A stretch of 46,436 nt of DNA from Desulfobulbaceae bacterium. Lineage in GTDB: Bacteria > Desulfobacterota > Desulfobulbia > Desulfobulbales > SURF-16. The stretch covers positions 1,611 through 48,046 of the forward strand of contig PKTX01000008.1 in NCBI GenBank assembly GCA_002868945.1, in the 5' to 3' direction. Of this stretch, positions 1 through 46,436 are shown piece after piece; position 1 is the stretch's first letter, and each line of letters begins with the position of its first letter. A program made the position numbers and the translations under genes. The notes under the pieces were generated by a model. The model searched no databases and was not told where the DNA came from. It saw only the letters and a list, made by a program, of their open reading frames with translations.

Positions 1-391
1 GGCCGCTGTCGTCCCGCTCTGCCTCGCCACCTGTTTCCGCATCAGGCTGCCGGTGGGCAAGCTCCTCTGCATCGATAATATCCAGGTCATCATCAAGGAC
101 CTCAAAGGAGTCCCAGTCATCCTCGGCATCATCATCTGTCTGCAATTCTTGCGTGGGGAGATCACTCTGGCCTGCTTCATCAGCCTCCGGCGCCTCATCA
201 GCGGCCACCTCCTGGATCTCATCCTCCTCCAGGAGCTCGACATCCTCCAGCTCGCCGGCCGGGCCGCTGTCGTCCCGCTCTGCCTCGCCACCTGTTTCCG
301 CATCGGACAGCTGGTGGGCAAGCTCCTCTGCATCGATGATGTCAAGGTCATCATCAAGGACCTCAAAGGAGTCCCAATCATCCTCGGCGCT
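1..391 (-). repeat. 261-bp in-frame tandem repeat inside acidic protein gene
   Basis: Bases 1-130 match 262-391 almost exactly with an offset of 261 bp (87 codons). The first 43 bases are identical. The differences that follow are mostly single-base changes, some of them silent. The unit encodes the acidic segment of the minus-strand gene. A third copy may lie outside the window. Confidence 0.85.
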
Positions 392-1111
392 CAGAGGCGT
401 ATCGCCGTCCCCTTCATGAGGCTCGCCATTGCTTTTTTCTTCGGTGGGGGATACAGGTGGGACTGATTCCTCCTCCGGAGCGCTTTCCTCGTCGACAAAT
501 TCAATAATGGTGTCATCGTCAACCTCAAACTCCTCAACCGGTCCTTCCTCTGCCGTTTCCGGTGGAGACGGCCGGCTGTCCGCTGCTTCCTCTGTTGCCA
601 GATCGGCCAGCTTGGAGAGGGTTTGCCGGGCCGAGTCCAGTTCTTCGAGGATTTTAACGGCATCATCCTGCCCGGAGGTGGCGGCCAGTTCGCTCAGAAG
701 TTGTTTCAGGGTGGCCAGGGTGTCCACCAGGGAGTGGCCGTCCTCGCCGCTTAGGGCAAGTTTGTCAAGGAGCTGGTTCTTTTTTTCCTCGGCAATGATA
801 AAGACATTGTCGCGGCTGATGATAATGCCTTCGGGATTGGTACCGTCTTTTATCCCTTGCTTGAGACTCTTGTTCAGGCTTGATTTGAGACTGCTGAGGT
901 TCTTGCGTTTGGCCTTTACCTCATCGGCGCTGGCCGGATCCCAGAGCTCCTGGATCAACTCCAGGGGATCAATGGCAGTGACCCTCTCCAGGCTCTGTTC
1001 ATCAGCAAGGCGGTCACGAATAGCCTTGAGCAGTTTGCCCTTCAGGGTTGCTTCATTGATGTTGAGATTGTCTATGGCCTCGGCTATGCCGGCCAGGGTG
1101 ATCAGGGCCAT
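1..1111 (-). CDS. Acidic repeat protein, C-terminus beyond window edge
   Basis: An uninterrupted minus-strand frame runs from an ATG at 1109-1111 to the left window edge, giving at least 370 residues. I do not recognise the family. The first ~165 residues look helical and of mixed charge (starts MALITLAGIAEAIDNLNI). From about residue 170 the chain becomes extremely rich in Asp and Glu. It contains an 87-residue unit that appears twice and continues past the edge; each unit carries the segment DDWDSFEVLDDDLDIIDAEE. No signal peptide or membrane segment is visible. The gene is divergent from the topoisomerase-like gene at 1415, with about 300 bp between them. The ribosome binding site is weak, so the start is the first plausible ATG rather than a proven one. 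Highly acidic repeat tails suggest a disordered scaffold, a nucleic-acid mimic or an ion-binding region, but that is speculation. Confidence 0.75.
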   Translation of the reverse strand, partial: MALITLAGIAEAIDNLNINEATLKGKLLKAIRDRLADEQSLERVTAIDPLELIQELWDPASADEVKAKRKNLSSLKSSLNKSLKQGIKDGTNPEGIIISRDNVFIIAEEKKNQLLDKLALSGEDGHSLVDTLATLKQLLSELAATSGQDDAVKILEELDSARQTLSKLADLATEEAADSRPSPPETAEEGPVEEFEVDDDTIIEFVDEESAPEEESVPPVSPTEEKSNGEPHEGDGDTPLSAEDDWDSFEVLDDDLDIIDAEELAHQLSDAETGGEAERDDSGPAGELEDVELLEEDEIQEVAADEAPEADEAGQSDLPTQELQTDDDAEDDWDSFEVLDDDLDIIDAEELAHRQPDAETGGEAERDDSG

Positions 1112-1414
1112 GGAAACTCGTTAGGTGGGAGGTTTTTTGCCCAAAGGGCTCTTTGTCAAGGTATCGGTCAAAAGGGGTTTATAGATAAAAGATACCTGAT
1201 TTTCTTGGTGATTTGTTTGATTTCGTTGTTCTCTACCACTAGACTGAAAGAATCGTGCATAATGGCCTTTTTGACAAGCGCTGTAACAGGAGCATTGCCT
1301 TTTTCGCGTAGATGTCGAGAAGGAGTATGGCGCACCGGCGGCTTTCTGCCGTCATGATTAATCTGAGAATGCATCGCTGCAACAAGACTCCACGAAGGAA
1401 CGGCAAGGACGGCC
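1112..1414. other. Divergent intergenic region
   Basis: About 300 bp between two divergent start codons. It should hold both promoters, but I see no convincing -35/-10 pair, operator or structured RNA. Short reading frames here have no ribosome binding site or recognisable product. Confidence 0.5.
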
Positions 1415-4147
1415 ATGGGGAAAATATTTATACTGGTTGAAAGAGAGGAAAAAAAGCAGACCCTGGCGGCCGCTTTGTCGGACACTGCCGAGGTGCTGGT
1501 TGTTCCCGCTGTGGCTGCCGTGGTTGAGGCAAAAAATGTAGACTATCTGGCCCGGGGCGAGGAGGGCTTTTTGTTTAAACCGGCAGTCGAAAGTCGTCAG
1601 ACCTTGAAGACTTTGCTGCAGGCCGGTACACCCCGCATTTATCTGGCCTTTGATAGCAGCGTCATGGGAGAGTACAGCAGCTGGCTGTGGACCGGCATGG
1701 TGGATCAACTCTCCAAAGGCGCACTCCACTGCCGTCGTCTTCATCTTGCCTCATTGGAGGAGTCGGGTTTTACCAAGGCCAAGGCCCTTGTGGAGCCCAT
1801 TGATTCAGCCCGATGCGCTTGTCTCTATTTTGAGGAGGCCTTTCAGGGCTGCCTGGCCGGTCACCTCGGCCGGTTGCTGGGCACCCGTGTGGGACCGGGC
1901 GGCATTCCGCTGACCATGCAGACCATTGCCGTCTTGACCCTGCTTGCCGAGCGAGATCAGGAGGTCAGGAGCCATGCCGGCACCCCTAAATGGCAGGTGG
2001 AACTCTCACTGCAGGCCGATGGTCCTGCCTTCCCGGCCCGGTTGCAGGAGGTATTCGGGGTCTGTTGTGACGGCAATCTGGACCACCGCCAACAGGCCAA
2101 GGAGGTGGCAGCCGATTTGGCTGATCAGGTTTTTCAGGTGGTGGCGCGTCAGGAGAATGACCTGGAGATTGCCGCGCCGCAGCCCTATGATCTCCATGGG
2201 CTTATTCTGGATGCCTTCAGGTATTGTCGCATTCCCTTTGGTGAGGCCATGCGGGCGGCCAGAGACCTTTTCGACGGCCTGGAGATTGACGGCCGGCCTC
2301 AGCCCCTCATCTCTTCCCTCTACCCCCTTGCCGGCGACAAGATGGAGCCCTTGCTGGCTGCCGTGGCCAACCAGGTGGGCACGGCCTTTGGCGAACAGGT
2401 TCTGGTGCGTCGCACTCCGGCCGGGCATGCTATTCTGCCCTTGCAACCGGCCAAGGCTGCCGCCGATATAGCGGGGCTCTCAGGCGCGGCCCGACAGATT
2501 TACGATCTGGTCCGGCAGCGCGCCTTGGCCAGCCAGATGGTCCCTGCCCGAGGCACAGAGATCGTCATCCGCCTTGCCACGCAGAAATATCAGCTGCAGA
2601 GCCAGTTTCGGGTGATTGACGAGCCCGGCTTCTTGCAGATCTACAGCCATGGCTATGATAATCTGCTCATTGACAAGGGTGCCGAGGTCCCCCAAGAGGA
2701 GCAGCAGGCCCGGGTGGCCCAGGTGGTGCCTCTGCAGCGCTCCGGCCTGGTGCCGGAACTCTATCTGTTGCCCGGTCTCTTTGAGGATCTGGCCGAGCTT
2801 GGTGTCGGCGGCCGGGAAGAGCTTATTGTCCTTTTGGGTCGGCTATGTGAGAGCGGTTATATTATGGCCCGGGGAGACGGCTCCCTGCAATGTGACACGA
2901 ACCTCTTTAAGGTGGTCAATACCTTGAACAGGGCCTTCCCGGCTATGCAGGGTATGAATTTTCTTGTCTACTATGGGCAAACCATTGATGAGGTGGCCAC
3001 GGGGCGCAAACGTTTTCAGATGGCCCTCAAACAGTTTGATCAAAACCTGGGTATTCAGGGCAAGCCGCTGGTCAAGCCCAAGATGCCCACCACCCTGCCC
3101 AAGCGTCTCAAGAAATCAAAAAGTATTATCAAGGGGGAGGAGAAAGGCCAGGCACCGCCAAAGGCATCTGCCGGCCGGTCGGCTGCGGTGCTCAGCGATT
3201 TTGATCAGCAGCCGCCTCGACAGCAGAGCCGGCAGGACCGGTCTGCTGTCGAGCCGGCGGAGCCCCTTGCCGAACCTGCTGAACAAGGCTTTGAGGAACA
3301 GGACGACGATCGCCAGCCGGTTTCTGCCGACATGGAGGAGGTAGCGGTTCAGGCGCCGGCAGGGGAAGAAGAACCGCTCTCAGGCCCTGAGGCGGAGAGC
3401 GGCGAGCAACCGGTCTCCGGGTCGGCGGCTGGAGAGCTTCAGACCGGGCAACAGGCCGATGAGCCGCCCGAGGCGGCGCCCATACCGGCTGACAGTGACC
3501 AGGGCGAGTCGGGCCAGCCAGAGAGGGGGGGCGAGGCTGAGGTCTTTCAGACGGCTGATACGACCATGAACACGCCACCGGTCCAGGAGTCTTCCGCTGC
3601 TGTCGAGCATGTCGCAAAGCCGCCACCTTTTGCGGAGACGGGACATCAGGCTGGGGGGGAGGTGGCCACCAAGCCGTGCCCGCAATGCGGGCGGCCCATG
3701 GTGTACCGGCAGGATCGTTTTGGTGGTTACTGGGCCTGTACCGGCGTACCGGCCTGTCGGCATACCCAGAATGCCGGGGCGGAGCAGAATGAGGCCGGCG
3801 ACAGTTGTCCTCTCTGTCATGAGGGGCAACTGCTGATCAAGCGGACGCCCACCGGCAAGGACATGTATGTCTGCGCGCGGCCGGAGTGTGAATTCATGGC
3901 CTGGTCAAAACCCCATGCCGTTCATTGTCCGCTCTGCACCTCTGTTTTTCTGGTTGAGCAGAAAAGGGCGGATGGCAGCGTGATGCTCACCTGTCCCAAG
4001 GCGGGCTGCAATTATGCGCGCGATATGAATGGCAGCAGTGATCAGGAGGCGCCTGTTGCAAAGAAAAAGGTGCTGGTGCGGCGTGGCAAGAAGGCTAGTG
4101 GTGGCGGCGCCAAGCGCAAGGTGGTGGTGCGGCGCCGTAAGAAATAG
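1415..4147 (+). CDS. Topoisomerase-IA-like protein with degenerate active site
   Basis: This 910-residue protein follows the order of bacterial topoisomerase I. It has an N-terminal TOPRIM-like region (ILVEREEKKQTL near residue 6; IYLAFDSSVMGE near 75), the domain equivalent to the family's GR-Q-ALR-V-RE stretch (TRVGPGGIPLTMQT near 157), the active-site domain (about 258-345), and a C-terminal region. The tail has three Cys4 zinc ribbons starting at about C755, C798 and C838, ending in a Lys/Arg-rich stretch. Residues ~590-750 form an acidic, Pro/Gln-rich linker. The catalytic parts look lost. The TOPRIM motif normally reads DPDREGE, but here it is D80-S-S-V-M-G-E86. The usual LITY-MRTDS motif reads LISSLYPLAGD at 298-308, so Ser301 falls on the tyrosine position. 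I infer a non-cleaving DNA-binding paralogue. Y303 could in principle act instead. A normal topA would have to exist elsewhere. Confidence 0.8.
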   Translation: MGKIFILVEREEKKQTLAAALSDTAEVLVVPAVAAVVEAKNVDYLARGEEGFLFKPAVESRQTLKTLLQAGTPRIYLAFDSSVMGEYSSWLWTGMVDQLSKGALHCRRLHLASLEESGFTKAKALVEPIDSARCACLYFEEAFQGCLAGHLGRLLGTRVGPGGIPLTMQTIAVLTLLAERDQEVRSHAGTPKWQVELSLQADGPAFPARLQEVFGVCCDGNLDHRQQAKEVAADLADQVFQVVARQENDLEIAAPQPYDLHGLILDAFRYCRIPFGEAMRAARDLFDGLEIDGRPQPLISSLYPLAGDKMEPLLAAVANQVGTAFGEQVLVRRTPAGHAILPLQPAKAAADIAGLSGAARQIYDLVRQRALASQMVPARGTEIVIRLATQKYQLQSQFRVIDEPGFLQIYSHGYDNLLIDKGAEVPQEEQQARVAQVVPLQRSGLVPELYLLPGLFEDLAELGVGGREELIVLLGRLCESGYIMARGDGSLQCDTNLFKVVNTLNRAFPAMQGMNFLVYYGQTIDEVATGRKRFQMALKQFDQNLGIQGKPLVKPKMPTTLPKRLKKSKSIIKGEEKGQAPPKASAGRSAAVLSDFDQQPPRQQSRQDRSAVEPAEPLAEPAEQGFEEQDDDRQPVSADMEEVAVQAPAGEEEPLSGPEAESGEQPVSGSAAGELQTGQQADEPPEAAPIPADSDQGESGQPERGGEAEVFQTADTTMNTPPVQESSAAVEHVAKPPPFAETGHQAGGEVATKPCPQCGRPMVYRQDRFGGYWACTGVPACRHTQNAGAEQNEAGDSCPLCHEGQLLIKRTPTGKDMYVCARPECEFMAWSKPHAVHCPLCTSVFLVEQKRADGSVMLTCPKAGCNYARDMNGSSDQEAPVAKKKVLVRRGKKASGGGAKRKVVVRRRKK

Positions 4148-4186
4148 AATGTAACTTTCTGAGTTGAGATAACTATTCGATATTAT

Positions 4187-4430
4187 CAGCCCGTTGAAAA
4201 ACTACTACGCTCGAAGGTCTCTCTTCGTGCGCTATCTGCTGATGCGTCGTCAAAATTCGGCTTGAGCTAAGCGAGCGGAGCGAGACTCCGAAATGCTCCT
4301 AAAGCCCATGTAAACAGGACCCCAAGGCTACGCGGAGTGTGGCAGGCTCCCTTACCTCCTGCGGGCGCGCATTTTTTCGCCTCATTTTTCCTTGCCTCAG
4401 CTGCGCTCGCTACCGTTTTTCAACGGGCTG
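4187..4430. mobile_element. MITE-like element, family A copy 1 (244 bp)
   Basis: Ends in a 16-bp terminal inverted repeat, CAGCCCGTTGAAAAAC, with the reverse complement at the right end ending at 4430. The 4-bp sequence TTAT flanks it at 4183-4186 and 4431-4434, which reads as a target-site duplication. It has no transposase frame. It is close to the reverse complement of the copy at 35232-35471. It lies between the convergent 3' ends of the topoisomerase-like gene and the flavoprotein gene, 5 bp from the latter's stop codon. Confidence 0.88.
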
Positions 4431-4435
4431 TTATG

Positions 4436-5011
4436 TTAGCCGTGGATCTTCTTGAGCAGCCAGGCCATGTTCTCGCCCAGATTGCGCATGGTGGCCATGC
4501 CCTCCTGGTCATCCTTGACTTCGCCGGGCTTCAGTCCTACTCCCATGTTCCAGTAACTGGCACTGGGGATGATCATCTCAGAGATGGTGAAGAGGTGGTT
4601 CATGGTATCAAAGGCATTGATGGAACCGGCCCGACGCATGGCCACCACGGCCGCGCCAACCTTGCGCTTGAAGAGGGAGCCGTTCACGCGGCTGACATAG
4701 CCGGCCCGGTCGATGAGGGCCTTGATTTCAGTGGAGACCGAGGCGAAATAGGTGGGTGAGCCGAGAATAATACCATCTGCTTCAATCATTTTGGCAATAT
4801 ATTCGTTCATCGGGTCGTTATTGTTGGCGCAGCGCTGGTTTTTCTCCTTCAGGCATTTCATGCAGGCCATACAGCCTTGCAGAGGCTGACCGCCCAGCTG
4901 GATGGTCTCGGTTTCAATGCCTGCCTTTTCCAGTTCGTCAAGGACCGTCCGGATGAGGACGGAAGTGTTACCTGTCTTGCGGGGACTACCGTTGAATGCG
5001 ATGACTTTCAT
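4436..5011 (-). CDS. Iron-sulfur flavoprotein (Isf-type, NADPH-dependent FMN reductase fold)
   Basis: This 191-residue flavodoxin-fold protein starts with the family signature MKVIAFNGSPRKTGNT, a phosphate-binding loop for FMN. It continues with a compact cysteine motif at C47, C50, C53 and C61 (CX2CX2CX7C), the spacing that binds a [4Fe-4S] cluster in archaeal and clostridial iron-sulfur flavoproteins. A SPTYFASVS segment near residue 105 matches the second flavin-binding loop. It is expected to be a cytoplasmic electron carrier or to reduce O2, peroxide or quinones; the substrate cannot be read from sequence. The start has a good ribosome binding site (AGGAG about 6 nt upstream on the minus strand). 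A family A element lies directly behind its stop codon. Confidence 0.88.
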   Translation of the reverse strand: MKVIAFNGSPRKTGNTSVLIRTVLDELEKAGIETETIQLGGQPLQGCMACMKCLKEKNQRCANNNDPMNEYIAKMIEADGIILGSPTYFASVSTEIKALIDRAGYVSRVNGSLFKRKVGAAVVAMRRAGSINAFDTMNHLFTISEMIIPSASYWNMGVGLKPGEVKDDQEGMATMRNLGENMAWLLKKIHG

Positions 5012-5060
5012 GCGACGCTCCTGTGGGGTTTACGTTTTCAGTTCAACTTTTATTAAAAAA

Positions 5061-5089
5061 GAATTCAGGATTCAGAATTCAGGAATCAG
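5061..5089. repeat. Short tandem GAATTCAGGATTCA repeat
   Basis: Two imperfect tandem copies of a 14-15 bp unit (GAATTCAGGATTCA then GAATTCAGGAATCAG) lie in the gap upstream of the flavoprotein gene. No function is apparent. Confidence 0.55.
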
Positions 5090-5152
5090 AAAACAGCAGA
5101 AAAGCCTGAAATCAGTTGCTCTGTATCCCGCCATTTTGGGGAAACATTCTTG

Positions 5153-5397
5153 TGGGTGTCTTGAATAATTAGATTTTTCGTTCAAGATCAAGGCATGCGA
5201 AAAAAATAAGCGCGTCCTGCAAGAGGTAAGGGAGCCTGCGACACTCCGGGTACCCTTGGGGTGCAGGCATATATTTGATATCGGAGTCTCCACTTCGTGT
5301 CGCTTACCTCCGAGCATTATTTTTTGAGCATAACGAGGTAAGCGAGCTCGCGAGACTCCGGGAGATTGGACGAAAAAGCAATTATTCAAGATAGCCT
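5153..5397. mobile_element. MITE-like element, family B copy 1 (~245 bp)
   Basis: Left end GGGTGTCTTGAATAATT and right end AATTATTCAAGATAGCCT are inverted copies. The interior holds two of the shared hairpin modules (GGAGTCTCCACTTCG...GCTTACC and GGTAAGCGAGCTCGCGAGACTCC). It also has a third module with AAGGGAGCCTGCGACACTCC that also occurs in family A. It ends 17 bp from the stop codon of the TPR-methyltransferase gene. No coding capacity. Confidence 0.85.
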
Positions 5398-5414
5398 TAT
5401 GTTCCCAAAAGGGG

Positions 5415-6689
5415 TTAAAGGGCCTCCAGCACATAGAGGTTGCCAGCAATCCAGCTATCTTTTTCGCGGCGGAGATTGGCACCGGCACTGTCCAGCACGG
5501 CGAAGTGTTCCTCGGCCGCCAGTTCGTCAATGTATTTCCTGCTGTGACCATAACGGCCGGTGCTCTTGATCTGATAGTCTGCCTCGGCCAGTTCCGTTGA
5601 AAAGAGGAAAAGGGTGCCCGGCCGGCTGTGCTGCCGTACCAGCCGAAAGATTTCCCGGAGATCGCCTATGTAGACAAAGACATCGGCGGCCAGTACCAGG
5701 TCATAGATGTCCCGGCTCTCTCTGAGGAAAGAGTGAATATCCGTCTCGTGCAGGTGGTGGTAGATCTCTTTTTCTGCTGCCAGGGCAAGCATCTTGGTTG
5801 ACAGGTCGAGTCCGATCAGGGTGTCGGTCAGATCACAAAAGGCCTGGCCCGAGAGGCCGGTGCCGCAGCCCATGTCGAGGCAGCGCCTGAAACAATGCGT
5901 GCCGGTCGGCACCATTTGGCGCAGGCGGCTGGGCGTGGTGTAGCCCAGCCTGTCAACCAGGCTCTGGTCATAATGGTCGGAAAAACTGTCAAAAACCTCT
6001 CTGATGTATGTGGCCGGCGCGCTGCTGGTACTGTGGCCGCGCAAGGCGGCCAGCATGTGGGCGGCCATGGCGGCATTGTGGTCCAGTTCAAGCAAGCGCT
6101 CATAGGCAATCATGGCCTTGGCTTCCTGCCCCTGGCGGTGATAGAGGTAGGCCAGGTTATTGATGGCCGGGCCATGGTCGGCCTGGCGTTTCACCACCTC
6201 TTCCAGGCTGTGGACGGCCCTGGCGCTCTCCCCCATATCCATATACAGGACACCGATATTATAGAGGAGATCGGCATCATCTGGACTCAGCGTCAATGCC
6301 TTGTTGTAGGTAGCCAGGGCCTTGTCGAAGCGGCCCTGTTTTTTTAAGGTAAGACCCAGGTTGAAGAGGGTGTCGGTGTCGTGCGGATTGAGAGCGGCCG
6401 CCGCTTCATAGGATGCAGCCGCCGGCTCAAGATTGCCCTGTGCAAAGTGGATCACCCCCAGGTTGTAGTGGGCCGAGGCCAGGCCCGGGGCCAGGCTGAT
6501 GCTCTTGCGAAACCACTCGGCTGCCGCATCGAGCAGGTCCAGTTCAAAGTAAAGGAGGGCCTGGAGGTAGCAGAGCTGGGCATTATGGGGATCCTGGGCC
6601 AGCAGGCGCTGGTAGCCGTCGGCCGCCTCGGCATAGGCACCCTGCTCGTGCCAGGTACGACTCTCTCTGAAAAGTTCCATGTCCATCAT
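5415..6689 (-). CDS. TPR-domain SAM-dependent methyltransferase
   Basis: The protein has 424 residues. About 1-215 are six or so tetratricopeptide repeats (recurring ...A.YNLG..(6-8)..G....A...Y..AL...P). They are followed by a class I methyltransferase domain with the SAM-binding motif LDMGCGTGLSG near residue 268 and an acidic loop IGLDLS after it. The join carries the segment found in this fused family (YIREVFDSFSDHYDQSLVDRL). The TPRs probably present a protein substrate, which is unknown. Its start ATG overlaps the stop of the upstream phospholipase-D-like gene (ATGA), so the two are probably translated together. A family B repeat sits right behind the stop. Confidence 0.87.
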   Translation of the reverse strand: MMDMELFRESRTWHEQGAYAEAADGYQRLLAQDPHNAQLCYLQALLYFELDLLDAAAEWFRKSISLAPGLASAHYNLGVIHFAQGNLEPAAASYEAAAALNPHDTDTLFNLGLTLKKQGRFDKALATYNKALTLSPDDADLLYNIGVLYMDMGESARAVHSLEEVVKRQADHGPAINNLAYLYHRQGQEAKAMIAYERLLELDHNAAMAAHMLAALRGHSTSSAPATYIREVFDSFSDHYDQSLVDRLGYTTPSRLRQMVPTGTHCFRRCLDMGCGTGLSGQAFCDLTDTLIGLDLSTKMLALAAEKEIYHHLHETDIHSFLRESRDIYDLVLAADVFVYIGDLREIFRLVRQHSRPGTLFLFSTELAEADYQIKSTGRYGHSRKYIDELAAEEHFAVLDSAGANLRREKDSWIAGNLYVLEAL

Positions 6690-7357
6690 TTGATTGTTGC
6701 CATATAGCTGCGTAACTGGCCGGCCAGCTCAGGACTGTCGATCAGCAGGCTCAGTTCGTGGTTAAAGGCCAGGGCCGAATGGGTTATGTTGTGACTGCCG
6801 ACAAAGCAGAAACGCTCGTCGATAATGACCATTTTGTTGTGGGTGATGCGCTGCTTTGAGTCAAAGCGGACCTTGATATCGTGGCTCTGCAGCATCTCCG
6901 CCACCTTGCTGTTTTCCCTGTTTATCGAGTCGCTGTAACTCGATTTTTCCAGGACAAGCTCGATCTGTACGCCGCGGCGGCTGGCTCGGCCCAGCTCCTT
7001 GAGGAGCAGGGCCGGTTTGTTGCGGGGCGAGTCCGTGATCTTGAATAGAAACATGGTCATGTCGATACGCTCGCCGGCGGCCCTGATATAATTGAGCAGC
7101 GTTGGAAAGTACTCTTGGTCGGCCAGCACCATGGCCTGGCCTGGATGCAGGCGGGACGTGGCCACCGGGGGCAGGCTGGAGAGCTCCTGCCCGCGTGGTG
7201 TGTTGCTGTCAAGGGCGGCGGCAAGGGCAGGGGGGCGGCCAGGACTGAGGCAGAGCAACAGCAGGATGAGAAGGGGGCAGAGGATACAACAATGCCATAT
7301 CCGGCCTCCGACGCCCCCTTTTTCCTCAACTTTTGGGGTTGGTTCATGTCTCGGCAT
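6686..7357 (-). CDS. Phospholipase-D-like single-HKD protein, membrane anchored or exported
   Basis: This is a 223-residue protein from the ATG at 7355-7357; an upstream TTG at 7390 would add 11 residues. A hydrophobic segment near residues 22-45 (CPLLILLLLCLSPG) acts as a signal anchor or signal peptide. The rest is one PLD domain with the HxK motif in THNKMVIIDERF, followed by FVGSHNIT. Single-motif members such as Nuc endonuclease and minicell-type PLDs usually act as dimers cutting phosphodiester bonds in DNA or phospholipid. The stop overlaps the next start by 4 bp (ATGA). The substrate is not predictable. Family assignment is firm; the cellular role is not. Confidence 0.83.
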   Translation of the reverse strand: MPRHEPTPKVEEKGGVGGRIWHCCILCPLLILLLLCLSPGRPPALAAALDSNTPRGQELSSLPPVATSRLHPGQAMVLADQEYFPTLLNYIRAAGERIDMTMFLFKITDSPRNKPALLLKELGRASRRGVQIELVLEKSSYSDSINRENSKVAEMLQSHDIKVRFDSKQRITHNKMVIIDERFCFVGSHNITHSALAFNHELSLLIDSPELAGQLRSYMATIK

Positions 7358-7574
7358 TTCGTTTTTTGCAACCTTTCTCGTTTGTTTCAACGGTGGAGTG
7401 CTTGAGGTGGGAGGTCCGAGGCATCAGGGGAATCAAAAAAAACCGCTGCACGAGAGCTTTTTTGTTCCTGCTAACGCCTCATCCTCCGCTGACCCCAAAA
7501 AAAAACGGTGCTGGCCAAATTTGTTACGCCATTACGGTGTGATAAGGCAACTGGAGAAAGTTGAGGAGGGGCCT

Positions 7575-9299
7575 TTACTTGGCGGGCCACCACTCCGGCT
7601 CCAGGCGGGAGATGACGTTAAAGCCGCCGCCCAGTACCAGGGTGTTGCCTATGCCCATGGCGTCGAGAAAGACCTGAATTTCGTAGGAACGGGTACCTGC
7701 ATCACAGATGATGATCAGGGTCTTGTCCGTGGGCAGTTCCCTGTAGTTGGCGCGCACCGAGTCATAAACCATCTCCAGCCAGGTCTCGCCATACTTCTCC
7801 TTAAAGGGTTTGACCTCGCTGGGGTGGCGGATGTCCAGGGCCCGCCAGTCGGGTTGGCTGCTGAAGTCATCCATCCAGGCCATGAAGTCGGGGATGGAGA
7901 CGTTGCGCTGCCGGTTCATCTGCATGTTGTCGGCCACGTTGGCGGCGGTGTTTAAGGCATCAAGGGCCGTGGCAAAGGGTGGTGCATAGGCCATCTCGCA
8001 GAGGCTGAAATCGTCAATGGTGCCTTTCTTGGCAATGAGGGCCGCGGCTGCATCAATCCTGGCCAGGACTGCGTCGTTCATGGGGCCGAAGCCCTGGACA
8101 CCGAGGACGCGCCTGGTGCGGCGATCAAAGACGAGCTGCAGGGGGATTTTGGCCTCGGTTGGAAAGAAATGGGCCCGATCGGAGGGGGCGGTGATGGCGG
8201 CATCGGCATCAAAACCGGCGGCCCGGGCCGACTCCAGGGAGAGGCCGGTGGCGCCGATGCAGCGTTCAAAGGCCTTCATGATAAAGGAGCCCATGGCGCC
8301 CGGATAGGTGGTGGCAATACCGGCAAGGTTGTCGCCGACAATGCGGCCCTCGCGGTTGGCCAGGGAACCGAGAGGCGCCATGAATTTCTGGCCGGAAACC
8401 ATATGGGTGATCTCAATGCAGTCACCGGCGGCGTAGATATTGGGGTCCGAGGTCTGCAGCCGGTCGTTGACGACAATGCCAAAGGGCGAGACGATCAGAC
8501 CGGCATCACTGGCCAGCTGGCTGCGGGGCCGCACGCCGGTGGCCATGATGACGATGTCGGTCTCAATGGTGCGCTTGGGGGTGACCACCTTGCAGGCCCG
8601 GCCGTTTTCATCGGCAACGATCTCGGAGGCGCCTTCCCCGGTGTGGATTTGCACTCCCATGGCGCTCATATGCTTCTCCAGCATGGTGGCAAACCAGGGA
8701 TCAACAATGCGGGGCAGGAGCTGGGGCATGAATTCCACCACCGAGGTCTCCACCCCCCACAGATCGGTAAAGGCCTCGGCCATCTCCAGACCGATGGCGC
8801 CGCCGCCGATAACCACTGCCTTGCCCACCTTGCCGGTGGCGAGGCGGCCCTTGATGTCAATGGCCTTGTGCAGGTCGCTGATGGTGTAGACCCCGTCCAG
8901 GTCGGCGCCGGGAATGGGCAGGACAAAGGGTTGGGAGCCGGTGGCAATGACCAGTTTGTCGTAGGGGACGGCATCCTTGTCGCCGCTTTGCACATGTTCC
9001 ACGGCCACGGTCTTTTCCTGACGGTTGATGGCCACGGCCCTGGTCAGGGTGCGGACAGTGACACCCTTGGCGCGCAGAAAAAAATCTTCATTCCTGGTCA
9101 TGTGGAAACTGGTCTTGCGCAACTCGTCTTCATCGGAGACATCCCCGGAGACATAATAGGGAATGCCGCAGCCGCCGTACGAAATGAGGCTGTCCTGGTC
9201 AATAATGGTGATTTCCGCATCCGGCATGAGCCGTTTGGCATGACAGGCTGTTTTTGGTCCGGCGGCAACACCGCCGATAATGACTATTTTCTCTCCCAT
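7575..9299 (-). CDS. CoA-disulfide/polysulfide reductase fused to rhodanese (CoADR-Rhd)
   Basis: This 574-residue flavoprotein has an N-terminal FAD-binding fold (IVIIGGVAAGPKTA at residues 5-18). The redox cysteine C44 lies in SYGGCGIPYYV, the single-cysteine arrangement of CoA-disulfide reductases. An NAD(P)H-binding motif VVIGGGAIGLEMAEAF sits near 168, the second FAD motif IYAAGDC near 298, and then a dimerisation domain. The last ~100 residues are a rhodanese domain with the active Cys532 in CDAGTR. Known fusions (for example in Shewanella and Bacillus) reduce CoA persulfides and polysulfides with NADH, which fits sulfur metabolism here. Its start has a strong purine-rich ribosome binding site (GGGAGGGAG) just upstream. 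No clear terminator follows in 7391-7574. Confidence 0.92.
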   Translation of the reverse strand: MGEKIVIIGGVAAGPKTACHAKRLMPDAEITIIDQDSLISYGGCGIPYYVSGDVSDEDELRKTSFHMTRNEDFFLRAKGVTVRTLTRAVAINRQEKTVAVEHVQSGDKDAVPYDKLVIATGSQPFVLPIPGADLDGVYTISDLHKAIDIKGRLATGKVGKAVVIGGGAIGLEMAEAFTDLWGVETSVVEFMPQLLPRIVDPWFATMLEKHMSAMGVQIHTGEGASEIVADENGRACKVVTPKRTIETDIVIMATGVRPRSQLASDAGLIVSPFGIVVNDRLQTSDPNIYAAGDCIEITHMVSGQKFMAPLGSLANREGRIVGDNLAGIATTYPGAMGSFIMKAFERCIGATGLSLESARAAGFDADAAITAPSDRAHFFPTEAKIPLQLVFDRRTRRVLGVQGFGPMNDAVLARIDAAAALIAKKGTIDDFSLCEMAYAPPFATALDALNTAANVADNMQMNRQRNVSIPDFMAWMDDFSSQPDWRALDIRHPSEVKPFKEKYGETWLEMVYDSVRANYRELPTDKTLIIICDAGTRSYEIQVFLDAMGIGNTLVLGGGFNVISRLEPEWWPAK

Positions 9300-9501
9300 G
9301 TTTCTCTCCCTCCCAGGCTATAAAAAAAAATTAGAAAACTTGGCAAAACTAGGGTAGTGGACAAGCCCCGTGCCGCTATGCTGTCCGGCTGTCGGACACG
9401 GCCGGTTGCCCGGAGATTGTCGCGCCCGCCCACATTATCGCGATACGGTGGGCCTGTCAATGTTGGGCTGGAAGAATATTAGCAAATACTTAAGTTCTCC
9501 C

Positions 9502-9531
9502 TTGACAGGGTGCAGGCGGAGGGCGTATATG
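9502..9531 (+). promoter_or_regulatory. Candidate sigma-70 promoter for DUF302 gene
   Basis: A perfect TTGACA at 9502-9507 is followed 17-18 bp later by GTATATG (9525-9531), about 100 bp upstream of the next gene. The rest of the 9300-9631 gap shows nothing further. Confidence 0.4.
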
Positions 9532-9631
9532 TGAGCATATGCACAAAACAAGGTGTTGGCAAGAGGCAAGGAGGGGCCAGATACTATTCAAGATACATTA
9601 ACTCTTTGAAAAACGACCGGAGGAACGTAAA

Positions 9632-10042
9632 ATGGATCACAACGACCTGTATGTCACGGAAACGGACAAAACGCCTGCAGCCTTTGCCAGGGACTTTGAG
9701 GCGGTTTGTAACAAGTATGACTTTATCGTTAATAACAGCCAGACCATGGATATGGCCAAGACGTTTACAGCCCATGGCGCGGAGGTGGGCCCTGATTTTG
9801 ATCTGCACATGATCCAGGTCTGTAAACCGAGCAAGGCGGGCAAGAGTCTGACCGCCAATCCGGAACGCTCCATCCTCATGCCCAAGTTCGTCATGGCCTT
9901 CAGCAAGGATGGCAAAACGCAGATCCGCTATATGAGTTATGGCGAGGCCGATATCCGCGCCATGGTAGATGACGATGTCTTCCCCGGTTCTCTGGCCGAG
10001 ACCTTTGCCAAGATCCGTGCCATGATTGATGAGGCCAGATAG
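9632..10042 (+). CDS. DUF302-family protein
   Basis: This 136-residue soluble protein has the length and shape of DUF302 proteins: an N-terminal helix with FARDFEAVCNKYDFIV, then a strand HMIQVCKP, then PKFVMAFSKDGKTQIRY. The family has no settled biochemical function; it is often seen near redox and sulfur genes. The start is supported by GGAGGAACGTAAA just before the ATG. It contains two cysteines (about residues 26 and 63). A family C repeat lies between this gene and the permease gene at 10427, so the two need not form one operon. Confidence 0.75.
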   Translation: MDHNDLYVTETDKTPAAFARDFEAVCNKYDFIVNNSQTMDMAKTFTAHGAEVGPDFDLHMIQVCKPSKAGKSLTANPERSILMPKFVMAFSKDGKTQIRYMSYGEADIRAMVDDDVFPGSLAETFAKIRAMIDEAR

Positions 10043-10115
10043 TACCTCTCCGGAAAGCCACCGGATCAGAAAGGTCGGCAGGGCCGGGACTGCGGCTCGG
10101 CATGCCGGCTTCTTG

Positions 10116-10380
10116 GTGCCTGTCCAGAAACGGCCCTCTTGGAGTCTCGTAAACTCGCTTACCGGCCCGATCTCCCGGAGTCTCGCAGGCTCGCTTACCT
10201 TGTCATGCGAAAAAATAATGCTCGGAGGTAAGCGAAACGAAGTGGAGACTCCGAGAGAGCATATATGCCTGCACTCCAAGGGTGCTTCTTGCAGGGCGCG
10301 CTTATTTTTTCGCACCCCTTGATCTCGAACAGGTAAGCGAGCCTGCGACACTCCGAAATTACCTGTTTCAGGACAGGCAC
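10116..10380. mobile_element. MITE-like element, family C copy 1 (~265 bp)
   Basis: Ends in a 15-bp inverted repeat (GTGCCTGTCCAGAAA at the left, TTTCAGGACAGGCAC at the right), and CTTCTT occurs just outside both ends. The interior contains the shared modules GGAGTCTCGCAGGCTCGCTT and GGTAAGCGAAACGAAGTG, which can pair into a long imperfect hairpin around an A-rich loop. It ends 46 bp upstream of the permease start codon and has no coding capacity. Confidence 0.85.
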
Positions 10381-10426
10381 TTCTTTGGCTTCTGGATCCT
10401 TGAAATTCCGACCCTTTGGTGAGCCC

Positions 10427-11410
10427 ATGTGGAACCTGCTGATAAAGATTAATAAAAACCTGATTGTTGCCATCCCCACCATGATGGTGGCCGGCTTTTT
10501 CTTCGGTGCCTATGTGGATGCGGATCAGGTCCGCAAGCTGAAGAGCCTGATTGTCCCCCTCACCTTTCTCATGGTCTACCCCATGATGGTGACCCTCAAT
10601 ATCAAGCACCTGCAACAGGGCCTCAATTTCAAGCTGCAAGGTTTGACCCAGGTCATAAATTTCGGGGTGATCCCCTTTATCGCCTATGGTCTGGGGATCT
10701 GGTTCTTCCCGGACCAGCCTTACATGGCCCTGGGGCTTCTGCTTGCCTCCCTGCTGCCCACAAGCGGCATGACCATCTCCTGGACCGGTTTTGCCAAGGG
10801 CAATATGGGGGCGGCCATCAATATGACGGTGATCGGCCTTACCCTGGGCTCCCTGGCCACCCCTTTTTATGTCAAGGCCCTGTTGGGCGCCAAGGTTGAT
10901 GTCAACGTCATGCTGGTGATCAAGCAGATTGTCGTGATCGTTTTTATCCCCATGGCGCTGGGCTATGTCACCAGGGCATCACTGCTCAAGAAGTACACCA
11001 TGGCGGAGTTTAAGGCCAAGATAGCGCCGCGCTTTCCGGCCCTGTCCACCGTGGGAGTTCTTGGTGTTGTGTTTGTGGCCATGGCTCTGAAGGCCAAGAC
11101 CGTCATGGCTGATCCGGCCTTGCTTGGTGTTATTTTTGTGCCTCTGCTTATCATTTACGTGGCTAATTTCAGCCTGTCGACCATCATCGGCAAGATCTTT
11201 TTTAAACGTGGTGATGCCATTGCCCTGGTCTACGGCACTGTCATGCGTAACCTCTCCATTGCCCTGGCCATCGCCATCAATGCCTTTGGCGAAGCCGGGG
11301 CCAATGCCGCCCTGGTCATCGCCCTTTCCTATATCATCCAGGTGCAGTCCGCGGCCTGGTATGTAAAACTGACGGATACCATTTTCGGTCCGCCGCCGCA
11401 CGGAGCTTAA
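10427..11410 (+). CDS. BASS-superfamily permease, ACR3-like, cysteine-free
   Basis: A 327-residue polytopic membrane protein with about ten hydrophobic segments, arranged like the bile-acid/arsenite symporter superfamily (for example VPLTFLMVYPMMVTL and LLASLLPTSGMTISWTGFAK). I chose the ATG at 10427, preceded by GGTGAG. An upstream TTG at 10385 would add 14 residues that lie next to the family C repeat. ACR3 arsenite pumps need a conserved cysteine in the fourth membrane helix, but this protein contains no cysteine at all. I therefore do not call it an arsenite transporter; an organic or other inorganic anion is as likely. It lies 21 bp upstream of the NifX-like gene, so the two probably share a transcript. 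Confidence 0.82.
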   Translation: MWNLLIKINKNLIVAIPTMMVAGFFFGAYVDADQVRKLKSLIVPLTFLMVYPMMVTLNIKHLQQGLNFKLQGLTQVINFGVIPFIAYGLGIWFFPDQPYMALGLLLASLLPTSGMTISWTGFAKGNMGAAINMTVIGLTLGSLATPFYVKALLGAKVDVNVMLVIKQIVVIVFIPMALGYVTRASLLKKYTMAEFKAKIAPRFPALSTVGVLGVVFVAMALKAKTVMADPALLGVIFVPLLIIYVANFSLSTIIGKIFFKRGDAIALVYGTVMRNLSIALAIAINAFGEAGANAALVIALSYIIQVQSAAWYVKLTDTIFGPPPHGA

Positions 11411-11431
11411 TCGATAAACGAGGTGTAACTG

Positions 11432-11827
11432 ATGCAAAAAATGAAACTGGCTGTACCCAGCAATAATCCGGGCGGCTTGAGCGCCTCCCGTTCCGACCAT
11501 TTCGGTCATTGTGACCTCTTTACCCTGCTTGAGCTGGAGGATGGCCGGGTGGCCGGCGCTGATTGTTTCGACAATATCGCCCACGCCGCCGGGGGCTGCA
11601 TGGTGCCGGTCAAAGTTCTGGCCGAGCAAGGCGTGCAAGCCATCATTGTCGGCGGCATGGGCGCCAGACCCCTGGCAGGTTTTGCCGAGGTGGGGATTCA
11701 GGTCTACTTCGCTCACCAGCAGCAATATCCCACGGTACAGGATGTTGCCGATGCCTTTGTGGCCGGCAATCTGCCGGTCATGCAGCCCGGCCAGGCCTGC
11801 AAGGGCAGCGGCAATTGCCACCATTGA
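11432..11827 (+). CDS. NifX/NafY-like dinitrogenase cofactor-biosynthesis-fold protein
   Basis: This 131-residue protein matches the small MTH1175/NifX fold. It has an N-terminal KLAVPSNN strand, a FGHCDLFTLLEL segment, the glycine-rich AIIVGGMGARPL near residue 73, and a C-terminal CKGSGNCHH tail with two cysteines and two histidines that could bind metal. Such orphan NifX-like proteins are common in anaerobes outside nif clusters, often beside DUF134 regulators, as here. The start has GAGGTG at the right distance. It follows the permease gene by 21 bp. The role in metal-cofactor trafficking is inferred from the family. Confidence 0.85.
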   Translation: MQKMKLAVPSNNPGGLSASRSDHFGHCDLFTLLELEDGRVAGADCFDNIAHAAGGCMVPVKVLAEQGVQAIIVGGMGARPLAGFAEVGIQVYFAHQQQYPTVQDVADAFVAGNLPVMQPGQACKGSGNCHH

Positions 11828-11906
11828 TGACGGCGCCAAAGGTCGTCACCTGAGTGGTTGCGGCACATCCTGAAAAAAGCGGATCCACGCGCCGACCGAA
11901 GGACTA

Positions 11907-12125
11907 TGGGGTATCTTGAATAATTGCCATTTTGGCCGATTTCATCGTCGCTACAAAAATAAAAATGCTCACATGTCATTAATATGCTGCACCCCAAGGG
12001 CACCCGGAGTGTCGCAGGCTCCCTTACCTCTTTCAGGGCGCGCTTTTTATTTTCTATGCTTCTTGAACTCGAACAGGTAAGCGAGCGGAGCGAGACTCCG
12101 AAATATCTCATTATTCAAGACACCC
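11907..12125. mobile_element. MITE-like element, family B copy 2 (~219 bp)
   Basis: Ends GGGGTATCTTGAATAATT and ATTATTCAAGACACCCT are inverted copies of the family B terminus, and CTATGG occurs next to both ends. The interior carries the GGAGTGTCGCAGGCTCCCTT and GGTAAGCGAGCGGAGCGAGA modules. It fills the gap between the convergent NifX-like and DUF134 genes and ends 5 bp from the DUF134 stop codon. Confidence 0.83.
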
Positions 12126-12130
12126 TATGG

Positions 12131-12409
12131 TCAACTGTCGGTCAAGATAAGGGCCTCGCCATGCACTATGGCTGAGGCCGTTTTTTTGCGGGCCGAGGTC
12201 AGAATCCTTTGCACCGTGCCACGCGACACCCCCATCAGCCGGCCGGCCTGTTCCTGGGTATGGCCTTCCACATCACAGAGGCGTAAGGCCTCCACCTCAT
12301 CATCGAAGAGATTGGTCTTGGTGAGCTCATCCATGGGAATCTGGGTGGGCTTAAAGGCCTTGCCGGCAAACGTTCCCTTGCAACAGCGCTTTTTTTTTGG
12401 TCTGGGCAT
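12131..12409 (-). CDS. DUF134-family helix-turn-helix protein
   Basis: A 92-residue protein that begins MPRPKKKRCC, the typical start of DUF134 (UPF0251) proteins. I therefore chose the ATG at 12407-12409 over one 29 codons upstream that adds an atypical proline-rich stretch. It has LFDDEVEALRLCDVEGHTQE leading into a sigma-70-region-4-like helix-turn-helix (AGRLMGVSRGTVQRIL). It is presumably a small DNA-binding regulator. Its convergent neighbour is the NifX-like gene, a frequent partner of this family. Its targets are unknown; the dsr operon is divergent from it. Confidence 0.86.
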   Translation of the reverse strand: MPRPKKKRCCKGTFAGKAFKPTQIPMDELTKTNLFDDEVEALRLCDVEGHTQEQAGRLMGVSRGTVQRILTSARKKTASAIVHGEALILTDS

Positions 12410-12877
12410 GGTGGATTTCAGGGGGGCAGAGGGAAGGGGAGAGGGTTGATTGTCAATCTGGCCAGGAAGAAGTGGCAACAGGGGTGGAGTGGTCACTTTG
12501 TGCGAACGCTCCGTTGAATGGGGAGATCACCCTGGCAGGCTATCACACGGCATAATAAATAACGGAAAGAAAGTTTTATTAAAACAGAAAAGCCGCCTTG
12601 CTTCAGCCTGTTAGTGGGAGAATTTCGCTCCTAGTATAATGGTAAAAACCTGAATATACGAAATATTTTACAAGGTATAAGTGACTGCTTAAACTGTAAG
12701 ATTTTGGTTGACAAAAAAAGGAGCGGGAGATAAGTTCACAAAACTGAATTTCTATTCAGAAATAGTTTTTTCTCATCGGCAGGGGTTTTTGGTGCCATGT
12801 GTGCGTCAAGATTCGTAACGGTGAATAAGAGGTATAAGCTTTTTATATTCAAAGATCCTTAAGGAGGAAACGAGAAA
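12410..12877 (+). promoter_or_regulatory. Upstream region of dsrA
   Basis: A 468-bp AT-rich stretch between divergent genes, presumably carrying the strong dsr promoter. The best candidate is TTGACA at 12708-12713 with TAAGTT 17 bp downstream (12731-12736), which leaves a leader of about 140 nt. A second TATAAT at 12635-12640 has no good -35. The ribosome binding site AAGGAGG at 12861-12867 is optimal. I see no clear Rex- or HcpR-like palindrome. Confidence 0.4.
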
Positions 12878-14152
12878 ATGCCAAAGCATGATACGCCCTT
12901 AATGGACGAGCTCGAGAGTGGTCCTTGGCCATCGTTTGTAACTGACCTCAAGCGTCAGGCGGAGACCAAGCCGGAATGTTGGGATATTCTGGGCCAAATG
13001 GAGCTGTCCTTCAAAGACAGAATTACCCACTGGAAACACGGCGGTATCGTTGGTGTATTCGGTTACGGTGGTGGTATTGTTGGTCGTTATTCCGACTCCC
13101 CCAAGCAGTTTCCCGGGGTTGCCCACTTTCACACCGTCCGTATTAACCAGCCTTCCAGTAAGTTCTACAGCACTGCCAAGCTGCGTGCCATTTGTGATCT
13201 CTGGGAGAAGTATGGTTCCGGTATGACCAATATGCACGGCTCCACCGGTGACATGATTCTTCTCGGTACCCGTACCGAAAACCTCGAGCCTCTGTTTTAT
13301 GATCTGACCCATGATCTGAACCAGGATCTCGGTGGTTCCGGCTCCAACCTGCGTACCCCGGCCTGCTGTCTCGGTACTGCCCGTTGCGAGTGGGCTTGCT
13401 ATGATACGGCTTCCATCTGTCATCATCTGACCATGCATTATCAGGATGAGATTCATCGTCCTGCCTTCCCCTACAAGTTCAAGTTCAAGTTTTCCGGTTG
13501 TCCGAACGACTGCGTTGCTTCCATTGCCCGTTCCGACTTCTCCGTCATCGGTACCTGGAAAGATGATATCCGCATCGATCAGGCCGCGGTTCAGGGCTAC
13601 ATCAAGGGCGAGTACAAGCCCAACGGCGGTGCCCGCACCGAGTCCAAGGCCTTTGACATGGAGGCCGATGTTCTGGCTCTCTGCCCCACCAAGTGCATGC
13701 GCATGAAGGGCGACGAACTGCAGATTGACAACAGCAACTGTACCCGCTGTATGCATTGCATCAACATGATGCCGCGCGCTCTGCGGCCCGGCAAACAGCA
13801 GGGTGCTACCATCCTCTGCGGTGCCAAGGCCCCCATTCTTTATGGTGCGCAGCTGGCCACCATGATCATCCCCTTTATCGAGATCAATCCCGACAACGAG
13901 TACGAAGAGGTTATCGAGGTTATCGAGACCATCTGGGATTGGTGGATGGAGAATGGTAAGAACCGCGAGCGCCTTGGTGAGACCATGCAGCGTGTCGGTC
14001 TGCCCACCTTCCTGAAAGTTATGGATGTGACCCCGATTCCTCAGCATATTAAGATCCCGCGTGAAAACCCCTATGTCTTCTGGTCCGACGAAGAGGTTCC
14101 GGGTGGTTTTGAGCGTGATATCAGGGAATTCCGTAAGCGCCACGCCCAATAA
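12878..14152 (+). CDS. dsrA: Dissimilatory sulfite reductase, alpha subunit
   Basis: The protein has 424 residues, the usual DsrA length. With DsrB it forms the cytoplasmic siroheme enzyme that reduces sulfite and passes the product on as DsrC trisulfide. The siroheme/[4Fe-4S] ligand motifs are intact: C164-X5-C170 in CCLGTARC, then C208-X3-C212 in GCPNDC. A ferredoxin domain near residues 260-300 holds a second cluster (CPTKC and CTRCMHCINM). The N-terminus (HGGIVGVFGYGGGIVGRYSD) is typical of deltaproteobacterial DsrA. Codon choice is smoother and richer in preferred codons (GGT, CGT, TCC) than in neighbouring genes, as expected for an abundant protein. It is first in dsrABD. Confidence 0.98.
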   Translation: MPKHDTPLMDELESGPWPSFVTDLKRQAETKPECWDILGQMELSFKDRITHWKHGGIVGVFGYGGGIVGRYSDSPKQFPGVAHFHTVRINQPSSKFYSTAKLRAICDLWEKYGSGMTNMHGSTGDMILLGTRTENLEPLFYDLTHDLNQDLGGSGSNLRTPACCLGTARCEWACYDTASICHHLTMHYQDEIHRPAFPYKFKFKFSGCPNDCVASIARSDFSVIGTWKDDIRIDQAAVQGYIKGEYKPNGGARTESKAFDMEADVLALCPTKCMRMKGDELQIDNSNCTRCMHCINMMPRALRPGKQQGATILCGAKAPILYGAQLATMIIPFIEINPDNEYEEVIEVIETIWDWWMENGKNRERLGETMQRVGLPTFLKVMDVTPIPQHIKIPRENPYVFWSDEEVPGGFERDIREFRKRHAQ

Positions 14153-14221
14153 TCAGAGCCTGATTAACCGGTAAAGCGAACATTAAATAAAATTCATTCT
14201 ATATATAGAAGGAGGTTTATT

Positions 14222-15352
14222 ATGGGTTACGATCCAGCAAATCCGATGGCGGACAGAATTACCGATATCGGTCCCCCACATTTTGAACAATTCTATCCCC
14301 AGGTTATCAAAGAGAACAAGGGGAAGTGGCTCTATCATGAGATCCTGCAGCCCGGTGTTTTGGTGCATGTCTCTGAAACCGGCGCCGAGTGCTACACCGT
14401 ACGTGTCGGCTCCGCCCGTCTGATCTCCATTGAACAGATTCGCGAGCTGTGTGATATCGCTGATGCCCATTGCGATGGTTGTCTGCGTTTCACCACCCGT
14501 AACAACGTAGAGTTCATGGTTGATTCCAAGGACAAGGTCCAGCCCCTGCTGGACGATCTGGCCAGCCGCGGTAATAAGTTCCCCGTAGGTGGTACCGGCG
14601 CCTGTGTCTCCAACTGTGTACATACCCAGGGTTGGATTCACTGTCATACTCCGGCCACTGACGCCTCTGGTGTTGTCAAGGCGGTTATGGATGAGATCTT
14701 TGACCATTTCGTCAACATGGACCTGCCTGCCAAGGTGAAACTGGCCCTGGCCTGCTGTCTGAATATGTGTGGTGCCGTACATTGCTCCGACATTGCCATC
14801 CTCGGCGTGCATCGTAAGCCGCCGATGATTGATCATGATGCCATTACCGGTCTTTGTGAGTTGCCCCTGGCCATTGCCTCCTGTCCTCTTGGTGCCGTTA
14901 AGCCTGCCAAGGCCACCAATGCAAAGGGAGAGGAAGTCAAGTCGGTAACCGTTAACAATGACCGTTGTATGTTCTGCGGTAACTGCTACACCATGTGTCC
15001 GGCCATGCCTCTTGCTGATCCTGATGGTGACGGTATTGCTATTCTGGTTGGTGGTAAGGTGTCCAATGCCAAGTCAAACCCCACCTTCTCCAAGATGGTA
15101 ATCCCCTTCCTGCCCAACACACCGCCACGCTGGCCTGAGACGGTTGAGGCCATCAAGAATATTCTTGAGGTGTATGCCAAGGACGCCAATCAGTACGAGC
15201 GTATCGGCGAGTGGGCTGAGCGTATCGGTTGGGAGATGTTCTTTGAAACGACGGGTATTCCGTTTACCATGAAGTCCATTGATGACTATCGTCTGGCTTA
15301 TGATACCTGGAGAACCACCACCAACTTCAAGTTCACCAGCCACTGCAAGTAA
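14222..15352 (+). CDS. dsrB: Dissimilatory sulfite reductase, beta subunit
   Basis: This 376-residue DsrB begins [19 protein letters not shown] and carries the cofactor motifs [11 protein letters not shown] (near residue 132) and [11 protein letters not shown] (near 178). A ferredoxin-type cluster motif [12 protein letters not shown] lies near residue 250. It pairs with DsrA in the heterotetramer that binds siroheme at the subunit interface. The start follows a strong AAGGAGG. It lies 69 bp after dsrA, in one transcript. A hairpin with a T-tract follows its stop and may lower expression of the downstream dsrD. Confidence 0.98.
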
Positions 15353-15376
15353 TTTGATTTAGAATTATAAGCAGAT

Positions 15377-15416
15377 GAATGCGGATAGCTGGCTGGTCCG
15401 GTTATCCGCATTTTTC
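15377..15416 (+). terminator. Intercistronic hairpin with T-tract between dsrB and dsrD
   Basis: The stem AATGCGGATA (15378-15387) pairs with TATCCGCATT (15403-15412) around a 15-nt loop and runs into TTTTTCG. It has the form of an intrinsic terminator or attenuator. It probably lets only part of the dsrAB transcripts read on, and would also protect the 3' end of dsrAB mRNA. Confidence 0.75.
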
Positions 15417-15455
15417 GTTATTATAAGTCACCTTCAACGTTTATGGAGAATCGCC

Positions 15456-15698
15456 ATGGCAATGTCAAAAGAAGAGCTTAAAGCCGCCATCCTTGAAAAG
15501 GCTGCGAAGGCCCCCAAGCCACAGTTGTACGTAAAGGATTTCTATAAGTGCGATCCTGATTCAAAGCCGCGTGCTATCAAGAATGCCGCCAATGAGCTGG
15601 TTAAGGAAGAGAAGCTTGGTTTCTGGTCTTCCGGCTCCACGACCATGTACGGTCTGCCTGAGCGCCTCAAGAAAGAGGATTCTCTCGGCAACGACTAA
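15456..15698 (+). CDS. dsrD: DsrD, allosteric activator of DsrAB
   Basis: This 80-residue winged-helix protein (MAMSKEELKAAILEKAAK..., then LGFWSSGSTTMYGLPER) has the usual length and ending of DsrD from sulfate reducers. DsrD is known to bind DsrAB and stimulate sulfite reduction, and its presence with dsrAB marks a sulfate or sulfite reducer rather than a sulfur oxidiser. The ATG at 15456 has GGAGA upstream. A longer frame from 15375 runs through the intercistronic hairpin and is not credible. A very strong terminator follows. Confidence 0.96.
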   Translation: MAMSKEELKAAILEKAAKAPKPQLYVKDFYKCDPDSKPRAIKNAANELVKEEKLGFWSSGSTTMYGLPERLKKEDSLGND

Positions 15699-15725
15699 AG
15701 GGTCGTCTTGGTTTTATCTCTATAG

Positions 15726-15779
15726 AACCACAAAAAAGCCCCGATACTCATGAGTGAGTATCGGGGCTTTTTTGTGGTT
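15726..15779. terminator. Strong bidirectional intrinsic terminator after dsrD
   Basis: A perfect 25-bp stem (15726-15750 with 15755-15779) has a TGAG loop. Its GC core AGCCCCGATACTCA is flanked by A6 and T6 tracts, so it can terminate transcription from both strands. Confidence 0.95.
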
Positions 15780-15871
15780 GGTTATCTTGTGGGGGGCAGG
15801 GGCAAAGGTCGGCCAACCGTTAATCGCCAAAGGGGATGGGCTTGGTGTCTCCCGGCTCAGCGGTGCCGCAT

Positions 15872-16115
15872 GAGCCTCTTCCGAAATAGGTCATTTCGAA
15901 GTCTCGCAGGTTCACCTACCTGTTCGAGATGAAGGAGTGCAAAAAAATAAGCACGCCCTGCAAGAGATGGACTTGGCTTGCAGGGCATCTATGCGATATC
16001 GGAGTCTCCACTTCGTTTCGCTTACCTCCGAGCATTATTTTTTGAGCATGAAGCGGGTAAGCGAGCTCGCCCGTCTCCGGGAGATCGGCCGCCAGGGTTA
16101 TTTTCGGGACAGGCA
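15872..16115. mobile_element. MITE-like element, family C copy 2 (~244 bp, decayed left end)
   Basis: The right end TTTTCGGGACAGGCAC matches the family C terminus, and the left end GAGCCTCTTCCGAAATA is a decayed inverted copy. The interior has GGAGTCTCCACTTCGTTTCG and GGTAAGCGAGCTCGCCCGTC modules. It lies between the dsrD terminator and the convergent TPR gene. Confidence 0.78.
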
Positions 16116-16171
16116 CTCGCTAAGAACGGCAATCCCTTTTAGGGGTGCCGATCATCATGCCCGGTCAAGAA

Positions 16172-16792
16172 TCATGCTCGTGGCTCTTGGCGAATTTCGG
16201 CGGCCTTGTTCTCATACTCGGTCGCCTCTTCCGCATGTTTGAAATTGCGATGGGTCTTGGCGATCATCTGGTAGCAATCAGCCGCCTTTTCCTTGTCGCC
16301 GAGGCTCACGAAAATGGTCGCCATGGTCTCCAGGGTCTCGACAACACCCTTGGGGTCGCGGTTGCCGCTGTACTCATCAAAGATATCCCAATAGAGGTCA
16401 AGGGCATCTTCATGCCGTTCCATTTTCAGGTAAAGGGCGGCCTTCTTTCTTTCAAGGGTGAAGAGAGAGTAGCGGTCGAAATCAGTGGAGCAGATCTCAT
16501 AGGCCCGGTCATAAAAGGCAAAGGCCTTGTCATAATCGCCCCGTTCGACGCAGAGATCGCCGAGCTTGTCCGAGGCATTGGCAACGCCATGCTGATCGCC
16601 TTCCTCTTCCCATCCCATCAAGGCATTGTGAAAGGCGTTGGCTGCCATGGCCAGATCCTGGTTGTCCAGATAACGCATGCCCTCCTCATAATCAAGGCGG
16701 GCCTGGCTCTTTTCCTCTTCGTTTTGCTGTTCTGCCTGCGGATTGGTGGGTATAACCTTCATGCTGCTTTCAGTCATAATATCTTCCTGCAT
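16172..16792 (-). CDS. TPR-repeat protein (206 aa)
   Basis: A soluble protein of 206 residues, with a Gln/Glu-rich head (about 1-28) followed by four to five TPR-like helical pairs (for example YEEGMRYLDNQDLAMAANAF and KLGDLCVERGDYDKAFAFY). There is no signal peptide or catalytic motif. It is the last of three minus-strand genes with related architecture. They converge on the dsr operon and lie 42 bp or less to about 190 bp apart. TPR proteins scaffold multiprotein complexes; a link to sulfite reduction is suggested only by position. A shorter start at the internal MTESSMKV is also possible. Confidence 0.82.
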   Translation of the reverse strand: MQEDIMTESSMKVIPTNPQAEQQNEEEKSQARLDYEEGMRYLDNQDLAMAANAFHNALMGWEEEGDQHGVANASDKLGDLCVERGDYDKAFAFYDRAYEICSTDFDRYSLFTLERKKAALYLKMERHEDALDLYWDIFDEYSGNRDPKGVVETLETMATIFVSLGDKEKAADCYQMIAKTHRNFKHAEEATEYENKAAEIRQEPRA

Positions 16793-16834
16793 AATTCGGT
16801 GTTTAACTCTTTTCAGGTTGTTGTCGTGTGGGTG

Positions 16835-18016
16835 CTAGAGCTGGGCGTTGCCCAGGGTCATGGGGGCCGGTTTGTTCTTTTCCGACATTTCGGCCATGTG
16901 GGTCAAGGCTTCGCGGGCCAGGGTACCAACCGTGGTCTCCTGCGCCTTACCCTCTTCATAGATGGTAAGTGGGGCCGGATCATCTACAAGTTTTTCAATG
17001 TCGCTCTTTACCTCAACGGCATTGATCCGGCCGAAGAGACGCACGGCATTGCCACGGGTCAAGGGATCTTCATGCTGGACAAAGTCAAAAACGGCATAGA
17101 CCGGCGTTTGTCTGATCACCTCGGGGCTGTCCTTGGCGATGGTGGCCAGGGCCCACAGGACCAGGGGGCGGCTGGAATCAACGCCGCGATACATGAGAAG
17201 ATGCCTGGCAAAGGCGCCATAGAGGTCGGCGCGCGCCGCAATTATAGAGCCGATGGTCTCAATCAACCCCCAATGGGTGGAGGCGGAATCAGTGCATGAT
17301 TCATACATGCGATGCAGGACATCGCTGACCATGCCCGGTTTACGGGTGGATACGCGACGGCACACCTGGCCCATGATGTGGGCGGTATGGTAGCGTTCCG
17401 CCTCGTTAGGCGAGTAGAGGAGGCGCTGCATAAAGCGCAGGGTCCTGCTGTCATCAAAGGTGGCGCGCACCAGGGCGTCGATATCGTCCTCGGCCACCCA
17501 GGTGGAGACCTGCTCTTTCTTGACCCGCTGTTTTTTGCGCTTGGGATCGGGAGCAGGCTCCAGCTCTGGTACAACAAAAGAGCCGATGGCAATGGATTTA
17601 ACCTTGGCGGCGTGCTTCTCCTTGTGATCCTTGAGCTTGCCTGAAAGGGTGGCAATGTCCTTGGTCAGCCGTATGAAGTAGAGGACGCCGCCGATTCTGC
17701 GCCCTTCGTGCTCACGCGATTCATAGACGTAATGGCTCTGTTCGTCATAGTTGTCGATCCGGTTTGAAAGATAGTCGACATCCGCCTCCAGTTCCCAGGC
17801 CAGGTCCGGATTGTCGTCGCAGGCCGCCACCATGCATTCCACCATGGCCGCGCCGACATTAAAGCCGGTGGGTTCGGAGACGTAAACCGCACCGCATTGG
17901 CACTCGCCCAGGAGAAACTCATCCATCTTTCTGGCAATCGGTTCCCGGGGGCGGCCGACCTCCTGGCCGCAGAAGGGGCACCAGGGGCGTGTTTTGATAA
18001 GTGGTCCTTTACTCAT
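16835..18016 (-). CDS. Zinc-ribbon plus HEAT-like repeat protein
   Basis: The protein has 393 residues. It opens with a zinc-ribbon-like motif C13-X2-C16...C39-X-C41. A Lys/Arg-rich linker near residues 140-170 follows (DPKRKKQRVKKEQ), and then a C-terminal half of HEAT/PBS-lyase-like helical repeats (for example TLRFMQRLLYSPNEAERYH and DPLTRGNAVRLFGRINAVEV). Similar proteins occur in other sulfate reducers as conserved hypotheticals (DVU0298-like). The reaction is unknown, and the build suggests protein-protein interaction. It lies 42 bp upstream of the TPR gene at 16172 and probably shares its transcript. Confidence 0.75.
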   Translation of the reverse strand: MSKGPLIKTRPWCPFCGQEVGRPREPIARKMDEFLLGECQCGAVYVSEPTGFNVGAAMVECMVAACDDNPDLAWELEADVDYLSNRIDNYDEQSHYVYESREHEGRRIGGVLYFIRLTKDIATLSGKLKDHKEKHAAKVKSIAIGSFVVPELEPAPDPKRKKQRVKKEQVSTWVAEDDIDALVRATFDDSRTLRFMQRLLYSPNEAERYHTAHIMGQVCRRVSTRKPGMVSDVLHRMYESCTDSASTHWGLIETIGSIIAARADLYGAFARHLLMYRGVDSSRPLVLWALATIAKDSPEVIRQTPVYAVFDFVQHEDPLTRGNAVRLFGRINAVEVKSDIEKLVDDPAPLTIYEEGKAQETTVGTLAREALTHMAEMSEKNKPAPMTLGNAQL

Positions 18017-18205
18017 GGGAATCTCTTATATTTTGTTGCAGCGTGTCAAGGTATCATCGCCTTCGGTCACTATCAGGCGATTGGTCTCCATGCATTCTCG
18101 GAAGGGCGGCAGCAGACTGTGGAAGCCTTGGTCAGTGCAGACCAAGACACAGGCTGGGTGCGCCTGCCATGCTGATGCACGAAAAAGAGCCGGGCACGAG
18201 ATGCC

Positions 18206-18838
18206 CTACAGTTTTTCGGCCAGAACCTTCTTGAACATGGGCTCCACCTGGTAGCCGAGCTCTTCCGCCTTTTTCAGGGATTTTTCGGCGGCCTGATACT
18301 CCTCGTTGTAGAAGAGGGCAACAGCGAGGTTGTTGTGGGCCATGGGGAAGTCTGGATCATGTTCCACCCCCTTTTTAGCAGCATCAAGGGCCTCGGCAAA
18401 GTCGCCGGCGCCGATCTTGGCAGCCGCCAGGTTAATCCAGGCAAAGGCCAGTTTGGGGTCATTGATGGTGGCCTTGGTGTAGGAATCAATGGCCTTGTCG
18501 TTCTCGCCGCGTTGCTGGTGGATAAGGCCGATATTGCAATGGGCCTGGGCCGGATTTACCGCCAGAGTAACCGCTTTTTTGTTGGCCTCCAGGGACTCAT
18601 CGAGTTTGCCCTGTTCGAAATAGATGGCACCCAGGTTGATAAGGGCCTCGGCCGAGGCATCGTCGATCTCCAGGCATCTTTTCAGTTCATTGATGGCGTC
18701 ACTGGTGCGACCGGCCTTGTGATAGACCATGGCCAGATGGTGGTGGGCCACGAAATTATTGGGGAGCTCTTTGATTTTTTCTTCCAGTTCAGCAATAACC
18801 TGGTTCAGGTCAGCAGGGCGCTGTGTGTCGTCGGACAT
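18206..18838 (-). CDS. TPR-repeat protein (210 aa)
   Basis: This soluble 210-residue protein consists almost entirely of canonical TPR units (LPNNFVAHHHLAMVYHKAGR, then AEALINLGAIYFEQGKLDES, and so on, about five repeats). No enzymatic domain is present. It is first in the minus-strand TPR / zinc-HEAT / TPR cluster and divergent from the dsrN-like gene. The 189 bp to the next gene hold no recognisable signal. Confidence 0.85.
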   Translation of the reverse strand: MSDDTQRPADLNQVIAELEEKIKELPNNFVAHHHLAMVYHKAGRTSDAINELKRCLEIDDASAEALINLGAIYFEQGKLDESLEANKKAVTLAVNPAQAHCNIGLIHQQRGENDKAIDSYTKATINDPKLAFAWINLAAAKIGAGDFAEALDAAKKGVEHDPDFPMAHNNLAVALFYNEEYQAAEKSLKKAEELGYQVEPMFKKVLAEKL

Positions 18839-19202
18839 GGGAAACCTCTTGAAATAATGAAAAGTGAAAACGGTTTGTTAACCGGTATAATTATGATTTT
18901 GAAACCGTTACACTAAGCATGGATTATAAAATTGCAAGGGGTTAAATATCTACCATATCGGCTCTTTGTTCGCTTAGAAAAAAATAGAGGCACGTCGGCA
19001 CAACAGGCGGCAGTCGGGGCGCTCGGGTCGTCTGTTGTCTGCAGCCCGGCCTGTCCGGACCGAGGTTTTTTGAAAAATGTCAAGGAGCGGCAGAGCATCA
19101 TAGGCATGGTGGCAATTCCATGGTAAGCAGAGCGAAGATCTTTTATCAGGACGGGTGCCTGTCGTGGTGCAGCCCGGGCCATTATCAGGAGAAGGAGTGA
19201 GA
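18839..19202. promoter_or_regulatory. Divergent promoter region between TPR gene and dsrN
   Basis: A 364-bp AT-rich region serves two divergent genes. It holds a dyad CGGTT-TGTT-AACCG (18871-18884) directly before GGTATAATT (TATAAT at 18886-18891), and a wider dyad ACGGTTT (18870-18876) with AAACCGT (18902-18908). This could be an operator over a -10 element, but no good -35 accompanies it. Confidence 0.35.
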
Positions 19203-20600
19203 ATGAAGGGGATTATTGTCGCCGGCCTCGGCGGCGGTTCTGGCAAGAGTGTGGTGGCCGTGGGTCTGGTGGCCCATTATGCCGGACAGGGCAAGGTGGT
19301 ATTACCCTTTAAAAAGGGGCCGGATTATATCGATGCCGGGTGGCTTTCCCTGGCGGCGGGCCACTCCTGTTTTAATCTGGACCCCTATCTCATGGAACGG
19401 GATGATTTGCTCACCTCCTTTCGGGCCCGGGCAGTCCAGGGGGACACTATTATTGTCGAGGGCAACCGGGGGCTCTATGACGGGGTTGATGCCCATGGCG
19501 GCTACTCCACTGCCGAACTGGCCAAACTCCTGGACATGCCGGTGCTGCTGGTGGTGGATTGCACCAAAACCACCCGTACTGTGGCGGCCCTGGTTCTGGG
19601 CTGTAAAAATCTTGATCCGCAGGTGAAGATCGGCGGTGTGGTTTTAAATCGTATCGGCAGTGCCCGGCATGAAGCAATCGTCCGTGAGGCGGTGGAGACC
19701 TATGCCGGTCTGCCGGTGGTCGGCGCCTTTCGCCGCGCCAAAAAGGATATTTTCCCCATGCGTCACCTTGGGGTGACGCCCTTCCAGGAGTATGACGGCG
19801 CTGCCGAGGCCATTGCCGAACTGGCCCGGACCGCGGCCACGAGTCTCGACATGGCGGCGGTTGACAGGCTTATGGTTTCTCTTGATTTTCATGGTCAGGA
19901 GCAGCCGCGGCCGCCCCGGCCGGTGCGCCCTGCGGTCAAGGTGGGAGTGTTGCGCGACGCCGCCTTTCAGTTTTATTATCCGGAAAATCTGCGGGCCCTG
20001 GAGGCCGAGGGGGCAGAGGTGGTGGAGATCGACTCCTTGCAGGCCGCCGCCCTGCCTCCTGAGCTAGATGCCCTCTATATCGGCGGCGGCTTTCCGGAGA
20101 CAAGCGCCTCTCTGCTGGCTGCCAACACGGGGTTCCGGGCCGGCGTCAAAGCGGCCGCCGAGGCTGGTCTGCCCATCTATGCCGAGTGCGGTGGTCTCAT
20201 CTATCTGGGCGAGTCGATCCGCCTGGCCCATGAGGATTTCCCCCTGGTGGGCGTTTTTCCGGTCCGTTTTAGTCTGGAGAAAAGACCGCAGGCCCATGGC
20301 TATACCATTCTTCGGGCCCTGCCCAACAACCCCTTTTACCGGGACGGCACGTTGATCAAGGGGCATGAGTTCCGTTACAGCCGGGTTGCCGCCTGGTCCG
20401 GTCAACCGGACAGCCTGTCCCTGGAGATGGAGAGGGGAGTCGGTTTTATGGAAGGCAGGGACGGTCTGGTCTATAAAAATGTCTTGGCCCTCTACAGCCA
20501 TATTCATGCCGTGGCCACCAGGGAATGGGCCCCGGCCCTGGTGGCAAAGGCCAGGGAATTTGCCGCTCAGCAGGGCGACAGTCGGCACTTGTTGGCGTGA
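19203..20600 (+). CDS. dsrN: Cobyrinate a,c-diamide synthase homologue, probable siroheme amidase DsrN
   Basis: The protein has 465 residues. An N-terminal P-loop (GGGSGKS at residues 10-16) leads an ATP-dependent ligase domain. A C-terminal class I glutamine amidotransferase domain has the nucleophile C329 in YAECGGL and a histidine in KGHEFRYSR. CbiA/CobB uses glutamine and ATP to amidate two carboxylates of cobyrinate. In dsr clusters the same family (DsrN) is thought to amidate siroheme to siroamide for DsrAB. Location 3.5 kb from dsrABD, with no other cobalamin gene nearby, favours the DsrN role, but sequence alone cannot exclude cobalamin synthesis. The ATG at 19203 follows GGAGAAGGAG; a longer frame from 19155 is less likely. 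Confidence 0.87.
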   Translation: MKGIIVAGLGGGSGKSVVAVGLVAHYAGQGKVVLPFKKGPDYIDAGWLSLAAGHSCFNLDPYLMERDDLLTSFRARAVQGDTIIVEGNRGLYDGVDAHGGYSTAELAKLLDMPVLLVVDCTKTTRTVAALVLGCKNLDPQVKIGGVVLNRIGSARHEAIVREAVETYAGLPVVGAFRRAKKDIFPMRHLGVTPFQEYDGAAEAIAELARTAATSLDMAAVDRLMVSLDFHGQEQPRPPRPVRPAVKVGVLRDAAFQFYYPENLRALEAEGAEVVEIDSLQAAALPPELDALYIGGGFPETSASLLAANTGFRAGVKAAAEAGLPIYAECGGLIYLGESIRLAHEDFPLVGVFPVRFSLEKRPQAHGYTILRALPNNPFYRDGTLIKGHEFRYSRVAAWSGQPDSLSLEMERGVGFMEGRDGLVYKNVLALYSHIHAVATREWAPALVAKAREFAAQQGDSRHLLA

Positions 20601-20635
20601 AGCCCGAATTCCAGAGTTGTTTTATCATACCGTAA

Positions 20636-20747
20636 CAGCCCCTTGAAAAACGTAGCGCGCGTAGCTGAGGCAAGGGAAAATGACGCGAAAAATGCGCGTC
20701 CGCAGGAGGTAAGGGAGCCTGCGACACTCTGAGTAGCCTTGGGGTGC
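20636..20747. mobile_element. MITE-like element, family A copy 3 (left half only)
   Basis: Starts CAGCCCCTTGAAAAACGTAG and follows the copy at 35232 for about 110 bp, including GGAGGTAAGGGAGCCTGCGA, then stops matching near TTGGGGTGCAG. No right terminus is found downstream, so it is truncated. It begins 35 bp behind the dsrN stop. The remaining ~250 bp to 21003 hold nothing I can identify. Confidence 0.75.
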
Positions 20748-21003
20748 AGCTTGCAGTGCCTGATGATCTTCCGGGGCATTGCCAGGATGAGCCTGGACCA
20801 GTCAAGGGCCGTGGCGGGGGGAGGTGGCGGCACTGAAAGGACAACAGCGCCGGAAGACTCGCAGAGGAGGCAAGGGGCCTTGTTAAATGCCGGTCCGGCA
20901 AGGGAAAAAGCTTGCATGCCTGCCATGCCGTTGTTATGTAATTCGGGCGAAAGACCGGTTTTTTGGGGCTGATTATGGGGGCGGCAAAAAAGTACGTCTT
21001 GGC

Positions 21004-21058
21004 GCCGGACAGCGGCCATGATCACGCCATGATCAGGTGATCAGCCGTGCTGTCCGGC
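21004..21058. promoter_or_regulatory. Long imperfect stem-loop upstream of small orphan gene
   Basis: GCCGGACAGC (21004-21013) pairs with GCTGTCCGGC (21049-21058). The inner arms GGC/GCC and TGATCAC (21019-21025)/GTGATCA (21037-21043) extend this to about 20 paired bases with two small bulges. The loop contains another ATGATCA. It has no T-tract, so it is not a simple terminator. It could be an mRNA leader structure, an operator or a repeat end. Confidence 0.6.
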
Positions 21059-21096
21059 CACCGAGGCGGGAAAAGCAGGAGTGCACGGAGAGAGTT

Positions 21097-21351
21097 ATGA
21101 AACAGGAAACCCAGGAAAAGAAGATTACCGCCAAACTGATAGATGGCACCGTGATCAGGGGGGTTGTCAACCTGAACAGTGACACCGCCCCCATGGACAG
21201 GGTCAGCGATTTGATGATCAAGGGCACCAACCCCTTTATCGTCATCTATGGCACCACGGTGGGTGTTAAAAAAAATCAGGTCTTTATCGTCAACAAGCAT
21301 CACATCGTCTGGGCCTCTCCAGTGGAGGAGGAGGGTGACTACCAGCCCTAA
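21097..21351 (+). CDS. Small conserved-looking protein of unknown function (84 aa)
   Basis: I do not recognise this gene by name. The 84-residue product starts MKQETQEKKITAKLIDGTVI. It then has strand-rich segments with repeated glycine and asparagine turns (DGTVIRGVVNLNS and FIVIYGTTVGVKKNQVFIVN), a pattern that resembles a small Sm-like or beta-barrel domain. The ATG has GGAGAG upstream. Upstream lies the strong stem-loop at 21004-21058; downstream is a decayed family B end. Confidence 0.6.
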   Translation: MKQETQEKKITAKLIDGTVIRGVVNLNSDTAPMDRVSDLMIKGTNPFIVIYGTTVGVKKNQVFIVNKHHIVWASPVEEEGDYQP

Positions 21352-21365
21352 AAGGTGCTGTTGAC

Positions 21366-21392
21366 AAAAGAGCAATTACTCAAGATGGCCAA
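21366..21392. repeat. Possible relic of a family B terminus
   Basis: AGCAATTACTCAAGATGGCC differs by two bases from the right end of family B copy 1 (AGCAATTATTCAAGATAGCC). No matching other end is visible nearby. Confidence 0.4.
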
Positions 21393-21544
21393 AAGATGGG
21401 GCTGTTTTTCCGGCAAGGAGAGCGCATGGGAATGACGCCCCTGTGGTTTCTGCCACACTTCCCGTCTGGTGATGTCACTGTTCCCCGCACCGCCCGCCGG
21501 GCGGCGCTTCCGTTCCTGCAAGAAATTCCCTGGCCAGGTAATCT

Positions 21545-23179
21545 ATGGATCCTCTCTGGATAACAGTTGCTTTTTTCTGCGGTTTCGCGGCCCGACGCCT
21601 CGGTCTTCCGCCCCTGGTGGGTTTTCTGGTGGCCGGCTTTGTCCTCAACGCCTTGGGCTTCGAGGGAGGCTCCACTCTGCAACTGGTGGCTGATCTGGGT
21701 GTGACATTACTTCTTTTCACCATTGGTCTCAAACTGAAGGTCAAGGATCTGCTGGCCCCGGAGGTGTGGGCCGGCACCTCCCTGCATATGGTGGCCACCA
21801 TCTTACTCTTCTCAGGCCTGCTTATCGGTCTGGTTGCCGGCGGGGTCGGGCTGTTCGGCGATCCGGGGTTGGCCGGCAGTGTGCTGATCTGTTTTGCCCT
21901 TAGTTTTTCCAGCACCGTGTTTGCCGTCAAGACTTTGGAGAGCCGCGGCGAGATGTCTGCCGTGCATGGCCGCGTCGCAGTGGGTATTCTCATTATGCAG
22001 GACGTGCTGGCGGTTCTTTTTCTCACCGTCTCCACCGGTAAGCTTCCCTCACCCTGGGCCGTGGCTGTGCTGGCCGCCCTTTTTCTGCTTAAACCCGCGA
22101 TCTATCGCATTATGGATCATTGCGATCATGGTGAATTAACCATTCTCTACGGCTTTTTTCTGGCCCTGGTGGTGGGAGCGGCTAGTTTTGAGGCCGTGGC
22201 CATGAAGGCGGATCTCGGCGCCCTGCTCATCGGCATCCTGGTGGCTGACCACCCGAAATCCAAGGAACTAGCGAAAAGCCTGTTAGGCTTTAAGGAGATT
22301 TTCCTGGTGGGCTTTTTCCTCAGTATCGGTCTGGGGGGCATGCCCGATTGGCAAACCGTGGGCCAAGCCGCGGTGCTCAGTCTGCTGGTGCCCATCAAGG
22401 TGGTTCTATTTTTTGTCCTCCTCTGTTGGTTTGGGCTGCGGGCCCGTTCCGCCCTGCTCGCCTCTTTTAATCTGGCCAACTATAGCGAGTTCGGTCTGAT
22501 CGTCGGTGCAGTGGCAGTGGCCAATGGCTGGCTTGATGCGCAGTGGTTGACGGTTTTTGCTCTGGCTCTGTCCGTGACCTTTATCCTGGCTGCCCCCCTA
22601 AACAGCAGGGCCACGGCCATCTACCAGAGTTTCCATGGTTTTTTTGTCCGTTTTGAAAAAGATGGCAGCCCTGCGCATGATCTGCCTGTGCCCCTGCATG
22701 CCAATGTTGCGGTTCTGGGTATGGGCCGTATCGGCACTGGCGCCTATGATTTGATGCGTCAACGCTGTGATGTCAAGGTGGTGGGGGTCGATTTTAACAA
22801 CGAATCGGTGCAGGCCCATCAGGCCGCCGGTCGTAATGTTATTTCAGGAGATGCGTCTGATCCTGATTTCTGGGATATGCTCAAGAGAAGCGGCGGTTTC
22901 CGGGAACTGGACATGGTCCTGCTTGCCATGCCCAAACACCGCGCCAACCTCTTTGCCATTGAACAGCTCGTCAAGGCCGAATTCCGAGGCAATATTGCTG
23001 CCATTGCCATGTTTGACGATCAGCGCTTGCAGCTGCTGGAGGCCGGCGCCCATGCCGCCTACAATATCTATGGTGAGGCCGGCGCCGGTTTTGCCGAGCA
23101 TGTCTATGAGACGGCTCGCCTGAACGGCACACTGCCCGTCTCCTGCCGGTTGCCCAACGAGACGGGGGCTCCTGAGTAG
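21545..23179 (+). CDS. Kef/CPA2-type cation:proton antiporter with TrkA-N domain
   Basis: The protein has 544 residues. The N-terminal ~370 contain about twelve membrane segments of the Na+/H+ exchanger CPA2 fold (LGLPPLVGFLVAGFVLNALG and SFSSTVFAVKTLESRGEMSA are typical of KefB/KefC). A cytoplasmic Rossmann domain follows, with NAD-binding VAVLGMGRIGTGAYDL near residue 388 and an acidic VVGVDFNNE. KefC-like proteins expel potassium under electrophile or redox stress, gated by the nucleotide domain. There is no KefF-like partner next to it. The start is the first ATG of the frame; its ribosome binding site is modest. A relic of a sigma-54 activator lies behind it on the opposite strand. Confidence 0.88.
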   Translation: MDPLWITVAFFCGFAARRLGLPPLVGFLVAGFVLNALGFEGGSTLQLVADLGVTLLLFTIGLKLKVKDLLAPEVWAGTSLHMVATILLFSGLLIGLVAGGVGLFGDPGLAGSVLICFALSFSSTVFAVKTLESRGEMSAVHGRVAVGILIMQDVLAVLFLTVSTGKLPSPWAVAVLAALFLLKPAIYRIMDHCDHGELTILYGFFLALVVGAASFEAVAMKADLGALLIGILVADHPKSKELAKSLLGFKEIFLVGFFLSIGLGGMPDWQTVGQAAVLSLLVPIKVVLFFVLLCWFGLRARSALLASFNLANYSEFGLIVGAVAVANGWLDAQWLTVFALALSVTFILAAPLNSRATAIYQSFHGFFVRFEKDGSPAHDLPVPLHANVAVLGMGRIGTGAYDLMRQRCDVKVVGVDFNNESVQAHQAAGRNVISGDASDPDFWDMLKRSGGFRELDMVLLAMPKHRANLFAIEQLVKAEFRGNIAAIAMFDDQRLQLLEAGAHAAYNIYGEAGAGFAEHVYETARLNGTLPVSCRLPNETGAPE

Positions 23180-23189
23180 GGGTGAGAGG

Positions 23190-23556
23190 GGCTCTTCCCT
23201 GACCTCGTCCTTGAGTCGCCCATTGGTGGCGCCAATGACACGCACATCAACATGGTACTCCCTGTCCGCCCCACCGGCCGACCTGGCCGTCCTGCAGGAT
23301 GCGCAGCAGTTTGACCTAGGAGCCTGTCGGACTTAGACATAAATCTACTGCAAATTCGAAAAATCGGTCCATATTCCCATGGCTTTTCGTTAAATAGCTC
23401 TGCTATTCGCCTCAAATCCATGAAAATCTGGCCTCGATTTCTTGAATTTTCGCTACGATTCTCTAAGTCCGACAGGCTCCTAGCAGTTCCATGGGCAATC
23501 GATTTCACCAAGAAAGAGGGTGCCGCCTTCGGCCCCGGCAAAGAGACCGGCGCGGG
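23190..23556 (-). pseudogene. Relic of an NtrC-family sigma-54 activator, split by a repeat element
   Basis: Read on the minus strand, 23556-23484 encodes AGLFAGAEGGTLFLGEID, matching the Walker B region of sigma-54 activators (normally GGTLFLDEI). After removal of the inserted family D element, 23316-23190 continues VKLLRILQDGQVGR. After a frame change it goes on with VDVRVIGATNGRLKDEVRE, the sensor I region. The order and orientation of the pieces match one AAA+ domain. The gene has lost both ends, carries a TAG at the junction, a Walker B Asp-to-Gly change and a frameshift, so it is dead. It sits about 1 kb upstream of the sigma-54-dependent nrfHA operon. Confidence 0.85.
23321..23479. mobile_element. 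MITE-like element, family D copy 1 (159 bp)
   Basis: A perfect 18-bp terminal inverted repeat (GAGCCTGTCGGACTTAGA) is flanked on both sides by CTAG (23317-23320 and 23480-23483). The interior is non-coding. It is nearly identical to the copy at 42526-42685, which suggests recent activity. It interrupts the sigma-54 activator relic. Confidence 0.9.
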
Positions 23557-23557
23557 G

Positions 23558-23932
23558 CTACTGGTCGCAGACGTGGCCGGCTGAGGCGTCCTTTTCGTGG
23601 GTGTAGGTCATGTCAGGCACTATGCCCGGCATTAATTCGCCGCACCTGCGCATGTGCTGCGCGGTGGGGTCGGTTGCCATCTCTTGGCCAAAGGTGACGG
23701 CCTTCTGCTGGGCCTCCTGACGTTTACCCTGGGCACAGAGGGACTTGATCTCGGCATCCAGTCGCTGTGTCCGGGCCTGCAGGGTCTCCATGGCCGCTTC
23801 ATCAATATTTTCCAGGCAGCTTTCCATCTGCAGCATCCTGTTGTGCATGGCGGCATCCGGCATGCCTGGATAATTCTGGGCCTGGACGGTCATCGGTAGC
23901 AGTAGGGCGACAAGAACGGTTATTCTCAGCAT
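23558..23932 (-). CDS. Small secreted protein of unknown function (124 aa)
   Basis: Begins with a clear signal peptide (MLRITVLVALLLPMTVQAQ, cleavage after QA-Q near residue 18-19). It continues as a ~105-residue helical periplasmic protein with heptad-like hydrophobic spacing (LENIDEAAMETLQARTQRLD) and four cysteines in the mature part (CLENI, SLCAQ, RRCGE and HVCDQ). I do not recognise a named family. It is divergent from nrfHA. Its stop abuts the activator relic. A role near nitrite reduction is possible only by position. Confidence 0.72.
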   Translation of the reverse strand: MLRITVLVALLLPMTVQAQNYPGMPDAAMHNRMLQMESCLENIDEAAMETLQARTQRLDAEIKSLCAQGKRQEAQQKAVTFGQEMATDPTAQHMRRCGELMPGIVPDMTYTHEKDASAGHVCDQ

Positions 23933-24335
23933 GGCTCATCTCCTAAGGTAGGTGGTGGGTGTTCCAGGGTGCGGTGGCTGTTGATATTATGCATGGCCTT
24001 TTGGGTCGATATCGGCGGCGTGTGCAAAAAAATATCGGCGTGGCGCTTTTGTTTCAGAGATGCGTCATTGCCATGTCGGCCCATGGTTGTTGCCTGTTGT
24101 CTGGGCCTGACTCGATTGGGCAAACGTTTGATTTCCGCAGCTCAACTTCCTGACTACTTTTCTTTGATCTTCGCCTCAGGCACTCGATTCGTTCTCCTTT
24201 ACTCTCCAAGAAACGGCCTGGTTCCCGAGAGGCCCTGCTTACCTTTTACACCCTCACCAACCTGTTTTCATAGATAATTGTGCCTTGCGTTGCGGGGGAG
24301 CCCGCCATGGTCTGCGCAGAGGCCGGGCCGGCCAT
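23933..24335. other. Intergenic stretch without identified content
   Basis: About 400 bp upstream of the nrfHA regulatory sites. A 102-codon plus-strand frame (23969-24277) has atypical composition and no ribosome binding site. I see no promoter, RNA or repeat that I can support. Confidence 0.5.
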
Positions 24336-24385
24336 GTTACCAAAGGGGAACCGTCTGCCCGCGGCATAGGTTACCCTTTGGTGAC
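24336..24385 (+). promoter_or_regulatory. Two upstream activator dyads for nrfHA
   Basis: GTTACCAAAGGGGAAC (24336-24351) and GTTACCCTTTGGTGAC (24370-24385) are two imperfect palindromes of the same form, GTTACC-N4-GG(G/T)(A/G)AC. They are centred 34 bp apart (about three helical turns) and lie 50-100 bp upstream of the -24 element. That is the usual placement of enhancer sites for a sigma-54 activator. Confidence 0.68.
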
Positions 24386-24436
24386 ATGGTGAGAAGATTG
24401 CCTCATATATCTTTGGAATAACGGCTTTAAGAGATT

Positions 24437-24452
24437 TGGCACATCTTTTGCT
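24437..24452 (+). promoter_or_regulatory. Sigma-54 promoter of nrfHA
   Basis: TGGCACATCTTTTGCT matches the sigma-54 consensus TGGCAC-N5-TTGCW exactly, with GG and GC at the required spacing. The transcript would start near 24464, about 100 nt before nrfH. Confidence 0.85.
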
Positions 24453-24562
24453 GATAGACCAGGAGAGGAGAAAAGATCCATTGACATTTACTGGTTTTGC
24501 TGTCGAAAATTGAACCATTGGTTTTTGACAGCGCCTAACCTATGAAGAAAGGAGGTGTTCCT

Positions 24563-25027
24563 ATGCTCAACCCCAAGAGGAAGAGGATCGGCATGTATGG
24601 TCTGGCCATCCTCGGAGCCGCGATTGTCGTGGCGATTTTTATGATGCTGGGACCACCCGGTCTCCTGGCAAAATCGGAGACCCCCGATTTTTGCGCCGGC
24701 TGTCACGTCATGGAGGCCGAGTATCAGGCCTGGTCTCATTCCGGCGGGCATAGCCGCCAGAAATGCGTGGAGTGCCATTTGCCCAATAACAATGTGGCGG
24801 CGCACTATGTCTGGAAGAGCATCGACGGCATGAAGGATACCTGGGCCTTTTATTCCGGGCGGGTGCCGGAACGAATCGTCATCAGCGAACATGGCGAGGG
24901 CGTGGTGCAGGCCAACTGCATCAGGTGCCATGAGGCCACGGTTGATCATATCAACCAGGACCGTCTCTGCTGGCAGTGCCATCGTCGCATCAGCCATCGC
25001 GGCACCGGTGCTATCCTAACCCTGTAA
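24563..25027 (+). CDS. nrfH: Cytochrome c nitrite reductase, membrane quinol-oxidising subunit
   Basis: This 154-residue NapC/NirT-family tetraheme protein has one N-terminal membrane helix (YGLAILGAAIVVAIFMMLG) and four CXXCH heme sites: CAGCH, CVECH, CIRCH and CWQCH. The first is followed by VME, with the methionine that ligates heme 1 in NrfH. It takes electrons from menaquinol and passes them to NrfA. The start at 24563 is preceded by the ideal AAAGGAGGTG; a frame opening 7 codons upstream would bury that site. nrfA follows 34 bp later. Confidence 0.96.
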   Translation: MLNPKRKRIGMYGLAILGAAIVVAIFMMLGPPGLLAKSETPDFCAGCHVMEAEYQAWSHSGGHSRQKCVECHLPNNNVAAHYVWKSIDGMKDTWAFYSGRVPERIVISEHGEGVVQANCIRCHEATVDHINQDRLCWQCHRRISHRGTGAILTL

Positions 25028-25061
25028 ACCAATGAAGCTACTACGTATGGAGGAGAAGAAT

Positions 25062-26546
25062 ATGAAGAAGATCGTATTGCCCATGGCCCTGTTGGCCGCA
25101 GGCGGACTGCTGTTGACCGGCTGCAACCCCCCGGAAAAGGTGGAGGCGGTGAAGCCGGTGAAGATTGCCGACGGTGAAATTGACCCGGGCGAATGGGGCA
25201 AGGCCTATCCTGTCCATTACGACCTCTGGAAAATGACGGAGGAACCCACCGAACCCGGCAAGAGCAAGTACAAAAAAGGCTTTGACGCCGACAATATTAC
25301 CTATGACAAGCTCTCCGAATTTCCCTATATGGCCCTGCTCTTTAATGGCTGGGGCTTTGGTGTGGAGTATAATGAGCCGCGCGGCCATGCCTACATGCTC
25401 AAGGACCAGCTGGAGATTGATCCTTCCCGGATCGGTGCCGGCGGTGTCTGTCTCACCTGTAAGACGCCCTATGCCCCGAAGTTTGAAAAGGAGATGGGTT
25501 ACGACTATTACAGCAAGCCCTGGGCCGAAGTACACGGCATGATCCCGAAGGAACATCAGGAGCTGGGCGTGGCCTGTATTGATTGCCACGACAACAAGGA
25601 CATGTCCCTGGCCCTGTCGCGCGAGTTCACTCTGGGCAAGGCCCTGGATGTCATGCAGGTGGATCGCGAGAAGCTCTCTCATCAGGAGATGCGCAGTCTG
25701 GTGTGTGCCCAGTGTCATGTGACCTACAATATTGAGAAGGATGCCAAAAATAAATCCGCTGGTATCTACTTCCCCTGGCAGGGCAGCAGCTGGGGCAATA
25801 TTTCGGTGGAGAATATCATCAAGCAGATCCGTTCCGACAAGTCCGTGGGTGAATGGACCCAGACCGTCACCGGTTACAAGATGCCCTTCATGCGCCATCC
25901 CGAGTTTGAGCTCTTCTCGCGTGACAGCGTCCACTGGATGGCCGGTGTCTCCTGTGCCGATTGCCATATGCCCTACACCAAAGTGGGCAGCAACAAGGTC
26001 TCGGACCATCGGGTCACCAGCCCGCTCAAGAATGATATGAAGGCCTGTCAGCAGTGTCATTCCGAAACGCCGGAGTGGTTGCGCAAGCAGGTCTTTGCCA
26101 TTCAGGATCGTACCGTCTCCATGATGATCCGTTCCGGGTACGCTACTGCCGCCGTGGCCAAGCTTATCGAAAGGGTTCATGAGCTGCAGGCAGCCGGAAC
26201 GGCCATTGATCAGGGGCTTTATGCAAAGGCCAAGGACTTCTATATGGAGGCCTTTTTCCGCAGCCTTTATATTGGCGCCGAAAACTCGGTGGGCTTCCAT
26301 AACCCCACCGAGGCCATGCGTATCCTCGGCGACTCCACCGCCTTTGCCATGAAGGCCGAGGGGCTACTGCGGCAGGCCTTGACCAAGGCGGGTGAAGACG
26401 TTCCTGAGACCGTCAACCTGGAGCTTGATAAATACCTCAATGAGCGGGGCAAGAAAAATCTCAACTATCAGGAGGGCGTCGAGTTCACCGACCCCTTTGG
26501 TGTCCAGGACCGCCTGGTTGATGTGCAGTTAAACAGCAGCAAGTAA
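25062..26546 (+). CDS. nrfA: Cytochrome c nitrite reductase, catalytic pentaheme subunit
   Basis: This 494-residue NrfA reduces nitrite to ammonia with six electrons. The active-site heme has the special lysine ligand (CLTCK at 130-134), and four further sites follow: CIDCH, CAQCH, CADCH and CQQCH. A lipoprotein signal (LLLTGC, lipidated C21) suggests membrane anchoring beside NrfH, as in deltaproteobacterial NrfHA. I chose the second ATG (25062), which has GGAGGAG upstream and begins the signal peptide directly. It shares the sigma-54 promoter of nrfH. In a sulfate reducer this enzyme detoxifies nitrite, which otherwise inhibits DsrAB, and can support growth. Confidence 0.97.
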   Translation: MKKIVLPMALLAAGGLLLTGCNPPEKVEAVKPVKIADGEIDPGEWGKAYPVHYDLWKMTEEPTEPGKSKYKKGFDADNITYDKLSEFPYMALLFNGWGFGVEYNEPRGHAYMLKDQLEIDPSRIGAGGVCLTCKTPYAPKFEKEMGYDYYSKPWAEVHGMIPKEHQELGVACIDCHDNKDMSLALSREFTLGKALDVMQVDREKLSHQEMRSLVCAQCHVTYNIEKDAKNKSAGIYFPWQGSSWGNISVENIIKQIRSDKSVGEWTQTVTGYKMPFMRHPEFELFSRDSVHWMAGVSCADCHMPYTKVGSNKVSDHRVTSPLKNDMKACQQCHSETPEWLRKQVFAIQDRTVSMMIRSGYATAAVAKLIERVHELQAAGTAIDQGLYAKAKDFYMEAFFRSLYIGAENSVGFHNPTEAMRILGDSTAFAMKAEGLLRQALTKAGEDVPETVNLELDKYLNERGKKNLNYQEGVEFTDPFGVQDRLVDVQLNSSK

Positions 26547-26575
26547 AAGCTCTACTGCATAACCAGCAGTAGTGT

Positions 26576-26614
26576 ACCCTGTCCGGCTTGGTAGAAGCTG
26601 GACAGGGTTTTTTT
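26576..26614 (+). terminator. Intrinsic terminator after nrfA
   Basis: The stem CCCTGTCC...GGACAGGG (26577-26584 with 26600-26607), extended by GGC/GCT, is followed by a run of seven T. It lies 30 bp after the nrfA stop. Confidence 0.92.
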
Positions 26615-26806
26615 ATGCGCAAAAAACAGGAGAGGATCGGCTCCGGCGCGGGCGCGCCTCCGGCGGCCCAGGCAGGATTTCTGTTAGGTTTTTCTGGTGA
26701 GGGATCCTCTTATTCGTTATCATACTGATGAAAGAAGCGTATGCCTCTGTGCTGTTGACATGATCTTGTGTGGCAGGATTCGCCGCACTCAAGGGTAGAG
26801 ATATAA

Positions 26807-29278
26807 ATGTATTCCGTTATTTTCCACAAATTGTCTGGCCGGCTGGAGACAGTGTCGCCACGTGTCAAGATCTGTGTTGCCCTGGGTGTTGTCGGCCTGG
26901 TCATGTTGCTCTGGCCGCCGGCCAGCCCGGCCGTGACCACGCAAGAGGTGACCAGCCCGGCAGGGGCACGCCTGGTCCGCGTTGGCCTGTACGAAAACAG
27001 GCCAAAGATATTTACAGCGGAAAAGGGTCGTGCCGCCGGTATTTTTGTCGGCATTCTTGATGAGATTGCCCGGCGGCAGGGCTGGCAGGTGGTTTATGAG
27101 CCGTGCACCTGGTCGGAGTGCCTGGCTGAACTGGAGGCAGGCCGCCTTGATCTGATGCCGGATGTTGCTTTTTCGCAGAAGCGGGCCGCGCGCTTTGATT
27201 TCCATCAGGAAAAGGTTCTTGAAAGCTGGTCCCAGGTCTACAGTCACGGCAAAAAGCCGCTGATGAGTCTGGCGGATCTGGCGGGTCGCCGTATTGCCCT
27301 GCTTGACGATTCCATCCAGCAAGCAGCCCTTGAAGAGATGATGAACGGCCTGGGCTACGAGATAACCATTGTTGGGGCCAACTCCTACGAACAGGCCTTT
27401 ACCCTGGCAGCCAGCGGCACAGTTGATGCGGTGGTCGCCAATCATCTGTTCGGCAATTATTATTATCAGGAGTATGGCCTGCAAAGAACGGCCATTGTCT
27501 TCAATCCCGTCTCCCTCTATTTCGCCACCACCCGTGGCGCCAACGCCGATCTGCTCGCGGCTGTTGACCTCCATCTGCGGGCCATGAAAGCTGAATCGGG
27601 TTCAACCTATTACCGGGAACTTGCCGGCTGGCTGACACCTCCACCCACCGAGATCGTGCCGCCTTATCTCGTCTGGCTGATGGCCGGCATCGGCGGCCTG
27701 CTCGGTCTGGCGCTGGTGCTGATTTGGTTGCTGCGCCGTCAGGTGGGGCGCCGGACTCGCCATCTGCTTGAGGCCAACGAGACCTTACGGGAAAGTGAGG
27801 AGAAGTTCCGCAGCCTGTTTCAGGACCATGCTGCCGTGAAGCTGATCATTGATCCGGCCGGTGGCGCCATTGTCGAGGCCAACAGGGCGGCCGCCTCTTT
27901 TTACGGCTGGTCGCCGGAGGAGCTGCAAGGCCAGCGGTTGCAGGAAATTGACACACAGCCGACCGCTGAACTCAAGGAGCTCATGGCCGGCCAGCGCACC
28001 TGTTGCGAATGTCGCCATCGCCTGGCGGACGGGTCTGCCAGGGATGTGGAGGTTTTCGGCAGCACCATTGACATCAGGGGCAAAATCCTACTCCACTGCA
28101 TCATCCATGACATCACCGAGCAGCGTAAACTGGAGGAGCAGTTGCGCCAGGCCCAGAAGATGGAGGCCGTGGGCCGCTTGGCCGGCGGCGTGGCCCACGA
28201 TTACAATAATATCCTCAGTGTGATCATCGGCTATACCGAGCTTGCCTTGCAGGAACAAGGCGTGCCGGAGCCGCTGCCCGCGTACCTGCAGGAGATATAC
28301 GCTGCCGCCGGACGTTCCCGGGACATTACCCGGCAATTACTCGCCTTTGCCCGCAAGGAGGCAATCGAGCCGCAGATCCTTGATGTAAACTCCACGGTGG
28401 AAGGACTGCTCACTATCCTGCAGCGTCTGGTCGGCGAGGATATAGAGCTGATCTGGCGGCCGACACCAGGTGTGGCGCCGGTGTTGGCGGATCCGGCCCA
28501 GATCGACCAGATCCTGGCCAACCTCTGCGTCAATGCCCGGGACGCCATCACTGATGTGGGAAAAGTCATCATCGAAACAGGCAGTGCCACCTTTGACGAG
28601 GCCTACTGTGGCGAACATGTCGGCTTTGTGCCCGGTGATTTTGTCATGCTGGCCATCAGCGACACCGGCAGCGGCATGGACCGGCAGACGCAGAATATGG
28701 TTTTCGAGCCCTTTTTTACCACCAAAGGCATCGGCCATGGTACCGGCCTGGGGCTGGCCACGGTCTTTGGTATCGTTAAACAGAATAACGGTTTCATCAA
28801 TGTCTACAGTGAGCCGGGGCACGGCACCACCTTCAGGCTTTATCTGCCCGCTCAGGTTGGCGTTGTTCCGGAAAAATCAAGAGAGATACGAACGCCGGTG
28901 CAAAGCGGCAACGGCGAAAGGCTGCTGGTGGTGGAGGATGAGACGGCTATTCTCGGACTGGTGGAGAGAATTCTCCGTCGGCTCAACTACCTGGTTGTGC
29001 CGGCCACAAGCCCTTCCGAGGCCTTTGCGGCGGCTGACCAGTACGGCGACGACATTGCCCTGGTAATCACCGATGTGGTCATGCCGGAGATGAACGGCCG
29101 GCAGTTGGCGGATGAGCTGCAAAAGAGCTGGCCCAAGATGAAGTGCTTGTACATGTCAGGCTATACCACCGACGTTATTGCCCATCGGGGCGTCATCGAC
29201 AAGGGGCTTTATTTCATCCAGAAGCCGTTTACGGTGAGCGATCTGGCCGGCAAGGTGCGCGCCATTCTTGACGGCTGA
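26807..29278 (+). CDS. Hybrid histidine kinase with fused periplasmic solute-binding sensor
   Basis: The domains of this 823-residue protein, in order, are an N-terminal hydrophobic signal anchor ([13 protein letters not shown], about 25-40) and a family 3 solute-binding domain (about 60-280; [38 protein letters not shown]). Then come a membrane helix ([20 protein letters not shown], about 288-308), a PAS domain (~330-445), HisKA with H464 in [11 protein letters not shown], and HATPase with DTGSGMD and [12 protein letters not shown] receiver domain ends the chain, with D756 in [11 protein letters not shown]. It should sense a small periplasmic ligand directly and phosphorelay internally. No separate response regulator adjoins it, so the output partner is unknown. 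The ribosome binding site is weak. Confidence 0.88.
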
Positions 29279-29299
29279 TTCGCCTTGTTCGCACTCCTT

Positions 29300-29355
29300 A
29301 GATGGCAGCATGTAGGCGTGCGAAGCGAGACTCCGAAAAATCTACCTGTTCAAGA
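29300..29355. repeat. Fragment of a family B element
   Basis: GCGAAGCGAGACTCCGAAAA followed by CTACCTGTTCAAGATACCC resembles the right end of family B copy 2 (module plus terminus). The left part is missing. It lies 20 bp after the hybrid kinase stop. Confidence 0.6.
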
Positions 29356-29508
29356 TACCCGGATGCCTGCGGCAAGGCTTATGAGGAAGTCAGGGCTCGT
29401 GTGCGGCAAAAAACCTGCGGCGACGTCTTCATTTCAGCCGCTCTTTCGGCCCGCGCAACGCAGCCCCGAATCACCCTTGCCCCTGGTCTCTTGAGCCTTG
29501 ATCCTCTG

Positions 29509-29874
29509 CTAATGGACGGGTTGGCTGCCGATTACCTTGGCGTGGATCATCGCCTTGGTGGCATCGTCCACTTCTTTTTCCCAGTGGATGAACTGTTCCT
29601 TGACCCGGACAAAGGCGCCATTGTCTTCCTTGCAGCGCTCACAGATAGACTCGGCCTTGTCGCGATACATGATGACCTTGGAGGCGGGCTCGCCCTTGTC
29701 GTCCACTGCCGCCATTTTCCGGCAACCACACTCCATGCGAACCACAACGACGCCAACTGCATCCGGACTGCCTTCCATGATGCCGGCAATCATGGCCAGC
29801 TCGTTTTTCATGGTGAGCTGCTGATCTTCCTTGTTGTCACTCTTCTGGCGTTGCATTTTACGTTTCAGGCTCAT
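29509..29874 (-). CDS. Small cysteine-motif protein of unknown function (121 aa)
   Basis: I do not recognise the family. The 121-residue product (from the ATG at 29872-29874) has a basic, lysine-rich head (MSLKRKMQRQKSDNKEDQ). A hydrophobic strand follows (GVVVVRMECGCRK), then a second cysteine pair (ICERCK), making a possible four-cysteine zinc site CXC...CXXC, and a helical tail (FVRVKEQFIHWEKEVDD). There is no signal peptide. A longer frame to 29928 adds 18 residues of unlikely composition. It is isolated, with a repeat fragment on one side and the ferredoxin gene, divergent, on the other. Confidence 0.62.
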   Translation of the reverse strand: MSLKRKMQRQKSDNKEDQQLTMKNELAMIAGIMEGSPDAVGVVVVRMECGCRKMAAVDDKGEPASKVIMYRDKAESICERCKEDNGAFVRVKEQFIHWEKEVDDATKAMIHAKVIGSQPVH

Positions 29875-30253
29875 CTGACACCGTCTGAAAATGTTTTTTG
29901 GGGATTGGCGCGAGGATGCGGACCGCAAGGATCAGCTCCCCTTAAAAAGAAACGAACAAAAGGTATATGATTGTGGTCTACAGGTCAACTGCTAAGCAGT
30001 GCGGCAGGATGTTTTTGCCGGCCTCGTCCTCCTGCCGCGGCGCAGATAAATGCGCCTGAAAAAGCGCTCAGTCGGCAAGAGGCAGGAGCCAACATTCTTG
30101 TTGACAAAAGGGTGGCTTTGCTTTATCTCGTTTTTATTGATTTTTCTTGGAATTTATTTTTCATGAAAGAGTTAAAAAAACGCCCTGAAGCGGTGATTAT
30201 TTGATGGGCATAAGGTCCATTAACTTTTTTCTCTTATTTTAGGAGGTTCTATT
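29875..30253. promoter_or_regulatory. Divergent region upstream of the ferredoxin gene
   Basis: About 380 bp. A TTGACA at 30101-30106 with TATCTC 17 bp downstream is a weak promoter candidate for the ferredoxin. The 60 bp before the gene are AT-rich and end in an optimal AGGAGGT ribosome binding site. No other element is visible. Confidence 0.35.
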
Positions 30254-30439
30254 ATGTGGCAGATTGATATTGATGTTGATAAATGCACCGGTGACGAGGA
30301 GTGTGTAAACGCATGCCCTGCTTCTGTTCTTGAGATGCAAGACGGTCATGCCGTTGCCGCCGAGCCGGATGAGTGTCTGGGCTGCGAGACCTGTGTTGAG
30401 GTTTGCCCCGAAGGCGCCATCACCGTAACTGAGGTTTAA
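30254..30439 (+). CDS. Ferredoxin with Asp in place of the second cluster-I cysteine
   Basis: This 61-residue two-cluster ferredoxin has an intact cluster II motif: C41-X2-C44-X2-C47-X3-C51-P. Cluster I reads C11-X2-D14-X2-C17-X3-C21-P, so the cysteine normally at 14 is aspartate. The same D14 arrangement is known in Desulfovibrio africanus ferredoxin III, also a short clostridial-type protein, and in Pyrococcus furiosus ferredoxin. There it gives a [3Fe-4S] or Asp-ligated [4Fe-4S] cluster that can take up a fourth metal. I infer a 7Fe/8Fe cytoplasmic electron carrier. It is monocistronic: strong AGGAGGT upstream, a terminator 40 bp downstream. Confidence 0.93.
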   Translation: MWQIDIDVDKCTGDEECVNACPASVLEMQDGHAVAAEPDECLGCETCVEVCPEGAITVTEV

Positions 30440-30476
30440 TCCCGGTTATTGGCCCCAGGAAACTGGACACACGATG

Positions 30477-30511
30477 AGGCCTGTTCCCGATTGGGAGCAG
30501 GCCTTATTTGA
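30477..30511 (+). terminator. Intrinsic terminator after the ferredoxin gene
   Basis: A 12-bp stem AGGCCTGTTCCC / GGGAGCAGGCCT (one G-U pair) has a GATT-type loop and is followed by TATTTGATT. It separates the ferredoxin from the membrane protein-alr operon. Confidence 0.75.
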
Positions 30512-30596
30512 TTGGGCTCCGGAAAGGGCGGCGCGGGTTGCGGCGGCGGCAGCCTGACGAGCTGGAAGACACCTGGTTTTACAGGAGATAAAGCTT

Positions 30597-31025
30597 GTGG
30601 ATGTGGCAAAGCGACTGGCGATAAAAGTGGACTCTCGGGTCTTGTTGGGCCTGGCGGCCTTGATCTGGTTACTGGTCGGCATGAGCTTGATCATCAAGGG
30701 TGGTCAGATTCTGGCCTGGCAGCCTCTCTGGCTGTTGTCGGCCCTTGCTGTCGGGCTGCTCAAAGCCTTCTTGTTGCTTGATCGGCTTGCCCGGCGTAAT
30801 GTCCTGCGGCTGCATGCCTATAAAACCCCCATCTTTATCGGTCGTCTCTTTGCGGCACGCACCTGGATTATAATAGCGGTGATGATTGTCCTGGGGCGCC
30901 TCTTGCGTCTGCCCGGCGTCGCACCGCAGCTTTCCGGTTTTTTCTCCCTGGCCGTGGGTCTGGCCCTGGTTGTGGCCAGCCGTCTTTTGTGGCAGGGTTG
31001 GTTTGAAGGGCCGCCGCGGCCATGA
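30597..31025 (+). CDS. Small integral membrane protein (142 aa)
   Basis: Not assigned to a named family. Three to four hydrophobic segments are visible (VLLGLAALIWLLVGMSLIIK, PLWLLSALAVGLLKAFLLL, TWIIIAVMIVLGRLL, LAVGLALVVASRLLW). They are separated by short basic loops (RLARRNVLRLHAYK), so most loops are probably cytoplasmic. The start is a GTG at 30597 with AGGAG nine bases upstream; the lack of an early ATG makes the exact start uncertain. Its stop overlaps the alanine racemase start (ATGA), so the two are translationally coupled. Confidence 0.72.
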   Translation: MDVAKRLAIKVDSRVLLGLAALIWLLVGMSLIIKGGQILAWQPLWLLSALAVGLLKAFLLLDRLARRNVLRLHAYKTPIFIGRLFAARTWIIIAVMIVLGRLLRLPGVAPQLSGFFSLAVGLALVVASRLLWQGWFEGPPRP

Positions 31026-32131
31026 TGAATGTTGCACGGATAGACCGCCGCGCCTTTTGCCGGAACTATCAAGCCATCCAGGCCAGGGTGGACGGCCATG
31101 CCCAGGTGATGGCGGTGATCAAGGCGGACGGTTATGGCCATGGCATGGTGGAGCTGGCCCGCAGCCTGCAGGAGGTAGGCGCCGGCCACTTCGGTATTGC
31201 CACGGTGGAGCAGGGGGTTGTCCTGCGCCGGGCCGGCATCACCGGCAGGCTGGTTGTCTTTCTGGGCGGCGACGTCTCTGAGGTAAAGACCATGCAGGTC
31301 CATGGCCTGGAGCCTGCCCTGTTTGATGTAGAGCAGTTTCGCCAGTTTGCCGCGGCCGCCGCCACCCTGCCGGAGCCGTTACCGGTCCATCTCAAGGTGG
31401 ATTGCGGCATGGGGCGGCTTGGCTTTCAGCCTCGGGATGTCGACTCCTGGTGCCAAAAAATTGTGGCGGCGCCGGGTCTGCAGCTGGTGGGGCTCATGAG
31501 TCATTTTCCGGCGGCTGATTTTGATGCGCAGCTCACCAGGAGCCACAACAGGGTTTTTGGTCGATGTCTGGAAAAGTTACGGGCCCAAGGCCTCAGGGTG
31601 GAGGCCCATATCGCCAATTCGGCCGCAACACTGCGGGGCGCAGAGTTCCATTGGGACCTGGTGCGCCCCGGTCTGGCCCTCTACGGTTGCTATCCCTCGG
31701 TTGATCCAGATTGGCGGCAGACGCCCCTGGAGCCGGTGATGAGCGTCGTTTCCACCATTGTCCAGGTGGAGGATGCCCCGGTCGACAAGGGCATCAGCTA
31801 CGGCCATATTGACAAGACCAGGCGGCCAAGTCGCCTGGCGGTGCTGCCCATGGGCTATGCCGACGGCCTGTCGCGCCACCTCTCCGGCGGCGTCGGAGAG
31901 GTGCTGATCCACGGCTGCCGGGCACCGATCATGGGGCGCGTCTGCATGAACGTTACCGTGGTGGATGTTACGGATATTCCGGCGGCGCGGCGCGGCGATG
32001 AGGTTGTCGTTATGGGCTGCCAGGGTGAGGAGTGTATCAGTGCCGACGACATTGCCGGACAAATGGGCACCATCAGCTACGAGGTCCTCTGCCTGTTTGG
32101 CAACAGCCTGCCACGGCTATATATTAATTAA
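31022..32131 (+). CDS. alr: Alanine racemase
   Basis: The product has 369 residues, standard length. It converts L- to D-alanine for peptidoglycan in the cytoplasm, using pyridoxal phosphate. The PLP lysine is K34 in VIKADGYGHGM. The C-terminal domain has GISYGHID, LPMGYADGLSR and GRVCMNVTVVDVTD, the usual positions of the second catalytic region, including the second-base tyrosine area. The start overlaps the stop of the upstream membrane protein gene by 4 bp. argS follows 63 bp later, so a membrane protein-alr-argS transcript is likely. Confidence 0.96.
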   Translation: MMNVARIDRRAFCRNYQAIQARVDGHAQVMAVIKADGYGHGMVELARSLQEVGAGHFGIATVEQGVVLRRAGITGRLVVFLGGDVSEVKTMQVHGLEPALFDVEQFRQFAAAAATLPEPLPVHLKVDCGMGRLGFQPRDVDSWCQKIVAAPGLQLVGLMSHFPAADFDAQLTRSHNRVFGRCLEKLRAQGLRVEAHIANSAATLRGAEFHWDLVRPGLALYGCYPSVDPDWRQTPLEPVMSVVSTIVQVEDAPVDKGISYGHIDKTRRPSRLAVLPMGYADGLSRHLSGGVGEVLIHGCRAPIMGRVCMNVTVVDVTDIPAARRGDEVVVMGCQGEECISADDIAGQMGTISYEVLCLFGNSLPRLYIN

Positions 32132-32194
32132 GCCTTTCTCCGCAGGCGGCCTCCTCCTGCCGGGATTCGGACTTTTATTTGAGTTGTTGAGAAG

Positions 32195-33874
32195 ATGATA
32201 AAATCAGAGTTGAAAGAGTGGCTCGACACCTGTTTTGCCAAAGGCGTTGAGCAGGGGTTGTGGTCAGAGGCAGCGGCCGGCGACTTTGTCGTGGAAGAGC
32301 CCAAGCATGATAATCAGGGCGACTATGCCACCAACGCCGCCATGGTCATTGCCGGCAAAGAGAAAAAGGCCACCGGCAACAAGGTGAATCCGCGCGCCGT
32401 GGCCGAGCAGTTGGCGGCGCTGCTTGCAGGCAATGAGGTGCTGCTCGGCAAGGTGGAGATTGCCGGCCCCGGCTTTATCAATTTCTTTCTCAACGATGAT
32501 GTCTGGGGCCGGGTGGTGCCGGCGGTCCATGCCGAAGGGGATCTCTTTGGCCTGGCCCCCCGCAAGAACGGCCGCCGGGTGCTGGTGGAGTTTGTCAGCG
32601 CCAATCCCACCGGGCCGCTCTCCATCGGCCATGGTCGGCAGGCCGTTCTTGGTGATGCCATTGCCCGTCTCCTGGCCGCAGTGGGCTACGAGGTGGATCG
32701 TGAGTATTATTACAATGATGCCGGTCGTCAGATGCGGGTCTTGGGCGCCTCCACCCGGGCCCGTTACCTGGAGCTTCTCGGTCTGCCCTTTACCTTTCCC
32801 GAGGACGGCTACCAGGGCGACTATATCCGCGATATCGCCCAAGGCATGCTTGATGAGATCGGTGATACCTATAAGGATGAGGAGGATGTCGAGGTCTTCA
32901 AGCAGGCCGCGGAAAAGGCGGTCTTTGCCAATATCAACGCCACCCTGAAGAGGATGGGTATCGTCTTTGACTCCTATTATAATGAACACGACCTCTATGA
33001 TCAGGGACTGATCGACAACGTGGTGGCCCAGCTGCGCGACAAGGGTCTGGTCTACGAAAAAGATGACGCCACCTGGTTTAAGACCAGTGAATTCGGCCAG
33101 GAGCAGGATCGGGTTATTATCAAGTCAAGCGGTGAGCCCACCTATCGTCTGCCTGATATCGCCTATCACCGCGAAAAGTTCAGACGCGGCTATGACTGGC
33201 TGGTGGATGTCTTTGGCTCCGATCACATTGCCACAGTGCCCGATGTCATGGCCGGTGTCGAGGCCCTGGGCTACGACAAGTCCAAGGTCACCGTGATTCT
33301 GCACCAGTTTGTCACCCTGATGCGCGACGGCAAACAGGTGAAGATGTCCACCCGGAAGGCCACCTTTGTCACCATTGACGAGCTCATCGACGAGGTGGGT
33401 ATTGATGTGGTGCGCTTCTTTTTCCTGATGCGCAAGGCAGACAGCCAGCTGGAGTTTGACCTGGACCTGGCCGCCAAGGAGGGCAAGGAGAACCCGGTTT
33501 TTTATGTGCAGTACGGTCATGCCCGCATCTCTTCCATTCTCGGCAAGTGCACGGAAAAGGGGGTTGAGCTGGGGAGTCTGGCGGAGACCGATCTGGGCCT
33601 GTTGCGCTTGCCGGAGGAGCTCAAGATAATGAAGACCATGGCCGCCTTTCCGGCCCTGGTCAAGGAAGCGGCCCAGGACCTGGCCCCGCACCGTCTTGTC
33701 CCCTACCTGCAGGAGCTGGCCGGACTCTTCCATCGCTACTACCATGATCACCGTATTGTTGATGCGGACCAGCAGGAGCTGTCCAAGGCCCGTCTCTGGC
33801 TGGTGGCCGCCCTGGCCCTTGTCCTGCGCAACGGTCTACAGCTTATTGGTGTTTCCGCCCCGCAATCCATGTGA
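32195..33874 (+). CDS. argS: Arginyl-tRNA synthetase
   Basis: The product has 559 residues, typical for ArgS. It charges tRNA-Arg with arginine. The N-terminal Add-1 domain comes first, then the class I signature SIGHGRQAVLGD near residue 143 (preceded by FVSANPTGPL), the KMSK-type loop VKMSTRKATFVT near 382, and the C-terminal DALR anticodon-binding domain (RLVPYLQELAGLFHRYYHDH). It follows alr in the same direction. A weak hairpin (AAAGCCGA with TCGGGCTTT, about 33900-33931) follows the stop, without a T-tract. Confidence 0.97.
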   Translation: MIKSELKEWLDTCFAKGVEQGLWSEAAAGDFVVEEPKHDNQGDYATNAAMVIAGKEKKATGNKVNPRAVAEQLAALLAGNEVLLGKVEIAGPGFINFFLNDDVWGRVVPAVHAEGDLFGLAPRKNGRRVLVEFVSANPTGPLSIGHGRQAVLGDAIARLLAAVGYEVDREYYYNDAGRQMRVLGASTRARYLELLGLPFTFPEDGYQGDYIRDIAQGMLDEIGDTYKDEEDVEVFKQAAEKAVFANINATLKRMGIVFDSYYNEHDLYDQGLIDNVVAQLRDKGLVYEKDDATWFKTSEFGQEQDRVIIKSSGEPTYRLPDIAYHREKFRRGYDWLVDVFGSDHIATVPDVMAGVEALGYDKSKVTVILHQFVTLMRDGKQVKMSTRKATFVTIDELIDEVGIDVVRFFFLMRKADSQLEFDLDLAAKEGKENPVFYVQYGHARISSILGKCTEKGVELGSLAETDLGLLRLPEELKIMKTMAAFPALVKEAAQDLAPHRLVPYLQELAGLFHRYYHDHRIVDADQQELSKARLWLVAALALVLRNGLQLIGVSAPQSM

Positions 33875-33971
33875 CGGGTGAGATAGAGGAACGACCAGCA
33901 AAAGCCGATCAATGAGCTTGTCGGGCTTTCCCTTGCTATGATCGGTGCAGTTTGACAGGCTCCGAGGAAAA

Positions 33972-34523
33972 ATGGCCAAGAAACGCAGCTCCCGGAAAAA
34001 AAAATTCACCATCCGTTTTGAACTCGGTCTGGGTGGCCTTGTCGGCCTCTTTACCATCTGCTTCTGTATCTTTTTGTGGATGTTTCTCTTGGGGGTCTGG
34101 GCCGGTCAGACGGTCCTGCTGCCCTCGGGTCGGGATGATACCAGCAAGGCCATCAGCCGTTTTTCCGCAAAAATCTGGTCCCAGGCCCGCAAGGCTGCGC
34201 CCTCCGCCCAACCGGATCCCGACGCCAGCGCTGACGGGCCCCGGCTGGCGCCACAGGGGGAGAGTGACGAGGAACCATCCTACTTCAGCCTGCAGGTGGC
34301 TGCCTATGCCGACGAAGAGAATGCCCGCCAGGAGGTTCTTGACTGGCAGGCCCGTGGCGAAGAGGCCTTTTTCCGGCGCCCCCGTGAAGGTTCCTCTCTT
34401 TACCGTGTTTTTGTGGGGCGTTATGATACCCTGGCCGCGGCCAATGACAAGGTGGATGAGCTGGAAGAGGCGGACAGTTTGCAGGCCTTTATTACCCTGC
34501 TGCCCGTGGGAGATGGGCAGTAA
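33972..34523 (+). CDS. SPOR-domain membrane protein
   Basis: This 183-residue protein has a very basic cytoplasmic head (MAKKRSSRKKKF). One membrane helix follows (GLVGLFTICFCIFLWMFLLG, about 22-42), then a Pro/Ala/Asp-rich periplasmic linker, and a C-terminal SPOR domain (YFSLQVAAYADEENARQEVL...RVFVGRYDTLAAANDKVDEL, about 105-175). SPOR domains bind denuded septal glycan, so it probably localises to the division site. The ATG at 33972 has GAGG close upstream; a GTG at 33945 is an alternative. A family C element starts at its stop codon. Confidence 0.85.
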   Translation: MAKKRSSRKKKFTIRFELGLGGLVGLFTICFCIFLWMFLLGVWAGQTVLLPSGRDDTSKAISRFSAKIWSQARKAAPSAQPDPDASADGPRLAPQGESDEEPSYFSLQVAAYADEENARQEVLDWQARGEEAFFRRPREGSSLYRVFVGRYDTLAAANDKVDELEEADSLQAFITLLPVGDGQ

Positions 34524-34721
34524 GCCAGTCTCTGTTTTGTCCGGAACCGGCCCTCTCGGAGTCTCGTGAAATCGCTTAGCGGCCCGATCTCCCGGGGTAT
34601 TGCGAGTTGGCATACCTCGCTATGCTCAAAAAATAATGCTTGGCGGTAAGCGAAACGAAGCGGAGACTCCGATATCGTATATGCCCGTGCTTATTTTTTC
34701 GCATTCTGGACAGAGACAGGC
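34524..34721. mobile_element. MITE-like element, family C copy 3 (~198 bp, shortened)
   Basis: The left end GCCAGTCTCTGTTTTGTCC and right end GGACAGAGACAGGC are imperfect inverted copies around the family C core. The interior has CGGAGTCTCGTGAAATCGCT and GGTAAGCGAAACGAAGCGG but lacks the third module of copy 1. It starts directly after the SPOR gene stop. Confidence 0.72.
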
Positions 34722-34763
34722 AAAGCGGCCGGCTGGGGATTTTTTGTTAATTTTTGACAAGGG

Positions 34764-35231
34764 ATGACAAGGACCATGATACGCAAGGCGACCATGGCGG
34801 ATGTGAAGGGTATATATGGTCTGCTCCACCATTTTGCCGACAAGGGCTTGTTGCTGGGGCGTTCCTACAGTTCGCTCTACGACCAGCTTCGAGATTTTCA
34901 GGTGGCCCTGGCCGATGACGGCGTCACCATGATCGGAACCGGCGCCCTGCACATCAGCTGGGAGAATCTGGCCGAGATCCGTTCGCTGGCTGTTGTTGAA
35001 GAGGCCCAAGGCCGGGGCGTGGGCCGCAACCTGGTGGAGACCTGTCTGCATGAGGCCCGGTCTTTCGGCATCAACCGCGTCTTTACCCTTACCTATCAGC
35101 CCCGTTTTTTTGAACGCCTCGGTTTCCATGCCATTGACAAGGGGGAGTTGCCCCACAAGGTTTGGAGTGACTGTGTGCATTGCCCCAAGTTTCCCGACTG
35201 CAACGAGGAGGCCATGGTCTGGCAGGGCTAA
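34764..35231 (+). CDS. argA: GNAT N-acetyltransferase, probable N-acetylglutamate synthase (short ArgA type)
   Basis: This 155-residue GNAT protein begins RKATMADVKGIYGLLHHFAD and has an acetyl-CoA loop EAQGRGVGRNLVE near residue 90. It ends with a cysteine-bearing CVHCPKFPDC segment typical of the short stand-alone ArgA proteins of deltaproteobacteria. They acetylate glutamate at the first step of arginine synthesis. argJ lies 3 kb downstream, which fits. The start may be 34764 or 34776; both have AAGG close upstream. A family A element is inserted so that the target CTAA supplies the TAA stop. Confidence 0.8.
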   Translation: MTRTMIRKATMADVKGIYGLLHHFADKGLLLGRSYSSLYDQLRDFQVALADDGVTMIGTGALHISWENLAEIRSLAVVEEAQGRGVGRNLVETCLHEARSFGINRVFTLTYQPRFFERLGFHAIDKGELPHKVWSDCVHCPKFPDCNEEAMVWQG

Positions 35232-35471
35232 CAGCCCGTTGAAAAAGGTAGCGAGCGCAGCTGAGGCTAGGGAAAATGAGGTGAAAAAATGCGCGCCCGG
35301 AGGAGGTAAGGGAGCCTGCGACACTCCGAGTACCCTTGGGGTCCTGTTTACATGGGGTTTAGGAGCATTTCGGCGTCTCGCTCCGCTCGCTTAGCTCAAG
35401 CCGAATTTTGACGCAGCAGCAGATAGCGAACGAAGAGAGACCTTCGAGCGCAGTAGTTTTTCAACGGGCTG
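35232..35471. mobile_element. MITE-like element, family A copy 2 (240 bp)
   Basis: The termini CAGCCCGTTGAAAAA and TTTTTCAACGGGCTG are inverted, and the flanking CTAA occurs on both sides (35228-35231 and 35472-35475). It is nearly the reverse complement of copy 1 at 4187-4430. It is inserted exactly at the stop codon of the acetyltransferase gene. The following 255 bp up to secA hold no clear promoter. Confidence 0.9.
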
Positions 35472-35730
35472 CTAAGGGCGTTCCTGGTTGCCTGAAAGGG
35501 CGGATGAAGAATGACGGAGGTCTGTGGTAGCTGATAAAAGAGAAATTTCAGCCGGGGGTGCAAAGGCAATGAAGCAAATCGGCACGTTGCGATAAACCTT
35601 TGTTGTTTTGCGGGATTAAAGGGTTTTCGAACGGACACTAAAAAGAAAGTCAGAGGGCATTGTTGGTGAAGGACATGGTTCACCGCGATCAACCCCGGCT
35701 TTTCTGACGTTTTCATAACCAGGAGTATAT

Positions 35731-38271
35731 ATGTTAGGCAAGGCGCTAACCAAGGTATTCGGCAGTAAGAACGAGAGGGTGTTGAAGGCCCTGAAGCCCA
35801 TTGTTGAAAGAATCAATTCCCTGGAACCGAGCATACAGGCCCTGTCGGATGACGAACTGGTCGGTAAGACGGCCGAGTTCCGCCAGCGCTTGGCCGCCGG
35901 CGAAAGTCTTGATGATCTTCTGCCCGAGGCCTTTGCCGTGGTGCGCGAGGCCTCGGTGCGGGTCACCGGCATGCGCCATTTTGATGTCCAGCTCATGGGC
36001 GGTATTGTCCTGCATCAGGGCAAGATTGCAGAGATGAAAACCGGTGAGGGAAAGACCCTGGCCGCTACCATGCCGGTCTATCTCAATGCCCTGGCCGGTA
36101 AGGGCGTGCACGTGGTCACGGTCAACGATTATCTGGCCAAGCGTGATGCCACGGAGATGGGTGAGATCTACAGCTTCCTGGGGCTTACCACCGGCCGGAT
36201 CCTGCACGATCTTGACGATCAGGAGCGCAAGGCCGCCTATGGCTGCGATATCACCTACGGCACCAATAACGAGTTCGGCTTTGATTATCTGCGCGACAAC
36301 ATGAAGTTCAGTCCGGATGATTTTTGCCAGCGCGACTATTTTTTTGCCATTGTCGATGAGGTGGACTCCATCCTCATTGATGAGGCGAGAACCCCGCTCA
36401 TTATCTCCGGCCCGGCCGAGATGGCGGTGGAGCAGTATGAGACGGTGAACCGTTTCATGCCTCAATTTGAAAAGGATGTCCACTATACGGTGGATGAAAA
36501 GTCCCGCACCCTGGCCCTTACCGAGGAAGGCGTTGCCCTTGGGGAAAAACTGCTTGATGTGGATAATCTTTATGATCCCGGCAGTATAGAGGCCCTCCAT
36601 CATCTGACCCAGGCCCTGAAGGCCCATGCCCTCTTCACCCGGGACGTCGATTATCTGGTGCGCGACGGCCAGGTGATGATTGTCGATGAGTTTACCGGTC
36701 GCGTCATGCCGGGCCGCCGTTATAGCGAGGGTCTGCACCAGGCCCTGGAGGCCAAGGAAGGCGTCAAGATCGAGCAGGAAAACCAGACCCTGGCCTCGGT
36801 CACCTTTCAGAACTTCTTTCGCATGTATGACAAGCTGGCCGGTATGACCGGTACGGCCGACACCGAGGCGGCGGAGTTCAAGAAGATCTATGACCTTGAT
36901 GTGGTCATTGTGCCCTCGCATCGTCCCATGATCCGCGAGGATTTCGCGGATGTCATCTACAAGAACGCCAAGGCAAAGTTCCGCGCCATTGTCCGTGAGA
37001 TCAAGGCGCTCCATGAAAAAGGCCAGCCCGTGCTGGTGGGCACCATCAACATCGAGATCTCCGAGCTGATCTCCAGGATGCTGACCAAGGAAAAGATCCC
37101 CCATTCGGTGCTTAATGCCAAGCACCATGAGAAGGAGGCCGAGATTATTGCCGAGGCCGGTCAGCGGGGCCGGGTGACCATTGCCACCAACATGGCGGGC
37201 CGCGGTACGGATATCAAACTGGGAGAGGGGGTCGTGGAGGTGGGCGGCCTGCACATCCTTGGCACCAGCCGCCATGAGTCGCGGCGCATCGACAATCAGC
37301 TGCGTGGTCGTTCCGGCCGCCAGGGTGATCCGGGCTCATCGCGTTTTTACCTCTCCCTGGAGGATGATCTGCTGCGTATCTTCGGCTCGGACCGCATTTC
37401 CGGCATCATGGAGAGACTGGGCATGGAGGATGATGAGCCCATTGAGCATTCCATGATCTCCAAGGCCATTGAGAATGCCCAGCGTAAGGTGGAGGGCCAT
37501 AACTTTGATATCCGCAAGCATCTCCTTGAGTATGATGATGTTATGAACCTGCAGCGCAAGGTGATTTACAAGCAGCGCCGGGAGGTGTTGAGCAGTGATG
37601 ATGTCAAGGAGATCATCAAGGATATGATCCATGACCTGGTGGAGGAGGTCAGTTTCAACAGCTGCCAGGATAAGATTCCTTCCGAAGACTGGGAGTGGCC
37701 CTCCATCGAAGAACAGGTGATGACCACCTTTGGCCTGCCCCTGGAGTGGGATGCCAAGGACCGGGTTGATCTCACCCCGGAGGCCTTTGAGGATCAGCTG
37801 CTGACCATGGTCACGGAGGCCTATGCCGCCAAGGAGCAGGAGCTGGGGCCGGAACAGATGCGCTTTCTGGAGAGAATGGTGCTGCTTAAGATGGTGGATG
37901 ATCGCTGGAAGGATCATCTCCTCAATATGGATCATCTGCGGCAGGGTATCGGCCTGCGCGGCTATGGCCAGAAGAATCCTCTCGATGAGTATAAACGGGA
38001 GGGTTTTGATATGTTCAACGACATGATCGATACGGTGAAGCGCCAGACCGTCTCCACCCTGTTGCGTATTCAGCTGGCCCCAGATAATGACATGGTGGAG
38101 CTTGAGGCCCGTGAGCGAGCCAGACAGGAGGAGCAGCTGGCCTTGAGTCGGGCCGCTGCGGCTGAAAAACAGCAGCCCAGTCAGCGCCATGGCGACAAGG
38201 TGGGGCGGAATTCCCCCTGTCCCTGCGGCAGCGGCAAGAAGTATAAGCGCTGTTGCGGCCGGCAGAAATAA
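35731..38271 (+). CDS. secA: Preprotein translocase ATPase SecA
   Basis: The product has 846 residues, normal length. It drives unfolded preproteins through SecYEG. The Walker A motif MKTGEGKT is near residue 103 and Walker [15 protein letters not shown] near 210. The preprotein cross-linking domain follows, then the second helicase half ([12 protein letters not shown] near 490 and [17 protein letters not shown] near 530). A C-terminal zinc SEC-C motif ([14 protein letters not shown]) binds SecB or ribosomes. The start has AGGAG upstream. A weak GTAAAGAAG / CTTCTTTAC hairpin with a T-run follows the gene. Confidence 0.98.
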
Positions 38272-38287
38272 GAGAGAAGTTTAGGAG

Positions 38288-38349
38288 GTAAAGAAGTTAA
38301 AGGAATAAGGAAGAACCACCCCCTCTTCTCTACCTTCTTTACTTTTTTT
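38288..38349 (+). terminator. Possible terminator after secA
   Basis: GTAAAGAAG (38288-38296) pairs with CTTCTTTAC (38334-38342) around a long loop and is followed by seven T. The stem is AT-rich and the loop large, so it is only a candidate. Confidence 0.4.
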
Positions 38350-38378
38350 GTATTCCTTCAACCGATGGCTCGAATGGC

Positions 38379-39608
38379 ATGAGTAACGAAAAACAAGAGG
38401 CAGTTTCCCTCGACGACCCTGTTGAACTGGTGGTGCCCGGCTTTCAGGCCGCGGCTGTCAAGGCCGGCATCCGTGGCAAGGATCGCCTGGATATGGGCCT
38501 GATCTTTTCGGAGAAGCCGGCGGCAGTGGCCGGTGTCTTTACCACCTCCCAGGTCAAGGCGGCGCCGGTGCTCCTGGATATGGAGCATCTCAAAAAGGGG
38601 AGCGCCCGGGCCATTCTGGTCAACTCCGGCGTGGCCAATGCCTGCTCCGGGGCGCAGGGCATGGCCCTGGCCAGGGGCACGGCCGCATTGGTGGCCGAGG
38701 CCCTGAAGATTGAGGCCACCGAGGTGCAGGTCTGCTCCACCGGTGTTATCGGTGAGCAGCTTGATCCGGCCTGGTTTGAAAGGGGCATACCGGCCCTGGT
38801 GGCGGAGTTGCGGCAAGATGGTTTCGCAGACGTGGCCCGGGCCATGATGACCACCGATACCGTGCCCAAGGTGGAAAAGGTCAACTTTGAGATCAATGGT
38901 CACGAGGTGACTATCCTCGGCCTGGCCAAGGGCTCGGGCATGATCATGCCCAATATGGCCACCATGCTCTCTTTCATCATGACCGACGCCGCCATTGCTT
39001 CCGACGTTTTGCAGGATATGTTGAAAAAGGCGACGGATCAATCCTTTAACGTCGTGACGGTGGATGGTGATACCTCCACCAACGATACGGTGTTGCTCCT
39101 GGCCAACGGCGTCGCCGCTCATGAGACCATTGTCTCCATGGCCGCGCCGGAGGCGCACCTCTTTCAGGAGGCCCTGGAGCGCCTTACCAGAAACCTGGCC
39201 CTGAAGATCGTTGCCGACGGCGAGGGTGCCACCAAGTTGATCACGGTTCGCGTCCAGGGGGCGGCCAGCCGTGCTGATGCCGAGCAGATTGCCCGCACCA
39301 TCGCCAATTCGCCCCTCTTTAAGACGGCCTGTTACGGCGAGGATGCCAACTGGGGCCGGATCTTTGCAGCGGCCGGCCGGGCCGGCATTGCTTTTGATCA
39401 GGGTGCGGTGGACATCTTCTTTGACCAGGTGCAGATGGTGGCGGCCGGTCTGGGCCTCTTTGCCAATGAAGAGGCGGCCACCGAGGTTCTCAGGCAGGAG
39501 GATTTCGTGGTCACGGTGGATCTGCATGCCGGCAAGGAGAGCTGCGAGATCTACACCTGTGACCTCAGCCACGATTATGTCTCCATTAATGGTGACTACC
39601 GCAGTTAG
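38379..39608 (+). CDS. argJ: Glutamate N-acetyltransferase / amino-acid acetyltransferase ArgJ
   Basis: This 409-residue ArgJ transfers acetyl from N-acetylornithine to glutamate in arginine synthesis. Bifunctional members also use acetyl-CoA. The self-cleavage site lies in KGSGMIMPNMATMLSF, with nucleophile T195, which becomes the N-terminus of the beta chain. The family stretch VAGVFTTSQVKAAPV is near residue 48 and the C-terminal YTCDLSHDYVSINGDYR closes the protein. The start ATG has only a weak ribosome binding site. The stop is followed within 12 bp by CTAG and family E/B repeats. Confidence 0.95.
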   Translation: MSNEKQEAVSLDDPVELVVPGFQAAAVKAGIRGKDRLDMGLIFSEKPAAVAGVFTTSQVKAAPVLLDMEHLKKGSARAILVNSGVANACSGAQGMALARGTAALVAEALKIEATEVQVCSTGVIGEQLDPAWFERGIPALVAELRQDGFADVARAMMTTDTVPKVEKVNFEINGHEVTILGLAKGSGMIMPNMATMLSFIMTDAAIASDVLQDMLKKATDQSFNVVTVDGDTSTNDTVLLLANGVAAHETIVSMAAPEAHLFQEALERLTRNLALKIVADGEGATKLITVRVQGAASRADAEQIARTIANSPLFKTACYGEDANWGRIFAAAGRAGIAFDQGAVDIFFDQVQMVAAGLGLFANEEAATEVLRQEDFVVTVDLHAGKESCEIYTCDLSHDYVSINGDYRS

Positions 39609-39620
39609 GTGAGGGGTGAC

Positions 39621-39955
39621 CTAGTACTCTGTAAAACTTAAGGCTATCTTGAATAATTGTTTTTTCGTCCAATCTCCCGGAGTCTCGCGAGCTCGCTTAC
39701 CTCGTTATGCTCAAAAAATAATGCTCGGAGGTAAGCGAAACGAAGTGGAGACTCCGATATCAAATATATGCCTGCGCTTATTTTTTTCGCATGCCTTGAT
39801 CTTGAACGAAAAATCTAATTATTCAAGACACCCTTAAATTTACGTGTATAATTTCAATATTGCATACGAACCACAAAGACACGAAGGCACAAAGAAAAAC
39901 ATAAAAACAAGAAGATCTTTGTGCCTTTGTGGTTAAAGGCAGTTATTGCCACGTT
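39621..39955. mobile_element. MITE-like element, family E copy 1, interrupted by a family B element
   Basis: The left end CTAGTACTCTGTAAAACTTA continues after the nested insertion (39641-39836) as AATTTACGTGTATAATTTC, followed by ACCACAAAGACACGAAGGCA and GTGCCTTTGTGGTT. Together these match the reverse complement of copy 3 at 42690-42849. Its right terminus is missing. The core folds as a hairpin (ACCACAAAG with CTTTGTGGT). Confidence 0.82.
39641..39834. mobile_element. MITE-like element, family B copy 3 (194 bp), nested in family E
   Basis: The termini AGGCTATCTTGAATAATT and AATTATTCAAGACACCCT are inverted, with TA on each side (39639-39640 and 39835-39836). Comparison with the uninterrupted family E copy at 42690-42853 shows that one TA is the original, so this is a clean insertion with a TA duplication. 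It lacks the third internal module present in copy 1. Confidence 0.92.
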
Positions 39956-40015
39956 GGATGATATGGTAGGACGTTTAATTTTGCCCCCAATTACTACATG
40001 CGCCGTTAATTTTAC

Positions 40016-40055
40016 TTGACGTGGTATCAATAAGCGATATCATATTCATATGAAT
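40016..40055 (+). promoter_or_regulatory. hicAB promoter and candidate operator
   Basis: TTGACG (40016-40021) is followed 16 bp later by TATCAT (40038-40043). A perfect 12-bp palindrome ATTCATATGAAT (40044-40055) covers the hicA start codon, and TATC...GATA (40025-40039) lies between the promoter hexamers. HicB proteins with ribbon-helix-helix tails bind such palindromes to repress their own operon. Confidence 0.55.
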
Positions 40056-40304
40056 GCAAGCCACCGGAAAACCTTGAAAGCCGTGTTCGCCGATCCGGTA
40101 AACGGCAATATAGAGTGGCGAAAAATAGAAGCGTTGTTAAAGGCATCGGGCTGTGGAATAATCGAGGGTGGCGGTTCCCGCGTAGCTGTTGTTTTCGGAG
40201 ACATGAAGGCTACCTTCCACCGCCCGCATCCGGGCAAGGAGGCCCTGAGGTACCGGGTGAACGCGGTCCGCGACTTCCTTAAAGCCATCGGAGTAAAACC
40301 ATGA
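40050..40304 (+). CDS. hicA: HicA-family toxin
   Basis: This 84-residue protein resembles the HicA mRNA-interferase subgroup that begins with RKTLKAVFADPVNGNIEWRKIEALL and ends in FHRPHPGKE followed by AVRDFLKAIGV. The fold is a double-stranded-RNA-binding type; H57 and H60 are the candidate catalytic histidines. It would cleave mRNA when free of antitoxin. Gene order toxin-antitoxin with a 4-bp ATGA overlap is standard for hicAB. The start lies inside a 12-bp palindrome. It lies among mobile repeats, in an AT-richer stretch than its surroundings. Confidence 0.88.
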   Translation: MNASHRKTLKAVFADPVNGNIEWRKIEALLKASGCGIIEGGGSRVAVVFGDMKATFHRPHPGKEALRYRVNAVRDFLKAIGVKP

Positions 40305-40639
40305 AGAATGCCCTATCTCATAAAGGCTACACCGCCAGAGTCGAATTCGATTCCGAGGACCATATCTTTTTCGGCCGCATCGTCGGCATCAGGGATATCG
40401 TCACTTTCCACGGCGAAACCGTCAACGAACTGGAATCCTCTTTCAAGGAGGCGGTCGATCACTACCTCGAAACCTGCGCCGAACTCGGCAAAAAACCGAA
40501 CAAACCCTATTCCGGCACCCTTACCCTGCGTCTCAACCCCGAAATCCATGCCGAGATCGCCACCGCCGCCGCCGTAGGCGGCAAAAGCATCAATAAATGG
40601 GTCGCGGATACGCTTGACAAGGCGGTTCACTCTCAGTGA
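40301..40639 (+). CDS. hicB: HicB-family antitoxin
   Basis: The 112-residue product starts with a partial RNase-H-like HicB fold (GYTARVEFDSEDHIFFGRIV...VTFHGETVNELESSFKEAVD). It ends in a ribbon-helix-helix DNA-binding segment (SGTLTLRLNPEIHAEIATAA...SINKWVADTLDKAV). It should neutralise HicA by direct binding and autoregulate the pair through the palindrome at the hicA start. The overlap with hicA (ATGA) couples their translation. Confidence 0.9.
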   Translation: MKNALSHKGYTARVEFDSEDHIFFGRIVGIRDIVTFHGETVNELESSFKEAVDHYLETCAELGKKPNKPYSGTLTLRLNPEIHAEIATAAAVGGKSINKWVADTLDKAVHSQ

Positions 40640-40740
40640 GTTCAGTTTGGCGCGTAAATTACATCGAATTTTAAGCGCTCCTCGCAAGCCTTGTCTAGTC
40701 ACCTAACAACTACAATCCCTCCCGGCTCCTCTCGGTTTTT

Positions 40741-40815
40741 ATTAACCACGAACCACACAAAATACACGAAATAGTTGCATAAATATACAAAACTTTAAGT
40801 GATACACTGCACTAG
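40741..40815. mobile_element. MITE-like element, family E copy 2 (partial)
   Basis: CTTTAAGTGATACACTGCA followed by CTAG (40812-40815) is one family E terminus. Upstream, AGTTGCATAAATATACAAA matches copy 3. The core and the opposite end are missing, replaced by a short AACCACGAACCACACAAAAT stretch. The remaining gap up to 40979 shows nothing identifiable. Confidence 0.72.
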
Positions 40816-40979
40816 CAGCCCGGTGCCTTGTCTTTTTGCCCTTCTTTGTAATCTCGCCCGTGAGCAGGCGGCATTTCCCCTTGTCGCCTCGCCGGCGCCA
40901 TGGTTCTTCGTGGGCGGCCGTTCTCCTTTCTCTCTTTCCTCGCCAGGCCCGTGGCGTGCCCTGCCACAAGAGTGCTTTC

Positions 40980-41008
40980 TTGTCTTCCAATACATTGTTC
41001 AGTATACT
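40980..41008 (+). promoter_or_regulatory. Candidate promoter of the tandem solute-binding gene
   Basis: TTGTCT (40980-40985) and TATACT (41003-41008) are separated by 17 bp, about 120 bp upstream of the gene at 41131. This is the best sigma-70-like pair in the 490-bp gap. Confidence 0.42.
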
Positions 41009-41130
41009 TTGAGGATGGTCCTACCGGTGCCGTTGGTTGTGCCGCTATCTGTTGTTTCCGGGTAGACACTCAAAAGTGTTGAAACAAATTGACGTGTACT
41101 GGGCATGTTGTGTGCGGGGGAGAGTCACTC

Positions 41131-42525
41131 ATGAACAGAATTGCAAGCGCCTTGTGGCGGACGGCATTGCCGGCAGTGCTCTTTGGGGCGCTCTTCTGGG
41201 TAAGCGGGGTGGCGGCGGCTGATGGCGCCACGGCAGAGAGCGGCAAAACCTATGTCTTTCACACGGCATATCAAACACCCATCAGGGAAATCCTGGAGAG
41301 CCGCATCCAGGAGGCCTTTGCCAGGTTGCACCTCAAGGCGGAGCTCCGCTATACCCCTTCGAGCCAGCGGGCCTTGATGCTGGCAAATCAGGAGGGGGAT
41401 GGCGATGCCGGCCGGGTAACGGATATCAAGGAGATAGCCCCGGCCCATACCGCCAACCTTATTCTGGTGCCGACCCCCATCATGGTCATGGAGCTTGCGG
41501 TATATAGCAAGAATTTCTCCTTTCCCGTCACCGGCTGGCACTCCCTGCAAAAATACCACAACGGCGCCCGCCTCGGCGCCAAGATTCTTGAAGAAAATAT
41601 TCCCGGCAGGACAACCTTCTTGCCCACCACGGTGCAGTTGGTTCGCATGCTTGAGGCTGGCCGCATTGATACCATGGTGGAATGGAAGCGCATGGCCGAC
41701 CATGCCATTCGCAGCCTGGGGCTTGCCGACATCAGGCAACTGACGCCGCTCTTGAAGGTCCAGCCCTTTCATCTCTGTCTGCACAAGAGACATGCGGATC
41801 TTGTGCCGCGGCTAGATGAGGTGATCAGTCGTATGGACGAGGAGGGCCTCCTGGACGCGGCACAGCAGGAGTTTGTCTTCTACACCGGCGTGCAGTCACC
41901 GGTGCGAGAGATCCTTGCCGGGCGTTTGCAGGAGGCCTTTAGCCGGGCTGGAAATTTTCGGCTGCGGCTGGTCTATACCGGCTCGGCCCAGCGTTCCTTG
42001 CTCATGGCCAATGAAGAGGGGGACGGTGATGCGGCTCGTGTCCCTGATATCAAGGAGATCGCCCCGGAGGTCACCGCCGATCTGCTGCAGATCCCGGAGT
42101 CGATTAATCAAATCAGATTTTTTGTCTATACGGCGGGGGAGGAGTTTGCCGTCAATGGTTATGAGTCTCTTGCCCATTTGCGCAACGGCTTTCGGCTCGG
42201 TGCCAAGATTCTCGAAAAAAATATTCCCGGCCGCCGCACCATATTGCCGGAATCGGAGCGCCTCTTCCGGATGCTGAACGACGGCAGGCTCGATACGGTG
42301 ATCGAGTGGGATTTGATTTCCGATGCCCTGATCAAGCGGCATAACTATAGCATGGTACGGAAGTTGACCCCGCCCCTGATAAACCTGCCGACCTATGCCC
42401 TCATTCACAGAAAGCATGAGGAGCTGATCCCCGCACTCGTCAAGGCGCTGCAGGAGATGAAGAGTGACGGCACATTTGCCCGGATAGAAGAGGAGGTACG
42501 CGGTGGATTGGAAAGCGCCCCGTAG
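41131..42525 (+). CDS. Periplasmic solute-binding protein with two tandem copies of its domain
   Basis: The product has 464 residues, with a signal peptide (ALPAVLFGALFWVSGVAAAD, ending near residue 30). Two homologous family-3-type binding domains follow. Copy one (about 41-243) has YQTPIREILESRIQEAF, RALMLANQEGDGDAGRVTDI, GARLGAKILEENIPGR and RMLEAGRIDTMVEW. Copy two (about 247-455) has VQSPVREILAGRLQEAF, RSLLMANEEGDGDAARVPDI, FRLGAKILEKNIPGR and RMLNDGRLDTVIEW. No transporter genes adjoin it, but a hybrid sensor kinase follows, so it may present ligand to that kinase. The start at 41131 has GGGGAGAG upstream. The TAG stop lies at the boundary of inserted repeats, so the original C-terminus may have been slightly longer. 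Confidence 0.85.
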   Translation: MNRIASALWRTALPAVLFGALFWVSGVAAADGATAESGKTYVFHTAYQTPIREILESRIQEAFARLHLKAELRYTPSSQRALMLANQEGDGDAGRVTDIKEIAPAHTANLILVPTPIMVMELAVYSKNFSFPVTGWHSLQKYHNGARLGAKILEENIPGRTTFLPTTVQLVRMLEAGRIDTMVEWKRMADHAIRSLGLADIRQLTPLLKVQPFHLCLHKRHADLVPRLDEVISRMDEEGLLDAAQQEFVFYTGVQSPVREILAGRLQEAFSRAGNFRLRLVYTGSAQRSLLMANEEGDGDAARVPDIKEIAPEVTADLLQIPESINQIRFFVYTAGEEFAVNGYESLAHLRNGFRLGAKILEKNIPGRRTILPESERLFRMLNDGRLDTVIEWDLISDALIKRHNYSMVRKLTPPLINLPTYALIHRKHEELIPALVKALQEMKSDGTFARIEEEVRGGLESAP

Positions 42526-42685
42526 GAGTCTGTCGGACTTAGACATAAACCTACTGCAAATTCGAGAAAACGGCCCATATTCCCATGGCTTTTCGTTAAA
42601 TAGCTCTGCTATTCGCCTCAAATCCATGTAAATCTGGCCTTGATTTCTCGAATTTTCGCTACGATTCTCTAAGTTCGACAGACTC
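42526..42685. mobile_element. MITE-like element, family D copy 2 (160 bp)
   Basis: Its ends are near-perfect inverted copies of GAGTCTGTCGGACTTAGA, and the interior is almost identical to copy 1 (23321-23479). The flanking tetranucleotides are GTAG (42522-42525) and CTCG (42686-42689), each one base off the CTAG that flanks copy 1. It begins right at the stop codon of the tandem solute-binding gene. Confidence 0.9.
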
Positions 42686-42689
42686 CTCG

Positions 42690-42849
42690 TGCAGTGTATC
42701 ACTTAAAGATTTGTATATTTATGCAACTATGCCTTTAACCACAAAGGCACGAAGAGCTTCTTGTTTTTATGTTTTCTTTGTGCCTTCGTGTCTTTGTGGT
42801 TCGTATGCAATATCGAAACTCTACACGTAAATTTAAGTTTTACGGAGTA
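42690..42849. mobile_element. MITE-like element, family E copy 3 (160 bp, most complete)
   Basis: Left end TGCAGTGTATCACTTAAAG and right end TTTAAGTTTTACGGAGTA are imperfect inverted repeats, with CTAG at 42850-42853 on the right. The core CTTTAACCACAAAGGCACGA ... TCGTGTCTTTGTGGTT forms a hairpin. It abuts family D copy 2 and ends 14 bp before the kinase start codon, so the kinase leader is partly element-derived. Confidence 0.85.
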
Positions 42850-42867
42850 CTAGGATGGTAGAAAGAT

Positions 42868-45051
42868 ATGCCTAAAAGTATCAGACGCGACCTGAGCCTG
42901 CGCATCGGCCTGGTGATTTTCCTGGTCAGCCTGGTTATCGGCGTCGCTTATTACAGCTATGCCGTGGCACAACACCAGAAAACATTCAGGAAATTCGTCG
43001 AGCAGCAAACAGACCATATCGCCGAGACCTTCACCCTGCAGCTCTGGCTCTTTGATCTCCAGACCACCCGTCAGCTCTGCCAGATCTTTTCAGAAGACCC
43101 CTCGCTGGTTGGCCTGCTGCTCCTTGACCAGAACGGCGAGGTTGTTTTTCAGAAAGAGGTGGTCGGTTCCTGGCCGCATCCCCTGAAGGTGCGCCGGCAA
43201 CTGCGCTATGGCGGAGAAAAACTCGTTGGTCACCTTGAAATAGTGTATGCCAACACCAACTGGCAGATGCAGCGCAAGAATATATTGCTGGTGGGCCTGT
43301 TCATGGCGGCAGGAACCATATTCGGCTCCCTGCTCTTTATCAATATCCTCCTGAGACGACACCTTGCCAAACCCCTGGAGAATCTGCGCGCCGATATGGC
43401 CCTGCTGGCCCGCGGTGATTTTCAGCACTCCGCTCTCGTGGGCCAGAAGGCGGAGATTCAAGGCATTATTGATGCCTTTAACCGTTTGACCAGCAGTCTG
43501 CAGGAGCGCGATCACGCCTTACGGGAAGCCAACAGCATCATCAACCGCAGTCCGGCCGTGGCCTTTCTCTGGAAAAACCAAGAGAACTGGCCGGTGGAAT
43601 TTGTCTCGGAAAATGTCGTCAATCTTGCCGGATATTCCAGGCAGGAGTTTGTTGACGGCAGAATCTGCTATGGTGATCTGATTTACCAGGAGGACAGGGC
43701 CAGGGTCGCCCGGGAGGTGGCCGAGGCCAGCATGGAGCCCGATCTTAGCACCTTTCCCCATAAGCTCTACCGCATCGTGACGAAAAAGGGGGCAGTGAAG
43801 TGGGTTAAGGATCAAAGTTATATCCGTCGTGATAACCAAGGTCTTATCAGCCATTACGAAGGCATTGTCCTTGATGTCACCGAAGAGGTGGAGCTGGAGG
43901 AACGCTTGCAACAGGCCCAGAAAATGGAGGCGGTGGGCACCCTGGCCGGCGGTATTGCCCATGATTTTAATAATATTCTCACGGTGATCCTGGGTTACAG
44001 TGAGTTGGCCAGGGATGATACCCCGGCCGGATCGGATATTGCCCGGGAGTTGGATCAGGTTATTGAGGCGGGCAATCGGGCCAAGGAGTTGGTCAAGCAG
44101 ATCCTCGCCTTCAGCCGGCAGGCCAGGGTTGAACGGATCCCCCTGCAGCTTCAGTCTCTGATCAAGGAGGCACTGAAGATGTTGCGTTCCTCCATCCCGA
44201 CAACCATTGAGATCACCGATGAGATCGACTCGCGATGCGGGCCGGTTCTGGTGGATCCGACCCAGGTGCACCAGGTATTAATGAACCTCTGTACCAATGC
44301 CGCCCATGCCATGGAAAAGAGCGGGGGAGTACTCAGGGTTGCCCTGCGCTCGGCTGTTGTCGACAGGGAGAATTGCCCGCCCACCGTAGATCTTGAACCT
44401 GGAGAGTATACCGTGCTTGCCGTCTCCGATACCGGCACCGGTATTGCTCCGGAGGTGTTGCCCAAGATTTTCAACCCCTATTTCACCACCAAGACAGTGG
44501 ACAAGGGCACCGGTATGGGGCTTGCCATTACCCATGGTATTGTCGCTGATTATGGTGGTGCAATCAGTGTTGATAGTCAGGTTGGACACGGCACGACCTT
44601 TCAAGTCTATTTGCCGGTTGCCCGGCAGGAGCAGTTGCCTGCCGCTGAAGATGGGGGAGAGCTGCCCGTGGGGCGCGAGCGTATCCTTTTTGTGGATGAC
44701 GAGGAGTTGCTGGCCGAGATGGGCGGAGAGATGCTGGCCCGGCTTGGCTATAACGTGACGACGCGTCGCAGCAGTCTTGCCGCCCTGGCCACCTTTCAGG
44801 AGAGACCGACTGACTTTGATCTTGTCATTACGGATCAAACCATGCCCGATATGACGGGCCTGGACCTGGCCCGCCGGCTGCTGCGGATACGGCCGGATAT
44901 TCCCATTATCCTCTGCACCGGTTACAGTAATCTGGTTGACGAGAAAAAGGCCAAATCGTGCGGTGTCAAGGAGTTTGCCCTCAAACCGCTTACCAAGAGC
45001 ATGGTTGCCAAACTCGTTCGCAAGGTGCTCGGTGAGGCGCGGCAGGCGTAG
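42868..45051 (+). CDS. Membrane hybrid histidine kinase (sensor-HAMP-PAS-HisKA-HATPase-REC)
   Basis: The product has 727 residues. Two membrane helices ([20 protein letters not shown], about 15-34; [20 protein letters not shown], about 140-160) bracket a ~105-residue periplasmic sensor. A HAMP linker and coiled coil follow, then a PAS domain (about 228-345), HisKA with H365 in [11 protein letters not shown], and HATPase with [10 protein letters not shown] and [12 protein letters not shown] receiver ends the chain, with D656 in [11 protein letters not shown]. It lies just downstream of the tandem solute-binding protein and may sense through it. About 340 bp of inserted repeats now separate the two genes. 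No separate response regulator is adjacent. The 3' end is 14 bp from the convergent ribF stop. Confidence 0.9.
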
Positions 45052-45065
45052 GATTCCTTTCAGGC

Positions 45066-46055
45066 CTAACGGTTGAATTTCTCCTCGCAGGAGAGGCGCA
45101 GCTCGGCGTCGGCGGCGGCCAGGACCTGGCGGGCCTGCCTGACATACTCACTGATCTGGGCCACCAGCTCGTCCGGGCCGGAAAATTTCTTCTCGTCGCG
45201 CAGAAAACGCAGCAGGTTGACCTTGATCGGCTTGCCGTAGATGTCCTCGTTAAAGTCAAAGATAAAGGTTTCCACCGTGATGCAGGGGGCATTGTCACCG
45301 TCTGCGGCAAAGGTGGGGTTGACGCCGATATTGAGGACACCGCCATAGCATTTGCCGCCATATACCACCTGGCTGACATAAACGCCGTGCCGGGGACAGA
45401 GATCCTCGCCGGAGATATGCAGATTGGCGGTGGGAAAGCCCAGCTCGGCAGCGCCGCGCTGCTTGCCCATCTGCACCTCGCCGCGGATCTGGTAATAGCG
45501 GCCCAGGAGCCTGCGCACCGCCCGCATGTTACCCTCCTTCACCAACCGTCTGATCTCGCTACTGGAGGCGATAACGTCACCGACATGGTAGGGTTCCACC
45601 ACGGTGACCGGAAAGCCCTTGAGTCGCCCCTGCTCCCTGAGAAAGTCGGTGTCGCCCTCCCTGCCCTTGCCGAAGCAGTAGTCATAACCAACCACCAGCT
45701 CCTGCATGCCGATTTTTTTCAGCAGGATTTCATCGACAAAGCGGGCTGCCGGGGTGGTGGCGAACTGTTTGGTAAAGGGAATGATGATCAGCACGTCAAT
45801 GCCGGCATGCTCGATGAGTTCTCTCTTCTGGTCGCAGGTGGAGATCAGCTTGATGCCGGCCTCCGGCCGTACCACCTGCAAGGGATGGGGGTTGAAGGTG
45901 ATGGCCACACTGGTGCCCTGGTTCCTGTAGGCTCGGCTCACCACCTCGCTGAAGAGGTACTGATGGCCGAGGTGGACACCATCAAAGTTGCCGATGGTGA
46001 CATGCGGTTTCGTGAAGGGCTCGGTGATGTCGTCAAGGTCTGTATAGATTTCCAT
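45066..46055 (-). CDS. ribF: Bifunctional riboflavin kinase / FAD synthetase
   Basis: The product has 329 residues, usual length. The N-terminal FMN adenylyltransferase domain has the nucleotidyltransferase motif GNFDGVHLGHQYLF (about 23-36) and VVGYDYCFGKGREGD; the second signature SSSEIRRLVKEG is near 167. The C-terminal flavokinase domain starts with GKQRGAAELGFPTANLHI, then YGGVLNIGVNPTF. It makes FMN and FAD from riboflavin and ATP in the cytoplasm, serving the many flavoproteins here. The start codon has only a modest AAAGAG upstream. Confidence 0.96.
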   Translation of the reverse strand: MEIYTDLDDITEPFTKPHVTIGNFDGVHLGHQYLFSEVVSRAYRNQGTSVAITFNPHPLQVVRPEAGIKLISTCDQKRELIEHAGIDVLIIIPFTKQFATTPAARFVDEILLKKIGMQELVVGYDYCFGKGREGDTDFLREQGRLKGFPVTVVEPYHVGDVIASSSEIRRLVKEGNMRAVRRLLGRYYQIRGEVQMGKQRGAAELGFPTANLHISGEDLCPRHGVYVSQVVYGGKCYGGVLNIGVNPTFAADGDNAPCITVETFIFDFNEDIYGKPIKVNLLRFLRDEKKFSGPDELVAQISEYVRQARQVLAAADAELRLSCEEKFNR

Positions 46056-46330
46056 AATGCTCTTTTATCCGATATTCGTCCGGGGCACAATATCCGGTTC
46101 GGCGCAAGGACGGCTGTCATGCAGGCAGCAGGTCGCCATTATATTGTGCTTGGCCTTCTATTGCACCATGCAATTGGCCAAATGTAACTATCCGGCAAAG
46201 GGCAAAAAACTTGAAAAACCCCGGACTGTAACTGTTCGGATGTGCCTCGGGTTTGGACAAGCAGGCCGATGAGCTGGAGCCTCTCTCCGTGCGGAGGCCT
46301 GAACGTGCAAAGATGGGGTGCAGCTGGATA
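46056..46330. other. Intergenic region upstream of ribF
   Basis: About 275 bp with no gene I can support. Part of it must hold the ribF promoter (minus strand), but no clear hexamer pair is visible. Confidence 0.45.
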
Positions 46331-46436
46331 GTGCCTATCCAGAAATGGCCCTCTCGGAGTCTCGTAAACTCGCTTACCGGCCCGATCTCGGCGTCATGCT
46401 CAAAAAATAATGCTCGGAGGTAAGCGAAACGAAGTG
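46331..46436. mobile_element. MITE-like element, family C copy 4 (cut by window edge)
   Basis: Starts GTGCCTATCCAGAAATGGCC, the family C terminus, and continues with CGGAGTCTCGTAAACTCGCT and GGTAAGCGAAACGAAGTG before the window ends. Close to copy 1 (10116-10380). Confidence 0.82.

Follow-up and report, generated by a model that had tools for sequence, protein, structure and literature searches.

The locus and its genes

The window, by which we mean the whole 46,436-nucleotide stretch analysed, carries two divergently oriented genes at its left end. The plus-strand gene (1415–4147) encodes TopX, a protein of 910 amino acids that was recognised as an inactive type IA topoisomerase paralogue from its open reading frame, its Pfam and NCBIfam profile matches, its AlphaFold2 (AF2) fold and its family. 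The frame runs from an ATG at 1415 to a stop codon ending at 4147 and contains zero internal stops. TopX matched Topoisom_bac (PF01131; 8.8e-21, over the cut-off) and Zn_ribbon_Top1, and scored 105 bits on the TopA equivalog model TIGR01051, below its cut-off of 456.4 bits. The minus-strand gene (2–1111) encodes the N-terminal 370 amino acids of an acidic protein, PN, assigned as the partner of TopX from co-occurrence and adjacency; it continues past the left window edge, so that its C-terminal FGE domain falls beyond the window. The stretch between the two genes (1112–1414, no strand) varies in length and sequence among relatives, and no clear shared repeat or regulatory motif was found in the divergent TopX/PN intergenic regions.

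Alignments to E. coli TopA and to the shorter relatives described below divided TopX, on the plus strand throughout, into a degenerate TOPRIM domain (residues 1–130; 1415–1804), the first half of domain IV (approximately residues 125–186; 1787–1972), domains II and III with the strand-passage gate (residues 187–440; 1973–2734) and the second half of domain IV (residues 441–560; 2735–3094). The fold rows of the TOPRIM region matched other Toprim domains as well, and the domain IV boundaries follow the E. coli TopA structure. The core is followed by an acidic, low-confidence linker of 188 amino acids (residues 561–748; 3095–3658; net charge −22), which is the fastest-evolving part of the protein, by three C4 zinc ribbons (residues 749–871; 3659–4027), with cysteines invariant in ribbons 2 and 3, and by a conserved basic C-terminal tail (residues 885–910; 4067–4144; net charge +13) with two KK-hydrophobic-VRR motifs. 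This layout bears out a preliminary description of the DNA, which had noted an open 910-residue frame with topoisomerase I architecture and an acidic linker between the core and three zinc ribbons.

Further along, dsrA and dsrB (12878–15352, +; 424 and 376 amino acids, NIR_SIR domains) identify the window organism as a sulfate/sulfite reducer. TopX and PN lie on the dsrA contig, within approximately 16 kb, in 16 of 30 genomes, and the gene order around the pair is sat, aroB, PN/TopX and then dsrAB (sat and aroB were named from sequence, without a family search). A tie of TopX to sulfate respiration was considered and rejected: dsrA was present in 57 of 58 relatives, with or without TopX, so that the dsrAB neighbourhood does not discriminate, and the closeness of the pair to dsrAB may be an inherited gene order. 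In 15 of 22 loci the region downstream of TopX retains a pyridine-nucleotide disulfide oxidoreductase gene (7575–9299, −, in the window).

Loss of the catalytic site

The two motif changes named in the preliminary description were both present in the alignment to E. coli TopA. DPDREGE is replaced by DSSVMGE (D80 to E86; 1652–1672, +), and LITYMRTDS by LISSLYPLAGD (L298 to D308; 2306–2338, +), with S301 at the position of the nucleophilic Y319. Measured against E. coli TopA, the window protein retains E9 (as E9), K13 and D111 (as D80), and has changed D113 to S82, E115 to M84, Y319 to S301, R321 to Y303, H365 to G337 and R369 to L341.

Across 34 aligned TopX members, numbered according to E. 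coli TopA, the Y319 column held Tyr only once and Ser, Ala or Thr in 30 sequences; R321 and R369 were found in none, H365 in one at most, and E115 was kept in one and lost in 33. Retention was much higher on the rest of the TOPRIM side, with K13 in 32/34, E9 as Glu or Asp in 33/34, D111 in 25/34 and D113 in 27/34. The alignment thus describes a family with a cleavage site that is dead in every member and a metal-binding side that has been eroded just in part. The statement that both sites had been lost is accordingly exact for the window's genus, the extreme case of TOPRIM erosion in the alignment (D113 to Ser, E115 to Met), but does not hold family-wide, given the retained D111 and D113.

A second, intact topA was sought in the same genome and is present on another contig (G000:C64); it encodes 767 amino acids, scores 792 bits and has both DPDREGE and LITYMRTDS intact. 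As a separate observation, six genomes of sulfate reducers (G032, G041, G042, G050, G051 and G116, from f11 and f12, some of them complete) contained no topoisomerase over the TIGR01051 cut-off; their type IA proteins reached just ~165–220 bits, and TopX was absent too.

Family, selection and predicted structure

A search of the 58 nearest genomes found TopX relatives in 30, and further ones occur in the class; dozens of genomes carry the gene with the same losses, more than chance would give. The frames were open in essentially all members, the one internal stop occurring in a C-terminal fragment from one genome. A tree was built from 34 TopX and 18 TopA sequences plus two TopA from outside; in it TopX was monophyletic with a branch support of 100/100 and a branch length of 2.93. 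By sequence, TopX is a new non-catalytic branch of the type IA topoisomerase family, and its descent from that family is clear. A scan of genome contigs with a single TopX sequence returned only two relatives, from Lachnospiraceae, at 36–39% identity. An origin from mobile elements was rejected after tblastn against plasmid and phage records gave just TopA-like or ribbon matches, at <60% identity and with none covering 80% of TopX.

Estimates by the Nei-Gojobori method on close full-length pairs gave dN/dS values of 0.11–0.24 for the TopX core and 0.28–0.87 for the linker; in one of these pairs the true TopA gave 0.07. At the sequence level, TopX is under purifying selection, and its status as a pseudogene is excluded because the core values lie far below 1. 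With the active site gone family-wide, the selected core agrees with the non-cleaving role that the preliminary description had proposed.

The AF2 model, built on a 22-row family alignment, reached a pLDDT of ~92 over residues 1–560 and fell to <50 in the linker and tail. Its best solved matches were the E. coli and Streptococcus TopA cores (Z 28–29, 503–525 residues, rmsd 4.7–5.6), including E. coli TopA 1cy0 (Z 28.8, 503 residues, 4.7 Å), so that the toroid is predicted to have been kept. TopX thus shares with bacterial TopA (TIGR01051, PF01131) a four-domain toroid fold, domain order, C-terminal C4 zinc ribbons and common descent, but differs in having no nucleophilic tyrosine, R321 or E115, and in its long acidic linker, extra basic tail and tie to PN. 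No description of inactive type IA paralogues or of a TopX/PN pair was found in the open-licence literature searched.

The acidic partner PN

PN was encoded in 27 of 30 TopX-bearing relatives vs. 0 of 28 without TopX (Fisher 1.6e-13), and in all three TopX-bearing relatives without it, TopX lies at a contig end. Of 38 loci inspected, 35 have the two genes side by side; a contig end truncates two of the remaining three, and the last (G468) carries TopX and PN on separate contigs. Their orientation is divergent in most genomes and an overlapping co-directional operon in family f31, where the pair is kept. These counts strengthen the earlier suggestion that the divergent acidic neighbour, which starts at 1111 (−) and is cut by the window edge, may be a partner of TopX. 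In one f47 genome (L146, 11192–14109, −), a DUF3482 GTPase and a DUF2868 protein adjoin PN.

Complete PN relatives consist of an N-terminal domain, a very acidic linker (net charge −151 over 525 amino acids in one relative) and a C-terminal FGE-sulfatase domain, the last detected with PF03781 at ~1e-49 in three complete relatives and most closely related, among solved structures, to SUMF2 (1y4j, 1e-38). PN shares its fold with the FGE family but differs in the winged-helix-like domain joined to it by the acidic linker and in the catalytic Cys pair (C336/C341 in human FGE), where a set of 15 PN sequences showed no conserved Cys; the PN of the window genome itself is truncated ahead of the FGE part. 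Because this pair is not conserved, the FGE domain of PN looks non-catalytic. The linker varies widely in length between relatives. In the window genome (L035, 1–2721, −, reaching window positions 2–1111) it contains several near-identical copies of DDWDSFEVLDDDLDIIDAEELA, and no DNA-level tandem repeats above threshold were detected in the window part of PN.

The N-terminal domain of PN (residues 1–108; 788–1111, −) was predicted by AF2 to resemble winged-helix domains. Its top structural matches were mostly OmpR/PhoB-type DNA-binding domains, and no other winged-helix family was among the matches listed. The similarity is weak (Foldseek E 0.49; Z 7.5 at best, under the safe level) and PN, unlike the OmpR/PhoB proteins, has no receiver domain; a winged-helix nature is suggestive only.

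Short forms of TopX and an accessory ParA-type ATPase

Outside the window's order, TopX measured only 457–501 amino acids in families f31, f47, f50 and f75, and family f89 contributed a fragment of the same short kind, cut by a contig end. Residues 1–60 of short TopX correspond to residues 125–184 of the window protein and 153–211 of E. coli TopA, and residues from 61 onward to those from 440 and 467 onward, respectively; in f31 the equivalent of E. coli 153–211 is joined straight to 467 onward. Both halves of domain IV are hence retained, with two ribbons and then the basic tail behind them, while TOPRIM and the gate (domains II and III) are gone and PN still adjoins. The ranking of mean pairwise identity within full-length TopX (tail 59%, ribbons 2–3 58%, domain IV 44–47%, TOPRIM and gate 33%) agrees with this natural deletion series, and these two independent lines indicate that selection is strongest on domain IV, the ribbons and the tail. 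Judged by sequence conservation, selection appears to keep the binding module of TopX and not strand passage. Since short TopX has neither TOPRIM nor gate, the function common to the family cannot be supercoil sensing by way of the toroid; the preliminary proposal of a supercoil sensor is weakened by these distant members, in which domain IV, ribbons, tail and partner all stay.

In f47 and f89 only, short TopX is encoded next to a ParA/MinD-type ATPase (AAA_31, 1e-53 to 2e-10) and a small acidic-tailed protein. At locus L145 (10514–13260, +) the ATPase, the small acidic-tailed protein and short TopX form one operon, divergent from PN. The small protein occurred in all six genomes tested of f47 (4/4), f89 and f50, and was absent from f31, f75, f53 and all 58 window relatives when searched with the same profile that detects the six positive genomes. 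Because of this distribution, the small protein and the ATPase were considered lineage-specific accessories outside the window's system. No cognate ParA ATPase was found near TopX in the window's order, and a housekeeping ParA was rejected as partner there, as its homologues, at 39–44% identity, were found in TopX-minus genomes too. The resemblance to ParA/MinD-type systems is confined to two outlying families that have a ParA-type gene in their TopX operons; in the window's order none adjoins TopX, and no ParB-like centromere binder was seen.

Proposed function and alternative explanations

We consider the chances about even that TopX, a TopA paralogue without strand cleavage, acts as a binding scaffold complexed with PN. 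In TopA, domains I, III and IV bind ssDNA (PMC8191776), and the E. coli enzyme contacts RNA polymerase (RNAP) with both its C-terminal and its Zn-binding domain (PMC9352719). In TopX, single-stranded nucleic acid would accordingly be held by domain IV together with the zinc ribbons, and the ribbons would, by analogy, probably touch RNAP. The zinc-ribbon module is TopA-like in sequence, as in the E. coli C-terminal domain on RNAP (PMC9352719; PDB 9gda-9gdh), but in TopX it sits on a dead core, and RNAP binding need not carry over. Charge complementarity suggests that the basic KK-hydrophobic-VRR tail docks on the long acidic linker of PN, which could take several TopX tails (the net charge of the linker is about −150 in one relative). 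Together with the winged-helix-like and non-catalytic FGE-fold domains of PN, TopX would form a DNA-bound complex that may tune transcription-coupled DNA topology or nucleoid organisation and that, in some lineages, may be linked to a ParA-type ATPase. In its fullest form, which we put forward only tentatively, this would be an undescribed two-protein chromosomal complex of two dead enzymes, with the topoisomerase providing nucleic-acid and RNAP contacts, the winged-helix/pseudo-FGE protein an acidic string for multivalent docking and the ParA-type ATPase, in some lineages, placement on the nucleoid.

Other explanations account for part of these observations. TopX could be a natural competitor of TopA for RNAP that displaces it, raises negative supercoiling under some condition and is controlled by PN. 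The ribbons are indeed the part of TopX most like the genome's own TopA (37% in the zinc region vs. 11–24% elsewhere), and E. coli cells that overexpress the TopA C-terminal domain or the Y319F mutant die, showing hypernegative supercoiling and R-loops (PMC9352719). A plain decoy would, however, have no need for a 560-residue core, and the retained domain IV, the basic tail and the strict tie to PN are left unexplained; we regard competition as unlikely. Somewhat less credence still was given to a role of TopX-PN in a ParA-type positioning or segregation system, on the nucleoid or on a cargo, with the basic tail stimulating a ParA-like ATPase. The adjoining ATPase and small acidic-tailed protein in f47 and f89 speak for it, and the basic disordered tail resembles ParA-stimulating peptides, but the small protein is found in 0/58 window relatives, and the ParA homologues in the window's order are shared with TopX-minus genomes.

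It is improbable that TopX retains some other catalysis through its remaining acids, for instance Toprim phosphoryl transfer or RNA processing. The frequent K13, E9 or D9, D111 and D113 would fit a metal-dependent activity other than strand passage and weigh against the scaffold reading, whereas the near-universal loss of E115, the loss of D113 in the window's genus and the existence of short TopX without TOPRIM do not. Least tenable, and very improbable, is that TopX is a decaying pseudogene or an ordinary topoisomerase using another tyrosine. The open frames and low dN/dS oppose decay. In the window's genus Y303 lies two residues past the lost position, and the preliminary description had allowed for it in the active site, but it aligns to R321 and not to Y319, its column holds Tyr in only 5 of 34 members and the remaining active site is gone. 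The placement of Y303 and the intact topA both speak for the preliminary description.

If the scaffold reading of TopX with PN is true, this conserved non-cleaving type IA family would represent a TopA scaffold reused for a purely structural job. Its natural deletion series indicates that members can do without TOPRIM and the gate but not without domain IV, the ribbons and the basic tail. TopX would then give a direct handle on the non-catalytic parts of TopA and on the coupling of transcription and DNA topology in sulfate reducers.
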